Assembly (NCBI GenBank): GCA_947476275.1
Contig: CANJPQ010000013.1
Coordinates: 1 to 64,000, forward strand
Reading direction: 5' to 3'
DNA: 64,000 nucleotides
DNA from: Fidelibacterota bacterium
Lineage (GTDB): Bacteria; Pseudomonadota; Alphaproteobacteria; Rhodospirillales; Rhodospirillaceae
The notes under the pieces are model-generated. The model searched no databases. It saw only the letters and a list, made by a program, of their open reading frames with translations, and was not told the origin of the DNA. Shown in pieces: positions 1 through 64,000 of this stretch (positions are counted from its first letter, which is position 1; each line of letters opens with the position of its first letter). The position numbers and the translations under genes are program-made.

Positions 1-140
1 ACATTCCCCGCCTTGGCGACTGTGCCGCAGAACTTCGCCCAGTCGTCCATCATGCGCTGGCGCTTCTCAATGAGGCCCGCGCGCCCGCCGGTGGTTGCCT
101 GGTGGTTGCTATTGGCATTTTGACCACGCTCGTCGAGTGC
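1..140 (-). pseudogene. Possible C-terminal remnant of a tyrosine-recombinase (phage-type) integrase
   Basis: On the minus strand an open frame runs from an in-frame TAG at 141-143 to the window edge and has no usable start. It encodes a stretch containing GLIEKRQRMMDDWAKFC, which resembles the extreme C-terminus of P4/phage-type integrases of alphaproteobacteria, where a basic EKR segment is followed by a (L/M)M..WA..C motif. The part needed for catalysis is not visible. It abuts the 3' end of tRNA-Thr, a classic integration site. The likeness rests on remembered family ends, so the assignment is tentative. It could be a decayed island integrase or the tail of a frameshifted gene continuing off the window. 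Confidence 0.4.
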
Positions 141-170
141 CTATTTTTAGACTAAGTCATTGATTTGAAA

Positions 171-245
<75 letters not shown>

Positions 246-251
246 GCCGAT

Positions 252-288
252 GGGGTCAAAACGGGGCCGCCCTTGGACGGTTGACCCC
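252..288. repeat. 8-bp inverted repeat upstream of tRNA-Thr
   Basis: GGGGTCAA (252-259) and TTGACCCC (281-288) are perfect inverted repeats separated by 21 bases, between the divergent tRNA-Thr and the UbiH-type hydroxylase gene. No T-tract follows on either strand, so a terminator is not supported. A role as an operator or structured leader is only conjecture. Confidence 0.4.
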
Positions 289-394
289 GAATCGCGCGGC
301 AACTTACGGGGCTCGGGGGTCTCGTTCAAGTCGCGATTCCGCTTAACCTTTCAAGCTGCTTGATCCCCCGCCGGGATGGCGTATCCCTTGGGTC

Positions 395-1648
395 ATGACC
401 GACCCCAAACCCCTCGCAAACCAGCCAATGACCGCCGTCCTGCACGCCGATGTCGCCATTGTCGGCGGTGGGCTGGTGGGGGCGACCCTGGCGGTGGCCC
501 TGGCGCGCCACGGCATTAAGGTGGCGGTGGCGGACCGGCTCGACCCGGCGGTCATGACCGGCGAGCAGTTCGATGGCCGGGCATCGGCCGTGGCCTTGAG
601 CAGCCAGCGCCTGCTCGCTGCGATCGGGGTGTGGGAGCACGTGGCGGCGGCCGCGCCCATCCGGGAGATTCGCGTCTCCGACGGACCGTCGCTGTTCTTT
701 CTGCACTACGATCACGCCGTGCTCGGCAACGAACCGCTCGGCTTCATGGCGGAGAACCGGGTGCTGCGTCGCGCACTGGCGGCCGCCCTGCAAGCCGCGG
801 GGGACGGCGTGACGCGCGTATCGGCGGCGCCGGTCGTCGGCTTTCAGCAAGATGCAGACTTCGGTGAACTTACCCTGGCCGATGGTCGGCGTATTCGCGC
901 GCCCGTCGTTGTCGCCGCCGACGGACGCGATTCATTCGTGCGCGGGCTTGCGGGTATTCCGGTGACCGGTTGGACTTACAGCCAAGTGGGGATTGTCGCG
1001 ACCATCGGTCATGCGCGCGCCCATGATGGTATCGCGCATGAGCATTTTTTACCGGCTGGGCCGTTCGCAATCCTGCCGCTGGCGGACGATGCCGGCGTGC
1101 ATCGCTCGTCCCTGGTGTGGACCGAGCGCGCCGATGCCGCGGAGAGCTATTTGCGCATGGACGATGCGGCGTTCCTGGCGGAGATCGAGCGGCGCGTGGG
1201 CGGATTCCTGGGCGCGCTGCATCTGATCGGGCCGCGGTTTTCGCATCCGCTCGGGCTGCAATTCGCCGCGCGCTATGTGGAGAAGCGCCTCGTGCTTGCC
1301 GGCGATGCGGCGCATGGCATTCATCCGATCGCCGGGCAGGGATTGAATCTCGGCTGGCGCGATGTGGCGGCACTGACGGAAATCCTGGTGGATATGAAGC
1401 AGCTCGGCCTCGATCTCGCGCATCCGTCAGGCCTTGAACGCTATGAGCGCTGGCGGCGGGCGGATAACTTGATGATGGCGGGCGTGACGGACCTGCTCAA
1501 TCGCCTGTTCTCCAACGATGTCGGCCCGATTCGCCTCGCGCGCGATCTTGGCCTTGGCGCGATCAATCGCCTGCCGGCGGTGAAGAAGATCCTGATGCGC
1601 CACGCGATGGGAACTGTGGGCGACCTGCCGCGCTTGATGCGCGGTTAG
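395..1648 (+). CDS. UbiH/UbiF/VisC-family FAD-dependent hydroxylase (ubiquinone biosynthesis)
   Basis: A 417-residue flavoprotein monooxygenase of the family that hydroxylates the aromatic ring of ubiquinone precursors. The FAD-binding dinucleotide motif VAIVGGGLVG lies at about residues 20-29, and the second FAD motif GDAAHGIHPIAGQGLNLG lies near residue 305, both diagnostic of UbiH/UbiF/VisC proteins. The length matches the family (about 400). The ATG at 395 is taken as start; an ATG 33 bases downstream (Met12) would also keep the whole FAD motif. It is monocistronic and convergent with the DUF971 gene, with a hairpin between them. Which ring carbon it hydroxylates cannot be read from sequence. 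Confidence 0.88.
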   Translation: MTDPKPLANQPMTAVLHADVAIVGGGLVGATLAVALARHGIKVAVADRLDPAVMTGEQFDGRASAVALSSQRLLAAIGVWEHVAAAAPIREIRVSDGPSLFFLHYDHAVLGNEPLGFMAENRVLRRALAAALQAAGDGVTRVSAAPVVGFQQDADFGELTLADGRRIRAPVVVAADGRDSFVRGLAGIPVTGWTYSQVGIVATIGHARAHDGIAHEHFLPAGPFAILPLADDAGVHRSSLVWTERADAAESYLRMDDAAFLAEIERRVGGFLGALHLIGPRFSHPLGLQFAARYVEKRLVLAGDAAHGIHPIAGQGLNLGWRDVAALTEILVDMKQLGLDLAHPSGLERYERWRRADNLMMAGVTDLLNRLFSNDVGPIRLARDLGLGAINRLPAVKKILMRHAMGTVGDLPRLMRG

Positions 1649-1672
1649 ATTCTTTTGTTGGCGCATTTTAGA

Positions 1673-1698
1673 GGGCGAAGCGGAAGACCCCTTCGCCC
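1673..1698. terminator. Hairpin between convergent genes, probable bidirectional terminator
   Basis: GGGCGAAG (1673-1680) pairs perfectly with CTTCGCCC (1691-1698) across a 10-base loop. It sits between the stop of the UbiH-type gene (1648) and the stop of the DUF971 gene (1708). Neither side has a strong T-run, so its efficiency as an intrinsic terminator is uncertain. Confidence 0.5.
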
Positions 1699-1707
1699 GA
1701 GATTGCG

Positions 1708-2064
1708 CTAGGGATCCCTGCTCAAGCCCTTTGCGTCGAGTGCGGCGAGATAGGTTTGCCAGCGCGCCTCATGCTCACGCCCAAGTTGGTGCAGGAAGGC
1801 CCAGGAATAGATCCCGGTGTCGTGCAGGTCGTCGAAGACGAGGCGCACGGCGTAGTTGCCGACAGCTTCGATGTCGATGATGCCGACGTGGCGACGCCCC
1901 GGCACCGTGACGCGTTCGGATGGATTGTGGCCCTGCACTTCCGCCGAAGGACTTTCCACACGCAAGTATTCCGCCGGCAGGGCGAAGACATCGCCGTTAT
2001 CGAACGTCACGCGCAACGACTTCGCCGACGGGTCGTAGTCGATCGCGCTCGGCCAGACGGACAT
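1708..2064 (-). CDS. DUF971 (gamma-butyrobetaine hydroxylase-like N-terminal) domain protein
   Basis: A 118-residue single-domain protein. The opening pattern (W P..I.YD...K.L.V.F..G..F.LPAEYLRV.SPSAEVQGH) is the DUF971 signature, a small fold also found at the N-terminus of gamma-butyrobetaine hydroxylase and fused to some Mrp/ApbC Fe-S carrier proteins. The stand-alone form has no established reaction. It is the last gene of a minus-strand run thioredoxin/TPR - LON domain - Trm112 - DUF971, starting 9 bases after the Trm112 stop, so it is probably co-transcribed. Confidence 0.85.
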   Translation of the reverse strand: MSVWPSAIDYDPSAKSLRVTFDNGDVFALPAEYLRVESPSAEVQGHNPSERVTVPGRRHVGIIDIEAVGNYAVRLVFDDLHDTGIYSWAFLHQLGREHEARWQTYLAALDAKGLSRDP

Positions 2065-2073
2065 AGGAATCGA

Positions 2074-2265
2074 TCAGCTCTCGTCGAGGCGGCGCGCTTC
2101 ATCCGCGAGCATGATGGGAATGCCGTCGCGCACAGGATAGGCCAGCCCCGCCTTCTTACTGACGAGCTCGTGCGTGGTGCGATTATATTCCAGCGGCCCC
2201 TTGGTGAGCGGACACACCAGGATTTCGAGCAGCTTGGGATCGATCTCGGTCGGCGCGGTGGGCAT
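2074..2265 (-). CDS. Trm112 family protein (UPF0434/YcaR-like)
   Basis: A 63-residue protein with the bacterial Trm112 pattern: [14 protein letters not shown] near the N-terminus, then [20 protein letters not shown]. Eukaryotic and archaeal Trm112 activates methyltransferases; the bacterial forms are poorly characterised, and this one keeps only one cysteine of a zinc pair, as is common in proteobacteria. It lies between the LON-domain gene (23 bases upstream) and the DUF971 gene (9 bases downstream), consistent with one transcript. Confidence 0.88.
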
Positions 2266-2288
2266 TCACTTATCCTACTGCGATGGGC

Positions 2289-2987
2289 CTATTGCGGGGG
2301 GCCATCGGGTTTCCCACTGGATTCAAACACACCCATACGCAACAGCGCCATAAGTGTTTCGGCACGCGCCTTGGCCGAGGGCGCTTCCAGAAGGGCTTGT
2401 TTCTCGCGCGGATCGAACGGGCAGATCATGCACAGGGATGTGACAAGGGTGGATTCTGACAGGCCCTTGATGGCATCGACGTTGATCTTCATGCCTTGCG
2501 CGTCGAGATAGGGTTTGAGCTGTTCGATCAGGCTGTCGCGATCGAGATCGAATTTGGGCGGCGTTTCGATATCGTCCTTGAACTCATCGTAGGAAACACG
2601 CAAACGGCGATAGCCTTTCTCGCCGGCGAGTTCTTCAATCACCCGAAACCGGCTGAGCCCTTTGAGCGTCAGCAACAGCCGGCCGTCTTCGGTTTCCTCA
2701 AACGAGGATACGCGGCCGACGCAGCCGATCTGAAACAGCGCCGGCTCGGCCTGGAGTTTCACCACCTTGGCGTCAGGATCGGACCGCTTCTCGGTGCGGT
2801 CATAGTCCGGCTGGATCATACCGAAGAGGCGGCCGGCCTTCAGGGAGTCGAGCACGAGATTGAGATACCGCGGCTCAAAGATATTGAGCGGCAAGCGGCC
2901 CCAGGGCAGAACCATCGCGCCGCTCAGCGGAAAGACACCGAGGGTCTCCGGCAGGTCCTCGAAGCGGGTTTGGATCGGGCTGCGCAT
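2289..2987 (-). CDS. LON peptidase substrate-binding (N-terminal) domain protein
   Basis: A 232-residue protein consisting only of the LON N-terminal/substrate-binding domain, with no AAA+ or protease part. The start ETLGVFPLSGAMVLPWGRLPLNIFEPRY is the standard opening of stand-alone LON-domain proteins (FPL....LFP....PL.IFEPRY), and a CVGRVSSFEETEDGRLLLTLKGLSRFRV segment follows around residues 90-115. Such proteins are widespread in alphaproteobacteria beside Trm112 and thioredoxin genes; their role is unknown. It lies 59 bases after the thioredoxin/TPR stop in the same direction. Confidence 0.88.
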   Translation of the reverse strand: MRSPIQTRFEDLPETLGVFPLSGAMVLPWGRLPLNIFEPRYLNLVLDSLKAGRLFGMIQPDYDRTEKRSDPDAKVVKLQAEPALFQIGCVGRVSSFEETEDGRLLLTLKGLSRFRVIEELAGEKGYRRLRVSYDEFKDDIETPPKFDLDRDSLIEQLKPYLDAQGMKINVDAIKGLSESTLVTSLCMICPFDPREKQALLEAPSAKARAETLMALLRMGVFESSGKPDGPPQ

Positions 2988-3046
2988 GGCGCTTTCCTAA
3001 ACTGCACGCGAAGCCGCCGACCCCCCGGCGGCAGAAGGCCCCCGCC

Positions 3047-3964
3047 TTAAGAGAACAAGATCGACGACAACCGTCTACGCACCGAACTGGTCAATGGATC
3101 GGTCGGACCGAACGCTTCCATGAACTTCACCAGTTGTTTGCGCGCGGCTTCTTCGTTCCACGCACGGTCCAGACGCACCATTTCCAGGAGATCGTCGACG
3201 GCTTCCTCGCGCTTGCCGGCACCGTAGCGCGCCATGGCGAGTTCCAGCCGCGCTTCCATGTTTTTCGGCTCAGCCGCGATCTTGGCCTCGAGTTCGGTGA
3301 TCTTGGTGTCGTCGCCGCTGGCGGCGGTGGCGTCCTTCAACTCCAAGGTCGTCACGATCGCGGCGATCTCGGGGGCTTTCTTGATCTCGTCCGGCAGCGT
3401 GGCCAAGACCTCGCGCGCCTGGTCTTCATGGCCGAGCGCGAGATAGATGCGCAGCGCGCCGGCAAGCGCTTTCACGTTGACCGGATCTTCGCCGAGAACT
3501 TCCTGGTAGATCGCCAGTGCTTCTTCGTTCGCGCCCTCGGCGGCGAACGCGTCGGCTTCCGCGAGGGCTTCATCGAGCGGCGAGCCGGCATTGCCCGTCA
3601 GGCGTTCGATGAATTGCTTGGCTTGGGATTCCGTGACCGCGCCCATGAAGCCATCGACGGGACGACCGTTCTTGAAGCCATAGACCGCGGGAATCGATTG
3701 CACGCGGAACTGCTGGGCGAGTTGCTGATTGGCATCGACGTCGACCTTCACCAGCTTCACCTTGCCGCCGTACTGCTTGGTAAGCTTCTCCAGGATCGGG
3801 GTGAGTTGCTTGCAGGGACCGCACCACGTTGCCCAGAAATCGACGATCACCGGCGTGGTCTTCGAGGCCTCGATGACATCGTGGACAAACGTCGCGGTCG
3901 AGCTTTCCTTGATCAGGTCGGCAGGCGGGGGCGCGGCGTCAGCGGGGTTCGATCCGATCAGCAT
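3047..3964 (-). CDS. Thioredoxin-TPR fusion co-chaperone (CnoX/YbbN-like)
   Basis: A 305-residue protein. Residues about 22-130 form a thioredoxin domain with VDFWATWCGPCKQL (active-site C48-G-P-C51) and the cis-proline region FRVQSIPAVYGF. Residues about 130-305 form tetratricopeptide-like helical repeats. This is the architecture of YbbN/CnoX, a holdase that protects proteins from oxidation and hands them to DnaK and GroEL. Escherichia coli CnoX lacks the second cysteine, whereas this protein keeps a full CXXC, so it could be redox-active like Caulobacter CnoX. It heads the run that continues with the LON, Trm112 and DUF971 genes. Confidence 0.9.
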   Translation of the reverse strand: MLIGSNPADAAPPPADLIKESSTATFVHDVIEASKTTPVIVDFWATWCGPCKQLTPILEKLTKQYGGKVKLVKVDVDANQQLAQQFRVQSIPAVYGFKNGRPVDGFMGAVTESQAKQFIERLTGNAGSPLDEALAEADAFAAEGANEEALAIYQEVLGEDPVNVKALAGALRIYLALGHEDQAREVLATLPDEIKKAPEIAAIVTTLELKDATAASGDDTKITELEAKIAAEPKNMEARLELAMARYGAGKREEAVDDLLEMVRLDRAWNEEAARKQLVKFMEAFGPTDPLTSSVRRRLSSILFS

Positions 3965-4311
3965 GAACTGGTCCTAAAAGCGCGGGTCCTCGGGAATAGG
4001 GGCCGCGGCGGGGCACTGGCGGGGTCGGGGTTGGCCACCACGACGCCCGTCGGGTCGGACGGCGGCCCAACCGACGGTCTTAGTTAAATGAGACGGAACC
4101 GGGGCCGAGGCAAGGGGTTTCGACCTGCGCTTGGCCCGGTGGCGGCCGGCGGGGGCCGGCCCGGGGACTGGGCCAAACCCGGCCGAATTCAATGGCCTAC
4201 AACCCGGACCTGCGGCCTTGCAAAGGGGCTCTGAATGGCTATAGTCCCGCCCTTCGCGCGGCCCGGGCTTGGCAAAGCCGGACTAAACACCGTCGCGAGA
4301 CGCCAAAGTGA
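3965..4311. other. Intergenic region without a recognised gene
   Basis: About 350 bases of very GC-rich sequence lie between the thioredoxin/TPR start and tRNA-Gly. I see no coding frame with domain-like content and no RNA I recognise. GC-rich self-complementary stretches occur around 4135-4180, and the only recognisable element is a promoter-like sequence at 4218-4245. Confidence 0.6.
4218..4245 (+). promoter_or_regulatory. Predicted sigma-70-type promoter for tRNA-Gly
   Basis: TTGCAA (4218-4223), a 16-base spacer and TATAGT (4240-4245) closely match the -35/-10 consensus. Transcription would begin near 4252, about 60 bases upstream of the mature tRNA, leaving a short 5' leader to be removed by RNase P. 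Confidence 0.45.
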
Positions 4312-4386
<75 letters not shown>

Positions 4387-4415
4387 TTTTCTCAAAGTGA
4401 TGCGTTTCAGGGCCG

Positions 4416-4431
4416 CCGGGGTTAACCCCGG
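4416..4431. repeat. 16-bp perfect palindrome
   Basis: CCGGGGTTAACCCCGG is perfectly self-complementary with no loop. It lies between tRNA-Gly and the DUF6165 gene, 52 bases before the latter's start. No T-run follows. It could be a protein-binding palindrome or an inefficient terminator of the tRNA transcript. Confidence 0.5.
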
Positions 4432-4482
4432 GGCAAGACCCGTCGTCTTAGGGTGGCGGGCTTGGCCAAGGAGTAAGCTGCT

Positions 4483-4869
4483 ATGTCCGTGCTGGTGCCC
4501 ACGTCCTGGGGCGAGGTGATCGACAAGATCACCATTCTCGAGATCAAAAACGAACGTCTGAACGACGACGCGAAACGCGCGAACGTAAAGCGGGAGCTCG
4601 ACGAGCTGGTGACGGTGCGGGAGCGCGAGTTCCCGAATCACGCGGGCCTGGCAGCCCTGGCGGCCAAGCTGAAAGCCATCAACGAAAAGCTGTGGGTGGT
4701 GGAAGACGACATCCGGGACCTGGAGCGGGCCCGCACGTTCGACCAGAAATTCATCGATCTTGCCCGCGCGGTCTACGTCACAAATGACCAACGCGCCAAC
4801 GTGAAGCGCGAGATCAACGCCCTGCTCGGCTCCAAGCTGATCGAAGAGAAGTCTTACGCGCCGTATTAG
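4483..4869 (+). CDS. DUF6165 family protein, function unknown
   Basis: A 128-residue, highly charged, mostly helical protein. Its opening VLVPTSWGEVIDKITILEIKNERL and the LWVVEDDIRDLE...FDQKFIDLARAVYVTND stretch match what I recall of the DUF6165 family, found beside glycosyltransferase genes. No catalytic motif is apparent and no signal peptide or membrane segment is present. It converges with the TPR-glycosyltransferase gene (10 bases between stops), which fits a link to glycosylation, but that is inference from neighbourhood. Confidence 0.75.
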   Translation: MSVLVPTSWGEVIDKITILEIKNERLNDDAKRANVKRELDELVTVREREFPNHAGLAALAAKLKAINEKLWVVEDDIRDLERARTFDQKFIDLARAVYVTNDQRANVKREINALLGSKLIEEKSYAPY

Positions 4870-4879
4870 GAGCGTTGCC

Positions 4880-6625
4880 TTACGCGAGGGTGGCGAGGTG
4901 CGCGCGCAGCGCGGGCTCCATCTCCGCGAACACCGATTCCCAATCCTCGTGCCGCGGTTGACGGAACTGCCGCAGCGTCGGATAGAGCGCCGAGGTGGTG
5001 CCGCGCAGACCCCATCGCCAATCGGCGATGTGGACTTGCGCGAGCCAGCACGGCCGCGCCAGGGCGCCTGCGAGATGGGCGACCGCCGAATCGCACGCGA
5101 TCACCAGGTCGAGTGAGTCCATGACCGCGGCGGTGTCGAGGAAGGCTTGGTGACCGGCATCGAAGTCAGCGCCAAGGTCTTCAACCACCATTCCATCCGG
5201 CAGCGTGTGGAGCTGATCGAGCCCATCGAACATCTGCAGGCTGATGAGGCGTACGCCCGGCAGGGCGGCGATCCCTTGCAACCGGGCGAGAGGAAACGAG
5301 CGACCACTCTCATACTCCTTCTTCGAGTGCCAGCTGACGCCGATGCGGAATCCGCTCTGACCGATGCGCTTGCGCCACGCCGCGACCCGCACCGGATCCG
5401 CATGCAGATAGGGTGGGCGAACAGCCACATCACCGAACACCCGCGGCAAGCTGAACATCGCGCAATGCACATCGAAATCGACTTCGTAAGGCCGATTGGT
5501 GATCGTAACCGTGGGACTGACGGTGCGGGCGAGCGCGTGGAGAATGTCGGTGAGGGAGAGCGTGACGTTCGCGCCCATCGCCTCCAAGGCCGGAATGTAG
5601 CGCATCAATTGGATGGTATCGCCGAGACCTTGCTCGGCGTGAACCAGGAGTTTGCGGCCGGCGATCGGCTCGCCCGGCTGAAGCTCCGGACGCGGAGTCA
5701 CCAGCACGCCGAGCGGCTCCGGCAGTTGTTTGCGCGCTTCGAAGTCTTCCAGGCCGCGAGCGGTCTCGCCGATCGAAAGCAGGCAAATGGCGCGCCCGAC
5801 TCGGCTTTGGGCATCGGTGGCGTTGAGGCGAAGCGCTTCGTCGAAGTGGGCCAATGCGGTGGAGGTATCGCCCAGGTAGTGCAGCGTCACCGCCAGATTG
5901 CGGTGTTGGGCGCCGTCCTGCGGCGCAAGCGAAAGCGCGCGTTCGAAGGCTGTGCGCGCCACCTCGAACTGACGCAGTTTCAGCGCCGATCGGCCGACAT
6001 TCGCATGCGCCTCCTTGAAGTCGCCGCGCGCGGATACTGCGCGCCGAGCGTCGTCGAAGGCTTCCGCGAAACGCCCGAGCCGATGAAGTTCGTTAGCGCG
6101 ATTGTTGTAGGCCGTGGCATTCGCAGGATCGAGCGCGATCGCCTGCGCATAGCGCGCAAGGCAAGCGTCAATTTTCTTGGCGCCGCTCAGGGCAGTCGCG
6201 AGGGAGATGTAGGCGGACGGGTTATTGGGAACCACGGTCACATATCGTTCGTAAGCCGCAGCCGCGTCGTCGAACCGGCGCAACGCAAGCAGCGCATCCG
6301 CGCGCCGCAGCAACGCCTCCGCATGGTCGGGTTGGCGCGCAAGCAGCCCATCGCAGGCCGCCAGCGCCTCCGTATAGCGCCCAGCACCTTGCAGTGAGGT
6401 CGCCAGATTGGCCTGAGCTGCAATGTCATCTGGGTTGGCCGCGACCGCCTTGACCAGCACCTCTGCGGCGCGGGCGTAGCGTGCGGTGTTCATCAAGAGC
6501 ACGCCGAAGAGGCGGAGCGCGGCGGCATGGTGCGGCCGCTCGCGCAAAATCTCTTCATAGGCGGCTTCGGCTTCGGCGGCCTTGCCGAGCTGATGGAAGG
6601 CGATTGCCTCTTGAATGGTAGGCAT
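4880..6625 (-). CDS. TPR-glycosyltransferase fusion (GT-B, family-9-like C-terminus; FlmG-like architecture)
   Basis: A 581-residue protein. Residues about 1-280 are successive tetratricopeptide repeats (AEAEAAYEEILRERPHHAAAL and similar units). The C-terminal 280 residues form a GT-B-type domain with KLLVHAEQGLGDTIQLMRYIP, RIGVSWHSKKEYESGRSFPL and DLVIACDSAVAHLAGAL, motifs of the ADP-heptose-transferase-like branch that is often fused to TPRs. In Caulobacter a protein of this build (FlmG) glycosylates flagellin, so a protein-glycosylating role is plausible; acceptor and donor sugar are unknown. It follows a paralogue by 5 bases on the same strand, pointing to an operon. Confidence 0.82.
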   Translation of the reverse strand: MPTIQEAIAFHQLGKAAEAEAAYEEILRERPHHAAALRLFGVLLMNTARYARAAEVLVKAVAANPDDIAAQANLATSLQGAGRYTEALAACDGLLARQPDHAEALLRRADALLALRRFDDAAAAYERYVTVVPNNPSAYISLATALSGAKKIDACLARYAQAIALDPANATAYNNRANELHRLGRFAEAFDDARRAVSARGDFKEAHANVGRSALKLRQFEVARTAFERALSLAPQDGAQHRNLAVTLHYLGDTSTALAHFDEALRLNATDAQSRVGRAICLLSIGETARGLEDFEARKQLPEPLGVLVTPRPELQPGEPIAGRKLLVHAEQGLGDTIQLMRYIPALEAMGANVTLSLTDILHALARTVSPTVTITNRPYEVDFDVHCAMFSLPRVFGDVAVRPPYLHADPVRVAAWRKRIGQSGFRIGVSWHSKKEYESGRSFPLARLQGIAALPGVRLISLQMFDGLDQLHTLPDGMVVEDLGADFDAGHQAFLDTAAVMDSLDLVIACDSAVAHLAGALARPCWLAQVHIADWRWGLRGTTSALYPTLRQFRQPRHEDWESVFAEMEPALRAHLATLA

Positions 6626-6630
6626 TGCAG

Positions 6631-8151
6631 CTAAGCTATCGGCAGCGATCGAGCGGCGTCTTGCGTGCTACGCGGTTCGGCGCCGAGCAGTTCGTGCAAC
6701 GCCTGTTCCATCTCGATAAAGACGCCGTCCCATGCGTCCTGCGCCTTCTGACGGAACACGCGTGCCGTTGGGTACCAGGGCGTGGTAGGCCCGCTCGGGC
6801 GCCAGCGCCATTCCGCGACATGCTTCACCGCGACCCACGTGCGGTAGCCCAACGCGCCGGCGAGATTGGCCACGGAGGTATCGCAGGAAATGACGACGTC
6901 GAGGTTTGCCATGACCGCAGCCGTGTCGAGGAAATCGCCGCGGTCGTAATCGTCGCCCAGGAGTTCGACCGTCATGCCTGCCGGCAGGGTAGCGAGCTGT
7001 TCCAGTTCCTCGCCCTTTTGCAAACTGATGAGCCGCACCGACGGGAGCCGCGCGAGGCGGACAAGCCCAGCCAGAGGAAAAGTACGCGTGCTGTCTTTAG
7101 CTTTCGCCACGCCCCAGCACACGCCGATCTTGAAGCCTTCAGTGCCGATGCGCGCACGCCAGTCGGCAATTGCCTCCGGAGTGGCATGCAGATAGGGAAC
7201 CGCATCGGGGATCGGCTGATCAATGAAGGCCAACGGCAGACTGAACGTCGCACAAACGTAGTCTATCGCGCCGAGCCCTGCGGTGGAATTTGTGACGGCG
7301 ATCATGGGACTGAGCGTGCGCAGCAGCCGATGCAACGGAGGCGGAGCCAGAATGACGACGCGCGCGCCTTTAGCCTCAGCGCGCAGGGCATAACGGCAGA
7401 GTTGCAGCGTGTCGCAAAAACCCTGCTCGGCATAGATCAAAAGTATCTTGCCGTTGAGATCTTCGCGTCCCGTCCAGGTCGTGCCGTCTCCGGTCCAGAT
7501 CCCCAGGGGATCGTCGCGCTTCTTGCGCCATTCGTATTCCGCCCAGCCCTCCGCCCAGCGGCCGATGACCAACAGACACAGGGCTCGATCGAAATGCGCC
7601 ATGACGCGGTTCGGATTGAGCGCCAGTTCGCGTTCGAAGCTCACCAGCGCTTCTTCCGTGCGACCGAGCGCGAACAGGCACACGCCGCGATAGTGAAGGG
7701 CGTCGACATCGGTCGGCGCAAGCGTGACCGCACGATCGAAGGCGGCGAACGCCTCCCAATAGCGCCGCAATTGATATAGCGCGAGGCCGGCATTGGCGTG
7801 CGCGCCAATGAGGTCTGGATCGCGCGCCAGGGCTGCGCGGCTGGCCGTGAGGGCCTCGTCGAAACGACCGAGACGATACAGTTCTGCCGAGCTGTTGAGC
7901 GACGCTGCGGCAAGACTTTTCGACGCGGCGGCAAGATTGGCTTGCGCCGCGGCGTCCGCCGGATTGGCAGCAACCGCCCTGGCCAGCACGTCGGCCGCGC
8001 GGTCGATGCGGCCGGTGTTCAGGAGCAGCAAACCGAACAAGGAGAGGGCTGCGGCGTTGGCCGGCTGGGCCGCGATGATTTGCTCATAGGCGGCTTCGGC
8101 TTCGGCCACCTTGCCGTGCTGATGGAGCGCTATCGCCTGTTGCAGGGTCAC
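6631..8151 (-). CDS. TPR-glycosyltransferase fusion, paralogue of the downstream gene
   Basis: A 506-residue protein with the same layout as its downstream neighbour: N-terminal TPR units (AEAEAAYEQIIAAQPANAAAL; ADVLARAVAANPADAAAQ) for about 210 residues, then a GT-B-like domain with KILLIYAEQGFCDTLQLCRYA, FKIGVCWGVAKAKDSTRTFPL and DVVISCDTSVANLAGALG. The shared C-terminal ends (HVAEWRW...YPTARVFRQ versus HIADWRW...YPTLRQFRQ) show tandem duplication. It carries FCD where the paralogue has LGD in the motif EQGLGDT, a difference that might alter donor binding. A terminator lies upstream (8185-8224), so the pair probably has its own promoter. Confidence 0.82.
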   Translation of the reverse strand: MTLQQAIALHQHGKVAEAEAAYEQIIAAQPANAAALSLFGLLLLNTGRIDRAADVLARAVAANPADAAAQANLAAASKSLAAASLNSSAELYRLGRFDEALTASRAALARDPDLIGAHANAGLALYQLRRYWEAFAAFDRAVTLAPTDVDALHYRGVCLFALGRTEEALVSFERELALNPNRVMAHFDRALCLLVIGRWAEGWAEYEWRKKRDDPLGIWTGDGTTWTGREDLNGKILLIYAEQGFCDTLQLCRYALRAEAKGARVVILAPPPLHRLLRTLSPMIAVTNSTAGLGAIDYVCATFSLPLAFIDQPIPDAVPYLHATPEAIADWRARIGTEGFKIGVCWGVAKAKDSTRTFPLAGLVRLARLPSVRLISLQKGEELEQLATLPAGMTVELLGDDYDRGDFLDTAAVMANLDVVISCDTSVANLAGALGYRTWVAVKHVAEWRWRPSGPTTPWYPTARVFRQKAQDAWDGVFIEMEQALHELLGAEPRSTQDAARSLPIA

Positions 8152-8184
8152 GCGGTCAGGTCTCTCGAATAGAAGCCCGGCGAC

Positions 8185-8224
8185 AAAAAGAAAACGCCGG
8201 CCCCGCGGTATCGCAGGGCCGGCG
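8185..8224 (-). terminator. Rho-independent terminator of the methyltransferase transcript
   Basis: CGCCGGCCC (8195-8203) and GGGCCGGCG (8216-8224) form a 9-bp GC-rich stem with a 12-base loop. On the minus strand it is followed at once by a T-rich run (TTTTCTTTTTG, 8184-8194). It lies 18 bases after the stop of the methyltransferase gene and separates that transcript from the TPR-glycosyltransferase pair. Confidence 0.85.
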
Positions 8225-8242
8225 TATCCGCGTAAAGAGGTC

Positions 8243-9409
8243 TTAGGCCTTGATGCCGCGGATCAGCGGCGTGTTCGGGACTTCGACGACTTTCATGCCG
8301 CTCTTCTTAAACTCGGCCGGGAAGTCGATGCGATGCCAATCGGCGTACCAATCCTCATGGTTCCAACGGTAGTTGTACCACAGGGTGTACTTGCCCTTGA
8401 CGGTTTCGGGGTTCTTGTTGTCGTCGGTCGGCGAGAACACGCCGCCTGGACGCAACACGCGGCCAACTTCCTTGATGATGGCTTGCGTGCCCGTGTAGTT
8501 CACTTCGTGGAACAGCAAGTTCGAGACAACGATGTCGAAATGGTTGTCCGGGAACTTCGTGTCTTCCGCCAGACGCTGCACGTAATTGACGGCGATGCCG
8601 TTGTCGGCCGCCTTCATATGCGAGTAGCGAACCATCGGACCACCGATGTCCAAGCCCCACACTTCGGCTTCCGGGAAACGGCGCTTCATCGAGCTGGCGA
8701 ATTGGCCGATCGACGTGCCGATATCGAGAATGCGCTTCACCTTTCCGTCTGCCGGGGTCATGGCGTTGCCCGCCATGCCGATGTGAGCGCCGTCCTGGTA
8801 GTTGCGGTCGACGTAGGCGCCCCAGTTGGTGCCGCAGTCGTACATGTGACCGGCGAACTCATCACCGACGTAGCCGCCCGGCATCGAGTGGATTTCGTGG
8901 GCGGTGTATTCCGGGATCACCATCTTCGGATTCAGCTCGAGCGAGCCCGGCCCGAGCTTGTCGGCCTTTTCCATCTCCGTCAGGTACTCGTCGGCGTGCT
9001 GATGGTAGTAGTCCTGCACCATCTTGTACTTGAGTTTCTGATGGCTCGTGCGAGCGCGGCAGGTCATCGCGATCAGCGGATCCTTGTCGATCAGGGCAAC
9101 AGCCTCACCCCAACTCATCGGCTTCTTCGGATCGATCTTCTTGGCGGAGAGCAGCTCGATGGCGCGTTGTTCGGCGGCACGCTCCAACTCCTGGCCGCGC
9201 CAAGTGTAGATGCCGGAGTAGAAGTCGCCCTTGCTCTCCATGTCCAGTTCGGGCTGACGGGCGTAGATGCCGTCATAGCCGCGCTTGGCGAGACGCTTCA
9301 CGACGTCAGCGGCCTCGGCGCGATTGGCGGACAGCGAGGCCACTGCGGAGGCAGTGACGGCCGCCGTGGTGTATTGGAAGACTTGGCGTCGATTCATCCA
9401 GAACTTCAT
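8243..9409 (-). CDS. SAM-dependent methyltransferase-fold protein with apparent Tat signal peptide
   Basis: A 388-residue protein. Residues 5-12 read MNRRQVFQ, a twin-arginine-like motif, followed by an Ala/Thr/Ser-rich hydrophobic stretch and a likely cleavage site after AEA at residue 33, so export by Tat is predicted. Residues about 34-220 form an unfamiliar domain ending in P..VIPEYTAHEIHSMPGGY (about 163-180). Residues 227-360 form a class I methyltransferase with motif I ILDIGTSIGQF, acidic LDIG and PDNHFDIVVSNLLFHE. Export would be odd because SAM is cytosolic; either the signal is a retained anchor or the protein has another job. It lies 21 bases after a small gene; the pair is paralogous to 62174-63738. 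Confidence 0.75.
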   Translation of the reverse strand: MKFWMNRRQVFQYTTAAVTASAVASLSANRAEAADVVKRLAKRGYDGIYARQPELDMESKGDFYSGIYTWRGQELERAAEQRAIELLSAKKIDPKKPMSWGEAVALIDKDPLIAMTCRARTSHQKLKYKMVQDYYHQHADEYLTEMEKADKLGPGSLELNPKMVIPEYTAHEIHSMPGGYVGDEFAGHMYDCGTNWGAYVDRNYQDGAHIGMAGNAMTPADGKVKRILDIGTSIGQFASSMKRRFPEAEVWGLDIGGPMVRYSHMKAADNGIAVNYVQRLAEDTKFPDNHFDIVVSNLLFHEVNYTGTQAIIKEVGRVLRPGGVFSPTDDNKNPETVKGKYTLWYNYRWNHEDWYADWHRIDFPAEFKKSGMKVVEVPNTPLIRGIKA

Positions 9410-9430
9410 GTGTGTTCTCCCGAAACCTGA

Positions 9431-9829
9431 TTAAAGGGCTTTTTTGACGGTCGGATCGGGCACGTCGATCGATGCGCCGTAGTGGATGGTGCCCATCACT
9501 TTGAATGGATCGTAGAGTTCCGTAACGAAGGTATCGCGGGCCTTCTTCAGCTGCGCCTTCTCGGCTTCCGTCGGAACGTACTTCTCGATCATGTCGCGCG
9601 TGACTTTGCCGTTCTTCTCCATCAGGATTTCGGTGATGGCGATGCGGCGCTGCAGCGCCCAGACGTTGGCGCCGAGCGCCATCATCGAGGTGAACATTGC
9701 ATCGACCGTCGGCGCCATGCCCTCGTTGCTGGTGAACACGGCGGCGTCGTAGTCGGCTTCGACAAACGGCGCGGCATAGGTCTCGTGATTGGTTTGCAGT
9801 TTGGATTTTACGATTTTCTTTTCGGCCAT
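9431..9829 (-). CDS. Small helical protein, partner of the adjacent methyltransferase (unknown family)
   Basis: A 132-residue soluble protein of no recognised family. The central part (about 40-95) reads as amphipathic helix: VDAMFTSMMALGANVWALQRR, then TEILMEKNGKVTRDMIEKYVP. The same ungapped pattern is seen in the small gene at 63367-63738, which likewise precedes a methyltransferase. No signal peptide or membrane segment is seen. The start ATG has a good Shine-Dalgarno (GGGGAG) about 9 bases upstream. It lies first in a two-gene transcript, so a subunit, regulator or chaperone role for the methyltransferase is inferred. Confidence 0.7.
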   Translation of the reverse strand: MAEKKIVKSKLQTNHETYAAPFVEADYDAAVFTSNEGMAPTVDAMFTSMMALGANVWALQRRIAITEILMEKNGKVTRDMIEKYVPTEAEKAQLKKARDTFVTELYDPFKVMGTIHYGASIDVPDPTVKKAL

Positions 9830-9975
9830 CGATAGAGACTCCCCAAGAGAAGAATGATACTAGGTTAGTCTCTGCACAGCGCCCGGTCCACGCCGACGTG
9901 GGCATAAGCGCGCCAACGAGTCTCATGCGTATCGCTTATAAGTGCCCATCCGATCTACATTTTTAGGGGTTTGCC

Positions 9976-10470
9976 ATGCTGCGCCTGCTCACACGTCTCG
10001 CTGTTGTGACGCTAGCGGTTGTGATCGGGGCTGGGGGTGCGTCCGCCCAGAGCGCCGCCCCCACGGCCGCTGAGGTCGCCAAGGCCAAGGATGAAATCTG
10101 GGCCAAGGAACTTGCGATCTATGCCGGGCGGGCGAAGGGGGATGTGACCTACTACTACAACAACGCCTCGCCGGACTTCCTGGCCTGGACCTATGGCACC
10201 CCGAAGCCGTTCCAGAACGACAATCTGGCCAAGGCGCGCACCACGATGAAGGGCCAGGACAAGGAGAAGATCGACACCGCGTTCCGGGATTTCTCCCTGC
10301 ATGGGGACACGGCGATCATCTATTACGTGAATCACCGCACCATGCTGCCGAACGGCACGCCGGTCGATCAGACCTTCGATAACATCCACGTCTGGGTGCG
10401 CGACGGCAACGACTGGAAGGTGTTGGCCTCGATGTCGCGCCTGAACGACAAAGCTAACGACAAACCCTAG
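9976..10470 (+). CDS. Secreted NTF2-like (SnoaL/DUF4440-type) protein
   Basis: A 164-residue protein with a clear N-terminal signal peptide (LTRLAVVTLAVVIGAGGASAQS, probable cleavage after SAQ or ASA). The mature part has the cystatin-like cone pattern of SnoaL/DUF4440 proteins: helices with KDEIWAKELAIYAGRA, a middle SPDFLAWTYG segment and the strand pair DTAIIYYVNH...VWVRDGNDWKVLASMSRL. Such proteins are hydrolases, isomerases or binding proteins, so the function is open. It is divergent from the small-protein/methyltransferase pair. Its stop codon shares a CTAG tetranucleotide with the converging OGT-type gene. Confidence 0.75.
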   Translation: MLRLLTRLAVVTLAVVIGAGGASAQSAAPTAAEVAKAKDEIWAKELAIYAGRAKGDVTYYYNNASPDFLAWTYGTPKPFQNDNLAKARTTMKGQDKEKIDTAFRDFSLHGDTAIIYYVNHRTMLPNGTPVDQTFDNIHVWVRDGNDWKVLASMSRLNDKANDKP

Positions 10471-12467
10471 ACCGCCTTCAGCGCCGTGTAGAACGCTTGG
10501 GCGAAGCCGGCGACGTCGCAGACGGTCGAGGCTAAGAAACGTTGGCGCAAGTCGGCGCGCAAGGCAGCGCGCGCCGTCTGATCCGCTGCAAGCGCTTTGG
10601 CCTTGGCAACGAGATCGTCGACATCCACGGCCACGCCTTCCGGATAGCCGCCGTGGGTCAGATGCGCCGTGGCGTGACGCCCGCAAAAGCGATTCCCGGT
10701 CACGGTCAGCACCGGGACGCCCATCAGCAGCGCTTCGCAGGTGGTGAGCCCGCCGGAGTAAGGCGTGGTGTCGAGGATCGCGTCCACCTCGGCATACTGC
10801 GCGAGGAACAGTTCGTGGGGGCCGCCGGTACGGAACATGAGCCGTTCCGAGCCGATGCCCGCATCCACGAACAGACGGGTGATCCGGGCCTGACGCGCGT
10901 CGTCGGCGAGCATGTGATTGTTCAACACAAAGCGCGCGTCGGGGATCGCCTTGAGCACCGCAGCCCACAGGGCGACGGACGCGGGGCCGATCTTGGTGAC
11001 TTCACTGAAACAGCCGAAGGTGATGCCGCCGGTGTTCGGCGCCGGCGCCACGGGTGGCGCATAGTCTGGCGCGCGATAGCAGATGTAGTCCGGCGCGAAG
11101 CGCACAACGCGTTCGGTGTAGTAGCGGTCGTCCTGCGGCGGCGTGTGGATCGCATCGCCGAGAAGCGCGTCGATGGTTTTGAGGCCGCGCGTGTCGACAT
11201 AGTCGCCCCAGGCGACTTGCTTGGGCGCCGGCCGTAGCGCAAAAGCGGGCAAACGATTGTGGGGCGCGTGGCCGGAGAGGTCGATCAAGATATCGATCTC
11301 ATCGCGTGCAATCAGTTCCGCCAATTGGACAGTCGACAGCGCGCGAACGTCGCGCCAGGCATCCGCCGCCGCGCGGAACGACGCGGTGTGGGCGTCGGGT
11401 TTGGCGGTGGTCGAATAGCAGGTGAGATGCCAGGCCGCACGATCGCGCGCCTCGAACACCGGCAGCGCGAAGAACAGCATGGCGTGGAAGCGGAAATCGC
11501 CGGACACCACGCCGAGACGCAAAGGGCGCGCGGCGGCGCGCGTGCGCGGCGCGGCGTCGGGGAACATGGCGCCGTAGGCAAGATGTTCGCGAAACAGATC
11601 TTCGCGCGAGGTTTCCGGTGTGTAGTGCAGGCACATGAGAAGGCTGGAGCGGATCGCGGCGAGGTCGGGCTTGATGTCGAGCACGGCACGGCGATGTGCC
11701 GCGGCATCCATGCTGCCGTCGTCCACCAGGTCGGCGAGGCCAACATAGGCCGGCACGAGATCGGGATTGAGCGCGATGGCGCGCCGGAAAGCCGCCTCCG
11801 CCTCGCCCTTGCGGCCGGTCTCGCTCAGCACCACGCCCAAGTTGGCGTGCGCTTCGGCGTGGGAGGGGCGCAAGTCGATCGTGCGGCGGAAGGCAGCCTC
11901 CGCGGCGTCGAGACGCCCCGCGGCGTGCAGCGCGTTGCCGAGATTGAAGCGCAATTCGGCAGATTTCGGTGCGTGGGCGACCGCTTCGATCAACACCGTT
12001 GCAGCCCCTTCCACGTCGCCTTGCGCCTTCATCAAGACGGCGAGGTTGTTGTAGGCCGCGACATGGCCGGGCTTGAGCGCAATGCAGCGCTGATAGCTCG
12101 CCGCCGCGGCCTCGATCTCGCCGGCCTTTTGCTGCGCGTTGGCGAGGTTGAAGATCAGATCCGGTTCGTCAGGTGCTGCGACCTGCGCCCGGGTGAGCAC
12201 GTCGAGCGCCTCGCTGCTACGACCCTGCGCAAGCAAGCTGTTCCCAAGAGTATTGAGCACGAACGGGGCTTCACCGCCGGCGACGATCGCCCGGCGGGCG
12301 AAGCCTTCCGCGGCGACAGGATCGCCATCGTCCAGCGCCAAGACCGCAAGAAGATTGAGCGCATCGGCATTGCGGGGCGTTGTCGCCACCACCTGAGTAG
12401 CAAGCGTGACGGCGGCGTCGCGATTTCCCGCTTGGTAGAGCGCAATCGCGCGCGCGAGATCGGACAT
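10467..12467 (-). CDS. TPR-containing O-GlcNAc-transferase-like protein (SPINDLY/GT41 family)
   Basis: A 666-residue protein. Residues about 1-275 hold seven or so tetratricopeptide repeats (for example AEAHANLGVVLSETGRKGEAEAAFRRA). The remainder is a GT41 catalytic region: RLGVVSGDFRFHAMLFF (with the His typical of the N-terminal catalytic lobe), IDILIDLSGHAPHNRLPAF, KQVAWGDYVDTRGLKTIDALL, FGCFSEVTKIGP and DTTPYSGGLTTCEALLMGVPVLT. The family transfers GlcNAc or another sugar to Ser/Thr of proteins. It is the third TPR-glycosyltransferase in 8 kb, suggesting protein glycosylation; the acceptor is unknown. It lies downstream of the MsbA-type gene on the same strand, separated by a palindromic repeat. 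Confidence 0.87.
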   Translation of the reverse strand: MSDLARAIALYQAGNRDAAVTLATQVVATTPRNADALNLLAVLALDDGDPVAAEGFARRAIVAGGEAPFVLNTLGNSLLAQGRSSEALDVLTRAQVAAPDEPDLIFNLANAQQKAGEIEAAAASYQRCIALKPGHVAAYNNLAVLMKAQGDVEGAATVLIEAVAHAPKSAELRFNLGNALHAAGRLDAAEAAFRRTIDLRPSHAEAHANLGVVLSETGRKGEAEAAFRRAIALNPDLVPAYVGLADLVDDGSMDAAAHRRAVLDIKPDLAAIRSSLLMCLHYTPETSREDLFREHLAYGAMFPDAAPRTRAAARPLRLGVVSGDFRFHAMLFFALPVFEARDRAAWHLTCYSTTAKPDAHTASFRAAADAWRDVRALSTVQLAELIARDEIDILIDLSGHAPHNRLPAFALRPAPKQVAWGDYVDTRGLKTIDALLGDAIHTPPQDDRYYTERVVRFAPDYICYRAPDYAPPVAPAPNTGGITFGCFSEVTKIGPASVALWAAVLKAIPDARFVLNNHMLADDARQARITRLFVDAGIGSERLMFRTGGPHELFLAQYAEVDAILDTTPYSGGLTTCEALLMGVPVLTVTGNRFCGRHATAHLTHGGYPEGVAVDVDDLVAKAKALAADQTARAALRADLRQRFLASTVCDVAGFAQAFYTALKAV

Positions 12468-12481
12468 TTCTAAATCCCACC

Positions 12482-12524
12482 CATGATCTTATCCGAAAAC
12501 CGGCATCCACTTTCCGGGATCATG
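12482..12524. repeat. Dispersed palindromic repeat of alphaproteobacterial type
   Basis: CATGATC (12482-12488) and GATCATG (12518-12524) flank an inner imperfect repeat (CCGAAA...TTTCCGG) around ACCGGCATCCAC. The whole resembles a palindromic element I know as very abundant in Rhizobiales genomes (consensus like GATCATG...CGAAAA...CCGGTTTTCGG...CATGATC). Here it lies between the MsbA-type stop and the start of the OGT-type gene. It may limit read-through or stabilise mRNA ends. Copy number in this genome cannot be seen from one window. Confidence 0.6.
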
Positions 12525-12526
12525 CG

Positions 12527-14296
12527 CTAATCCGCCGCCGCGGCATGAGAGGCAAACTGCAACGCCTGCAGGCGCGCATAGAAACCGCCGGACGCGAGCA
12601 AGGCCGCGTGGGTACCGGTTTCGACCACGCGGCCTTTGTCGATGACGACGATCTGATCCGCCCCTGCAACCGTCGAGAGGCGGTGCGCGATGACGATGGT
12701 GGTGCGGCCCTGCTTCAGGCGTTCGAGCGCGCCTTGCACTTGGCGCTCGGTCTCGGCATCCAGGGCGCTGGTGGCTTCATCGAGCAACAGAATGGGTGCG
12801 TTCTTGAGAAGCGCGCGGGCGATGGCGAGACGTTGCCGTTGTCCGCCGGACAGGCTTTGGCCACGCTCTCCGACGTAGGTGCCGTAGCCTTCGGGCAGAG
12901 CGGAAATGAAGTCATGGGCGCCGGCCGCGCGGGCGGCGGCTTCGACATCCGCGTCGCTGGCATCGCTGCGGCCGAAACGGATGTTCGCCGCCACCGTGTC
13001 GTCGAACAGCAACGCATCCTGACCGACCAGGGCGATGGCGTCGCGCAGGGAGCCGAGCGTGACGCCGTGCAGCGACTGCCCATCGATGGTGACCGTGCCT
13101 GCGGTGGGATCGTAGAAGCGCGGAATGAGGTTGAGCACCGTGCTCTTGCCCGCGCCGGACGCGCCGACCAGCGCAGTTGTTTTACCGGCAGGCGCGGTGA
13201 AGCTGAGCCCGTCGAGCACCGTCACGGCGCCGTCGTAGGAGAAATGCACGTCGGACATCTTCACTTCGCCGCCGGAGATTTTCAGCGGCACGGCGTCCGC
13301 GGCGTCTTGCAACTGCGGCGGTGTGTCGAGAACGGCGAACAGCCGTTCCGCGCCCGCAAGGCCTTCGTTCACCTGGGCGTTCGCGTTGGCCAGGGCCTTC
13401 ATCGGACGATACGCCGACAGAAGCGCGGTGATGAAGGAGAAGAACGCGCCGGCCGACGTGACGCCGTTGATCACGCGCCAGCCGCCGTAAACGATGACGA
13501 CGGTGACGGCGACGCCGCCGAAGGTTTCCATCAGCGGGCTCGAGACCGCTTTGACGCGTTCCGCCTTCACGATCAGATCGCGGATGGCGCGGGTGAGCGT
13601 TGCGGCACGAGACGCTTCGTAGGCCTCGAGGCGATAGGCTTTCACAAGCCTGATCCCCGACAGGCTTTGCTCTATCAACGTCATCAGCGCGCCAGTCTGG
13701 GCTTGGGTATTCGCGGTGACTTTGCGCAAGCGCCGCCCCAAGCCCGTCACGGGAATGACCGTGGCCGGAAAGGCAACGAACGCGATCGTGGCGAGCAGCC
13801 AGTCTTGATAGAACATCACGCCGATCAGCAGCACGATCGACAGGCTTTCACGGCCCAGGCCCGTGAGTGCCGTTGAGACCGCAAGGCGCATGGCGTTGAT
13901 GTCGGTGGTCAGCCGCGAGATCAGCGTTCCGGTGCGATGCGCGGCGAAGAAGGCGAGATCCATTTGCAGCAGGTGGCTGTACAGCCGGTTCTGCAGGTCG
14001 GTGAGGATGGTCTGGCCGACCCGCGTCATGATCATGGTCTGGCCGTAAGCGGCGATCCCCTTCACCGCAAAGCTCGCGAAGACGGCCAGCCCCACCGGCC
14101 ACAACAGATCGGCGCGGCGCTCGACAAAAATGCGGTTGACCACCGGGTCCATCAGCCACGCGAGTGCCGCCGTGGACGACGCCACCAGCGCCATGCAGCA
14201 GCTGGCGAGGATGAACGCGCCGGCATAGGGCTTCACCGCTTCCCGCAGGAGGCGGCGCAGGGCCGTGGGCTGCGGCGATGAATTTGGATCCGGCAT
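12527..14296 (-). CDS. MsbA-type ABC exporter, fused permease and ATPase (lipid A/lipid flippase family)
   Basis: A 589-residue half-transporter. Residues about 20-310 form the six-helix ABC exporter membrane domain. Residues about 345-585 form the ATPase with Walker A VGASGAGKSTVLN, Q-loop LVGQDALLFDDTVAANI, signature LSGGQRQRLAIARAL, Walker B ILLLDEATSALD and the H-loop VIAHRLSTV. The chosen ATG at 14296 gives the usual MsbA length; the open frame extends upstream without stop but with no matching sequence. MsbA homologues flip lipid A-core, and the divergent neighbours are sugar-nucleotide genes, which fits a lipid A or glycolipid substrate. Family membership is certain, exact substrate inferred. 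Confidence 0.85.
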   Translation of the reverse strand: MPDPNSSPQPTALRRLLREAVKPYAGAFILASCCMALVASSTAALAWLMDPVVNRIFVERRADLLWPVGLAVFASFAVKGIAAYGQTMIMTRVGQTILTDLQNRLYSHLLQMDLAFFAAHRTGTLISRLTTDINAMRLAVSTALTGLGRESLSIVLLIGVMFYQDWLLATIAFVAFPATVIPVTGLGRRLRKVTANTQAQTGALMTLIEQSLSGIRLVKAYRLEAYEASRAATLTRAIRDLIVKAERVKAVSSPLMETFGGVAVTVVIVYGGWRVINGVTSAGAFFSFITALLSAYRPMKALANANAQVNEGLAGAERLFAVLDTPPQLQDAADAVPLKISGGEVKMSDVHFSYDGAVTVLDGLSFTAPAGKTTALVGASGAGKSTVLNLIPRFYDPTAGTVTIDGQSLHGVTLGSLRDAIALVGQDALLFDDTVAANIRFGRSDASDADVEAAARAAGAHDFISALPEGYGTYVGERGQSLSGGQRQRLAIARALLKNAPILLLDEATSALDAETERQVQGALERLKQGRTTIVIAHRLSTVAGADQIVVIDKGRVVETGTHAALLASGGFYARLQALQFASHAAAAD

Positions 14297-14309
14297 GCGC
14301 TGACTTAAC

Positions 14310-14377
14310 GCGGGCGATTCGCCCTTGTCCAGCAAGGGCGGGAATTGCCTCGCCCGCGCCGAACGGTTAGGTTCGGC
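14310..14377. repeat. Nested inverted repeats between divergent msbA-type and aminotransferase genes
   Basis: Three perfect inverted repeats are packed into 68 bases: GCGGGCGA (14310-14317) with TCGCCCGC (14350-14357); inside it GCCCTTG (14321-14327) with CAAGGGC (14333-14339); and GCCGAAC (14358-14364) with GTTCGGC (14371-14377). They occupy the divergent intergenic region. They may be operators or structure in the leader of either transcript; no T-run follows. Confidence 0.5.
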
Positions 14378-14467
14378 GAAGGTTGCGTGACCGGATCGAA
14401 CGCTGGGGCCGCGACGCGCGGCCCGAGCCGCCCTGCCCGCGTTCTTTAACCCTAAGGCATTGTTTTG

Positions 14468-15619
14468 ATGCGAGATTTTGCCGAGGCGCCGGTCACCGAC
14501 CGTCCCGTCGCCTTCATCGACTTGCAGTCCCAGCGCGCCCGCATCGGCGCGCGCATGGACGCAGCGATTGCGCGCGTGCTGGCCCATGGCGCTTTCATCA
14601 TGGGGCCGGAAGTGGCCGAGGCCGAGCGCCGGCTGGCCGCCCATTGCGGCGCCAAGCATGTTGTGACCTGCTCCAGCGGCACGACCGCAATGATCATGGC
14701 GCTGATGGCGAAGGACGTGGGCCGCGGCGACGCCGTGTTCGTGCCGTCGTTCACCTTCACCGCCACCGCCGAGGTCGCAGCGCTCGTGAATGCCACGCCG
14801 GTGTTCGTGGACGTGCACGCCGACACCATGTGTATGGACGCGAACAGCCTGGAACGCGCCGTGGCGGTCGCCAAGCAGACCGGTTTGCGCCCGGCGTGCG
14901 TGATCCCGGTGGATCTGTTCGGCCAGCCCGCCGATTACGACGCGATCGGCGCAGTGGCAAAGGCCCACGGCATGTGGATCCTGGACGACGCGGCCCAGAG
15001 CTACGGCGCGACGTACAAGGGCCGAAAGCTCGGCACAGTCGCCGACATCACGGCCACCAGCTTCTATCCGTCCAAGCCGCTAGGCTGTTACGGCGACGGC
15101 GGCGCGGTGTTCACCGACGACCCGGAGGTCACCGAGCGCCTGACCCAGGTGCGCGTGCACGGGCAAGGCAAGGACCGCAACGAGAACGTGCGCATCGGAC
15201 TCACCGCGCGCTTCGATTCCATTCAGGCAGCGGTGCTGATCGAGAAGCTCAACATCTTCGATGCGGAGATCACGGAGCGCAACGCCGTCGCCGCGCGCTA
15301 CGATGAAGCGCTGAAGGACTTGGTACAAACACCGCATGTGCCGAAGGACTGCACATCGGTTTGGGCGCAGTACACCATCCGCACGCCGCGCCGAGATCGC
15401 ATCGTGGCGGCGCTGAAGGACAAGGGCGTGCCAACCAACGTGTTCTACCCGAAGCCGATCCACGTGCAGGCGCCCTATCGCGGTTACCCGGTGGCGGGCA
15501 ACGGCCTGCCGGTGACGGAAGAGCTGGCTCATGATGTCGTCAGCTTGCCGATGCACCCCTATCTGACGCCGGCGGAACAGGACCGCGTGATCGCGGCCTT
15601 GCGCACGGCCCTTCGCTAG
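14468..15619 (+). CDS. DegT/DnrJ/EryC1/StrS-family PLP aminotransferase (sugar-nucleotide; GnnB/WbpE-like)
   Basis: A 383-residue PLP enzyme. Recognised motifs are VAFIDLQSQRARIGARMD at the N-terminus, SSGTTAMIMAL (about 69-79), PSFTFTATAEVAALVNATPVFVD, the cofactor-binding ILDDAAQSYGA (Asp173) and SFYPSKPLGCYGDGGA with the Schiff-base Lys203. Such enzymes aminate keto-sugar nucleotides. The next gene encodes a Gfo/Idh dehydrogenase that could supply a 3-keto sugar, so the pair may work like GnnA/GnnB (UDP-GlcNAc to a 3-amino derivative for lipid A) or WlbA/WbpE (uronic-acid analogue). The ATG at 14468 is preferred over a TTG three bases upstream. Confidence 0.85.
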   Translation: MRDFAEAPVTDRPVAFIDLQSQRARIGARMDAAIARVLAHGAFIMGPEVAEAERRLAAHCGAKHVVTCSSGTTAMIMALMAKDVGRGDAVFVPSFTFTATAEVAALVNATPVFVDVHADTMCMDANSLERAVAVAKQTGLRPACVIPVDLFGQPADYDAIGAVAKAHGMWILDDAAQSYGATYKGRKLGTVADITATSFYPSKPLGCYGDGGAVFTDDPEVTERLTQVRVHGQGKDRNENVRIGLTARFDSIQAAVLIEKLNIFDAEITERNAVAARYDEALKDLVQTPHVPKDCTSVWAQYTIRTPRRDRIVAALKDKGVPTNVFYPKPIHVQAPYRGYPVAGNGLPVTEELAHDVVSLPMHPYLTPAEQDRVIAALRTALR

Positions 15620-15623
15620 ACCC

Positions 15624-16490
15624 TTGGCGATTCACCCGCTTCGTATCGGCGTCATCGGCCTCGGCGCCATGGGCTTGCGCCATGCGCGCGCCGTGGCGGC
15701 GCATGCGGATGCGCAATTGGTTGCGGCGGTCGATCCGGACCCGGCGCGACACGTTCAGGATCTCGGCTGTCCGATCCATCTGATACAGGACGCGCTGATC
15801 GGCGCGGTGGACGCAGTGATTGTCGCCGCGCCGACGTTGCTGCACACGAAAGTCGCCGTGCCGTTGCTGAAAGCCGGCATCTCGTGCCTGATCGAAAAGC
15901 CGGTCGCCCTGACACCCGGGGAATTCGCGCACATGCGCGCCGCCGCAGGTAACGGCACGATCATCCGCGCCGGCCATATCGAACGATTCAATCCGGCGAT
16001 CCGCGCTTTGATGGCCGCGCAGCCGCAGAACATCCGCAGCTTGACCGCGCGGCGCATCAGCGGCGCGAGCGCGCGCATGTCGGATGTGGATGTGATTGTC
16101 GACCTGATGGTGCACGACCTGGATATCGTGCGCGCCATCAAGGGCGCGGCCGTAACCAAAGTCGAAGCGACTGGGACGCGAGACAACGCCACCGCAGTGC
16201 TGACCTTCAGCGACGGCGCGACCGCTACAGTCACCGCCGACCGCACCACGCCGACCCGCGTGCGCGATCTGGATGTGGTGACGGCCGCCGGGACCTATCA
16301 TGTCGACTACATTGCGCGCAGCCTGACGAAAGAAGGTGTGGCGCAGGCCGTTGCAGCGGAGGATGCTTTGGCGACGGAACTGACGGCTTTCATCGCCGCC
16401 GTGCGTGGCGCCGCAAACGCCGTCACCCTCGACGAGGCGGAGGCAAGCATGGATATCGTTTGGCGAATCCAAAAGGCGCTCGCTTTATGA
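15624..16490 (+). CDS. Gfo/Idh/MocA-family NAD(P)-dependent sugar dehydrogenase (GnnA/WlbA-like)
   Basis: A 288-residue oxidoreductase. The Rossmann motif RIGVIGLGAMGLRHARAV lies at the very N-terminus, followed by CLIEKPVALT (the EKP motif, about 91-100), GHIERFNPAI and the catalytic-region DLMVHDLDIV. The TTG at 15624 is the only start that keeps the nucleotide-binding strand, so a rare TTG start is inferred. It lies 4 bases after the aminotransferase stop. Its stop overlaps the next ATG in ATGA. Proteins with the HIERFNPA motif include UDP-GlcNAc 3-dehydrogenases, which would suit the neighbouring aminotransferase; the substrate is not proven. Confidence 0.82.
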   Translation: MAIHPLRIGVIGLGAMGLRHARAVAAHADAQLVAAVDPDPARHVQDLGCPIHLIQDALIGAVDAVIVAAPTLLHTKVAVPLLKAGISCLIEKPVALTPGEFAHMRAAAGNGTIIRAGHIERFNPAIRALMAAQPQNIRSLTARRISGASARMSDVDVIVDLMVHDLDIVRAIKGAAVTKVEATGTRDNATAVLTFSDGATATVTADRTTPTRVRDLDVVTAAGTYHVDYIARSLTKEGVAQAVAAEDALATELTAFIAAVRGAANAVTLDEAEASMDIVWRIQKALAL

Positions 16491-17758
16491 CGACCCGCGG
16501 CCCTGTCTCCCGTGGGCCGATCGTCGCCTATGCGCTGTACGATTTCGCCAACTCCGCGTTCGTGACGGTGATCGGCACGTTCGTCTTCTCCACTTATTTC
16601 GCCCAAGGCGTTGCTGCCGATCCGGTCACCGGCGCCGGTCAGTGGAGTCTGGCCATGGCGGCGGCGGGGATCGTCATCGCCGTGATCAGCCCGGTGTTCG
16701 GCGCCATTGCCGATCAGACCGGGCGGCGGATGCCGTGGCTGGCGGTGTTGTCGGTGATGTGCGTGATCGCCACCGCGATGCTGTGGTATGTGCGCCCGAC
16801 CCCCGCCGACGCATCGTTTGCGCTGATGTGGGCCGCGATCAGCACCATCGTGTTCGAGATCGCCACGTTGTTCTACAACGCGCTGCTGCCGACGGTGGCG
16901 CCGCCGCACTTGATGGGCCGCGTGTCCGGCTGGTCGTGGGGCGTGGGTTATGCCGGCGGACTGGTGTGTCTTGCGGTGGCTCTGTTCGGCCTGGTGCAAG
17001 CGAACCCGCCGCCGTTCGGATTGGACAAGGCCGCCGCCGAGCCGGTGCGCGCCACGGCGCTGCTGACGGCGATCTGGTTCGCGGTGTTTTGCCTGCCGCT
17101 GTTCGTGGTGGTGCGCGAACCGCCGGCGCCGCGCGTGGCGCTTGGGGCCGCGGTTGGCAAAGGTATTCGCCAGCTTTTCATGACTCTGCGCGACATGCGC
17201 GGCCATAAGAACGTGCTGCGCTTCCTGATCGCCGCCATGATCTACAGCGATGCGGTGCATACGATCTTCACACTCGGAGGCGTGTATGCGGCCGCGACCT
17301 ACGGCATGGACGTGGCAGGCGTGATCAAGCTTGGCATCGCACTCAATGTCACGGCAGGGATCGGCGCTGCGGCCGGCGGCTGGCTGGACGACCGCTTCGG
17401 CTCAAAGCGCACGATCGTGTGGAGTCTGGTCGCCCTGGTGATCACTGCGAGCGGCGTACTTGCTGCACCCGATGAGCGCACGTTCTTCATCGCGGCGATG
17501 TGCATGAGCACCTTCTTCGGGCCGGTGCAGGCGGCGAGCCGTACCTTGATGGCGCGCATTGCACCGGAGAAGGAACGCACCGAGATGTTCGGGTTGTTTG
17601 CCCTGTCGGGAAAGGTCACCGCTTTCCTCGGCCCGGCCGCGGTCGGCTGGGTCACGCTCGCGACCGGAAGCCAGCGGCTCGGACTTTCATCCGTGCTGAT
17701 CTTCCTGATCGTCGGCCTGTGGCTGATGCGCGGCGTGCGCGAAGAGGCTAGTGCCTGA
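16487..17758 (+). CDS. UMF1/Atg22-family MFS transporter
   Basis: A 423-residue membrane protein with about 12 transmembrane helices. The opening [27 protein letters not shown] and the following [14 protein letters not shown] loop are characteristic of the UMF1 group (Atg22-related MFS). The substrate is unknown; vacuolar Atg22 exports amino acids. The ATG at 16487 overlaps the TGA of the dehydrogenase gene (ATGA), indicating translational coupling and a shared operon with the sugar-nucleotide genes. Its 3' end overlaps that of purH by 11 bases on the opposite strand. Confidence 0.85.
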
Positions 17759-19319
17759 AGTGGCGCATGCCGGTGAGGGCCATGGCGAGGCCCTTCTCAT
17801 CCGCGGCCTTGATGACGTCTTCGTCCTTGATCGAGCCGCCCGGCTGGATGACGGCCACGGCACCCGCTTCCGCTGTCGCCAGAAGTCCGTCCGGGAACGG
17901 GAAGAACGCATCCGAGGCGACGACCGAGCCGACCGTGAGCGCTTCCGTCAGTCCCGCAGCAGCAGCGGCTTCCTTGGCTTTGATATGCGCGATGCGCGCG
18001 GAGTCCACGCGGCTCATCTGGCCGGCGCCGATGCCGACGGTGGCGCCGTTCTTGACGTAGACGATGGCGTTGGACTTCACGTGTTTGCACACGGTGAAAG
18101 CGAACAACATGTCGGCGCGCTGTTGCGCGGTGGGCTGGTTCTTGGTGACGACCTTGAGATCGCCGTCGGCGACGTGACCGTTGTCGCGGCCCTGGACGAG
18201 GTAGCCGCCGGCGACATTGCGCACGGTACGGCCGGGCGCGCGCGGGTCCGGCAGGCCATCGGTGATGAGCAGGCGCAGGTTTTTCTTCTTGGCAAAGAGC
18301 GCCTTCGCCTCGCCATCCGCGCCCGGGGCGATCACGACTTCGGTGAACAGCTCGGTGATCTTCGCAGCGGTGCGCCCATCGATGGGACGATTGAGCGCGA
18401 TGATGCCGCCGAAGGCCGAGACCGGATCGCAGATCAGCGCTTTTGAATACGCATCGAGACAATCCGTGCCGAGCGCGACGCCACACGGGTTGGCGTGCTT
18501 GATGATCGCACAAGCGGGGGCGGAGAATTCCGCGACCAATTCATAAGCCGCATCCGTGTCGTTGATGTTGTTGTAGCTGAGTTCCTTGCCCTGCACCTGG
18601 ACGGCGGACGCGACACCGACGCGCTTCTGCCCGGTGACATACAGCGCCGCGGTCTGGTGGGGGTTTTCGCCATAACGCAGGGTTTGCTTGAGCGTGCCGG
18701 CGAAGCTGAGCCAGCGCGGGAATTCTTCCTTCAGTTCAGCGGCGAACCAGGTGGAGATCGCCGCGTCGTAAGCCGCGGTGCGGGAATAGGCGCGGGCAGC
18801 GAGCTGGCGGGCGGTGGCTTCGGTAACGCCGCCGGCGTTGGCGGTCATGTCGGCGATGACGACTTGATAGTCCGCAGGATCGACCACCACGGCAACGCCG
18901 GCATGGTTCTTTGCGGCGGCGCGGATCATCGCCGGGCCGCCGATGTCGATGTTCTCCACGCAGGTGTCGTAGTCCGCCCCGGCAGCGATGGTCTGCTCGA
19001 ACGGATAGAGGTTCACCACCAGCAGATCGATCGGCTCGATGCCGTGGGCGGCCATGGCCTTTTCATGGTCCGCGTTGCCGCGGATGCCGAGCAGGCCGCC
19101 ATGTACTTTCGGGTGCAGGGTTTTGACGCGGCCGTCGAGCATCTCCGGGAAGCCGGTGAGGTCCGCCACTTCCTTCACCTTGAGGCCGGCTTGGGCGATG
19201 GCCTTGGCGGTGCCGCCGGTGGAGATAAGTTCCACGCCGTGTTGGGTCAGGAACTTGGCGAAATCGATCAGGCCCGCCTTGTCGGAGACGGAAAACAGCG
19301 CGCGGCGAATTTTGATCAT
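17748..19319 (-). CDS. purH: Bifunctional AICAR formyltransferase/IMP cyclohydrolase
   Basis: A 523-residue purine-biosynthesis enzyme that formylates AICAR with 10-formyl-THF and closes the ring to IMP. The N-terminal MGS-like cyclohydrolase domain starts [21 protein letters not shown] and contains [10 protein letters not shown] and [14 protein letters not shown]. The AICAR transformylase domain has [30 protein letters not shown] and [21 protein letters not shown]. The length is normal. The start at 19319 is fixed by the family's N-terminus; the frame continues upstream without homologous content. It stands alone, convergent with the MFS gene. Confidence 0.97.
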
Positions 19320-19465
19320 GAGGCACCCTCTGGTCGCGTGTGGTGCCCAGGCGCGCGGCGGTTTTTCAGCTGCGCTCCCCGATGGTCGATCCATCTATGC
19401 GCCAGTCACGCAGCAGTTGGATTTCTATCTCCGCTGCCCGACGCCAAGCAAGCGCGAAGGCGCGG

Positions 19466-21439
19466 CTATTTCACAAGGCGCAGGGACGGCGGGGCGGAGG
19501 GCTGCCCACGGCTCATTTCCGGGACAACTTCCCGCAAGATACCCACAGCCGTAGCGGTATCCCGGCGCTTGCAGGCCTCGGTCAGGGCGCTGAGCTTGCC
19601 GTCGATGACCGCGTGGTCGACCGTGCGCGGGCGGGCGAGCAGGATGCCGTTCACGTCGGTGGCAACGAGCGGTTCCTCCCCGTGGAACAGCTCCTCATAG
19701 AGCTTTTCGCCTGGGCGCAGGCCGATGATCGCAATAGGCACGTCGATGTCCGGGATCTTGCCGGCGAGGCGGATCATCTGCCGGGCGAGGTCGATGATCT
19801 TCATCGGCTGGCCCATATCGAGCACGTAGATCGCACCGAGATCGGCGCGGGCACGGCCCACGGCGGCGGCCTGGAGGACCAACTCCACCGCTTCGTGGGT
19901 GGTCATGAAATAGCGTTCGATGTCCGGATGGGTGACCGTGAGCGGCCCGCCCGCCTCAAGTTGCTTCTGGAACAGGGGCACCACGGACCCGGCGGAACCC
20001 AGCACGTTGCCGAAGCGCACGGTGATGAAGCGCGTGCCGGATTGGCGCAGGTCGTAGGCCTGGCAGTAGATCTCCGCCAGGCGCTTGCTGCCGCCCATGA
20101 CATTGGAGGGGTTCACCGCTTTGTCGGTGGAGATAAGGACCATGGTGGCCACGCGTGCGGCGACACAGGCGTCGGCGACATTGCGGGTACCGACCGCATT
20201 GGTGAACAGGCCTTCGAGCGGGTTGTCTTCCACCAGCGGCACATGCTTCAGCGCCGCGGCATGGAACACGAGTTCGGGTTCCGTGGCGGCGAAGACTTCC
20301 GCGAGGCGCGCCGGGTCGCGCACGTCCGCCAGCACCGGGATCACCCGCAAACCTGAGCGCAGGGCGCGGACTTCCTGATCGATGGTGTAGAGCGCGTATT
20401 CGCCGTGATCGAGCAACGTGAGCGTTGCCGGGCCCGCTGCCGAAATCTGGCGCACCAGTTCTGTGCCGATGGAACCGCCGGCACCGGTGACGAGCACGCG
20501 CTTACCGACGATCATGTCGCGCATGGCGGTGCGATCGAGCGCCATCTGCGGGCGGCCAAGGAGGTCTTCGATCGCGATCGGTCGCGGGCGCAGGTCCGCA
20601 TCGCCGGCATCGAAGGCGCGCACTGTCGGCGGCGGCACGCGCGCGAGTTGGCAGCCGGCGGCGTCGGCAACGGCGAGCAGGCGCTGCACGTCCGTGCCGG
20701 GCATTTCGCGGCGGACGAGGACGAGTTTATCGACCTTCAGATCGCGCGCCTCGAGCTCGGCGAAAATCTCCGGCAGGTCAGCATCGAGGCCGAACACCTC
20801 GACACCCTGGATGACTTGACCGATGCGGGCGCGGTTCAACGTCACCATGCCGACGACGGTGTAGGGCGTATTGGGATCGCGCGCGACGGCGCGCACGAAT
20901 TGTTCCGCTTCGGGCCCGGCGCCCACGAGCAGAACGGTGTAGGTGCCAGGCGTGCCGCGAATGCGGCCCTGCAACGGTGCGTCGCGGATGATGCGCACGG
21001 CGAGGCGCGGCCCCCCGAGCAAGCCAGCCAGCAACAGGCCACTGATGATCGGCAGGGAGCGGGGTAAGCCTTCGAGGCGTGTCGCCAAGAACCAGGCAGG
21101 GAGGAACAACAGCACAACAAAGCCGGCGGTGCGCACCACGTTGAACGCGTCGCGCGCCGAGACATATTCCCACACGTGGCGGTACAAGCCGGTGAACAGG
21201 TAGACGAACGCCGCCACGCCGGCGAACGCCGCCGCCATCTTGAACACCCGCGGCTCTGCGGTGAGCATGTTCGCACCCAGGCGCAGGTAGAACGCGCCCA
21301 CGAAGGCGACATAGGCCATGACGACGTCGTGACCGAACACCGCAAGGTTCCGACGGCGGAACAGGTTGCGGGGTGCCAGCCCCACGGCGGCGTGGAACGT
21401 GGAACGTGCGAAATTGCGGAAGAGACGCAGGCGGTTCAT
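19466..21439 (-). CDS. CapD/PglF/FlaA1-type membrane UDP-sugar 4,6-dehydratase
   Basis: A 657-residue polysaccharide biosynthesis protein. Four hydrophobic helices lie in the first 145 residues, then a CoA-binding-like Rossmann segment (VLLVGAGPEAEQF, about 169-181), then the catalytic SDR domain with VLVTGAGGSIGTEL (about 315-328) and ISTDKAVNPSNVMGGSK, where Met448 takes the place of the usual Tyr and Lys452 completes a Ser-Met-Lys triad typical of PglF/WbpM dehydratases. The family makes UDP-4-keto-6-deoxy-GlcNAc, the precursor of bacillosamine, QuiNAc or FucNAc. It is last in a minus-strand run after NeuB-like, NeuD-like and SDR genes, 32 bases after the SDR stop. Confidence 0.9.
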   Translation of the reverse strand: MNRLRLFRNFARSTFHAAVGLAPRNLFRRRNLAVFGHDVVMAYVAFVGAFYLRLGANMLTAEPRVFKMAAAFAGVAAFVYLFTGLYRHVWEYVSARDAFNVVRTAGFVVLLFLPAWFLATRLEGLPRSLPIISGLLLAGLLGGPRLAVRIIRDAPLQGRIRGTPGTYTVLLVGAGPEAEQFVRAVARDPNTPYTVVGMVTLNRARIGQVIQGVEVFGLDADLPEIFAELEARDLKVDKLVLVRREMPGTDVQRLLAVADAAGCQLARVPPPTVRAFDAGDADLRPRPIAIEDLLGRPQMALDRTAMRDMIVGKRVLVTGAGGSIGTELVRQISAAGPATLTLLDHGEYALYTIDQEVRALRSGLRVIPVLADVRDPARLAEVFAATEPELVFHAAALKHVPLVEDNPLEGLFTNAVGTRNVADACVAARVATMVLISTDKAVNPSNVMGGSKRLAEIYCQAYDLRQSGTRFITVRFGNVLGSAGSVVPLFQKQLEAGGPLTVTHPDIERYFMTTHEAVELVLQAAAVGRARADLGAIYVLDMGQPMKIIDLARQMIRLAGKIPDIDVPIAIIGLRPGEKLYEELFHGEEPLVATDVNGILLARPRTVDHAVIDGKLSALTEACKRRDTATAVGILREVVPEMSRGQPSAPPSLRLVK

Positions 21440-21471
21440 TGCGGCCCGATTTTACCGGACGCAGACGCGCG

Positions 21472-22257
21472 TTACCACGCCGACCAGCCACCATCGATCA
21501 TCAGGCATTGGCCGGTCACGAAAGCGGACAGGTCCGAGGCGAGGAAAGCTGCAGCCCCCTTGATGTCCTCTTCCCCGGCCACCCGGCCCAGGGGGGTGCG
21601 AGCGGTATAGCGCCGCCGTGCCGCCGCCCCCCGATCGCCAAGACCCGGAACGATGGCATTGACGCGGACATGGGGCGCCAGGCTGGTGGCGAGCCATCGG
21701 GTCATTTGCAGAAGACCGCCGGCGGCGGCCGCTTCGGCGATGGAACCGCCCTCGCCATCTTCGAACACCCGCCAATCCAGGCCGATGGCCCCGTGCAAAG
21801 CACCGATCGCGATCACGCTGCCCTTGCCGGAGGCCCGCAGGGCGGGAACGGCTTGCTGGGCCAGCAGGAACGGCGCGGTGAGTTGGGTTTCGAGCGCAGA
21901 CCGCCACGCGCCGATCCCTTGCTCCTCCACCACGCCGGCTTTGGTCGCGGTGGGTTCCTCCGTGGCGTTCAGCACGAGAATGTCGAGACGCCCACAGGTG
22001 TCCACCACCCGCTGCGGGACTTTGCGCACGCCGGCGTCGTCGGCGAGATCGACCGGAATCACCGTGGTCAACACGCCGTAGGTGTCGGTCAGGGCCCGCG
22101 CAACATCTTCCGCACCGGAGTCCGGTCGATCGAGCAGCGCCACGGCGGCGCCGAGTTCCGCGTAGGTCTCCGCCAGGGCGCGGCCGAGCGGTGAGGCAGC
22201 GCCGGTGATCAGGGCAACGCGGCCTTTCAAGGATGCAAGCGCTGCAAAGGTACGCAT
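21472..22257 (-). CDS. SDR-family protein lacking the canonical catalytic residues
   Basis: A 261-residue short-chain dehydrogenase/reductase fold: VALITGAASPLGRALAETYAE (dinucleotide site, 14-34), D70 after the fourth strand, LDILVLNATE (NAG-like, 91-100) and the C-terminal DIKGAAAFLASDLSAFVTGQCLMIDGG. Where active SDRs have S...YxxxK, this protein has VIAIGALHG and then IAEAAAAGGLLQMTRWLA, so the Tyr and Lys positions align with Glu175 and Ala179 and the Ser is absent. It is therefore probably a non-catalytic paralogue or uses another mechanism. It starts 1 base after the NeuD-like stop, so it belongs to the same transcript. Confidence 0.8.
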   Translation of the reverse strand: MRTFAALASLKGRVALITGAASPLGRALAETYAELGAAVALLDRPDSGAEDVARALTDTYGVLTTVIPVDLADDAGVRKVPQRVVDTCGRLDILVLNATEEPTATKAGVVEEQGIGAWRSALETQLTAPFLLAQQAVPALRASGKGSVIAIGALHGAIGLDWRVFEDGEGGSIAEAAAAGGLLQMTRWLATSLAPHVRVNAIVPGLGDRGAAARRRYTARTPLGRVAGEEDIKGAAAFLASDLSAFVTGQCLMIDGGWSAW

Positions 22258-22258
22258 C

Positions 22259-22915
22259 TTATTTGAGTCTCACGGGTCTTGCGGGATTACCAAGAACGGT
22301 CGCACCGGCGGCCACATCGCTGACCACAACGGCGCCGGCCCCGATCATCGCGCGGGCGCCGACGTTAACGTCGTGAACGATCACCGCGCCCGCGCCGACA
22401 TGGACTTCGTCGCCCAAGGTGACGGCGCCGCACACAACGGCGCCGGGTGTGATGTGGCAATGAGCGCCGATGACGCAGTCATGATCGACCTGCGCGCCGG
22501 TGTTGACGATGGTATTGGCGCCGATGACGGCCGCGGGCTGAACGATCGCACCGGCAAAAATATGACAGCCGTGACCGAGCTGCGCCGTCGGCGAAATGAA
22601 TGCAGCCGGACTGATGATCGACGCAAAGCGATAGCCGCGCGCGACAAACCGCTCGAATAAAGTACGGCGTATGGTGAGCGCGCTGTCGCCGATCCGGGCG
22701 CGGCGGTTGCCAATCGCGTTCGCGAGAATAATGTCTGCCGGCGGATGCCCGTCGATGACGTCATCGCCGCCGAGGATCGGTACGCCATCCAGTGCTTTAC
22801 CGTGAAGGGCGGCGTCGGCATCTACCAGCCCGGCGAATTTGTGGCCGCCGGCGCGGAGTTCCGCGATCACCACCCGCGCGTGACCGCCTGCGCCGATAAC
22901 GATGATCTCGGTCAT
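22259..22915 (-). CDS. NeuD/PglD-family sugar O/N-acyltransferase
   Basis: A 218-residue acyltransferase. The N-terminal Rossmann-like domain begins IIVIGAGGHARVVIAEL and holds LVDADAALHGKALDGVPILGGDD. The C-terminal half is a left-handed beta-helix of hexapeptide repeats (AQLGHGCHIFAGAIVQPAAVIGANTIV; QVDHDCVIGAHCHITPGAVVCG) with the catalytic His in VDHDCVIG. The end LGNPARPVR is typical. Family members acetylate sialic/nonulosonic acids (NeuD) or UDP-4-amino sugars (PglD); beside the CapD/PglF-type dehydratase either fits. The start overlaps the stop of the NeuB-like gene by four bases (ATGA). Confidence 0.9.
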   Translation of the reverse strand: MTEIIVIGAGGHARVVIAELRAGGHKFAGLVDADAALHGKALDGVPILGGDDVIDGHPPADIILANAIGNRRARIGDSALTIRRTLFERFVARGYRFASIISPAAFISPTAQLGHGCHIFAGAIVQPAAVIGANTIVNTGAQVDHDCVIGAHCHITPGAVVCGAVTLGDEVHVGAGAVIVHDVNVGARAMIGAGAVVVSDVAAGATVLGNPARPVRLK

Positions 22916-23796
22916 GCCGGATCGATCATCTCGCCGGCCTGGTAGCCGCGCGCCGAGGGCTTACCGAGGTAGGACCACAGCGCCATCGGTGAAACGCCTT
23001 TCGCGGGCGCGAGCCGCAGGCCGAGATTGGTGGGGGTGAACATCTCGCCCGGAGCGATCGGGGCCAGCGTCACAAGCGCCTTACGCGTTTCCGGCTGAGG
23101 CCGCGGGCCGCTGTGCAGCGCCATCTCCACATCGCGGATCGCCGACACGGTCGCAGCGAAGCTTTCGTCGGCCGGTTTGACGATGACGCGGGCGCCGAGT
23201 GCCACGGCGGCGGCCGCGACCGCGGCGCCGCCGAACGCATCGTACAAGCCCACCGGCAGTTCAAACGTGCGCGTACGCTCGGCGAGGGCTGCGAGATCGA
23301 GACGGTCGTGCAGCAGCGTGACCTTGTCCGCCAGGGCGGCCTTACCGGCAGCGGACCGGAACGCCTCGCGAAAGCCACGCGGATGCGGCACGGAGGCCGG
23401 CGACTGGACATAGCCGAACGCGATCACCCCGAGGGCTTCGCGGATTTCGGCGTCCGACGCTGCCCCGATCGCCAGAAGGATCGGACGATGGGCGCGGGCG
23501 AATTCGAGCAGCAAAGGGCCGTTGCTGATGTCGCTGGGGGTGGTGGCGAGCCACGGCGTATCCGCCGCGGCCGACGACACCGCATCGGCTTCACTGATTT
23601 CGAGCACACAGGCCAGACGCGCCGTGCGGCAGGCGGCGATCAGATTGCGTTGTGCGTCCGGCGAGCGATAGGTCGCGGCAAAGCGGATCGCATCCGCGCC
23701 GGCGGCAGCCACCGCCGCGAGCATCGTCGGGCCAGGGGTACCCGCCGCATCCGCGACGACAAAGGTTCTGCGCGAGGGAGAGGAAGATGGCAACAC
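22912..23796 (-). CDS. NeuB-like (sialic/nonulosonic acid synthase family) protein with degenerate active site
   Basis: A 294-residue protein built like NeuB: a TIM-barrel (FVVADAAG..., AAGADAIRFA, ILLAIGAASDAEIREAL, VTLLHDRLD, VALGARVIVK) followed by an intact antifreeze-like/SAF domain (LVTLAPIAPGEMFTPTNLGLR to YQAGEMI). Known NeuB enzymes bind Mn with two His in (S)DHT and (E/R)HF; here these read YDAF and KPAD. The EIG.NH.G phosphoenolpyruvate-site loop is replaced by DAAGTPGP, and the LHC after the sixth strand is LHD. Condensation activity is thus unlikely. The GTG at 23796 has a GGAAG Shine-Dalgarno; a TTG at 23859 is the alternative. It is first gene of the operon. Confidence 0.75.
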   Translation of the reverse strand: MLPSSSPSRRTFVVADAAGTPGPTMLAAVAAAGADAIRFAATYRSPDAQRNLIAACRTARLACVLEISEADAVSSAAADTPWLATTPSDISNGPLLLEFARAHRPILLAIGAASDAEIREALGVIAFGYVQSPASVPHPRGFREAFRSAAGKAALADKVTLLHDRLDLAALAERTRTFELPVGLYDAFGGAAVAAAAVALGARVIVKPADESFAATVSAIRDVEMALHSGPRPQPETRKALVTLAPIAPGEMFTPTNLGLRLAPAKGVSPMALWSYLGKPSARGYQAGEMIDPA

Positions 23797-24020
23797 GCGA
23801 GCTTCCGTGAACTTCCGTACAGGTTGGCTAGACCTAGACCATGCCAATCGCTGGAGCAATTGAATCCACCGGCGCGGACGCTAAAGTGGCGCCGCCGTCG
23901 ATGGATGCGTTAACCTTTCGCGGCGAGACATGAAGACGCTGGCGCGGTAATTCCCTCGCAATTGAGCGGGTTGCGGTTCCGCGACATACTTCGGCCGAAG
24001 AACGAAAGACCACAAAGACC

Positions 24021-25091
24021 ATGGCGCAAAAAGTTGCCCTCATCACCGGCATCACGGGCCAAGACGGCGCCTATCTGGCGGAATTGCTGCTGAGCAAGGG
24101 TTATGTCGTGCACGGCGTCAAACGCCGGTCGTCGTCGTTCAACACCGGTCGCATCGATCACCTGTATCGCGACAAACACGAAACCGGCGTGCGGTTCTTC
24201 CTTCATTACGGCGACATGACCGATGCGACCAACCTAATCCGCCTCGTACAGGAAGTGCAGCCCGACGAGATTTACAATCTCGCCGCCCAGAGCCACGTGC
24301 AGGTGAGCTTCGAAACACCGGAGTACACCGCAAACGCCGATGCGCTGGGCACACTGCGTTTGCTGGAAGCAATCCGCATCCTCGGCCTGAAGGACAAGGC
24401 GCGCTTCTATCAAGCGTCGACCTCCGAGCTGTACGGCAAGGTGCAGGAGACGCCGCAGTCCGAGACAACGCCGTTCTACCCGCGCAGCCCTTATGCGGCT
24501 GCAAAGATCTATGCCTACTGGATTACGGTGAACTATCGCGAGGCGTATGGCTATCACGCCTCCAACGGCATCCTGTTCAATCACGAGAGCCCCTTGCGCG
24601 GCGAGACGTTCGTGACCCGCAAAATCACCCGCGCCGCAGCGAGCATCGAGCTCGGTTTGCAGGATAAACTCTATCTCGGCAACCTGGACGCCAAGCGCGA
24701 CTGGGGCCACGCCCGCGACTATGTGGAAGGCATGTGGCGCATTCTGCAGCAGAAGACAGCGGACGATTATGTGCTAGCGACGGGCGAGACCCATCCGGTG
24801 CGTGAATTCGTTGAGCTGGCCTTCGCCGAAGTCGGCCGCGAGATCACCTGGTCCGGCACCGGCGTCGACGAGAAGGGCGCGGACAAGAAGACCGGCCGGG
24901 TGCTGGTCGAAGTCGATCCGCGGTATTTTCGCCCGACGGAAGTCGACCTTCTGCTCGGCGACCCGACGAAGGCGAAGAAGGTGCTCGGCTGGACCTACAC
25001 CACGCCGTTCAAGGACATGGTCAAAGAGATGGTGGCGGCGGATCTGATTGCCGTGAAAGAGGAAGCGCAGCGCTTCCATCGCGATGACTGA
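24021..25091 (+). CDS. gmd: GDP-mannose 4,6-dehydratase
   Basis: A 356-residue NADP-dependent SDR making GDP-4-keto-6-deoxy-D-mannose, the first step to GDP-L-fucose, GDP-rhamnose or GDP-perosamine. Motifs: [19 protein letters not shown] at the N-terminus, [33 protein letters not shown], the catalytic STSELYGK and [15 protein letters not shown] (Tyr-x3-Lys), and [19 protein letters not shown]. The length is standard. It overlaps fcl by 8 bases, so the two form a coupled operon. It is divergent from the NeuB-like operon across about 220 bases. Confidence 0.97.
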
Positions 25092-26025
25092 GGCCTTTTC
25101 CCTCGCCGGCAAGCGCGTCTGGGTTGCGGGTCATGCGGGCATGGTCGGCTCCGCTCTGGTGCGCCGTTTGGGCCGCGAAAATTGCACGATCCTTAAGGCC
25201 ACCCGCAAAGAGCTCGACCTGCGGCGTCAGGCGGATGTGGAAACGTGGATGGCGGCGAATAAGCCCGATGCCATCTTCCTGGCGGCGGCCATTGTCGGCG
25301 GCATTCTGGCCAATGAGTCGCACCCGGCCGAGTTCCTGACGGATAACCTGCAGATTCAGACCAACATCATTGCCACCGCCGACAAGCTCGGCGTCGCGAA
25401 GCTGTTGTTCCTGGGTTCGAGCTGCATTTATCCGAGGCTCGCACCACAGCCGTTGAAGGAAGAGTACCTGCTCACCGGTCCGCTGGAGCCGACGAACCAG
25501 TGGTATGCGGTGGCCAAGATCGCCGGCATCAAGCAATGCCAAGCCTATCGCCGCGCCCGGGGCCGCGACTTCATCAGCGCCATGCCGACGAACCTTTATG
25601 GCCCCAACGACAACTTCGACTTGGCCTCCAGCCATGTTCTGCCGGCGCTGCTGGTGAAAGCGCATCAGGCCAAACTGGCCGGCGCGCAGGAGTTGACCGT
25701 GTGGGGTTCGGGCAACCCGCGCCGGGAGTTCCTGCATGTCGACGACCTTGCGGACGCCTGCGTCTTCCTCATGCAACGCTATTCGGCCGACGAACACGTC
25801 AACGTCGGCATCGGCAGCGATGTGACCATCCGCGAGCTGGCGGAGATGATCTCTGCCGCGGTGGGGTTCACCGGCAAGTTCGTCTACGACAGCTCCAAGC
25901 CGGACGGCACGCCTCAGAAGCTGCTGGACTGTTCGCGCCTGCATGGGTTGGGCTGGCACGCGGGCACCTCGCTGCCCGACGGCATCGCCGCAACGTACAA
26001 ATGGTATCTGGAAAACGCCGCCTAA
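25084..26025 (+). CDS. fcl: GDP-L-fucose synthase
   Basis: A 313-residue epimerase/reductase that converts GDP-4-keto-6-deoxy-mannose to GDP-L-fucose with NADPH. It has [18 protein letters not shown], the diagnostic [60 protein letters not shown] (catalytic Ser, Tyr-x3-Lys) and [14 protein letters not shown]. The start lies within the end of gmd. With gmd it provides GDP-fucose, presumably for surface polysaccharide or protein glycans; no fucosyltransferase of a known type is nearby. Confidence 0.97.
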
Positions 26026-26050
26026 CAGGCGGAAATCCTTGAACCATCTG

Positions 26051-26084
26051 CCTTCGGCACGTACAACCCGAAGGACGCGCTTTT
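26051..26084 (+). terminator. Possible terminator of gmd-fcl
   Basis: CCTTCGG (26051-26057) and CCGAAGG (26068-26074) form a 7-bp stem with a 10-base loop, followed by ACGCGC and TTTT (26081-26084). A smaller 6-bp hairpin (CCGCCT/AGGCGG, 26018-26032) overlaps the fcl stop codon. The T-run is short and offset, so the strength is uncertain. Confidence 0.45.
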
Positions 26085-26131
26085 GAGTGCAGTTTTCGGA
26101 ACTGCCGCGCGCTTCGGACCGAACCCCCGCG

Positions 26132-27052
26132 ATGCAGATCTATCTGCCCATCGCCGAAATGTCGGTGAACATCTTCCTCATCCTCGCCATGGGCGGCGGG
26201 GTGGGCTTGCTGTCGGGCTTGTTCGGTGTCGGCGGCGGATTTCTCATGACGCCGCTGTTGATCTTCATCGGCGTGCCGCCGGCGGTGGCCGTTGGAACCC
26301 AAGCCAATCAGATCGTCGCATCCTCCGTGTCCGGCGTGCTGGCTCACATGCGCCGCGGCAATGTGGATTTCGTGATGGGGGGCGTGCTGACGGCCGGAGG
26401 TTTCGTCGGCTCCGGCTTGGGCGTGTGGGTGTTCAACATCCTCAAGCGGCTGGGTCACATCGACGTCACCATTGGCATTGGTTATGTGGTGTTCCTCGGC
26501 ATCGTCGGCGGGTTCATGATGTATGAGAGCCTGCCGATCGTGATCGGCAAACCGCTGCCGAAGGCGTTTGCGATTTCCGAGCGCGGACCGGGCCGCCACA
26601 TGTGGATGCACGGCCTGCCCTTCAAGATGCGGTTCCGCCGGTCGAAGCTGTACATCTCCGCGCTGTTGCCGCTGACGGTCGGATTCCTGGTCGGCGTTCT
26701 GGTCGCCACCATGGGCGTGGGCGGCGGCTTCCTGATGGTGCCGGCAATGATCTATTTGCTGGGCATGCCGACACAGATCGTGATCGGCACGTCGCTGTTC
26801 CAAATTATCTTCGTGACGGCGACAACCACCTTGCTGCAGGCGGCGGTGAATCAATCCGTCGACGTTGTGCTGGCGTTGCTGCTGCTGATTGTCGGTGTGG
26901 TCGGCGCGCAAGTGGGCGCGCGGCTCGCGGGCCGCTTCAAAGGCGAACAGCTGCGCGTGGGGCTGGCGTTGCTGGTGCTGGTGGTGGCGTTGCGGCTTGC
27001 GCTCGATCTGGTGATTCCGCCGCGCGACCTGTTCTCGCTGGGTGGCGAGTGA
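26132..27052 (+). CDS. TauE/SafE-family sulfite/organosulfur anion exporter
   Basis: A 306-residue membrane protein with about eight helices in two halves, each carrying the family repeat: VGLLSGLFGVGGGFLMTPLLIFIGVPPAVAVGTQ near the N-terminus and ATMGVGGGFLMVPAMIYLLGMPTQIVIGTS near residue 205. The ATG at 26132 is preferred because homologues begin MQIYLPIAEMSVN; a GTG at 26087 in the same frame is possible. Family members export sulfite, sulfoacetate or similar anions. It is followed with a one-base overlap (TGATG) by the TIGR02186 gene, a conserved pairing. Confidence 0.88.
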   Translation: MQIYLPIAEMSVNIFLILAMGGGVGLLSGLFGVGGGFLMTPLLIFIGVPPAVAVGTQANQIVASSVSGVLAHMRRGNVDFVMGGVLTAGGFVGSGLGVWVFNILKRLGHIDVTIGIGYVVFLGIVGGFMMYESLPIVIGKPLPKAFAISERGPGRHMWMHGLPFKMRFRRSKLYISALLPLTVGFLVGVLVATMGVGGGFLMVPAMIYLLGMPTQIVIGTSLFQIIFVTATTTLLQAAVNQSVDVVLALLLLIVGVVGAQVGARLAGRFKGEQLRVGLALLVLVVALRLALDLVIPPRDLFSLGGE

Positions 27053-27795
27053 TGCGGGCCGCCGCAGCCCTCGTTGCATTGATACTGATCGTGTGCGCGC
27101 CGGCGCGGGCCGATGACGTGCCGCTGGTGGCGGATCTTTCGAGTCACCTGGTTGCCATCACCACGGGGTTCACCGGCACCGACGTGCTGTTATTCGGCGC
27201 CACCGATGGGCCGGGCGATATTGTGGTCGTGGTGCGCGGCCCACAGAAGGATATCGACGTGCGCCGCAAGGAGCGCTTCGGGCCGATCTGGGTGAACGCG
27301 ACGTCGGTGAGTTTGAAAGACGTGCCGTCATACTATCGCGTCGCCTCGACGCGGCCCTTGGCGGAATTCGCGCCGGATGAATTGCAGGAACGCTATCAGC
27401 TCGGATTGCAGAATCTGCGTTTCAACATTCCGTCGACAAATCTGCCGCCGGAAGAAACCGGCGCGTTCCGCACCGCGCTGGTGCGCCTGAAGACCGAGAA
27501 CGGCCTGTACAACGAGGAGGTCGGCTCGGTGAACATGATGTCGAGCCGCCTGTTTCGCACCGAGCTGCACTTCCCATCCAACGTGCCGACTGGCACTTAC
27601 CTCGTCGAAGTCTATCTGTTCCGCGATAACGCGGTGACGTCGGCGGAGATCGTGCCGTTCACGGTGTCCAAGATCGGCGTCGGTGCGGATGTCTACGACT
27701 TCGCCATGAACTATGGCGCGATCTACGGAATTCTGTCCGTGATGCTCGCAGTGGCGGCCGGGTATGCCGCCAGCGCTGCGTTCCGGCGGACGTAA
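27052..27795 (+). CDS. TIGR02186-family membrane-anchored periplasmic protein
   Basis: A 247-residue protein with an N-terminal signal peptide (ALVALILIVCAPARA, cleavage near ARA-DD) and one C-terminal membrane helix (IYGILSVMLAVAAGYAASAAF), so the body faces the periplasm. The beta-rich body contains VAITTGFTGTDVLLFGATDGPGDIVVVVRGP, typical of the TIGR02186 family that accompanies TauE/SafE exporters in alphaproteobacteria. Function is unknown; a periplasmic accessory to the exporter is the usual inference. Start and TauE/SafE stop share a base, implying coupling; the Usp gene follows after 10 bases. Confidence 0.85.
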   Translation: MRAAAALVALILIVCAPARADDVPLVADLSSHLVAITTGFTGTDVLLFGATDGPGDIVVVVRGPQKDIDVRRKERFGPIWVNATSVSLKDVPSYYRVASTRPLAEFAPDELQERYQLGLQNLRFNIPSTNLPPEETGAFRTALVRLKTENGLYNEEVGSVNMMSSRLFRTELHFPSNVPTGTYLVEVYLFRDNAVTSAEIVPFTVSKIGVGADVYDFAMNYGAIYGILSVMLAVAAGYAASAAFRRT

Positions 27796-27805
27796 GGGAG
27801 GACGC

Positions 27806-28285
27806 ATGAGCGATTCCGACCCAACGACTCGCAAATTCCTGGTTGTGGTCGACAATTCGAGCGAGCTGAAAGCAGCACTGCGTTTCGCCGGCCGCCGCGC
27901 GCTGCATACCAATGGCGCGATTGGGCTATTTCACGCCGTACCGCAAGCGGAGTTCCATCACTTCGCCGCTATCGGGACATTGATGGAGCGCGAAGCGCGC
28001 AGTGCCGGCGAGCGGTTGCTGCAGGATGTGGCCGGCGAAGTGCATCGCCTGACCGGCATTTTCCCGGCGCTGTACATCCGCGAGGGCGACACAGCCGAGC
28101 AGCTGATTAAGGTTTTGGCGGAGGATCCGACCATCTCGGTGCTGGTTCTGGGGGCCGGAACCGGCACGGAGGGGCCCGGTCCCCTGGTGAGCGCGTTGTC
28201 CGGCCAATTGGCCGGCAAAATCCGAATACCCGTCACGATTGTGCCCGGCGATTTGGACGAAGCACGCATCGACGCCCTGACTTGA
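27806..28285 (+). CDS. Universal stress protein (UspA family)
   Basis: A 159-residue alpha/beta protein starting FLVVVDNSSELKAALRFAGRRA, with the final VLVLGAGTGTEGPGPLVSALSGQLAGKIRIPVTIVPG in the position of the ATP-binding G-x2-G-x9-G(S/T) loop, partly altered (G-A-G-T-G-T and no clear final GS). Usp proteins act in stress survival and may bind ATP. The ATG at 27806 has an AAGGGAGG Shine-Dalgarno. It is third in the TauE - TIGR02186 - Usp run. Confidence 0.85.
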   Translation: MSDSDPTTRKFLVVVDNSSELKAALRFAGRRALHTNGAIGLFHAVPQAEFHHFAAIGTLMEREARSAGERLLQDVAGEVHRLTGIFPALYIREGDTAEQLIKVLAEDPTISVLVLGAGTGTEGPGPLVSALSGQLAGKIRIPVTIVPGDLDEARIDALT

Positions 28286-28294
28286 GGCATTTGA

Positions 28295-28339
28295 GTGCAA
28301 AAACATCCGTTTGCCGTGCTTTTTCGCGGCGTTTTGCAC
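28295..28339. repeat. 8-bp inverted repeat downstream of the Usp gene
   Basis: GTGCAAAA (28295-28302) pairs with TTTTGCAC (28332-28339) across 29 bases that include a T-run. A short GC palindrome (GCGGCCGCGGCCGC, 28351-28364) follows. It may terminate the TauE-Usp transcript, or be a binding site upstream of nfu; the sequence does not decide. Confidence 0.35.
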
Positions 28340-28419
28340 GGCGAAGTGTAGCGGCCGCGGCCGCAAGGGCTTAAGTTATCCCCACACCGCCGCGAGTTGC
28401 GCGGCTTTCAGGCATCATC

Positions 28420-28977
28420 ATGTTCATTCAGACCGAAGAAACCCCCAATCCGGCGGCCCTCAAGTTTTTGCCGGGCCGCAGCGTGCTGTCTGAAGGCGTG
28501 CACGATTTCGCGACCCGCGAAGCTGCCGCGCATTCGCCGCTCGCCCGCCTGCTGTTCGAGATCGACGGCGTGGCCGGCGTGTTCCTGGCGACGGAGTTCC
28601 TCACGGTCACGAAGGCCGGCGATAAGTCCTGGCAGACCCTGAAACCCATGGTCCTCGGTGCGATCATGGATCACTTCACCTCGGGCGCGGCGGTGATGGA
28701 CGAGGGCGCGAGCACCGAAAGCGATGAGATGGGTTCCGACGTGAGCGAGGAAATTGTCTCGCAGATCAGGGAACTGATCGATACCCGCGTGCGTCCGGCT
28801 GTGGCGCAGGACGGCGGGGACATCATTTACAAGGGCTTCAAGAAAGGCACGGTCTATCTGCATTTGCGCGGCTCCTGCGCAGGATGCCCGAGCTCCACCG
28901 CGACACTGAAAATGGGCATCGAGAACATGCTGAAGCACTACGTGCCGGAAGTCCTTCAAGTCGAAGCGGTGATGTGA
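28420..28977 (+). CDS. Nfu-type Fe-S cluster carrier protein (NifU C-terminal family)
   Basis: A 185-residue scaffold/carrier for iron-sulfur clusters. Residues 1-90 are the Nfu N-terminal domain (MFIQTEETPNPAALKFLPGR). Residues about 110-185 are the NifU-like domain with IDTRVRPAVAQDGGDIIYKGF and the cluster-binding CXXC in LRGSCAGCPSS. Both domains are complete and the length fits alphaproteobacterial and mitochondrial Nfu1-type proteins. Nfu donates [4Fe-4S] clusters to targets such as lipoyl synthase. It is followed 8 bases later by an SRPBCC-like gene on the same strand. Confidence 0.93.
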   Translation: MFIQTEETPNPAALKFLPGRSVLSEGVHDFATREAAAHSPLARLLFEIDGVAGVFLATEFLTVTKAGDKSWQTLKPMVLGAIMDHFTSGAAVMDEGASTESDEMGSDVSEEIVSQIRELIDTRVRPAVAQDGGDIIYKGFKKGTVYLHLRGSCAGCPSSTATLKMGIENMLKHYVPEVLQVEAVM

Positions 28978-28985
28978 CGGACGCC

Positions 28986-29621
28986 ATGGCCCGCCCTCAA
29001 CCCCAACGCGCCCCTGCAGCAAAAACCGCAGCCCCAAAAGCCGCTGCCGTGAAACCTGCCGCGACCATGAGCGACGACGCGGTCGCCAGCCGCACCGGCA
29101 AAACCTGGCGCGAATGGTTCGATATTCTCGATGCCGCCGGCGGGACCGGCCTGGAGCGCCGCGAGATCATCACGCTGCTGGGCGAGCATGAGGTTGGCCC
29201 GGTGTGGCGCGCGATGGTCGCAAGTGGCTACGAGCGCCATCTCGGCCGCGGCGAGGCGCCGAAGCCGGTCGCGATTGTCAAAAAAGCCGCTGCCGGCAGT
29301 TTGTCCACGAGCGTCACCCGCACGGTGTCGGCGACGTTGCTGGCGGCATATGGCGCCTGGGAACGCCCGACGCGGCGGAAACGCTTCTTTCCCGAAGAGA
29401 TCACCTTCGCCACCCGGGCCGACGGCAAGACGCTGCGGTTCGGCTGGAAGCCCGACGCCAGCCGCGTGTCGATCGTGTTCAAGCCGCTCAGCAAGACCCG
29501 AACCCAGGTGACCCTGTCCCACGACAAACTCAAGAATCCTGCGGACGTCGATCGGCTGAATACCTTCTGGACCGAGACGCTGGACCATATGCAGGCCCTG
29601 CTCGAAAAGACCGACGATTAG
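28986..29621 (+). CDS. SRPBCC/DUF4287-like protein of unknown function
   Basis: A 211-residue protein. The first 27 residues are an Ala/Lys/Pro-rich tail, so translation might instead begin at Met28 (29067). Residues about 35-95 (TGKTWREWFDILDAAGGTGLERREIITLLGEHEVGPVWRAMVASGYERHLG) resemble the DUF4287 module. The C-terminal part (RKRFFPEEITFATRADGKTLRFGW...VTLSHDKLKNPADVDRLNTFWTETLDHMQALL) resembles the end of an AHSA1/SRPBCC domain. It lies 8 bases after nfu. Similar proteins are annotated only by domain; no reaction is known. Confidence 0.7.
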   Translation: MARPQPQRAPAAKTAAPKAAAVKPAATMSDDAVASRTGKTWREWFDILDAAGGTGLERREIITLLGEHEVGPVWRAMVASGYERHLGRGEAPKPVAIVKKAAAGSLSTSVTRTVSATLLAAYGAWERPTRRKRFFPEEITFATRADGKTLRFGWKPDASRVSIVFKPLSKTRTQVTLSHDKLKNPADVDRLNTFWTETLDHMQALLEKTDD

Positions 29622-29650
29622 ATGTCTATGCTGCGCTGCAGCATAGACAT
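29622..29650. terminator. 13-bp perfect inverted repeat between convergent genes
   Basis: ATGTCTATGCTGC (29622-29634) and GCAGCATAGACAT (29638-29650) form a perfect 13-bp stem with a 3-base loop, starting directly after the stop of the SRPBCC-like gene and 53 bases before the trpS stop. A further partial copy (TATGCTGCA) follows at 29652. It is placed like a bidirectional terminator, but the stem is only moderately GC-rich and has no T-run, so it may instead be a binding site or small mobile palindrome. Confidence 0.55.
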
Positions 29651-29703
29651 TTATGCTGCACCAAATCGCGCAGCAAAATGAGCAAAATCAATACCTTGGA
29701 AAT

Positions 29704-30717
29704 CTACCGGGCGGGCAGGAAGCCGACTGTCCGGTAAACTTCGGCCAGAAGCGGGGCGGCGGTCTCCCGCGCCTTTGCTGCACCCTTGGCCAGGATGGCG
29801 TCGAGTTCCGCCGGGTCCGCCATCAGGCGCGCCATTTCGGCATTGATCGGCCCGAGCACGCCCACCGCCGTTTCCGTCAGGCGCGTCTTGAACTGGCCGA
29901 AGCCCCAGCCGGCGGTTTCCGCCACAACCTCGGCAAGCGTGCGGTCGGTGAGGGCGGCATAGATATTCAGGAGGTTGGCGGCTTCCGCCCGCCCCTCCAG
30001 CCCCGCCACCGACTCGGGCAGGGGGTGCGGGTCGGTCGTGGCCTTGCGGAGCTTGGCCGCGATGTCGTCGGCACTGTCAGTCATATAGATGACCGCGTAG
30101 TCCGATCCGCCGTCGGACTTCGACATCTTCTTCGCGCCGTCGCGTAAGGACATGACGCGGGTGGCCGCGCCCTGGATGACCGGCTCCGGCAGGACGAACA
30201 GGTCGACGCCATAGTCGTGATTGAACTTCTGGGCGATGTCGCGGGCCAACTCGATGTGCTGCTTCTGGTCCTCACCGACGGGCACGTGAGTCGCCTTGTA
30301 GATCAGGATGTCGGCCGCCATCAGGTTTGGATAGACGTACAGGCCCGCACTCGCGGTATCGCGGTTCTTGCCGGCCTTGTCCTTGAATTGGGTCATGCGG
30401 TTCAGCCAGCCGAGGCGGGCGACGCAGTTGAAGATCCAGGCGAGTTCCGCGTGCGCCGGCACGTGGCTCTGCACGAACAGGGTCGCGCGTGCCGGATCGA
30501 TGCCCGAGGCGATATAGCCGGCCGCGACTTCGCGGGTGGTGCGGGTCAACTCCGCCGGTTCGATGCGATCCGCGGTGATGGCGTGGAGATCGACCACACA
30601 GAAGAAGCACTCATAGTCCTTCTGCATGGCGACCCAATTGCGGATCGCGCCGAGATAGTTGCCGAGGTGGAGATTTCCGGTCGGCTTGATGCCGGACAGG
30701 ATGCGGCCGCGGGACAT
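29704..30717 (-). CDS. trpS: Tryptophanyl-tRNA synthetase
   Basis: A 337-residue class I aminoacyl-tRNA synthetase charging tRNA-Trp. The HIGH-type motif is [18 protein letters not shown] near the N-terminus and the second signature is [11 protein letters not shown] at about 197-207. Also typical are [20 protein letters not shown] and [33 protein letters not shown]. The length is standard. It lies downstream of murJ on the same strand with 72 bases between, in the conserved mutS-glnD-murJ-trpS order. Confidence 0.97.
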
Positions 30718-30789
30718 GGGGAATCCTTTTGGAAGGGACCTAGCTCAACGAAGGCGGCTAGGTAGCGCACCCGGCATGCGGGAGCAAGG

Positions 30790-32379
30790 CTAGCCGCGTT
30801 TACGCTTGAGCAGTTGAAGATCGGCGCGTGCTGCCGCGCCGGTCGCAAAGGCGGCGATGGCGAACACCGCAGCACCGCCGCACACCAGGATCGTCAGGGC
30901 AACAGCGCGCAGCAGCTTATCGCCGGCGGGTTGGCCTGGCAGCCCAAACACCGGACCGAACACCGCGCCGATGCCGATAAGGCCGCCCCACAGCGCCACG
31001 CCCATGAGACCGCTCGCCAGGATCGTGCGCGGCAGACGGCGCGTCAGGCGCGCATCAGAGACGAGGTGACCGCGGCGATGAAGCACAACGCCGAGGATGC
31101 CCGCATTGACCCAGGCGGAGATGGAAGTGCCCAGCGCAATGCCGACATGGCCGAGGGATTTCATGAGGGCGATGTTGATGGCAACGTTGACGATCAGCGC
31201 CACGGCGGACGCCTTCACCGGCGTGGAGGTGTCGTGCCGGGCGAAGAACCCGGGGGTGAGTGCCTTGTTCAGCACATAGGCGGGCAATCCGAGGGAGAAG
31301 GCCAACAGCGCATGCGCCACGGCGCCGCGGTCGCTGGCGGTGAACTGGCCGTGCTCGAACAAGGTCGCCGTGATCGGTTCCGCCAGCATGCCGATGCCGA
31401 CGGCCGCGGGGACCGTGAGCAAGAGACTGACCTCGATAGCGCGGTTCTGGCTGGCGAGGGCCACATCCTCTTGCCCCGCCTGGATCTGGCGTGTGAGCAG
31501 CGGCAGGAGCGCCACACCGATGGCATAGCCGAAGATGCCGACCGGGAGCAGGTTCACGCGGTCCGCGTAGTAGATCCATGACACCGCGCCGACGCCGATA
31601 AGCGAGGCGATCGTACCATTGATGACGATATTGACCTGATAGAGCCCGGCGCCGAACGCCACCGGCAGGATGCGCGCCAGCAGGCGCTTCACCTCCGGTG
31701 TCAGGCGGGGCCGCACCAAACGGAAGCCGACGCCGACGCGGCGGCAATCGAACAGCAGCCAGACGAACTGCACGATGCCGGTGGCAAAGATTCCCCAGGA
31801 GAGATACAGCGCGCGATCGCCGCCGGCGCCGACGCCGACCAACAACGCCGCAATCATGGTGACGTTCGCCAGCACCGGCGCGGCCGCCGGCACTGCGAAG
31901 CGACCGAGCGAATTCAGCACACCGGATTGCAGGGACGTAAGCGATACGAACAACAGATAAGGAAACGCGATACGCGCCAGTTCCGTCGTGCGCTCCATCT
32001 GGCCGGGGATTTCCTTGAAGCCCGGTGCGAGCGCGTAGAGAACAACCGGCATGGCGATCATCATCGCCGCACAGAACAGCAGCAGGACGACCGTCAGCAC
32101 CGCGAAAGCCTGATCGGCGAATTCCTTGGCTTTATCCTTGCCGTCGCGCTCAAGCGCTTGGGAAAAGATCGGTACGAAGCCCGCGGAGAAGGCGCCCTCT
32201 GCGAACAGGGAGCGGAACAGGTTAGGAAAGCGCTGGGCGACAAAAAACGCATCCGACGCCAGACCCGCGCCGAGGAACGTGGCGATCAGGGTGTCGCGCG
32301 CAAAGCCGGTGATGCGGCTGAGCAGCGTATAGCTGCCGACCGTCGCGAAAGCACGAAACAGGCTGGGCGGTTGGGACAT
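30790..32379 (-). CDS. murJ: Lipid II flippase MurJ (MviN)
   Basis: A 529-residue inner-membrane protein of the MOP superfamily with about 14 helices that flips the peptidoglycan precursor lipid II. It opens with the family signature ATVGSYTLLSRITGFARDTLIATFLGAGLASDAFFVAQRFPNLFRSLFAEGAFSAGFVP, including the conserved RDxxxA and functionally important Arg residues. The ATG at 32379 is used because homologues start just before this signature; the open frame reaches upstream without homologous sequence. It is 46 bases after glnD in the same direction. Confidence 0.95.
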   Translation of the reverse strand: MSQPPSLFRAFATVGSYTLLSRITGFARDTLIATFLGAGLASDAFFVAQRFPNLFRSLFAEGAFSAGFVPIFSQALERDGKDKAKEFADQAFAVLTVVLLLFCAAMMIAMPVVLYALAPGFKEIPGQMERTTELARIAFPYLLFVSLTSLQSGVLNSLGRFAVPAAAPVLANVTMIAALLVGVGAGGDRALYLSWGIFATGIVQFVWLLFDCRRVGVGFRLVRPRLTPEVKRLLARILPVAFGAGLYQVNIVINGTIASLIGVGAVSWIYYADRVNLLPVGIFGYAIGVALLPLLTRQIQAGQEDVALASQNRAIEVSLLLTVPAAVGIGMLAEPITATLFEHGQFTASDRGAVAHALLAFSLGLPAYVLNKALTPGFFARHDTSTPVKASAVALIVNVAINIALMKSLGHVGIALGTSISAWVNAGILGVVLHRRGHLVSDARLTRRLPRTILASGLMGVALWGGLIGIGAVFGPVFGLPGQPAGDKLLRAVALTILVCGGAAVFAIAAFATGAAARADLQLLKRKRG

Positions 32380-32425
32380 CTTTTGGTGTTTAGCCCATCC
32401 CGTGGGGCGAAAATACGGCCGAGTT

Positions 32426-35227
32426 CTATTCGGCCGCGGCAGAGTTCGGTGGGCGGCTTTCGACGCTGACATCCGCGGCGGCGACGCCGATGGCCTTGCC
32501 AAGGCCTTCGCGGATCTGGCGGATCTTGGTCTCGTGCTCGACCTTCATGCCGAACACGTCCTTGACGTAGAAGACGTCAACCACGCGTTCGCCATAGGTG
32601 GAGATGTGCGCCGACGCGATCTGCAGGCCCAGGTCCGTGATGGCCTTGGTGACGTCGAACAGGAAGCCCGGCCGGTCGTGGCCGTTGATCTCGATCACGC
32701 TGCAGACTTTGGAGGCGGTGTTATCGATGATGACCCGCGGCGGCACTTCCATGGCCTGCACTCGGGCCGGCAACCGATGGCGCGTCTGTGCGAGTTCCTG
32801 GTTCAGACGGATACGGCCTTCAAGCACGCCGATGATGCGGCCGCGGACACGGGCCTGTTTCTCCGGGTCCGTGATGGGATTGCCGTCGAAGTCCTGGATC
32901 GCGAACGTGTCCAGCGCCATGCCGTTGGCGAGCGTCAGGATTTTCGCATCCACCACCGACGCGCCGGACAGGGCAAGCGCCCCGGCAATGCGCGCGAACA
33001 GACCTGGATGGTCGGGCGCGTAGACCAGCATCTGCGTGACGGCACGATAGGCATCGGTCGCGAAATCGATGGCAATCTTGCGGCCGGCCTGCTCGGTGGT
33101 GCGGATAACGTCGGCATGACGCACATGCGCGGCCGTGTCGTAGCTGAGCCAATAGGCGCTTGAGCCATAGGCGAGTGCAGCGTCGATATCCTCCTGCGGC
33201 CACTCCTTCAGGGCCTCGCTTAGAGCTTCGCGTGCGGCGACGGCGCGATGTTCGGCGCGCGCCTCTGTGCGTGCACCAGGACCGGCGACGGCCTGCTCGC
33301 CGGTCATGCGCTCGATCGCGCGGTGGAACAGATCGCGCAGCAGCGTGGCTTTCCAATTGTTCCACACCGCCGGCCCGACCGCGCGGATATCGGCGCAGGT
33401 GAGGATCAGGAGAAGCTTGAGCCGTTCCGGCGATTGAACGGCCTGGGTGAATTTGGCGATGGTCTGCGGGTCGTCGAGATCGCGCTTGAACGCGGTATTG
33501 CTCATCAACAAGTGGTGGCGCACCAGCCATGAGGCGGTTTCCGTCTCCTCCGCGGTGAGGCCGAGACGTGGGCAGAGCTGCAGCGCGATCTCCCCGCCGA
33601 GTTCGGAGTGATCGCCGCCGCGGCCCTTGGCGATGTCGTGCAACATCACCGCGACGTAGAGCGCGCGGCGCGAAGATATCTTTTTCGCCATCTCCGTGGC
33701 CACGGGCAGCTCGTCCACCAGCGTGCCTTGCTCGATGCGATTCAAGATCGCGATGGCGCGGATGGTGTGCTCGTCCGTCGTGTACTGGTGGTACATGTCG
33801 TACTGCATCTGCGCGACCACGCGCGCAAAGTCCGGGATGAAGCGGCCGAACACGCCGCTCTCGCTCATCAGGCGCAGGGTGTTTTCAGCACCCTTCGGTG
33901 AGCACAGGATATCCATGAAGATCCGATTGCCTTCGGGATCGTGACGCAAGCCCGGCACCAGGCGCGCGTGCCGTTGGATCATGCGCAGGACCTGGGGCTG
34001 AAAATCGAGCCGGTTTTCAAGCGCCACCTTGAAGATGCGCAACAGCTTCAGTGGCTCGGTTTCGAAGTCCGCTTCCGATCTCACATTGATGCGGCCGCGT
34101 TCGATCACAAACCCGTCGATGTTGCGCCGGCGCAGCGCCGCCGGCAGGCGGAAGAGCGGTTTGCGGCGGCCGCGCTCCTCCAGCACCGTGAGGAAGAGAC
34201 GCGTAAGGTCGTCGACATCGCGCGCTACCAGAAAGTAGTGCCTCATGAAACGTTCGACGGCGTTTGCGCCGGCGCGGTCGTGATAGCCCAGACGCGGCGC
34301 GATCTCGCGTTGCAGATCGAATGTCAGGCGATTCTCTGGGCGCCCCGTAACGTAGTGAATGTGGGTACGCACGGCGGTGAGGAATTCATGGGCCTTCATA
34401 TAGCGGCTGGCGGCCGCCGCATCGATCACGTGCATGTCGGCGAGCTTGCGCATGTCGGACGTGCCGTAGAGATACTTTGCGATCCAGCCCAGGGTGTGGA
34501 GATCGCGCAAACCGCCGCGGTCCTCCTTCAGGTTCGGCTCGAGGCGATAGCGTGAGCCGCCCAGCTTCTCGTGGCGCACATCGCGCTCGCTAAGTTTGGC
34601 CTGAACGAACTGGGTGCCGGTGCCGTCGACCACTTCTTTCTGAAAGCGCGCGGTGAGTTCCGCCGCCAGGTCCTGGTCGCCCCAGATCCAGCGCGCATCG
34701 AGCAGCGTGGTGCGGATGGTCATATCCGCCTTGGCCTGGGCCAAGTTCTCGTTCACGGAGCGCACCGCCTGGCCGACCTTCAGGCCCAGGTCCCACAGCA
34801 GGTAGAGCATGAACTCCACCACCTGCTCACTGTAGGGCGTGTCCTTGTAAGGCAGCAGGAACAACAGATCGATGTCGGACAGGGGCGCCAGCTCACCGCG
34901 GCCATAGCCGCCTAGGGCAACGATGCTCAAACGCTCACCGGTGGTGCGCACGCCGGAGCGCACGAAGTAGCGCGTGACGGCATCGAACAACACGCGGATG
35001 ACTTGATCCATCAAATAGCTATGGGCGGCCACTGTTTCCGCGCCGCTCGCCTTGCCCGCCTCGAAGCGGGCACGGATCGAAGCAATCCCCTCGCGATGAG
35101 CATGCTTGACGATTTCGAGCAGCACGCCCCGCAGCGCATCGGCGCGAGCGTCTTGCGCCGCATCCTCGATGCGTGCCGTCAGCGCGCGGCGATCGATGAT
35201 CTGACGAGGGTTGAAGATGTGGGACAC
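32426..35227 (-). CDS. glnD: [Protein-PII] uridylyltransferase/uridylyl-removing enzyme
   Basis: A 933-residue nitrogen sensor that uridylylates PII proteins when glutamine is low and removes UMP when it is high. Domains in order: nucleotidyltransferase with LSIVALGGYGRGELAPLSDIDLLFLLP (about residues 85-110), the bifunctional nucleotidyltransferase helper region, an HD hydrolase with VMLHDIAKGRGGDHSELGG near residue 500, and two C-terminal ACT domains (LVYAPDHPGLFARIAGALALSGA; VIEINGHDRPGFLFDVTKAI) that sense glutamine. A GTG at 35227 is preferred; an upstream GTG at 35317 would overlap the next gene's end. It lies between mutS and murJ as in many alphaproteobacteria. Confidence 0.95.
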   Translation of the reverse strand: MSHIFNPRQIIDRRALTARIEDAAQDARADALRGVLLEIVKHAHREGIASIRARFEAGKASGAETVAAHSYLMDQVIRVLFDAVTRYFVRSGVRTTGERLSIVALGGYGRGELAPLSDIDLLFLLPYKDTPYSEQVVEFMLYLLWDLGLKVGQAVRSVNENLAQAKADMTIRTTLLDARWIWGDQDLAAELTARFQKEVVDGTGTQFVQAKLSERDVRHEKLGGSRYRLEPNLKEDRGGLRDLHTLGWIAKYLYGTSDMRKLADMHVIDAAAASRYMKAHEFLTAVRTHIHYVTGRPENRLTFDLQREIAPRLGYHDRAGANAVERFMRHYFLVARDVDDLTRLFLTVLEERGRRKPLFRLPAALRRRNIDGFVIERGRINVRSEADFETEPLKLLRIFKVALENRLDFQPQVLRMIQRHARLVPGLRHDPEGNRIFMDILCSPKGAENTLRLMSESGVFGRFIPDFARVVAQMQYDMYHQYTTDEHTIRAIAILNRIEQGTLVDELPVATEMAKKISSRRALYVAVMLHDIAKGRGGDHSELGGEIALQLCPRLGLTAEETETASWLVRHHLLMSNTAFKRDLDDPQTIAKFTQAVQSPERLKLLLILTCADIRAVGPAVWNNWKATLLRDLFHRAIERMTGEQAVAGPGARTEARAEHRAVAAREALSEALKEWPQEDIDAALAYGSSAYWLSYDTAAHVRHADVIRTTEQAGRKIAIDFATDAYRAVTQMLVYAPDHPGLFARIAGALALSGASVVDAKILTLANGMALDTFAIQDFDGNPITDPEKQARVRGRIIGVLEGRIRLNQELAQTRHRLPARVQAMEVPPRVIIDNTASKVCSVIEINGHDRPGFLFDVTKAITDLGLQIASAHISTYGERVVDVFYVKDVFGMKVEHETKIRQIREGLGKAIGVAAADVSVESRPPNSAAAE

Positions 35228-35285
35228 GGGTGTGGTTTGGTTCCGTTCGAGCGTGGAATTGCCTATATGGAGCCGCGCAGCGTCG

Positions 35286-35684
35286 TCACAAGCTGGCGCG
35301 CGGCGCGCGGGTGACACCCTGTTTGCGGGCTTCCTCTTCCGGGATGGTGATGACCCGATCCTTCTGCGCGGTCATGGAGACCGCGGGCTTCGGCGCCACC
35401 GGCTGGGACCCGGCCATGACGACATGCTCCATGGCGAAACGAGACTTCACGCGGGCGCTGATCACCGCAAGCAGCTCAATGGTCTTGGCCTGGCCCAGCA
35501 TGACCGTGCCGAACAGGAAGGCGGCGAGCGCCCCGGCGATGGCGTAGGTCTCGTTCACCCAGGAATACCGCGAGAACGCCAGCAGCATGCTGCCGATGCT
35601 GCAGATGAGACTGAGCATGCCGAAGATGCCGAGGATGCGCGCAATGCCGGGCGTGTTGGGCTTGTCCGGATCGATATCGAACAT
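35286..35684 (-). CDS. Small membrane protein of unknown function
   Basis: A 132-residue protein with two probable membrane helices: ILGIFGMLSLICSIGSMLLAF (about 17-37) and TYAIAGALAAFLFGTVMLGQA (about 46-66). A cytosolic or periplasmic tail with KPAVSMTAQKDRVITIPEEEARKQG follows. I do not recognise the family. It sits between mutS (43 bases upstream) and glnD, on the same strand, and may be co-transcribed with them. Confidence 0.6.
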   Translation of the reverse strand: MFDIDPDKPNTPGIARILGIFGMLSLICSIGSMLLAFSRYSWVNETYAIAGALAAFLFGTVMLGQAKTIELLAVISARVKSRFAMEHVVMAGSQPVAPKPAVSMTAQKDRVITIPEEEARKQGVTRAPRASL

Positions 35685-35727
35685 GGGCTGCTCCTGAGAC
35701 CGCCCACACTATAGCAGATTCGGCCCG

Positions 35728-38508
35728 TTAGCCCTGTTCGAGCAGGGATTTGAGGCGATAAAGCGCGTCGAGGGCGTCTTTTGGGCTCAGGCTATCCGGT
35801 GCGAGGCCCCGCAACGCGTCAAGGGTTGCCGCTTCGTGGGGGTTCACGGGGGTCGCCTGCACAGCCGCGGGCTTGGCGACGGCAAACAGGGGCAGGTCCT
35901 CGGCGAGGTCCACCAGGACCCGCGTGGCCTGGCCGCTTTGTTCGCCGCGTTCCAGCGCCCCCAGCACCTCTTCGGCGCGGGCGACTGCAGCCTCCGGCAA
36001 GCCTGCGAGCCGCGCCACGTGGATGCCGTAGGAGCGATCCGCGGCACCTGGCCCGATCTCGTGGAGGAATACCACGTCGCCCTGCCACTCCTTGACCCGC
36101 ATGGTGTGCGGGGCCAGAGCCTTCAGCCGCGCCGTGAGCGCGGTGAGTTCGTGATAGTGGGTGGCGAACAGGGCGCGGCAGCGATTGACGTCGTGCAGAT
36201 GCTCAAGCGTGGCCCAGGCAATCGAGAGGCCGTCGTAAGTCGCGGTGCCGCGGCCGATCTCGTCCAGGATCACCAACGCCTTCGGACCGGATTGATGGAG
36301 GATCGCCGCGGTCTCCACCATCTCGACCATGAAGGTGGAACGACCACGGGCGAGATCGTCCGCCGCGCCGACGCGGCTGAACAGCCGATCGACCACGCCG
36401 ATATGCGCCGACGTGGCGGGCACGAAGCTGCCCATCTGCGCGAGCACGGCGATAACCGCATTCTGGCGCAGAAATGTACTTTTGCCGGCCATGTTGGGGC
36501 CGGTGATCAGCCACAGGCGGCCGGGCCCCGACGTGCCGTCCACCAAGGTGCAATCGTTGGCGACGAACTGCTGGCCACCATCGGCACGCAAGGCGGCTTC
36601 CACCACCGGGTGACGGCCGCCAGCGATGGCGAAGGTGGTGCTGTCGTCCACCTGGGGACGCACGAAGCGTTGATCGACCGCAAGCTGCGCCAGCGCCGCA
36701 GAGACGTCGAGGGCGGCGACGGCACGAGCGGCGGTCGCGATCTCCTGGCCGCGGGCCTCCACCTCCGTCACCAGATCGGCGAACAAGGTGAGTTCCAGCG
36801 CAAGCACGCGATCCGCGGCAGAGCGGATGCGGTCATCCAGGTCGGCGAGTTCCACCGTCGTGAAGCGCATGGCGTTCGCCAGCGTCTGGCGGTGAACAAA
36901 CTTCACACGCCCTTCTTTACCGTCGGCCATGGCGGCGCGGTCTTCGTCGATCAGCCGCTCGCCCTGTTTCGCGGGCACTTCGATGTAGTAGCCAAGCACA
37001 TTGTTGTGCCGGATCTTCATCACTGCGATGCCGCTGGCTTCGGCATACTGCGCCTGTAAGCCGGCGATGAGTCGGCGGCTGTCGTCGCGCAGGCCTTTGA
37101 GCTCGTCGAGGCGCGCGTCGTATCCGCTCGCGATGAAGCCGCCGTCGCGGGCGAGCAGCGGCAACTCCGCTGCCAGGGCGCGCGATAGGCGATCCACCAG
37201 GACATCGTGGTGGCCGAGCACGCTGAGGTTCTCCGCCACCGGCGGCGGCAGCGGATGCAAGGGCGCGGCAGTGACGACCCTGCGCAGCTTTGCAGTAAGC
37301 GCCAGCCCATCGCGCACGGCGGCGAGATCGCGCGGACCGCCGCGGCCGAGCGTGATGCGCGATAGGGCGCGCTCAATGTCGGGGCAGGCGCTCAAAAGCT
37401 CGCGCAAATCCGTGCGCACGGGCGTCATGTCGGCGAAGAACTGCACCGCATCGAGACGGGCGGCAATGGCTGAGGGATCTGTCAGTGGCGCGCTCAGCCG
37501 CTCATGAAGCGCACGCGCGCCCGCGCCCGTCACCGTGAGATCGATCACGCTCAACAGGCTGCCGCGGCGAGTGCCGTTCATGGTCTGGGTGAATTCGAGA
37601 TTGCGCCGCGTCGCCGCGTCGATCTCCATCACCGCGCCGGAGGACAGTCGCTGCGGCGGCGAGAGCCGCGGCAGCTTGCCCTTCTGGGTCAGCTCCACAT
37701 AGTCGACCAGCGTGCCGGCGGCGGCGGTTTCGGCGCGGGTGAAGGACCCGAACCCCGCCAGCGTACCGACGCCGTAGAGTTTCTCGAGCCGCTTGCGCGC
37801 GTTTTCCGAATCGAAGCGCGGGGCTGGCAGCGGCGTCAGTAGAGCTTTCCACGGCGCGAGCGCGGCGGCGATGTCGTCATCCGCCAAGACCCGATCGGGC
37901 ACCAAAAGTTCACCGGGAGACAGCCGCGCGAGTGCCGCACCCAGGCTTGCCACGGTGACCGGCTGCACCTGGAAGCTGCCGGTGGAGATATCGAGCCACG
38001 CGAGCCCCGGTTCGCCGTGCACCACGGCGAACGCGGCGAGATAGTTGTGGCTGCGCGCATCGAGCAGAGAGTCTTCGGTGAGCGTGCCGGGCGTGATCAG
38101 GCGTACCACGTCGCGCTTCACGACGGATTTACCGCCGCGCTTCTTGGCTTCCGCCGGGTCCTCCATCTGCTCGCCAATGGCGACCTTGAAGCCGGCGCGG
38201 ATCAGGCGCGCGAGATAGGCCTCATGGCTGTGCACCGGCACACCGCACATGGCGATGTCCTGTCCGAGGTGCTTGCCGCGCTTGGTGAGCGCGATATCGA
38301 GCGCCGCCGCGGCCTTCACCGCGTCGTCGAAGAACAGTTCGTAGAAATCGCCCATGCGATAGAACAACAGGGCATCCGGATAGGCCGCCTTGATCGCCTG
38401 GTACTGGGCCATCATGGGGGTGACGTCGCCGGTCACGGCCAGCGGCGCTTCGGCGGAAACGCCGTCGCCGGTCAGTTCGGTGAGCGGAAGCGGATGGGAC
38501 ACGGGCAC
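35728..38508 (-). CDS. mutS: DNA mismatch repair protein MutS
   Basis: A 926-residue mismatch-recognition ATPase. The N-terminal mismatch-binding domain has [17 protein letters not shown] (the conserved Phe-x-Glu of mismatch contact) and [16 protein letters not shown]. Connector, lever and clamp regions follow. The ATPase domain (about 640-860) has Walker [17 protein letters not shown], the [22 protein letters not shown] signature, Walker [19 protein letters not shown] and [11 protein letters not shown] short C-terminal domain completes a typical bacterial MutS. The start is a GTG at 38508. It is divergent from the sensor kinase gene. Confidence 0.97.
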
Positions 38509-38627
38509 GTACTGCTTGCCTGGGGATTGCGGGACACTACACCAGCGGATGAATGCAGGATGGTCATTTTACGTACACATGCACTTGCGGCACACTGGCA
38601 CGCCATGACTTATCCACAGATTTGACC

Positions 38628-40046
38628 ATGTCCCCGACTTTCCGCCGATTGACCGCTTGGGCGATCGGGCCCTGCCTGCCTGCGTGGGTGGTGCTGCTGG
38701 CCCTCGCCCTGTTCCATCGCATCGCCTGGAACGATGCGCTGATCGGCAGCGCACTCGTCTTCGTGGTGTTGGCGGCCTTCACGCTGAAGCGCCTCAAGGA
38801 CTTCGACGGTGTGATCGGCTACGCCGAGGCCCTGTTGGTGAACCCAGAAGCGCCGCCGCCGGAACTACAGAACTCAGCCACCGCCGCGCGGCTGCAACGG
38901 GCCCTATTGGCGTTGCGGGAACTGTGGTCGGAACGGCGCGATCAGGCGGAGGGGCTGGCGCGTTCCCGCCAATACATCATCGACGCCCTGCCCGACCCAT
39001 TGCTGCTGTTGGACCGGCGGCGGCGCGTGCGCGGCACGAACGCGGCGGCGCGCGAACTGTTCGCGTTCGATCTGCAGGCGGCGGTCACCCAAGGCGGACG
39101 CATCGTCGCGGACCGCGACCTCACCAGCTTGATCCGCGATCCCAAGATCTTGGAAGCGGTCGATGCTTCGTTTGCCACAATGACGACGGCCTCGGCCCAG
39201 GTGACATTGCCGGCCCCGGTGGAGCGCACGTTCCGTGTATTGATCGTGCCGTTGGGCGGAGACGGCGATACCGCGATGATCATCTCGCTGACGGACCAGA
39301 CCGAGATGATCAAGGTGGAGCGCATGCGCGCCGACTTCGTCGCCAATGCGAGCCACGAATTGCGCACGCCTCTCGCCGCCGTGCTGGGCTTCATCGAAAC
39401 CCTGCGCGGACCGGCAAAAGACGACCCTGCGGCGCATGTCGAGTTCCTTGAGATCATGTTCAAACAGGCCAGCCGTATGGCGCGGCTGATCGACGATCTG
39501 TTGTCCCTGTCGCGGATCGAACTACGCGAGCACACGCGCCCCGCGGAGCCGGTCGATGTGGCGTTAATCATGCGCGCGACGGTCGAACTACTGCAGCAGG
39601 AGGCAGCGCGGCGCGGCAATCATGTCGTCATCACAGCGAGTCCAGACTTGCCGCGAGGCTTGGGCGATGCGGGCGAACTAGGTCAGGTGTTCTCGAACCT
39701 GCTGGCGAACGCGCTCAAATACGGCGGTGAAAAAGGCCGCGTCGAAGTCAGTCTCGACATCGCCCCGGAGCGGCCGCCGTCCATGCCCGGGCGCGGCCCG
39801 TGTCTCAAAGTGGCGGTGCGAGACTACGGCGAAGGCATCGCGCGCGAGCATATCCCGCGATTGACCGAGCGATTCTATCGCGTGGACAACGCACGCTCCC
39901 GCGCGCTTGGCGGCACGGGACTGGGCCTGGCGATCGTGAAACACATCGCGCTGCGCCATCGCGGCGCACTCACCATCGAGAGCACCGAGGGCCAGGGATC
40001 GACCTTCACGATCTGGCTACCGATTGCCGCAGGGCGTGTGGGCTAA
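38628..40046 (+). CDS. PhoR-like membrane sensor histidine kinase, no adjacent response regulator
   Basis: A 472-residue kinase. Two membrane helices lie at about 12-31 and 37-53 with almost no periplasmic loop, so it probably does not sense a periplasmic ligand directly. A PAS domain follows (about 112-225, starting QYIIDALPDPLLLLDRRRRVRG). HisKA has the phosphorylated His243 in FVANASHELRTPLAAVLGF. The HATPase domain contains VFSNLLANALKYGGEKG, VRDYGEGI and GGTGLGLAIVKHIALRH. The layout matches PhoR, but no response regulator or pst/phoU gene is adjacent, so the regulated process is unknown. The ATG at 38628 is chosen by membrane topology. Confidence 0.88.
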   Translation: MSPTFRRLTAWAIGPCLPAWVVLLALALFHRIAWNDALIGSALVFVVLAAFTLKRLKDFDGVIGYAEALLVNPEAPPPELQNSATAARLQRALLALRELWSERRDQAEGLARSRQYIIDALPDPLLLLDRRRRVRGTNAAARELFAFDLQAAVTQGGRIVADRDLTSLIRDPKILEAVDASFATMTTASAQVTLPAPVERTFRVLIVPLGGDGDTAMIISLTDQTEMIKVERMRADFVANASHELRTPLAAVLGFIETLRGPAKDDPAAHVEFLEIMFKQASRMARLIDDLLSLSRIELREHTRPAEPVDVALIMRATVELLQQEAARRGNHVVITASPDLPRGLGDAGELGQVFSNLLANALKYGGEKGRVEVSLDIAPERPPSMPGRGPCLKVAVRDYGEGIAREHIPRLTERFYRVDNARSRALGGTGLGLAIVKHIALRHRGALTIESTEGQGSTFTIWLPIAAGRVG

Positions 40047-40112
40047 TCAAGCCCTCTAGCCTGCCGCGGGAAAGCCGCGCATGGTCGCGGGCGAACGGCG
40101 GGAGATCGGGGC

Positions 40113-41414
40113 GTGTCGGAGAGCGGAACAACGATGAGCGCGCGCGCCGCGTGGGGCCTGGTGCTGATCCTGGCCTTCTGCAATGCGCTGTCGTTCGTGG
40201 ATCGCCAGTTGATCGTGCTGCTGACTGAGCCGATCCGGAAGGATCTCGGCCTGAGCGATACCCAGCTGGGCCTGTTGCAAGGCACGGTGTTCGCCTTCAC
40301 ATACGCCTTCCTTGCCATCCCCTGCGCGACATTGAGTGACCGTACCGTCCGCACCCGCGTGGTCGGTGCCGGTGTGCTGCTGTGGAGCGTCATGACAGGC
40401 TTTGCCGGCTTCGCGCGCAACTTCACCATGCTGGCGATCTCGCGTTTCGGAATCGCGGTGGGTGAGGCGACGCTCAATCCCGCTACGTTCTCCATGCTGT
40501 CGGATGTGTTCCCGCCGAAGAAATTGGCGCTTCCGTTGAGCCTGTATGCGGCAGGCACCGTGACAGGTTCCGCCATGGCGTTCCTCGGCGGCGCAGCGCT
40601 TTACAAATACGTGCAGGAGATGGGTGGCTTCACGCTGTTCGGACATCAGCACCCGGCATGGCAAGCGGTGTTCCTGGCGGTCGGTCTGCTGGGCGTCGCC
40701 GTCGCGCCCATCCTGTTTTTCATCCGCGAACCTGCGCGTCGTATTGTTGCGCAGGACAAAGAAAAGGTCGACTTCGCCGAGCCATTCCGGTTCATCTGGC
40801 AGGAGCGCGCCACCACGATCCCCCTGTTTCTCGGCTTCGGCTTCAACGGGATGGCGGCGAACGCGATCAATTCCTGGATCTCGTCGATGCTCCAACGCAC
40901 GCACGGATTCACGGTGACCGAAGCCGGCACCGCCATCGGCCTCGTGTATCTCATCTCAGGCGTGAGCGGGAACGCCTTCTTCGGCTGGCTGTCGGACGCG
41001 TTGGAGCAGCGCGGCGTGAACAGCGCGAAGTTGCGCGTCGCGGCTGCGTCGCTGGTGCTTGGATCCTGCGCGAATATCTATGGGCCGCTGTCGCCGACGG
41101 GGACAACGGCGGTTGGTGCCTTCGCGGTAACGATCTTTGCCGCCGGTGGTGTCGCCGGGACGATCTCCGCCGCGCTCCAGACAATGACGCCGAACCGTCT
41201 GCGCGCGACCGTCAGCGCGACCTACCTGTTCTGTTTCAACATCATCGGACTGGGTCTGGGGCCGGTCACCGTCGCGCTGGTGTCGGACCACATCTATGGC
41301 GGCGGCGGAACCAATCTTCGCTATGCCATCGTGACGGTTGCGGGATTGGCGGGGCCTTTGGCGGCCGTGCTTCTCTACATCGCCTCGCGGCGGATCAAGG
41401 TGCTGGCGTCTTAG
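40113..41414 (+). CDS. Spinster-type MFS transporter
   Basis: A 433-residue protein with about 12 helices. The early ILAFCNALSFVDRQLIVLLTEPIRKDLGLSDTQLGLLQGTVFAFTYAFLAIPCATLSDR and SRFGIAVGEATLNPATFSMLSDVFPPKKLALPLSLYAAG are typical of Spinster-like MFS proteins (lipid, sugar or organic-anion transport in various organisms). Substrate unknown. The GTG at 40113 has a GGAG upstream; an ATG at 40134 is an alternative start. The last 20 bases overlap the end of the opposing AmpG gene. Confidence 0.85.
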   Translation: MSESGTTMSARAAWGLVLILAFCNALSFVDRQLIVLLTEPIRKDLGLSDTQLGLLQGTVFAFTYAFLAIPCATLSDRTVRTRVVGAGVLLWSVMTGFAGFARNFTMLAISRFGIAVGEATLNPATFSMLSDVFPPKKLALPLSLYAAGTVTGSAMAFLGGAALYKYVQEMGGFTLFGHQHPAWQAVFLAVGLLGVAVAPILFFIREPARRIVAQDKEKVDFAEPFRFIWQERATTIPLFLGFGFNGMAANAINSWISSMLQRTHGFTVTEAGTAIGLVYLISGVSGNAFFGWLSDALEQRGVNSAKLRVAAASLVLGSCANIYGPLSPTGTTAVGAFAVTIFAAGGVAGTISAALQTMTPNRLRATVSATYLFCFNIIGLGLGPVTVALVSDHIYGGGGTNLRYAIVTVAGLAGPLAAVLLYIASRRIKVLAS

Positions 41415-43083
41415 GCTTCTGCCGCCGCGCGACCATGACGGCGAGTGGCGTAGCGATTACCGCCGGAATCAGCGCCGTGACGAAGAAGAACACCACATAA
41501 CCAGCCGCGAGCGCGTGCGGCGACACGCCCAGGTTTTCCGCACCACTGGCGAAGCTGCCGGCCGGCAGGGCCTCGAACCACGTCATCAACGGCGCGAACA
41601 AGCCGCCCTCATTGGCCGATCTTGCCGCCGCTTCGACCATGCGGCCGGTCTGGGTGATGATCACCTTGTCCGGGAGGGAATACAGCGATGAGAACAGGGC
41701 GTATTGCGTGGCAGTGAAGCCGATGCTCGTCAGGCTCGACATATAGGCGATCAAGCAGGTACCGGCGAACGCCTGGGCGCTGTTGTTGAAGCCGAGCGCA
41801 ATGAAGAGAGCCGGAATGTCGGGCCCTTGGGTTGTGAGCCAGGCGAACATCACATTGCTCACTGGGGCGACAATGGCGCCGATGACGACGGCGCGCATGA
41901 GACCCCAACGCGCGATCGCTACGCCGCCAAGTGTGGCGCCGAGCAGGAACATGAACGCGCCATAGATCTTCCGCACGCTGGCGATCTGGGTCAGCGTGTA
42001 TCCGAGGTCGAGATAGAACGGGTTCATCAAGTTGAGCATGAAATCGGACAGGCGGTAGGAACACACCAATCCAAGAATGAGCAATGCCAAGGAACCGAAG
42101 CGACGAACGAAATCGGCGATGGGATCGCCGAAAGCATGGGAGAGATAAAGACCCGGCTGGGTCGGCTTTCCCGGCAACGGCCAAGCGGCGAACACGATCA
42201 CCGCGAAGCCGATCAACACCGCAGTCATTTGCGCCGTGACGTTGCCGGCCCACATAGCCTTGAAGGCCGCGCTTGCGTCCTGCGACAGCATCGAAGCAAG
42301 CAAGTCGCCTTTGCCTGAGAGGCCCGAGCCAAGAATGATCGCGCCGACGGCGAGGATGGCGAGGCGAACGATCCATTCGACCGTCGTGGCCACCGGCCGC
42401 GGCGGACCGTCGGGGCGCGGCAGGGGCCGAACGTGATGTTCCTGTTCACGCGGTGCCAAGAACACGCCGGCAACGCCGATGAGCATCAGTGAAGCCATGG
42501 CACCATACGAGAGCGGCCAGCCGAAGGTATCGGCGAGCAGCAAGGGTGCGGCGCCGGCGACGATAAAGCCGATGCGATAGCCCCATTGATAGGCCGCGAC
42601 CATCACGCCCTGGCGATTCTCCGGTGCGACTTCGATGCGCCAGGCATCGATGACGATATCCTGCGTCGCGCCGATGAAGCCGGTAAGCACGGCGAGCGAG
42701 GCGACCAGCGCGAGATTAGTCGCCGGTTTGCCGGCGGCAATCAGCACAAAGCCGATCATGATCCCAGCTTGGCAGATCAGCATCCAGGAGCGGCGATGGC
42801 CGAGCCGTGAGGTGAGCCACGGAACTTGCGTGCGGTCCACCACCGGCGCCCACAGGAACTTAAATCCGTAGGCGAGTGTGGCGAGATTGAAGAAGGCGAT
42901 GGTCTGCAGCGACACCCCCTCTTGGCGCAGCCACGCCGAGAGGGTGTCGAAGATCAGGAGGAACGGCAGCCCGGCGGCAAAGCCAAGCGCGAACATGGCA
43001 AGCGTGCGCCGTTCGCCATAGACGCGCAGCGCCGCAAGCCATCCGTCTTTCTGAGACGCCTCTGCCATGCTTTGTTGTCGCAT
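41395..43083 (-). CDS. AmpG-family muropeptide MFS permease
   Basis: A 562-residue membrane protein with about 14 hydrophobic segments. The N-terminus (RTLAMFALGFAAGLPFLLIFDTLSAWLRQEGVSLQTIAFF) and YGFKFLWAPVVDRTQVPWL, GHRRSWMLICQ and GATQDIVIDAWRIE are AmpG signatures. AmpG imports anhydro-muropeptides for cell-wall recycling and beta-lactamase induction. No ampR or beta-lactamase gene is nearby, so recycling is the likelier role. The ATG at 43083 is used; an ATG at 43068 is possible. It lies downstream of typA on the same strand, 27 bases away. Confidence 0.87.
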   Translation of the reverse strand: MRQQSMAEASQKDGWLAALRVYGERRTLAMFALGFAAGLPFLLIFDTLSAWLRQEGVSLQTIAFFNLATLAYGFKFLWAPVVDRTQVPWLTSRLGHRRSWMLICQAGIMIGFVLIAAGKPATNLALVASLAVLTGFIGATQDIVIDAWRIEVAPENRQGVMVAAYQWGYRIGFIVAGAAPLLLADTFGWPLSYGAMASLMLIGVAGVFLAPREQEHHVRPLPRPDGPPRPVATTVEWIVRLAILAVGAIILGSGLSGKGDLLASMLSQDASAAFKAMWAGNVTAQMTAVLIGFAVIVFAAWPLPGKPTQPGLYLSHAFGDPIADFVRRFGSLALLILGLVCSYRLSDFMLNLMNPFYLDLGYTLTQIASVRKIYGAFMFLLGATLGGVAIARWGLMRAVVIGAIVAPVSNVMFAWLTTQGPDIPALFIALGFNNSAQAFAGTCLIAYMSSLTSIGFTATQYALFSSLYSLPDKVIITQTGRMVEAAARSANEGGLFAPLMTWFEALPAGSFASGAENLGVSPHALAAGYVVFFFVTALIPAVIATPLAVMVARRQKPKTPAP

Positions 43084-43110
43084 GGCTGGGCGGCTTTGTG
43101 AATCCGGCGC

Positions 43111-44934
43111 CTACTCCGCCGCGGCGGCCTTGGACATACGCTTGCGCATGTTCACATCCAGATACCGCTTGCGCAGACGGATGGCCTTGGGCGTGACTTC
43201 CACCAGTTCGTCGTCCTGGATGTAGGCGATGGCATCTTCCAGGGTGATCTGGCGCGGCGGCGGCAGGAACTGCTTGTCGTCCTTCATCGTCGTACGGAAG
43301 TTGGTGAGCTGCTTCGACTTGGTCGGGTTCACTTCCAGGTCGTTTTCGCGTGTGTGCTCACCGACGATCATGCCGGCATAAATCTTGTCGCCGGGGGCGA
43401 CGAACTGCGGGCCGCGGTCGATCAGGTTGAACAGGCCGTACTGGTTGGCTTCGCCCGGATCGGTGGCGATCAACACGCCTTCACGGCGCGAGGCGATGTT
43501 GCCCTTGTAGGGCGCGTAGCTGTGGAACAGGCGGTTCATCACGCCGGTGCCGCGGGTGTCGGTGAGGAACTCGCCGTGGTAGCCGATCATGCCGCGCGAC
43601 GGGGCGTGGAAGATCAGGCGCGTCTTGCCGCCGCCGGCGGGCTTCAGCTCCTGCAGCTCGGCTTTGCGCTGGGACATCTTCTCGACGACGATGCCGGAGT
43701 AGCCTTCGTCCACGTCGATCACGACTTCTTCGATCGGCTCCAGGCGCTTGCCGTTCTCGTCGGCTTGGAACAGCACGCGCGGGCGGGAGATCGACAGTTC
43801 GAAGCCTTCGCGGCGCAGATTCTCGATCAGCACGCCGAGCTGCAATTCGCCGCGGCCGGCGACTTCGTAGGCGTCCTTGTCCTCGGACTCTGAAACCTTG
43901 ATCGCCACGTTGCCTTCGGCTTCGCGCATCAGGCGCGCACCGATCACGCGGGTGGTGAGCTTGTCGCCATCCTGGCCGGCGAACGGCGAATCGTTCACCG
44001 AGAAGGTCATAGCCAGCGTCGGCGGATCGATCGGACGGGCCTTGATGGCCTCTGTCACTTCCGGCGCGCAGAAGGTGTCGGCGACGTTGGCTGTCGTCAT
44101 GCCGGCAAGCGCGATGATGTCGCCGGCTTCGGCGGATTCGACGGGCACGCGTTCCAGGCCACGGAACGACAGCAGCTTGGTCGCGCGGCCGGTTTCGAGC
44201 ACCTTGCCGTCGCGGCTCAGTACTTTCAGCGGCATGTTGACCCGGGCGATGCCGGTCTGGATGCGGCCGGTAAGAATGCGGCCGAGGTAGGGATCGGACT
44301 CGAGGGTGGTCGCCAGCATGGTGAAGGGCGCTTCGAGATCATGCGCCGGCGCTGGGACGTGAGAGACAATGAGATCGAACAGCGGCGAGAGATCCTTGCG
44401 CTCGTCCTTCTCCATGTCGCGCACGGCCCAACCGTCGCGGCCAACGGCGAACATGGTCGGGAAATCGAGCTGTTCATCGTTCGCGCCGAGCGCGCTGAAC
44501 ATGTCGAAAATCTCGGTGTGAACTTCGTCGGGACGCGCATCGCTGCGGTCGATCTTGTTGACCACAACCATCGGACGCATGCCCAGACCGAGTGCCTTGG
44601 AGAGCACGAACTTGGTTTGCGGGAGTGGGCCTTCGGCCGCGTCGACCAGCAAAACGACGCCGTCGACCATCGAGAGGATGCGTTCCACTTCGCCGCCGAA
44701 GTCGGCGTGGCCCGGGGTGTCGACGATGTTGAGTTTCACACCCTTCCATTCCACGGAGGTGCACTTGGCAAGAATGGTGATGCCGCGTTCACGCTCCAGG
44801 TCGTTGGAGTCCATCGCGCGTTCCTGCATGCGTGCATTGGCGCGCACAGTACCGCTCTGCTTGAGCATCGCGTCGACGAGCGTGGTTTTGCCATGGTCGA
44901 CGTGAGCGATGATGGCGATGTTGCGCAGATCCAT
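43111..44934 (-). CDS. typA: Ribosome-associated GTPase TypA/BipA
   Basis: A 607-residue translational GTPase that assists ribosome assembly and stress responses. GTP-binding motifs are G1 [13 protein letters not shown]3 [14 protein letters not shown] and G4 NKIDRSDA in the first 140 residues. Domains II, III, V and the BipA-specific C-terminal part follow, including [38 protein letters not shown] and [18 protein letters not shown]. The start at 44934 ([15 protein letters not shown]) matches homologues. A good promoter is visible upstream (45081-45108), giving a leader of about 140 bases. Confidence 0.97.
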
Positions 44935-45080
44935 AAGGTCACTCGAGGCCGGGCGTTCACCGCCGGCCACTCCAAAAAACAGGGATCACAGAATCAAAAC
45001 CGGGCAGCCACTTCAACGGCGCCCGGAAGCCTTTGGCCGGTTCAAAAGGCGGAACTCCCGCCCCCGGCCGGCGCGGGCGG

Positions 45081-45108
45081 TATATAACGATCCGCCCCTC
45101 GCTGGCAA
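45081..45108 (-). promoter_or_regulatory. Predicted sigma-70-type promoter of typA
   Basis: On the minus strand TTGCCA (45108-45103), a 16-base spacer and TATATA (45086-45081) match the housekeeping consensus closely. Transcription would start near 45074, leaving a roughly 140-base untranslated leader before the typA ATG at 44934. Confidence 0.55.
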
Positions 45109-45137
45109 GGTGCAGTGCAGCGAAGACGCGATTTTGG

Positions 45138-45167
45138 CAGAAAAATTAAGGCTTTATGCCTAAAGCC
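45138..45167 (-). terminator. Rho-independent terminator overlapping the adenosine-kinase stop codon
   Basis: GGCTTTA (45150-45156) and TAAAGCC (45161-45167) form a 7-bp hairpin with a 4-base loop. On the minus strand it is followed by the T-rich TTAATTTTTC (45149-45140). The TAG stop of the kinase gene (45162-45160) lies inside the hairpin, so termination begins at the stop codon itself. Confidence 0.7.
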
Positions 45168-46137
45168 CGGCCTTGGTCATGAGCTCTCGCAGGCTGGCCT
45201 CGGGCCGGGCGCCCATGTGGCTGATCACCTCACCCGCCGCCAAGGCGCCCAGAAGGGCGCAATTCACCAGGGTGCGGCCATGGGTATAGCCATACAGGAA
45301 GCCCGCCGCGAATAGATCGCCGGCGCCGGTGGTGTCGACCAACTGGGGTATCGGGGAGGCCGGCACGGCCGCCACTGACCCGCCATCGATGACAACAGCC
45401 CCAGATGCGCCGCGGGTGACCACGGACATCATTTTCGAGGATGTGAGTTCCCGTGCCGCGGAGTCGAAATCGGGCTTGCCGGTGAGGCGCAGGACCTCGG
45501 CCTCGTTACCGAACAGGATATCGATCTCGTCCCGGATCAGGGCGGTGAGATCGTCATAGTGGCTGTCGATGACGAACACGTCGGATAGAGAGAGGGCGCG
45601 CTTTTTGCCCGCCTGTTTCGCGATTCCGGCGGCCTTGCGGATCGCCTCCTTGGAGCGGGGCGTATTCCACTGGTAGCCCTCGATGTAGAGCACGTCGGCA
45701 TCAGCGATTACCTCGGGGTCAACGTCCTCCGGGCCGAGATCCGTGCAGGCGCCGAGATAGGTGTTCATGTAGCGCTGGGCGTCCGGCGTCACGAGGATCA
45801 TGGAGACCGCCGTGGGCAGGTTCGGCGACGGCGTGCCGCCGAAGAAATCCACGCCTGCCACCTTGATCTCGTGGGCGTAAATCTCGCCCAGCTTGTCGTT
45901 GCCGACCTTGCCGATAAATGCGGCCTTGCCGCCGAGGGAGGCGACGCCGACCATGGTATTGGCGCCGGAGCCGCCGGAGATTTCGACCGCGTGACCCATG
46001 CGGTCGTAGAGCGACTTCGCCCGATCAGCATCGATCAATTGCATGGTGCCCATGCCCTCCGCTGCGACGAAGGCGGCATCGGCCTTCGCGATCAGGTCGA
46101 CAATGGCGTTGCCGATGGAGACGACGTCGTAGGGCAT
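45160..46137 (-). CDS. PfkB-family adenosine kinase
   Basis: A 325-residue ribokinase-fold kinase. The start YDVVSIGNAIVDLIAKAD and the substrate-site motif ISGGSGANTMVGVASLGGKAAFIGKVGND (about 54-82) are PfkB signature 1. DTTGAGDLFAAGFLYGYTHG is signature 2 with the anion hole and catalytic Asp. The combination YDVVSIGNAIVD with the GSGANT variant is that of alphaproteobacterial adenosine kinases, which phosphorylate adenosine to AMP. Another nucleoside or sugar substrate cannot be excluded. It is transcribed alone, ending in a terminator. Confidence 0.87.
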   Translation of the reverse strand: MPYDVVSIGNAIVDLIAKADAAFVAAEGMGTMQLIDADRAKSLYDRMGHAVEISGGSGANTMVGVASLGGKAAFIGKVGNDKLGEIYAHEIKVAGVDFFGGTPSPNLPTAVSMILVTPDAQRYMNTYLGACTDLGPEDVDPEVIADADVLYIEGYQWNTPRSKEAIRKAAGIAKQAGKKRALSLSDVFVIDSHYDDLTALIRDEIDILFGNEAEVLRLTGKPDFDSAARELTSSKMMSVVTRGASGAVVIDGGSVAAVPASPIPQLVDTTGAGDLFAAGFLYGYTHGRTLVNCALLGALAAGEVISHMGARPEASLRELMTKAGL

Positions 46138-46235
46138 GAAGGCTGGGGGGCTGGGGGTGGGAAGAATTGCGCGCGGAGTATAGCGGCGCGAGGCGGGGTC
46201 ACAAGTAAAGCCGCAGCACCTATAGTCGTCCCGTC

Positions 46236-46901
46236 ATGATACGTGCCTATGGATTGGCGTTCGCCCAACTGCTCGACCCGCGCATCCTGCGGTGGGCGAT
46301 GCTCAGTGTGCTGATCACCCTGGCGGTGTATGGCCTGCTGATCGGCGGGATCGTCCTTGTGTTAAGCCAAGTGGAATTGGCGACGATCCCCTGGCTCGAC
46401 ATGCTGGCGCGGTGGGGAAGCGGGTTGGCGGCGGTTTTGCTGGCGACCCTGATGTTCCCCGGCGTGGTGTCGGCGGTGATCATGCTCGGCCAGGAACGCA
46501 TCATCGATGCGGTGGAAAGCCGCCACTATCCCGGCCTAACACCGGCGCGGCCCCTCGCCCTTGGGGCGGCGATCGGGGTCGCCCTGCGGCTGTTGGGGCT
46601 GACGGTGCTGCTGAACCTGCTGATGCTGCCGGTCTATATGGCCTTGCTGTGGCTGCCGCCGCTGAATGTGCTGGTGTTCGCCGTCGTCAACGGAGCGCTT
46701 TTGGGCCGCGACTATTTCCAGACCGTGGCCCTGCGGCGTCTCTCCCCGGCCCAGGTGTCAGCCCTGCGACTGCCGCGCCGCAAGCAGGTCTGGGCCGCCG
46801 GAACGGTGGCGGCCCTGCTGCTCACCATCCCCGGACTGAACCTGATTGCCCCGGTGATCGCCACAGCCGCCTTCGTGCATCTGGTCCAGGAGCCCGGTTG
46901 A
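46236..46901 (+). CDS. CysZ/EI24-family membrane protein
   Basis: A 221-residue protein with about five hydrophobic segments: LRWAMLSVLITLAVYGLLIGGIVLVL, MLARWGSGLAAVLLATLMFPGVVSAVIML, LRLLGLTVLLNLLMLPVYMALLWLPPLNVLVFAVVN and AGTVAALLLTIPGLNLIAPVIATAAFVHL. The VNGALLGRDYFQTVALRRL segment is conserved in the EI24 domain family. CysZ in enteric bacteria mediates sulfate uptake, but alphaproteobacterial members are not functionally tested. No cysteine-biosynthesis gene is adjacent. Confidence 0.82.
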   Translation: MIRAYGLAFAQLLDPRILRWAMLSVLITLAVYGLLIGGIVLVLSQVELATIPWLDMLARWGSGLAAVLLATLMFPGVVSAVIMLGQERIIDAVESRHYPGLTPARPLALGAAIGVALRLLGLTVLLNLLMLPVYMALLWLPPLNVLVFAVVNGALLGRDYFQTVALRRLSPAQVSALRLPRRKQVWAAGTVAALLLTIPGLNLIAPVIATAAFVHLVQEPG

Positions 46902-46946
46902 TTCTGTTGCGGGTTGCCGTACTCGAAAAATTAACGCGTCGGGCCT

Positions 46947-47726
46947 ATGCTTTCGGTCATGACTCCTTCCGAGCTTTCGCCCACCGGCGCGACGCAGGAC
47001 ACCGAGGCTGACGCCGCGGTGCCCCGGGTCGCTTTTCCAACCGTGCGCAGCCGACCGCCCACCAAAGTTTTTGCGACCAAAAGCCTCTCCGCCCGCAGCC
47101 TGATGGCGCAGGCGGCGAAGGGTGATCGCGTGCCGCTGCATGAACGGCTGCACGGAAAGGCGCCCCTCGTAAAATGGCCCAAGAGCGCAATTCGTAAGAC
47201 GACACCCGTGGCAGGTCCATCTGCCGACGCTGTTCCTGCGGAGACGCAAGAGCCGACGCGGGGGGAAAAGAAGAGGGAGAACATGTCCGAGCGTTTCATC
47301 GCCGAGCGGCTGCTGTCGGGTCGCGGCGGCTCCACCTTCAATCCGCAAGTGCCGCGGCGCGTGCTGGACATACCGAGCCCCGGCGCGGTGAAGTCCACCG
47401 AGGCCGACATGGAAGGCAAGCGGCTGATCATCGGACGGGCGGTTTCGCTGACCGGTGAAATCGGTGGCTGCGAACGGCTGATCGTCGAAGGCAAAGTCGA
47501 CGCCACCCTGCGCGACATCAAGACACTCGAAGTCGGCGCCCAAGGGAGCTTCAAGGGCGAAGCGGCCGTGGAGACCGCGGTCATCGCCGGCACGTTCGAG
47601 GGCAAGCTGGCCGTAAGCGGACATCTCGACATCGGCGCCAGCGCCGTGGTGAAGGGTACCGTCAGCTACGGCACGATCGCCGTGGCAAACGGCGGCAAAC
47701 TGCTCGGCACGGTCGAGAGCGCCTAA
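46947..47726 (+). CDS. Bactofilin-family cytoskeletal protein with long N-terminal extension
   Basis: A 259-residue reading. Residues about 155-255 are a bactofilin domain of short beta-helical repeats (IIGRAVSLTGEIGGCERLIVEGKVDATL...LEVGAQGSFKGEAAVETAVIAGTFEGKLAVSGHLDIGASAVVKGTVSYG). Bactofilins polymerise without nucleotide and scaffold cell-shape or envelope enzymes. The first 110 residues are basic and Pro/Ala-rich with no known domain. An internal ATG at 47283 with a strong AGAGGGAG Shine-Dalgarno would give a 147-residue protein of the more usual length, so either or both starts may be used. It lies 45 bases after the CysZ-like gene. Confidence 0.83.
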   Translation: MLSVMTPSELSPTGATQDTEADAAVPRVAFPTVRSRPPTKVFATKSLSARSLMAQAAKGDRVPLHERLHGKAPLVKWPKSAIRKTTPVAGPSADAVPAETQEPTRGEKKRENMSERFIAERLLSGRGGSTFNPQVPRRVLDIPSPGAVKSTEADMEGKRLIIGRAVSLTGEIGGCERLIVEGKVDATLRDIKTLEVGAQGSFKGEAAVETAVIAGTFEGKLAVSGHLDIGASAVVKGTVSYGTIAVANGGKLLGTVESA

Positions 47727-47778
47727 AACCGTCTTCCGGCGTTATCTTTTCCATCGATCAACTTTAGGCGGGACGAAC

Positions 47779-48165
47779 ATGGATGACGCGCGCGCGATCC
47801 GCGAGCTCGTGCAAACGTGGATGCTGGCGAGCAAGGCCGGCGACACAGCCAAAGTCTTGAGCTTGCTGACCCAAGACGTCGTGTTCATGGTGCCGGGGCA
47901 AGAGCCCTTCGGCAAAGACGCCTTCGCCGCCATGTCCGCCCAGCAGCAAAGGGCGCAGATGGAGATCGACGGCACGGCCGAGACCGTGGAGGTCGAAGTC
48001 CTGGGCGACTTGGCGTATATGCGCAATCGGCTGGAAGTGAAAGTCACGCCCAAGGGCGGCGAAACCGTCACCCGCAGCGGCTATACGCTCACCATCTTGC
48101 GCAAAGAGAACGGCCAGTGGCGTTTGGCGCGAGATGCCAATTTGCTGACGCTGACGAACCGCTAG
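47779..48165 (+). CDS. SgcJ/YybH-type NTF2-like (DUF4440) protein
   Basis: A 128-residue cytosolic protein with a cystatin-like fold: AIRELVQTWMLASKAGDTAKVLSLLTQDVVFMVPGQEPFGKDAFAAM in the N-terminal half, then beta strands EVEVLGDLAYMRNRLEVKVTP and RSGYTLTILRKENGQWRLARDANLL. Proteins of this type are annotated SgcJ/EcaC oxidoreductase family or YybH, with no agreed function. The stop shares a CTAG tetranucleotide with the converging nth gene. It is not closely related to the secreted NTF2-like protein at 9976-10470. Confidence 0.8.
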   Translation: MDDARAIRELVQTWMLASKAGDTAKVLSLLTQDVVFMVPGQEPFGKDAFAAMSAQQQRAQMEIDGTAETVEVEVLGDLAYMRNRLEVKVTPKGGETVTRSGYTLTILRKENGQWRLARDANLLTLTNR

Positions 48166-48905
48166 CGCTTCATCTTCGCCTTGGTGCGCCTTGCGCCTTT
48201 CGCGGCGCCGACGGCCTTGGACACACGCTTCGGCCTTCCCTTCGCCTTCACATCCTTCGCCAGCGCGCCCGGCGGCGGCGTCTTGTCCTTGAACGCGCAG
48301 AGGTCGTTCACCACGCAGCGCCAGCACTCGGGCGTACGCGCCTTGCACACGTAGCGGCCGTGCAGGATGAGCCAGTGATGCGCATGCTGCTTGAACTGCG
48401 GTGGCGTGACCTTCTCGAGCTTCAATTCCACTTGCAAAGGGTTCTTGCCCGGCGCGAGCCCTGTCCGGTTCGAGACACGAAAGATATGTGTGTCCACCGC
48501 GATGGTGTACTCACCGAACGCGACATTGAGCACCACATTGGCGGTCTTGCGCCCGACGCCCGGCAACCCTTCGAGCGCTTCGCGATCGCGCGGCACCACG
48601 CCGCCGTGCTGGTCGATCAGGATGCGCGCGGCGGCCATGACGTTCTTGGCCTTGGTGTTAAAGAGCCCGATGGTCTTAATATAGGACTTCAAGCCGTCTT
48701 CGCCGAGCGCCAGCATCTTTTCCGGCGTGTCGACGGTCTTGAACAGATCCTTCGTCGCCTTGTTCACCGACACGTCTGTCGCTTGCGCCGACAGCGCAAC
48801 CGCCACGACGAGGGTGTACGGATTGACGAACTGAAGTTCGGTCTTTGGCGCAGGCTCGTGCTCTCGCAGCCGACTGTAAAAGTCGACGACTTTCTCCGGC
48901 TTCAT
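48162..48905 (-). CDS. nth: Endonuclease III (DNA glycosylase/AP lyase)
   Basis: A 247-residue base-excision-repair enzyme. It contains the helix-hairpin-helix LEGLPGVGRKTANVVLNVAFGE with the catalytic Lys, the catalytic Asp in IAVDTHIFRVSNRTGL, and a [4Fe-4S] site of the form C-X6-C-X2-C-X5-C (CKARTPECWRCVVNDLC). The C-terminus is extended by about 35 Lys/Arg/Ala-rich residues beyond the cluster. The start overlaps the dapB stop by four bases (ATGA), so it is translationally coupled to dapB in the dnaK-dnaJ-dapB-nth order. Confidence 0.96.
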   Translation of the reverse strand: MKPEKVVDFYSRLREHEPAPKTELQFVNPYTLVVAVALSAQATDVSVNKATKDLFKTVDTPEKMLALGEDGLKSYIKTIGLFNTKAKNVMAAARILIDQHGGVVPRDREALEGLPGVGRKTANVVLNVAFGEYTIAVDTHIFRVSNRTGLAPGKNPLQVELKLEKVTPPQFKQHAHHWLILHGRYVCKARTPECWRCVVNDLCAFKDKTPPPGALAKDVKAKGRPKRVSKAVGAAKGARRTKAKMKR

Positions 48906-49696
48906 AGCCCGAGAACGTCCTTCATCGAGTAAAGTCCTGCCGCATGGCCTTTGGTCCAGAGCGCCGCACGCACGGCGCCGCGGGCGAACACCACCCGGGA
49001 CGAGGCCTTGTGGCCGAGCTCAATCCGTTCGCCGTCGGCGGCGAAGATCACCGTGTGATCGCCGACGACATCGCCGCCGCGCAATGTCGCGAAGCCGATC
49101 TCGCCAGCGGGGCGGGCACCGACTTGGCCTTCGCGCGTCCACTTGCCGACCTTCTGCAGATCGACCTTGCGGCCGGCGGCGGCGGCTTCACCGAGGCTGA
49201 GCGCCGTACCGGAGGGCGCATCGACCTTGTGACGATGGTGCATTTCAAGAATGTCGATGTCGTATTCCGGTCCGAGCGTACTCGCGAGTTTTTCGGTCAG
49301 CGCGAATAGCACATTCACGCCAACGCTGAAGTTCGATGCATGCACCACGCACACGGACTTCGCTGCATTGACGACCGCTTCTTTCGCGGTCGCGTTCAAG
49401 CCCGTGGTGCCGAGCACCAACGACGTGCCGGTCTCGGCGGCGAGCTCGGCGTGCCGTGCCGCGACCGAAGCGACGGTAAAATCGATCACGCAGTCGCTGG
49501 CCTTGAACAAGGCAGTAGCATCGCTGCCGACTGTCACGCCGACCGGCGCTACGCCAACCAGCGCGCCGAGATCCTGGCCGACGGCCGGACCGGATGGCTC
49601 CATGCCACCGCCGAGTTCAGCACCGGGCGTGTCGAGAATCTGCTGGATCAGCGCGCGACCCATGCGGCCGGCGCAGCCGACGATACCGATCTTCAT
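48902..49696 (-). CDS. dapB: 4-hydroxy-tetrahydrodipicolinate reductase
   Basis: A 264-residue enzyme of the diaminopimelate/lysine pathway using NAD(P)H. The nucleotide-binding start is KIGIVGCAGRMGRALIQ, with DFTVASVAARHAELAAETGTSLVLGTTGL in the middle and the catalytic signature EMHHRHKVDAPSGTALSLGEAAA (His-His pair and Lys). Length and C-terminus are typical. The ATG at 49696 is fixed by homology, although the frame continues upstream across dnaJ on the other reading phase. It lies 95 bases after dnaJ, with a palindromic repeat in the gap. Confidence 0.96.
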   Translation of the reverse strand: MKIGIVGCAGRMGRALIQQILDTPGAELGGGMEPSGPAVGQDLGALVGVAPVGVTVGSDATALFKASDCVIDFTVASVAARHAELAAETGTSLVLGTTGLNATAKEAVVNAAKSVCVVHASNFSVGVNVLFALTEKLASTLGPEYDIDILEMHHRHKVDAPSGTALSLGEAAAAGRKVDLQKVGKWTREGQVGARPAGEIGFATLRGGDVVGDHTVIFAADGERIELGHKASSRVVFARGAVRAALWTKGHAAGLYSMKDVLGL

Positions 49697-49730
49697 AGAC
49701 GAGAGCCCCTGTGTGTGGGGTCGAGTGTTG

Positions 49731-49768
49731 TTGCCCTGAACCCCCGGGTCAAGCCCGAGGGTGACAAT
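49731..49768. repeat. REP-like palindromic element between dnaJ and dapB
   Basis: CCCCCGGG (49741-49748) and CCCGAGGG (49754-49761) pair with one mismatch around TCAAG, flanked by TTGCCCTGAA and TGACAATC. This matches a short GC-rich repeat found in very many alphaproteobacterial genomes (core CCGGGTCAAGCCCGG followed by TGAC). It lies within the dnaJ-dapB gap and may stabilise the upstream dnaKJ message. Confidence 0.6.
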
Positions 49769-49791
49769 CAAAAGGACGACCGCGCCGCGGC

Positions 49792-50931
49792 TTAGCGGGC
49801 GACGTCGGCGATGAATTCTTTGACCTTGTCGAAGAAGGACGTGCTTTCCGGGGAGTAGGTCCGCTCGTCGCTTTCTTTGGCGAACTCCTCGAGCAGCTTC
49901 TTCTGCTTGTCGGTGAGGCTGACCGGCACTTCGACCGCGGCTTCCAGGAATATGTCGCCGCGCGCGGCGGAGCGCAGCACGCTCATGCCCTTGCCCTTGA
50001 GGCGGAAGCGGTGGCCGTGCTGGCAGCCCTTCGGAATGCTCACCTTGACCTTCGTGCCGTCGATCGATGGCACTTCCACTTCGCCGCCTAAGGCCGCGGT
50101 GGTCATGGGGATCGGCATGCGCATACCGAGGTTCGCCCCGTCGCGCTGAAACATCCTGTGCGGCGCGATAGCGAGGAAGATGTAGAGATCGCCGGCCGGG
50201 GCGCCGTGCACGCCCGCTTCGCCTTCGCCGGCGAGACGGATGCGCGTGCCTTCCTCGACGCCGGGAGGGATGGTGACTTCGAGTTGCTTTTCTTTGCGCT
50301 GGCGGCCGGCGCCGTTGCACTTCTGGCAGGGGTCGCTGATCACCTGTCCGGCGCCCTGGCACATGGGGCAGGTCCGTTCGACCGTGAAGAAGCCTTGCTG
50401 GCTGCGCACCTTGCCGGCGCCGCGGCAGGTCGGGCAACCTGCGGGGGCGGCGCCGTTCTTGCCGCCGGAGCCCTTGCAGGCATCGCAGGTGATCGACGAC
50501 GGCACGGTGATCTTGGCCTTCTTGCCGCCGAAGGCTTCCTCGAGCGTGATCTCCATGTTGTAGCGTAGATCCTGGCCGCGCCCGGTGCTGCGCCCGCCGC
50601 GGCGACCACGGCCCATCATGTCGCCGAACATCTCGTCGAAGATGTCGGCGAAGCCAGAGCCGAAGCCGAAATCGCCCGCGCCACTACCGCCACCGCCGCC
50701 CTGTTCAAAGGCCGCATGGCCGAAACGGTCGTAGGCCGCGCGCTTCTGCTCGTCGCGCAGGACTTCGTAGGCTTCGCTGATTTGCTTGAATTTCAGTTCG
50801 GCGGATTGATCGCCCGGGTTCTTATCCGGGTGAAACTTCATCGCAAGCTTGCGAAACGACTTCTTGAGCTCTTCGCCCGAGGCCGTCTTGGTCACTTCCA
50901 GCGTTTCGTAGTAGCAAGCCTTGGTCGCCAT
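49792..50931 (-). CDS. dnaJ: Chaperone protein DnaJ
   Basis: A 379-residue Hsp40 that stimulates DnaK. The J domain (residues about 5-70) holds the essential HPD in [12 protein letters not shown] Gly/Phe-rich linker ([21 protein letters not shown]) follows. The zinc-binding domain has four CXXCXGXG repeats ([32 protein letters not shown]), and two substrate-binding beta domains complete a type I DnaJ. It lies 81 bases after dnaK with a strong hairpin in the gap. Transcription is presumably from the dnaK heat-shock promoter. Confidence 0.98.
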
Positions 50932-50956
50932 CGTGCCGCTCTCGCCCCCGCGTGTG

Positions 50957-50990
50957 AAGACGCCCGGCGGATGCGGCCGCCGGGCGCTTC
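50957..50990 (-). other. Strong RNA hairpin in the dnaK-dnaJ intergenic region
   Basis: CGCCCGGCGG (50961-50970) and CCGCCGGGCG (50977-50986) form a perfect 10-bp stem with a 6-base loop, extended by a GAAG/CTTC outer pair with one bulge. No T-run follows on the minus strand, so a partial attenuator or a barrier protecting the dnaK message from 3' decay is more likely than a full terminator. Confidence 0.65.
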
Positions 50991-51012
50991 GTCTCTCGGT
51001 TTTAGGGTCGCG

Positions 51013-52920
<1,908 letters not shown>

Positions 52921-53047
52921 ATTCAAAATCCTCTCATGCGGCAGACATCTGGAGCCCGTAGCAGCGGGGAAACTGCTGTCGTGACCGGCACCCCGGATGT
53001 CCCCAGGGGTTAGCAGGTTCGCGTGCATCCCCTCGAACCTGCCGCGT

Positions 53048-53076
53048 ATATAAGGGGGGGTCGAAAACCCCGCAAC
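53048..53076 (-). promoter_or_regulatory. Predicted sigma-32 (heat-shock) promoter of dnaK
   Basis: On the minus strand GTTG (53076-53073), an 18-base spacer and CTTATAT (53054-53048) fit the alphaproteobacterial heat-shock consensus CTTG-N17/18-CYTATNT, with one mismatch in the -35. Transcription would start near 53040, giving a leader of about 120 bases before the dnaK ATG. No CIRCE element is seen here, so HrcA control of dnaKJ is not suggested. Confidence 0.6.
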
Positions 53077-53162
53077 CGTCGAACCGACTCAATTTGCAGG
53101 GTTTTTGGCTGCGAAATCAGCCCTTGCCGAGAACTTTTAGCCGTCCCACATAGCCGCGCGCC

Positions 53163-53822
53163 ATGCCCAACCCCGCCCAGCAGCCAGATCTATTCGCAAA
53201 CACCCCCGCCTGGACCCCTCCAGCGGGACTTTTGCACCTTTCGGGGCTATTTGAGTGCCCCGAACAGGCCGAATTGGCCGTCGCGGTGGCTGAGATTGCC
53301 CGGCGCGCCCCCTTCCGGCACCCCAGGATGCGCGGCAAGGGCGTGTTCTCCGCCGCGATCACCAATTGTGGGGACGTCGGCTGGTGGAGCGACGAGAAAG
53401 GCTACCGCTACCTTCCAGGCCAGCCGGACGGGTCCGGCCCTTGGCCCGCGATCCCCGACGCCTTCCGCAGGGCCGTGGGGCGTGCGGTCGCCGGAACGCG
53501 CTGGGAGGGATTCGCACCCGACGCGTGCCTGATCAATTTCTACGGCCCCGACGCCAAGATGGGGCTGCACCAGGACAAGGACGAAGCCGACTTCACACAG
53601 CCGATCGTCACCGTTTGCCTGGGCGACGCCGCGGACTGGATGATCGGCGGACCGGCGCGGGCCGACAAGGCGACGGCATTTCGGGTGAACAGCGGCGACG
53701 CGCTGGTGATGGGCCCGCCGGCGCGCATGCTGTTTCACGGCGTGCGGCGCGTTCACGCCGGCACAAGCCCGATCGCGGATCTCGCCGGACGCTACAGCCT
53801 GACATTCCGAAAAGCGTTGTAA
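53163..53822 (+). CDS. AlkB-family 2-oxoglutarate/Fe(II) dioxygenase (DNA/RNA demethylase)
   Basis: A 219-residue oxidative demethylase that repairs 1-methyladenine and 3-methylcytosine. The iron ligands are His136 and Asp138 in MGLHQDKDEADF and His192 in MLFHGVRRVHAGT. The 2-oxoglutarate-binding arginines are Arg210 and Arg216 in RYSLTFRKAL. The PD(A)CLINFYGPDAKMGLHQDKDE stretch and PIVTVCLGDAADWMIGG are standard for AlkB. The length equals E. coli AlkB. It is divergent from dnaK and convergent with the ASCH gene; no ada gene is adjacent. Confidence 0.93.
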   Translation: MPNPAQQPDLFANTPAWTPPAGLLHLSGLFECPEQAELAVAVAEIARRAPFRHPRMRGKGVFSAAITNCGDVGWWSDEKGYRYLPGQPDGSGPWPAIPDAFRRAVGRAVAGTRWEGFAPDACLINFYGPDAKMGLHQDKDEADFTQPIVTVCLGDAADWMIGGPARADKATAFRVNSGDALVMGPPARMLFHGVRRVHAGTSPIADLAGRYSLTFRKAL

Positions 53823-53862
53823 GGCGATCCACGCGTCGGCGGTGGCGTCTCGCGCGGCTCGG

Positions 53863-54870
53863 TTACAGCTTGGGATAAATCAGCTCGAAGCGCTCGACGA
53901 TGATCGGCATGGCGTCGGTGACGGCGCGGCCGATCTTCGCGAGTTCCTTGCCCCAGAAGTCACGATGCAGCGGCTTCCACACGGCCAGGTCCTGGACCGG
54001 CGGCCCGTCCAGACCCGTGTGTTCCCCCGTAATACCGCCAAAGGTGGTCTCCTCCGTGGCCGTGAGGCGGATCGCCATGCGCGGTGTGCCATCCCAGGCA
54101 ATCAGCACGATCGGATCGCCGACCTTTGCGGAGGCGTGGCCCTTCGCTTCGAGTTGCCACGGCAGACGGAACGTGGCGACCTTGGTGCCCGCTTGAATGA
54201 ATTCGAAGATCGTTTCCGTCGTTGGCGCATCGATGCCGATCCAGCGCACCTCGTAACTCGCCGGGAGCGTGAGATCGGGACGCGCGATCACCACCGCGCG
54301 CCAGAATGCATCCAGCGCATGGATCGAAGGTCGCGACGGGCCCGGCGGCAACGCTTCGATGCCGCGCGCTTTCGCCGCTGTCGGATCGGTGGCCGGATGG
54401 AGCCGCTTAAAGTGCTCCACGACCACCGGCATGTCGTTGGCGAATTGCAGGCCTACTGCGGCGAGTTGCTTTGTCCAGTGCGGTTGATGCACGGCCTTCC
54501 ATGCGCCGAGTTCGCGCACGCCAGGACCGTCGATGGCGGTATGGGCGCCGGTGACGGTGTCGTAGGTGATGTGCTCAAGCTCTGTGGTGGTGACCAGTGC
54601 GACGGGTTTGCCGTCAAAGCCCACCAGCACGACGTAGTCGCCGACCGTGGGTGCGGTGCCCGGGGTCTTGGCGTGCAGTGCCGGCAAGGAGAACGTGCCG
54701 CGTTTGTCGCCACGCAGCACGTGCCCGAGAATGGAACTCATCGCTTCGGGGGTGTTGCCGATGGCGCGCACGCGATAGGCATCGCCGCGCACGGTGTCGG
54801 GATTGGCATGCTTCGCCGATTGCCAGAAGGCAGCGACAGCAGCCAGGTCAGGTGTGGCGGGTGCGGTCAT
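53863..54870 (-). CDS. Tandem ASCH-domain protein
   Basis: A 335-residue protein made of two similar halves of about 160 residues. Each half runs from an AFW motif through a GT(F/A)xLP segment, VGD(Y/P)(V)VL(V/I).(F/W)DG.P and (E)TTE to a final (M)P(V/I)(V/I)VE(H/R)F pattern; examples are DAFWRAVVIARPDLTLPASYEV and KVGDPIVLIAWDGTPRMAI. This is the pattern of ASCH domains, a PUA-like fold proposed to bind RNA or nucleotides. Single-domain forms are usual, so the internal duplication is notable. The ATG at 54870 leaves 5 bases after the upstream dehydrogenase-like stop, implying co-transcription. Confidence 0.72.
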   Translation of the reverse strand: MTAPATPDLAAVAAFWQSAKHANPDTVRGDAYRVRAIGNTPEAMSSILGHVLRGDKRGTFSLPALHAKTPGTAPTVGDYVVLVGFDGKPVALVTTTELEHITYDTVTGAHTAIDGPGVRELGAWKAVHQPHWTKQLAAVGLQFANDMPVVVEHFKRLHPATDPTAAKARGIEALPPGPSRPSIHALDAFWRAVVIARPDLTLPASYEVRWIGIDAPTTETIFEFIQAGTKVATFRLPWQLEAKGHASAKVGDPIVLIAWDGTPRMAIRLTATEETTFGGITGEHTGLDGPPVQDLAVWKPLHRDFWGKELAKIGRAVTDAMPIIVERFELIYPKL

Positions 54871-54875
54871 TGCGC

Positions 54876-56108
54876 TTAGTTGCCCTTGTAGGAGACGCGC
54901 CACAGCGTGCCGGACACGTCATCGGCGATCAGCAGGCTGCCGTCCTTTGCGACCGCCACGCCCGCCGGGCGTCCCCAGACTTCGGGGCGCTGCTCCTTGT
55001 CGGCCCAGAAGCCGGCGGCGAACACAGTGTAGCTGTCTGAAGGTTTTCCATTCACGAACGGCACATGGACAACATGGTAGCCGCGCGGCGGTGTGGCGTT
55101 CCACGATCCGTGCAGCGCCACGAATGCGCCGCTTTGGTATTCTTTGGGGAATTGCGTGGCGGCGTAGAACGTCATGCCGACGGGGGCGGAGTGGGACCGG
55201 AACGGAGTTTCCGGCACGCGCGCTTTGGCCACGAGATCCGGGCGCTTGCCGTCCATCTTCGGCTCCGGATTCTGGCCCATGTAGGAATAGGGCCAGCCGT
55301 AGAAACCGCCATCGACCACCTTCGCCATATAGTCGGGCACGAGTTCGTCGCCCGCTGTGTCGCGTTCGTTGACGACCGTATAGAGATCGCTGGTGCCGGG
55401 CGCGTAACCCAGGCCGACGGCGTTGCGCAGACCGGTCGCATAGGTGCGCTGCTTCGACCCGTCGATGGAGAATTCCTGAATCGTCGCGCGCGGCTCCGGC
55501 TCCTCGGCGATGTTGCCGCGAGAGCCGATCGACACATAAAACTTGGTGCCGTCCGGCGAGACGATCACGTTGCGGGTGGCGTGGCCGGCAGGATCGCCGA
55601 TCGCGCCTTCCGCGGTGATGCGCTGCTGCTTCGCCTTCGCGGTGGTGTCGCCGGCGCCGTAGGGAATTTTCCAAATGCCGTCGAGATCGCCGATCAGGAT
55701 GGAGTCCTTGGCGAAGGTGAAACCGTAGGCGCCGTTGAAGCCTTCCGCGAAGGTGCTGATGACCTTGCCTTTGCCGCTCCCGTCGTCGCGCAACAGCAGG
55801 ACCTTTCCGGCACTTTGCAAGACTGCAAACACATCCCCATTGGGTGCCACAACCACATTGCGTACCGCGCCGAGTTTGTCGGCGAACACATTGACCGCGA
55901 AACCCGCCGGCACGGTCGGCATGGCGCCCGAGGGCTTGTCCACGGTGCGCGGTGGATTTGCCTTGCTGGGCGGCGCGTAGGGCGTGGGCAGTTTCGCGAG
56001 ATCAATGTGGATCCGCTGGCCCGGCGTCTGATCGGTGCCGATGGCGAAGGCTGGCAGCGTCAGGACCAGCGAAACCGCGAGAGCTGCGACGAAGGGGCGA
56101 TGGACCAT
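54876..56108 (-). CDS. Secreted PQQ-type sugar dehydrogenase / sorbosone dehydrogenase-like beta-propeller
   Basis: A 410-residue protein with a signal peptide (VAALAVSLVLTLPAFA, cleavage before IG). The mature part is a six-bladed propeller: PAGFAVNVFADKLGAVRNVVVAPNGDVFAV, GAYGFTFAKDSILIGDLDGIWKI, RNVIVSPDGTKFYVSIGSRGN, GLRNAVGLGYAPGTSDLYTVVNERD and PAGVAVAKDGSLLIADDVSGTLWRV. These are the motifs of soluble PQQ-dependent glucose/L-sorbosone dehydrogenases. Whether it binds PQQ is not provable from sequence; no PQQ synthesis gene is in the window. It precedes the ASCH gene by 5 bases. Confidence 0.82.
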   Translation of the reverse strand: MVHRPFVAALAVSLVLTLPAFAIGTDQTPGQRIHIDLAKLPTPYAPPSKANPPRTVDKPSGAMPTVPAGFAVNVFADKLGAVRNVVVAPNGDVFAVLQSAGKVLLLRDDGSGKGKVISTFAEGFNGAYGFTFAKDSILIGDLDGIWKIPYGAGDTTAKAKQQRITAEGAIGDPAGHATRNVIVSPDGTKFYVSIGSRGNIAEEPEPRATIQEFSIDGSKQRTYATGLRNAVGLGYAPGTSDLYTVVNERDTAGDELVPDYMAKVVDGGFYGWPYSYMGQNPEPKMDGKRPDLVAKARVPETPFRSHSAPVGMTFYAATQFPKEYQSGAFVALHGSWNATPPRGYHVVHVPFVNGKPSDSYTVFAAGFWADKEQRPEVWGRPAGVAVAKDGSLLIADDVSGTLWRVSYKGN

Positions 56109-56230
56109 AAGCGCCTCGGCATGCGGGGGACGGGTGCCTCCTTTGTGCCATGGCGCCCCCAACCACCACAAGTTGGGGCACACGCGGCGGCCCTTGACCG
56201 CGGCGTTTCTGAGCCGCGTGAGCGGCCGTG

Positions 56231-56806
56231 TTACGGAAAGTGGGCGCCCTGAATCCGGCCGTGCTCTGTGGTCTTGTCATAGACCACGTCCCGCGCCGCG
56301 CCCTGGTCGAACAGGCGATGACCCAGCGCGTTCGCCTTTTCCTTCATTGTCTTACAGCTCGACTCCGCGGGAAGGGCGCGCAGCGCCGCATCGATCTCGA
56401 GGGCGGTCTTGCGGGCATTATCGATATGTCCGGTTTCGTGGACCGTCAGGCGTTCGACATATTCGCCGAAGTGCTCGCGCACTTCCTCATCGCCGGTAGA
56501 GAGCCGCGGCATGATCAGGTTGACGTGAAACCGGGTGAGGACATCACGCACCCCACATGCCTCGCCGACAGCGTGCAGATTGAACGCCCAATCGATACGA
56601 GCGTCTGTTCGGCCGTGGAAGCGCTCGCCGTTGTCGTCGGGCGGACCGCGCGTGTCGAGTTGTTCCATGATGGCGTCGATGTTGTCGCCTGCCACTTCGT
56701 AGTAGGTGACGCGCTCGTCGCGGTCGACTTTCGCCGCGACCGGCTGGATCGCTGCAAGCACAGCGATCAGGGCTGCCGCTCCGGTGGCAGCGAATTTTAC
56801 CCGCAC
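56231..56806 (-). CDS. DUF922 secreted zinc-protease-like protein
   Basis: A 191-residue protein with a signal peptide (FAATGAAALIAVLAAIQPVAA). The mature part begins VTYYEVAGDNIDAIMEQLDTRGP, the DUF922 opening, and carries HETGH (His123-Glu124-x2-His127) in ERLTVHETGHIDNARKTALEID, the expected zinc-binding/catalytic helix. DUF922 proteins are annotated as putative secreted Zn-dependent proteases without tested substrates. The GTG at 56806, with a GGGGGA Shine-Dalgarno 7 bases upstream, gives a proper signal peptide; the TTG at 56821 would add five residues. It is an isolated gene between grpE and the dehydrogenase-like gene. Confidence 0.8.
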   Translation of the reverse strand: MRVKFAATGAAALIAVLAAIQPVAAKVDRDERVTYYEVAGDNIDAIMEQLDTRGPPDDNGERFHGRTDARIDWAFNLHAVGEACGVRDVLTRFHVNLIMPRLSTGDEEVREHFGEYVERLTVHETGHIDNARKTALEIDAALRALPAESSCKTMKEKANALGHRLFDQGAARDVVYDKTTEHGRIQGAHFP

Positions 56807-56929
56807 TATGAAGTCCCCCAAGCTTAAGCAAATTCGTAGCGAAAGTGCTCGTGTTAGGGAAGTACGGTTTTGTTGCGGCCGGCGTTGCCGGTCTAGGCCT
56901 TTGGAATCATAAGCGAGCTTTGAACCACG

Positions 56930-57553
56930 TTAGGCGGTGGTATTCACGCCGGGGTTCGCGGGGTTCGCTGCGGCAGCTTCGCGCTTCGGCCCGCCGCGGG
57001 AGACCACAACCATTGACGGACGCAGCAACCGGTCGTGGATCACGTAGCCTTCCTGGAACACCTGCACGACGGTGCCGCTTGGCACAGCTGTGTTTTCGAC
57101 TTCCTGGATTGCGTTATGGAAGTTGGCGTCGAACGGCTGGTTAAGAGAGTTGATCTTCCGCACGCCCTGCTGCTCGAGAATGCTGTGCAGCTCCTTCTCG
57201 GTCAGCTCCACACCGAGCGCCAGGTTCTTCACCGTATCGTTGTTGCGCGCGTCAGCCGGCGCCGCCAGAAGGGCGCGGCTCAAATTATCCGCCACCTGCA
57301 GCAGCGCCTTGGCGATGTTGGAGACCGCATACTTCGCGTTGTCGGAAATGCGCTTATCGGCGCGGCGACTGGCGTTCTCGCCTTCCGCCAAGGCGAGCAG
57401 ACGCTCCTTCTTCGCAACTTCGAGCTGGGCTTCAAGCTCGGCGATGCGGGCGTCGGCATTGAATTGCGCGGCATTTTGGGTTGCCGCGGCAGCGTCCGGA
57501 GCGGCGTCGGCGGGGGTCTCGGAGGAAGCGGCGGGATCGAAGTCAGACGTCAT
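56930..57553 (-). CDS. grpE: Nucleotide exchange factor GrpE
   Basis: A 207-residue DnaK partner that releases ADP. The N-terminal long coiled coil (RIAELEAQLEVAKKERLLALAEGENASRRADKRISDNAKYAVSNIAKALLQVADNLSRAL) is followed by VELTEKELHSILEQQGVRKI and the beta domain FDANFHNAIQEVENTAVPSGTVVQVFQEGYVIHDRLLRPSMVVVSRG. The first 35 residues are Ala/Asp-rich. It starts 24 bases after the hrcA stop, so hrcA and grpE form an operon. Confidence 0.97.
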   Translation of the reverse strand: MTSDFDPAASSETPADAAPDAAAATQNAAQFNADARIAELEAQLEVAKKERLLALAEGENASRRADKRISDNAKYAVSNIAKALLQVADNLSRALLAAPADARNNDTVKNLALGVELTEKELHSILEQQGVRKINSLNQPFDANFHNAIQEVENTAVPSGTVVQVFQEGYVIHDRLLRPSMVVVSRGGPKREAAAANPANPGVNTTA

Positions 57554-57577
57554 TTCAGGAGCTCTCTGGATCGATGA

Positions 57578-58651
57578 TTATTGGCCAAGCACGCGACCGA
57601 CCAACTTGGCGGTGTAGTCCACCATCGGGATGATACGTGCATAATTGAGCCGAGTCGGGCCGACGACGCCGATGGCGCCGACGATCTGCTCGCGGCTGTT
57701 GAGGAACGGCGCAACCACCATCGAACACCCGGTCATGCCGAAGAGTTCGTTCTGGGCGCCGATGAAAATCTGTACGCCGTCGCTTTTGCCGACCAGGTCG
57801 AGCACGCGCACGATCTGTTCGCGCGTCTCAAGTGCTGCGAACAGTTGGCGCACGCGCTCCAGGTCCTCGAGCGCTTTGATGTTGTTGAGCAGATGGGACT
57901 GACCCTTGACGATCAGCGCGTTGTGGTTCGCTTCGCCACCCCAGGTGGCCAGGCCCTGTTCCACCAGCCCGCTGGTGATCTCGTTCAATTGGGCGCGGCG
58001 CGAGGACAGTTCGGCGAGAATCTCCTTACGCGTTTCCGGCAACGTGCGGCCGGCGAGACGCGCGGACAGGAAATTGCCCGCCTCCACCAGGGCAGACGCA
58101 GGTAGGTCTGCCGGCACTTCGAGAAGCCGGTTCTCGACCGCGCCGTCCTCGTTGACCATCACGACCAGGGCGCGGCCCGGCTTCAGCAGCACGAATTCAA
58201 TGTGCTTGAGCGGCACGTCGTTCTTCGGCGCGAGCACAATGGAGGCGCATTGGGCGAGGCCGGCGAGCGCGCCGGTCGCCTGGGAGAGCACTTCTTCCGT
58301 GCTGCGGCCCGCTGCCTGGCAGTGGGCGTCCATCGCCCGGCGTTCCTCAGCGTCCAGGCCGCCCACTTGAAGTAGACCACTCACAAACATGCGCAGACCC
58401 GCTTCCGACGGCAGACGGCCGGCGGAGGTGTGGGGTGCATAGAGAAGGCCCGCGTATTCCAGGTCCGCCATGACGTTGCGGATGGTGGCGGGCGACAAGG
58501 ACCCGTTGAGCTTGCGCGCGATGGTGCGGGAGCCGACGGGCTCGCCGGTCTCCACGTAGGCCTCGACGATATGCCGAAAGATGTCGCGGGAGCGCTCGTT
58601 CAGCGCGGCGACGGAGTTCGGCGCAGCTGTGTGGGCGTCGAAAGCGGACAT
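57578..58651 (-). CDS. hrcA: Heat-inducible transcription repressor HrcA
   Basis: A 357-residue repressor that binds the CIRCE operator of groESL and similar operons. Residues about 15-90 are the winged-helix DNA-binding domain ([74 protein letters not shown]). A GAF-like and dimerisation region follows, with [23 protein letters not shown] and [28 protein letters not shown] at the end. The ATG at 58651 fits homologues. No CIRCE sequence is visible in this window, so its targets lie elsewhere. Confidence 0.96.
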
Positions 58652-58773
58652 GGGCGGTATGTAAGCCCGTGGGTATGGGCCGTCAATGCGACCACCCCTA
58701 TCGGGGGGCGGTTCCTTTACCCTTGCCCCCTCAGGTGTTAGACGGGGCGCCACCTTTTCCGGAGTATTCGCCG

Positions 58774-59517
58774 ATGTCCGACACCCCCGTGCGCCGCCTG
58801 GGCGGTCGCCCCGCCGACGCCCTGCGGCCGGTCAGCTTCGCCATGGGCGTATCCAAACATGCCGAGGGCTCGTGCCTGGTGAAGTTTGGCGACACCCACG
58901 TCCTGTGCACCGCGACCGTGGACGAGCAGCTGCCCGGCTGGCTCAAAGGCTCCGGCAAGGGCTGGGTGACGGCGGAATACGGCATGCTGCCGCGGGCGAC
59001 CAACACCCGCACCGCCCGCGAAGCCACCAAGGGCGGACAGTCGGGTCGCACCCAGGAGATCCAGCGCTTGATCGGGCGGGCGCTGCGGGCGGTCACGGAC
59101 TTGCGCTCGTTCGGCGAAGTGCAGATCCGTCTGGATTGCGACGTGCTGCAGGCCGATGGCGGCACGCGCACCGCATCCGTCACCGGCAGCTACCTGGCCC
59201 TCGCGCAGGCGTTCGGCACGATGAAGCGCCTTGGCGCCATCAGCCGCAATCCGCTGCGCGAACCGGTCGCGGCGGTGAGCTGCGGACTGGTGAAAGGTGC
59301 AGCACTGCTCGACCTCGATTACAGCGAGGACTCCACCGCGCAAGCCGATTCAAACTTTGTGCTCACGGGCTCGGGCAAGATCGTCGAGGTGCAAGGCACG
59401 GCGGAGGATCATCCGTTCGAGGATGCGGAGTTCCAGGCGCTGATGAAGCTCGCGCACAAGGGCGTGGCGGAACTGGTCGCCTTGCAGAAGGCGGCGCTTC
59501 AGGCTGCGGGGCTGTAG
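58774..59517 (+). CDS. rph: Ribonuclease PH
   Basis: A 247-residue phosphorolytic 3'-5' exoribonuclease that trims tRNA 3' ends. It begins [44 protein letters not shown] and has [68 protein letters not shown] and [23 protein letters not shown], all standard. The start ATG follows a CCGGAG Shine-Dalgarno. Its TAG overlaps the GTG start of rdgB by one base. Confidence 0.98.
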
Positions 59518-60113
59518 TGGCCCGGCGATTCACCGGCGGCAAACTGATCGTCGCCAGCCACAACGCCGGGAAGGTGCGCGAGATCCGCGAATTGCTGGCG
59601 CCGTATTCCGCCAATGTGATTTCCGCCGGCGATCTCGGCCTGCCGGAGCCGGAGGAGACCGGGACAACGTTCATTGCGAACGCTGAGCTCAAAGCGCGCG
59701 CGGCGGCAAGTGCTGCAAATCTTCCCGCACTTGCCGATGATTCCGGGTTCGCGGTCGATGCCTTGGATGGCGCGCCGGGGCTTTATTCCGCGCGCTGGGC
59801 GGGACCGAGCAAAGACTTCGCGTTCGCGATGAAGCGGGTGGAAGACGAGTTGCGCGGGAAGGCCGATACCCGCGCGCATTTCATCTGCGCGCTGTCGCTC
59901 GCTTGGCCCGATGGCACCTGCGAAAGCTTCGAGGGGGCGGTGCATGGCCACGTGACGTTTCCGGCGCGCGGGCTCAAGGGTTTCGGCTACGACCCGATCT
60001 TCATCGCCGACGGTTTCAAGGTGACGTTCGCGGAGATGGAGCCCAACGAGAAGCACGCCATCAGCCATCGCGCCGAAGCGTTCCGTCAACTCGTCGCCGC
60101 GTGCTTCGCTTAG
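59517..60113 (+). CDS. rdgB: dITP/XTP pyrophosphatase (RdgB/HAM1)
   Basis: A 198-residue enzyme that hydrolyses non-canonical purine nucleoside triphosphates. Motifs: [18 protein letters not shown] (substrate loop S-x-N-x-x-K), [28 protein letters not shown] (metal/base site) and [13 protein letters not shown] with a C-terminal [15 protein letters not shown]. The start is a GTG whose first base is the last base of the rph stop (TAGTG), so coupling is expected. The stop overlaps that of the opposing bicupin gene. Confidence 0.97.
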
Positions 60114-60952
60114 TAGCGATCGCCGCCGACGTAATCCTTCGCGATCGGCACCAACTCCGGCGGCAGCGCCGGCTTGTAGGGCATGTCGAAGGAATAGGGC
60201 ACTTGCTTGGTGTCCCACACGTTCACATGCTTACCGGCGCGAAAGCGGATCAAGGACATCGTGCCGTCGCGGCTGCCGAAGGGCCCGTGCGGCACTTCCG
60301 GCGGACGCCAGAAATATCCGCCGGGACGCTTGATGCCGTGGGGGCCGGCGATGGAGCCGGCGAGGTGAAACGACTCCTCCACGCACCGATGCGTCAGCGT
60401 CGGGCATTCCCAATTGGTCGGCGCGATCTGCGGTGCCGAGGAAAAAACGAAGGTCGATTTCTGCTCGTACACGGGATCCCAGCGCAGCGTTTTGGAGCGG
60501 TTGCCCATCCACGCCAGCGAAGGATCGCTGCCCACCTCCCACTTCAGGTCATAGAGGTTGAGGTATTCCACACTCACCGCGCCGCTCTTCACGGGCTTGG
60601 TGGTGAGTTCGGGAATGCCGTCGAAGAAGGTGATGGCCACGCAGCCTTTGGCCGAACTTGCCGACTGCCGCACATAGCCTGCGGGGAAGCAGGCGTAGCT
60701 GTCGCGCGCATAAATCCGACCGTTGATGGTAATTTCCCCGTCGAGGACATACATCTCTTCCTCGACTGAGAGAGCTTCCGGCTTGGTCTTCGCCCAGCCG
60801 GCGGGATAGCGCAGGATAAGCGAGGATTCGCCCAGATCTCGGTCGAAGCTTAAGACCTTCGTCTCGACATCGCCGCGCACGCCGGCGACCGCGACACCGG
60901 TCTGCCAGGGAAGGCATTGGGAATAGATGTATTCGATCAGCGGCCGACCCAT
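60110..60952 (-). CDS. Bicupin protein (ChrR-like/DUF4437-type)
   Basis: A 280-residue cytosolic protein with two beta-barrel cupin halves. The first has [49 protein letters not shown]. The second has [40 protein letters not shown], with a His-rich edge that could bind metal. I cannot assign a reaction; such proteins are usually called cupin-domain or DUF4437 proteins. It lies on the opposite strand between rdgB and hemW, an arrangement that breaks the usual rph-rdgB-hemW run, and its neighbour beyond hemW is the second methyltransferase module. Confidence 0.7.
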
Positions 60953-61003
60953 GATGCGCTCCTTGTTTCAGAGGCAATCATCGCAAGCTGAGCGCGGCTT
61001 GTC

Positions 61004-62173
61004 ATGATGGGAGATGAGGGCTTCGGCCTCTATATCCATTGGCCGTTCTGCATCTCGAAGTGCCCCTACTGCGATTTCAACAGCCATGTGGCGGAGCGCG
61101 TCGACCAGGGCGCATGGCAGACCGCGTTGCGCGCGGAACTTGCGCATTTCGCAGCGCGCACGCCCGGCCGCCGGCTGACCAGTATCTTCTTTGGCGGGGG
61201 TACGCCGTCCTTGATGGAACCGGCGACCGCAGAAGTCTTGATCCAGGATGCGCGCCGCGCCTGGACACCGGCGAACGATCTTGAGGTCACGCTGGAAGCA
61301 AATCCCGGCACGGTGGATGCGGACCGGTTCGCGGCTTTCCGTGCCGCGGGGATCGACCGCTTGTCGATGGGCGTGCAGGCGCTCAACGACGCCGATCTGA
61401 AGTTCCTCGGCCGGAAGCATGGCGTAGAAGAAGCACGCACCGCCTGGCGTGCGGCGTCCAAGATCTTCGAGCGCGTCTCGTTCGACTTGATCTATGCGCG
61501 CCCGGGCCAGACGGCGGACGCCTGGACAGCAGAGTTACGCGAAGCGTTGGACGAAGTGGACCGCTGCGGCATTACGCACCTCTCGCTGTATCAGCTCACC
61601 ATGGAAGACGGCACGCCTATGGCGGCGGATTATGCGCGCGGGGCCTTCCGTCTGCCCGATGAAGACAACGCAGCCTCGCTGTATGAGATCACGCAGACCC
61701 TGTGCGAGAGCGCGGGCTTCCCGGCCTATGAGATTTCCAATCATGCGCGCGAGAGTGCCGCCTGCCGGCACAACCTCACCTATTGGCGCGGCGGCGACTA
61801 TGTCGGCGTCGGCCCCGGCGCCCACGGACGCGTGACGCTCGACGGCGTGACCCACGCCACGCGTCAGATGAAAGCGCCGGCGCTATGGCTCAAGAAAGTC
61901 GAGCGCGATGGGGCCGGCACGCAGGAGGAAGAGGTGTTGCCCGCCGACGCGCGCGCGGAAGAGCTGGTGATGACCGCCCTGCGCACGACGGAAGGAATCG
62001 ACAAGACGCGGTTCGCGCGCCTCAGCGGACGCGATCTCGCTGCGACCGTGAATCAAGAGGCCCTCGCGATGCTTGTCCGCGAGGGCCTGATGATCGAAAC
62101 GCCGGGCGCTCTTCAAACCACCGCGCGCGGCCGGTTGGCGTTGAACGCCGTGGTGCGGGCGCTGTTGGCCTAA
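61004..62173 (+). CDS. hemW: Radical SAM heme chaperone HemW
   Basis: A 389-residue radical SAM protein. The cluster ligands C16, C20 and C23 lie in LYIHWPFCISKCPYCDFNSH (CX3CX2C). SAM-binding and core motifs FFGGGTPSLM, VTLEANPGTVD, RLSMGVQALND and FDLIYARPGQT follow. The C-terminal HemN_C part has GVGPGAHGRV and a winged-helix-like end. It was formerly annotated as oxygen-independent coproporphyrinogen oxidase, but this start with an added Cys pattern corresponds to HemW, which delivers heme. An ATG at 61004 and a second at 61007 are both possible starts. Confidence 0.93.
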   Translation: MMGDEGFGLYIHWPFCISKCPYCDFNSHVAERVDQGAWQTALRAELAHFAARTPGRRLTSIFFGGGTPSLMEPATAEVLIQDARRAWTPANDLEVTLEANPGTVDADRFAAFRAAGIDRLSMGVQALNDADLKFLGRKHGVEEARTAWRAASKIFERVSFDLIYARPGQTADAWTAELREALDEVDRCGITHLSLYQLTMEDGTPMAADYARGAFRLPDEDNAASLYEITQTLCESAGFPAYEISNHARESAACRHNLTYWRGGDYVGVGPGAHGRVTLDGVTHATRQMKAPALWLKKVERDGAGTQEEEVLPADARAEELVMTALRTTEGIDKTRFARLSGRDLAATVNQEALAMLVREGLMIETPGALQTTARGRLALNAVVRALLA

Positions 62174-63352
62174 TTACTTTACGCCCGAGACCATGAACCA
62201 GCACCGGTGCACGCCCTTGTGGACGTCGCCGAAGCCACCGGCGCCGGGCACTGCTTTGTTGACCGCGTCCTGATAGCCGGTCTGCACATCCTTGAAACCG
62301 GCTGCGCGCACGAGTTCGCCGAAGTCCGAGGTGAGCGCACCGCGCCAGAACGGTTCGTTGTTGTAGCTGATCTCATAGTCGCCGCGAATCCGTCCCCAGG
62401 TGTCGAGAGATTCGTATTTGGCCGGAACCTCGAGATGAATCAGCACGCCGCCCGGCTTCAGGATGCGGCGGCACTCCGCCATGATGCGCGGCAGCGCCTT
62501 GCGCGACGTCTCATGAAGCACGGCAGAGCTGAACACGAGATCGAAGTGATTGTCGGGAAAGTTGGTTTGCTCGGCGTTCTGCTGGGAGAAATGGATGCCG
62601 TAACCCAAGTGTTCCGCACGGGCGTAGGCATAGCGCAGCAGCCCTTCGCCGACGTCAATGGCATGCGTTTCCGCAAGCGGCGCGTAGCTCGCCACGGCGA
62701 GTGTTGAATGGCCGACCGTGCAACCGATGTCGAGGATGCGCGCGTCCTTGCGGTTCAGCGTCTTGTCCGAGAAGCGCGCGAAATAATGCGCCATGACGGT
62801 GTGGCCGCGGATGTCATTCATGAATCCGCCGTTGCGGCCCATGTGATAGATCGCCGCCGCACGATCGAATAGCGCGCCCTGGCGAACGTCGTTTTCACCG
62901 ACCACGGCATGGTAATTGCCGGGCATGCAGTGAATGTCGACCGCATCGATATAGCGCGGCACCTCAAAGTTCGGATCGACGGTGAGGGAGCCCTTCGGCG
63001 CCTTGACGTCGGCGAGGGACTTAAGGTCCTCAAGCTGACGGTCGACGCAGGTGCCGGCGCTGTCCCACATCATCTCTTGGGCCGTGCGCGTGAGGAGCGC
63101 CCAGTTCTGATAGGAGCCCTCTTTCGCCAACTCCTTGCCGACCTCGATGTGGCTGGCGGGCTTGGCGCCGGTGCGCGCGGTCATTTCCGGGAGCACCTTG
63201 TTGTTGACCACATCGCGCTGCGACGGCTCGATATCGCTGCCGATGAACGCCTTGAAGTCGGCGACGAACATCTGCTCCGACATCTCGTCGTGCGTGAGGC
63301 CGGGCATCATCGGATGCGGCTTGAGGGGATTGTTGCTTGGCGTGGCGCTCAT
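62174..63352 (-). CDS. SAM-dependent methyltransferase-fold protein, cytosolic paralogue of the Tat-signal one
   Basis: A 392-residue protein without a signal peptide. Residues about 1-200 form a domain I do not recognise; it includes GSLTVDPNFEVPRYIDAVDIHCMPGNY (121-147), which corresponds to GSLELNPKMVIPEYTAHEIHSMPGGY in the protein at 8243-9409. Residues 206-340 form a class I methyltransferase: motif I ILDIGCTVGHSTLAVA, acidic AIDVGEGLL and FPDNHFDLVFSSAVLHETS. Substrate is unknown. It is 14 bases after a small gene on the same strand, and its stop is directly adjacent to the hemW stop. Confidence 0.78.
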   Translation of the reverse strand: MSATPSNNPLKPHPMMPGLTHDEMSEQMFVADFKAFIGSDIEPSQRDVVNNKVLPEMTARTGAKPASHIEVGKELAKEGSYQNWALLTRTAQEMMWDSAGTCVDRQLEDLKSLADVKAPKGSLTVDPNFEVPRYIDAVDIHCMPGNYHAVVGENDVRQGALFDRAAAIYHMGRNGGFMNDIRGHTVMAHYFARFSDKTLNRKDARILDIGCTVGHSTLAVASYAPLAETHAIDVGEGLLRYAYARAEHLGYGIHFSQQNAEQTNFPDNHFDLVFSSAVLHETSRKALPRIMAECRRILKPGGVLIHLEVPAKYESLDTWGRIRGDYEISYNNEPFWRGALTSDFGELVRAAGFKDVQTGYQDAVNKAVPGAGGFGDVHKGVHRCWFMVSGVK

Positions 63353-63366
63353 TGACTCTTCTCCGC

Positions 63367-63738
63367 TCAGCCGTCGTTGATTTCGGTGATGACCTTATCG
63401 AGGCCTGCCTCGTCGACCTTCACATCGTAGCGCGCGAGGTCTTCTTTCAAAACGCGGAAGACTTTCCGCATAAGGCGGGTGCGCTGCGCGCTGCGCTCGG
63501 CCATCGCCTCCGGACCTGGCAGAAACTCGTCTACGTCCGGCGGTGAAAATACGCCCTTGGCGGCCGCTAGGCGTTCGTGGGTATCGAGCCTTTCTCGGAG
63601 GATCGAAATCTCGGCGGTCATTGCCACGACCATGGCCATGAGCTGATCGATCGCCCGATCGTCGTGGAATTGGGGCTGTTTGCCCTTAGCGAACCAGACC
63701 TTTTCCTTGGCTCCGGCGGTGCCCGGTGCGGCAACCAT
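63367..63738 (-). CDS. Small helical protein, partner of the adjacent methyltransferase (unknown family)
   Basis: A 123-residue soluble protein. The central helical part reads IDQLMAMVVAMTAEISILRERLDTHERLAAAKGVFSPPDVDEFLP. It aligns without gaps to the small gene at 9431-9829 (shared spacing of V/I-D, A, L-x-R-(L/I), E, G and the aromatic-V/L-P end). The ATG at 63738 has a GGAGAG Shine-Dalgarno at ideal spacing, better than a TTG 27 bases upstream. No signal or membrane segment is seen. Function is unknown; its conserved position before a methyltransferase suggests a shared complex or regulation. Confidence 0.7.
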   Translation of the reverse strand: MVAAPGTAGAKEKVWFAKGKQPQFHDDRAIDQLMAMVVAMTAEISILRERLDTHERLAAAKGVFSPPDVDEFLPGPEAMAERSAQRTRLMRKVFRVLKEDLARYDVKVDEAGLDKVITEINDG

Positions 63739-64000
63739 GACGTCTCTCCTACGGCCCTGAAGCACTTAGGATGTAAGGATATTTCAGTCGGCAAGCTAGG
63801 GCGCCGGTGGAATTGTTCGGGTTCCGAGCAACACCTTGAGATTAAGGGATTTTGCGTGATTTCCACTCTGGCGTGGGTCCGATTAATCTTTTGCCTTAAA
63901 CATTAGTCCCATCTAACTGGAATCGGCTACCTTTTTGCGGTCTGTTTACGTTTCGTATAAACTCTCGGCTGTAAGCATCTGGGGAGAACCGGGATTCCCC
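63739..64000. other. Gene-free upstream region of the second methyltransferase module
   Basis: About 260 bases up to the window edge contain no supported gene. The stretch is visibly more AT-rich than the rest (for example around 63830-63960). It presumably holds the promoter of the small-protein/methyltransferase pair, but no -35/-10 pair stands out. Confidence 0.5.

Follow-up and report, generated by a model that had tools for sequence, protein, structure and literature searches.

A large, apparently undescribed family of paired methyltransferase-fold and small helical proteins, with dozens of copies in some aquatic bacteria

The enzymes closest to the large protein described here, which we call L, are class I methyltransferases. 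UbiG, UbiE, and CpaM, which are of the Methyltransf_11/25 type, have the same methyltransferase domain, which in L scores above the Pfam cutoffs and matches the fold of UbiG with a Z value of 17.2, but L adds an N-terminal helical half that falls into no known family, a dedicated small partner protein (S), and, in one branch, a twin-arginine translocation (Tat) signal. The O-methyltransferases DsyB, Rv2258c, and DnrK have an N-terminal helical domain and are among several structures that Foldseek matched to our whole model over 363 to 383 columns. However, the rmsd of these matches is 14 to 16, so that the whole L chain is not matched, and no convincing match was found for the N-terminal half taken alone. 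Trm112 serves several methyltransferases. Like S, Trm112-type activators are small partners of a class I methyltransferase, and 6f5z is among the Foldseek matches; in contrast, S has no Trm112 match, and each S appears to have diverged along with its own L.

SAM is generally known as a cytosolic cofactor, and we know of no supply of it for methyl transfer in the periplasm. LepI, SpnF, SlnM, and RdmB, which to our knowledge are biosynthetic enzymes with neither an S partner nor a Tat signal, share the methyltransferase fold with L, and their unconsumed cofactor would suit an exported enzyme. In these enzymes SAM is a prosthetic group, and in LepI the His of functional methyltransferases, which L keeps, is replaced by Arg (PMC10491745, in the part available to us). 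The Tat pathway exports folded, cofactor-loaded proteins, and it carries folded heterodimers, such as the Ni-Fe hydrogenases and formate dehydrogenases, that have a signal on only one partner (PMC10924467, also available in part). S-L pairs of the Tat branch are predicted to share this one-sided signal, but the known hitchhikers are redox enzymes, whereas here the cargo has a methyltransferase fold and S would be coexported.

The window, by which we mean the whole 64,000-nucleotide stretch of DNA that was analyzed, carries two S-L gene pairs with the following parts.

8243..9409, minus strand: large protein L, copy 1, 388 amino acids (aa), with a predicted Tat signal, a helical N-terminal half, and a class I methyltransferase domain
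9305..9409, minus strand: predicted Tat signal peptide of copy-1 L, approximately residues 1 to 35, disordered in the model
8744..9292, minus strand: N-terminal half of copy-1 L, residues 40 to 222, predicted long helices, with the motif of the invariant H174 inside
8246..8914, minus strand: class I methyltransferase domain of copy-1 L, approximately residues 166 to 388, with Methyltransf_25 at 227 to 323; conserved residues are G231, G235, D254, H301, E302, and E352
9431..9829, minus strand: small helical partner S, copy 1, 132 aa
62174..63352, minus strand: large protein L, copy 2, 392 aa, without a Tat signal
63367..63738, minus strand: small helical partner S, copy 2, 123 aa, or 132 aa from an upstream GTG start

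A preliminary description, made from the sequence of the window, had reported four open reading frames with the same order, strand, and spacing in the two pairs. They are present as described: all are on the minus strand, S is upstream of L in both pairs, and the gaps between S and L are 21 bases (copy 1) and 14 bases (copy 2). The two L proteins are 31% identical across 267 residues (E, 1e-29), and both contain the motif GSL..(N/D)P...P.Y....IH.MPG.Y that had been pointed out, whose residues P166, H174, P177, and G178 (copy-1 numbering) are found in 95 to 100% of both branches of 110 L proteins. Copy 1 is flanked by three large TPR-like proteins (window positions 4880 to 8151 and 10467 to 12467) that by eye resemble TPR glycosyltransferases of the O-GlcNAc-transferase type. 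Near copy 2 is a cupin (Cupin_7/DUF4437; window positions 60110 to 60952), and proteins with an N-terminus that by eye is like that of this cupin are near L in loci L179 and L192.

When the two window L proteins were used as queries against the window's own assembly (4.48 Mb in 77 contigs), they gave 36 and 39 places, generic methyltransferases counted in. Counted again in all six frames of the fetched stretches, this genome has 34 L and 23 S. Iterated profiles run on the called genes detected 33 different L and 23 different S, in 34 and 24 rows because window copy 2 appears twice; the extra L of the recount is L143, which is absent from the called genes. Whole-genome profile searches gave 33 N-terminal halves of L and 23 S. 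These numbers rule out a simple two-copy duplication, and the window pairs, of which the first had been labeled "copy 1 of 2," belong to a set with 34 L paralogs. This copy number had been missed, as had the predicted Tat signal of copy 1 and the existence of L genes without an adjacent S.

S and the N-terminal half of L occur together in 10 of 61 genomes (this one and 60 relatives) and are both absent from the other 51. The numbers of S and L matches were 23 and 33 in G000, 12 and 17 in G002, 27 and 43 in G003, 38 and at least 56 in G005, 20 and 31 in G007, 34 and at least 56 in G018, 14 and 21 in G024, 24 and 45 in G025, 17 and 24 in G026, and 21 and 33 in G034; the L value in G005 and G018 is a lower bound because 56 candidates were scored. 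Profile searches found neither S nor L in G001, which is of the same genus as the window genome. S is present in 19 of the 73 genomes of the window genome's family, its own included. By their record titles, the named relatives are alphaproteobacterial metagenome-assembled genomes from lakes, the sea, and other aquatic habitats. In a sample of 385 genomes from the class, 25 have the N-terminal half of L, as do 4 of 398 sampled from the phylum; each sample counts the window's own genome, and at most 8 candidates were scored per genome. S-L is a large, apparently undescribed family, of which some aquatic bacteria have dozens of copies. With 34 L genes here and at least 56 in each of two relatives, a visible share of the genes of lake and sea bacteria is spent on one enzyme family.

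There is a second expansion, of at least 8 copies per genome, in four genomes of another family of the class (G480, G595, G685, and G756); no Tat signal was found in the copies of it that were checked. By eye, a fairly recent segmental duplication connects loci L123 and L125 (contigs C28 and C43) of the window's genome, where the S, L, and FMN-binding genes are nearly alike.

In the window's genome, a same-strand S lies within 400 bases of 18 of the 34 L, and 18 of the 23 S are paired in this way, whereas by chance well below one of the 23 S would be expected to be paired (with 34 L and about one gene per kb). Of the five remaining S, three are in stretches without any L, one is separated from an L by a single gene, and one is at a contig end. 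Conserved adjacency in other genomes, which had been proposed as a check, was found: outside the genome's family, 25 of 32 loci, each represented by its best L match, have a same-strand S within 400 bases, as do 24 of the 27 loci with at least 400 bases on both flanks, although not all of these loci are independent: L168 and L169 are almost identical plasmid segments, and a single genus contributed both L228 and L231. S is beside L on plasmid loci of Sphingomonas sp. JE1, Sphingobium sp. TomTYG65, Novosphingobium resinovorum (where S adjoins a tblastn match of L), and Antarctobacter heliothermus; it is not beside L at the Gloeothece locus. Loci L061 and L070 yielded no called genes. Across 40 larger stretches, many of them from the second expanded family (f135), 25 of 44 L copies were paired, L genes at stretch ends being omitted from this count.

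We gathered 110 full-length L proteins, a set that omits L143, L154 (which lies on the stretch that contains window copy 2), L proteins shorter than 330 aa, and identical sequences. An S adjoins 51 of these; the other 59 lack one, in some cases near a contig end. The unpaired genes include series of as many as five Tat-type L, so that L is not in every case encoded together with an S. Adjacency is thus the rule where the family is rare and looser where it is expanded. The unpaired majority of the gathered L counts against a strict pairing. Four loci in relatives (L040, L050, L056, and L062) have four to six consecutive L genes, mostly of the Tat type, with no S in the stretch.

The two window S proteins had been described as related. 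By BLASTP they are 18% identical over 72 residues, which is not significant (E, 0.45), but profiles bear the relationship out. A profile of the S partners of Tat-type L proteins detected all 16 other S, copy-2 S among them with an E value of 1.1e-14; one of these 16 belongs to L125, whose L is of the Tat type. The reverse profile detected 35 of 35 S, with copy-1 S at 7.2e-17, and hhalign gave 99.7%. Compared to Pfam, 29 S members gave 23 weak families, all at chance level, with no TorD and no Trm112 among them, and a search by sequence against solved structures gave a best E value of 0.082.

The S and L distance matrices are strongly correlated. For 51 pairs r was 0.844 (null maximum, 0.22 in 2,000 permutations), for the 18 pairs of the window's genome it was 0.886 (null maximum, 0.62 in 5,000 permutations), and for 34 pairs below 65% identity it was 0.688 (null maximum, 0.34). 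As judged from these distances, the divergence of each S follows that of its L. A correlation of this kind would also arise from descent through duplication alone, so the result speaks for joint inheritance of the pairs, not for contact between the proteins. The 51 codiverged pairs are ready material for coexpression and structure work.

A complex prediction had been proposed earlier, and a structure model was made. The copy-1 genes are in frame, and the TAA between them was read as a residue to give a single S-L chain, for which the AlphaFold alignment had 70 rows, 7 of them fused. The predicted chain had a pLDDT of 87.3 and a pTM of 0.86, and residues 134 to 173, which lie between S and mature L and include the signal, were disordered. 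By rough arithmetic, a pTM of 0.63 to 0.67 would be expected if S were misplaced by 15 to 28 Å. From the pTM of this one read-through chain, S is most likely docked on L. The profiles, the adjacency, and the read-through model support the earlier proposal of an uncharacterized unit in which a small protein is a dedicated partner.

A class I methyltransferase had also been recognized in L, correctly so: Methyltransf_25 scored 72.5 and 75.2 bits in the two window L proteins (cutoff, 27), and in VIA-align the methyltransferase domain (model residues 306 to 528) superimposed on UbiG (4kdr) over 184 residues with an rmsd of 2.9. No NCBIfam model was above its cutoff among the best 25 of 49 for copy 1 or the best 25 of 52 for copy 2; the matches listed are methyltransferase models below cutoff and one chance match, the best being CpaM, far below its cutoff. 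Three residues are present in all 110 L proteins, H174 in the N-terminal half and H301 and E302 after strand 4, and G231, G235, D254, F291, D292, and E352 are present in at least 92% of each branch. G231, G235, and D254, which are the motif I glycines and the acidic residue after strand 2, reach 94 to 100% in both branches; in the two window copies, Ser or Thr takes the place of the middle motif I glycine. We take the conserved residues, such as G231, G235, and D254, to cover the usual SAM site. By their spacing and place in the fold, H301 and E352 resemble a His-Glu dyad of O-methyltransferases, for example His313/Glu369 of OxaC (PMC10491745, in the part available). A metal site in L, an idea from the titles of PDB entries (BelI and CysG), was dropped, with no supporting literature found.

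The N-terminal half of L had not been placed before. A single profile detects it in both window copies. The window copy matched 0 Pfam families, and 50 members gave 14 scattered families with a best E value of 0.0089. Modeled alone, it had a pLDDT of 82.6 and a pTM of 0.71. Foldseek gave 36 matches up to an E value of 10, the best, at 0.86, being unconvincing, and the best Z value among 127 chains in VIA was 5.6, a weak match to unrelated helical proteins. Such weak matching does not prove that the fold is new.

The N-terminus of copy-1 L has an RR motif together with a hydrophobic stretch and A-x-A. With this combination as the rule, a Tat signal is predicted in 70 of the 110 L proteins; the corresponding numbers are 41 of 439 for the other proteins encoded in these stretches and 124 of 3,500 for shuffled N-termini. 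In the window's genome the rule applies to 13 of 32 full-length called L, or 14 of 32 if the start of the L at locus L125 is moved upstream, and this genome has one copy of TatC (E, 2.3e-71). The mature proteins have 1.5 Cys in the Tat branch versus 3.1 in the other branch. According to a home-made rule, 56 of 58 S have no predicted signal, and S is the upstream gene in 33 of the 34 pairs that have a Tat-type L. On a FastTree tree of 153 proteins with the Tat N-termini trimmed, in which 43 newly added L were scored as non-Tat after a check found no Tat signal in them, the Tat signal requires at least 6 changes and the position of S at least 5 changes among 75 paired L. The Tat signal and the S position are thus mostly clade traits. 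By eye, one Tat-like L, L173 of G542, is outside the genome's family.

Secretory proteins made up 23 of 52 neighbors around Tat-type L in the window's genome versus 9 of 65 in the comparison (P, 3e-4), but there was no such enrichment in relatives (35 of 119 versus 8 of 28; P, 1.0), and we give the former result little weight. Literature searches on methyltransferases with a twin-arginine signal peptide gave nothing on the S-L family among the matches listed, and no paper was found on Tat signals combined with methyltransferase expansion.

The family, its copy numbers, the linkage and codivergence of S and L, the confident single-chain model, and the signal-peptide pattern are computed results. 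The reading of them to which we give an even chance is that S-L is a substrate-diversified two-subunit enzyme that has been duplicated in aquatic Alphaproteobacteria and whose Tat branch is exported as a folded complex with S. L would be the catalytic subunit, with a SAM-binding class I methyltransferase domain, a long helical arm ahead of it, and a candidate active site of conserved His and Glu residues (H301, E302, and E352). S would be a small helical subunit, codiverged with L, that packs on L, perhaps on the helical arm. Within one aquatic alphaproteobacterial clade, duplication would have raised the pair to dozens of copies, each of them probably specialized for a different small organic substrate; the substrates, like SAM binding and methyl transfer themselves, we infer. 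In the Tat-type branch, to which window copy 1 belongs, L would fold in the cytoplasm with its cofactor and S, after which the complex would pass through Tat. Because Tat carries folded heterodimers with a one-sided signal, S could ride along and leave with L as a hitchhiker. In the other branch, represented by window copy 2, the complex would work in the cytoplasm. That a methyltransferase fold would be sent through Tat by the dozens raises the question of the role of SAM or SAH there. An exported enzyme that uses SAM would either turn over once per molecule or hold SAM as a prosthetic group, and the two main clues conflict: the kept catalytic His is an argument for methyl transfer, but a periplasmic location is an argument against it. 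Tentatively, and with much more doubt than belief, we suggest that the exported L, folded around a nucleoside cofactor and its private S, uses the cofactor unconsumed on dissolved organics in the periplasm.

SAM could also be a bound prosthetic group, with L carrying out a nonmethylating reaction (dehydration, decarboxylation, hydroxylation, or rearrangement) as LepI, SpnF, SlnM, and RdmB do. Many pairs are among catabolic-looking genes, and a prosthetic SAM, which is an established use of the cofactor (PMC10491745, in the part available), would explain turnover in the periplasm, given that Tat exports folded, cofactor-loaded proteins (PMC10924467, likewise). Yet the candidate catalytic His is invariant in L, whereas LepI has Arg at that place (PMC10491745), and we consider this possible but rather unlikely. 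The conserved SAM-site and His-Glu residues in both branches are what would be expected of working methyltransferases, and the listed fold matches of the L model are methyltransferases. These matches, which we presume to be cytosolic enzymes, would suit a family of ordinary cytoplasmic small-molecule methyltransferases that S stabilizes, their RR N-termini being anchors or remnants and not for export. Against this are the frequency of RR, hydrophobic stretch, and A-x-A together, which is far over both the background and the shuffled N-termini, and the halved Cys content of the Tat branch, so that a wholly cytoplasmic family seems to us rather improbable.

TorD and DmsD are Tat proofreading and assembly chaperones, and S might be another, binding the signal peptide and remaining in the cytoplasm. 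Its general lack of a signal and its place upstream of nearly all paired Tat-type L would agree with such a role. However, S is also paired with signal-less L, including in distant genomes, the signal is disordered in the model while S is confidently placed, and no TorD match was found for S in Pfam; a chaperone is accordingly an unlikely identity for S. A small gene adjoining L on the same strand could also encode a toxin-antitoxin-like or regulatory partner unrelated to catalysis, but the strong codivergence, the confident joint model, and the purely chance-level Pfam matches of S make this very improbable. Compared to all of these, the two-subunit enzyme with an exported branch is the reading that we prefer.

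Gene neighborhoods were compared by clustering 809 neighbor proteins, each recurrent group being named from one Pfam-scanned member and counted without a random-locus control. Recurrent groups were VanA-type Rieske oxygenases (9 loci), MmgE/PrpD and DUF1838 (7 each), hydantoinase A and MFS_2 (6 each), hydantoinase B and HapK/REDY-like proteins (5 each), and FMN-binding proteins (7 loci, in the window's genome and aquatic relatives only). The largest clusters are, by eye, common families: zinc alcohol dehydrogenase-like, ABC ATPase-like, and alpha/beta hydrolase-like. The commonest Pfam family was MFS_1, in 10 of 149 neighbors in the window's genome (149 of the 154 collected were scanned) and in 4 of 105 in relatives (those left of 127 after removal of near duplicates), proteins longer than 900 aa being omitted. 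One pathway common to all copies was not seen; the neighbors vary by locus. Literature searches gave no paper on HapK with hydantoinase and MmgE and none on pJE1 or Sphingomonas sp. JE1, and in the part available of a paper on Sphingobium sp. TomTYG65 (PMC10653915) the word "methyltransferase" occurs 0 times.

Genome-wide counts were made for MmgE/PrpD and DUF1838 in 12 genomes. The sole MmgE/PrpD and the sole DUF1838 of G347 are in L-S neighborhoods, as is the sole DUF1838 of G150. Other genomes that have the pair lack one or both: MmgE/PrpD is absent genome-wide from G577 and G718, and DUF1838 is absent from G756, G783, G468, G577, G685, and G706. Overall, the neighbors suggest breakdown of diverse organic compounds but no particular compound. 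DUF1838, itself a family of unknown function, is expanded in two genomes, with 20 matches in G000 and 24 in G718; in the literature, DUF1838 together with methyltransferases led to a single paper, on an antibiotic. Homologous FMN-binding-domain proteins are beside family members at L123, L125, L133, and L151 in the window's genome and at L031, L034, and L054. They have a signal-like N-terminus, and several have an SGATxS site, which we take to be a flavinylation motif.
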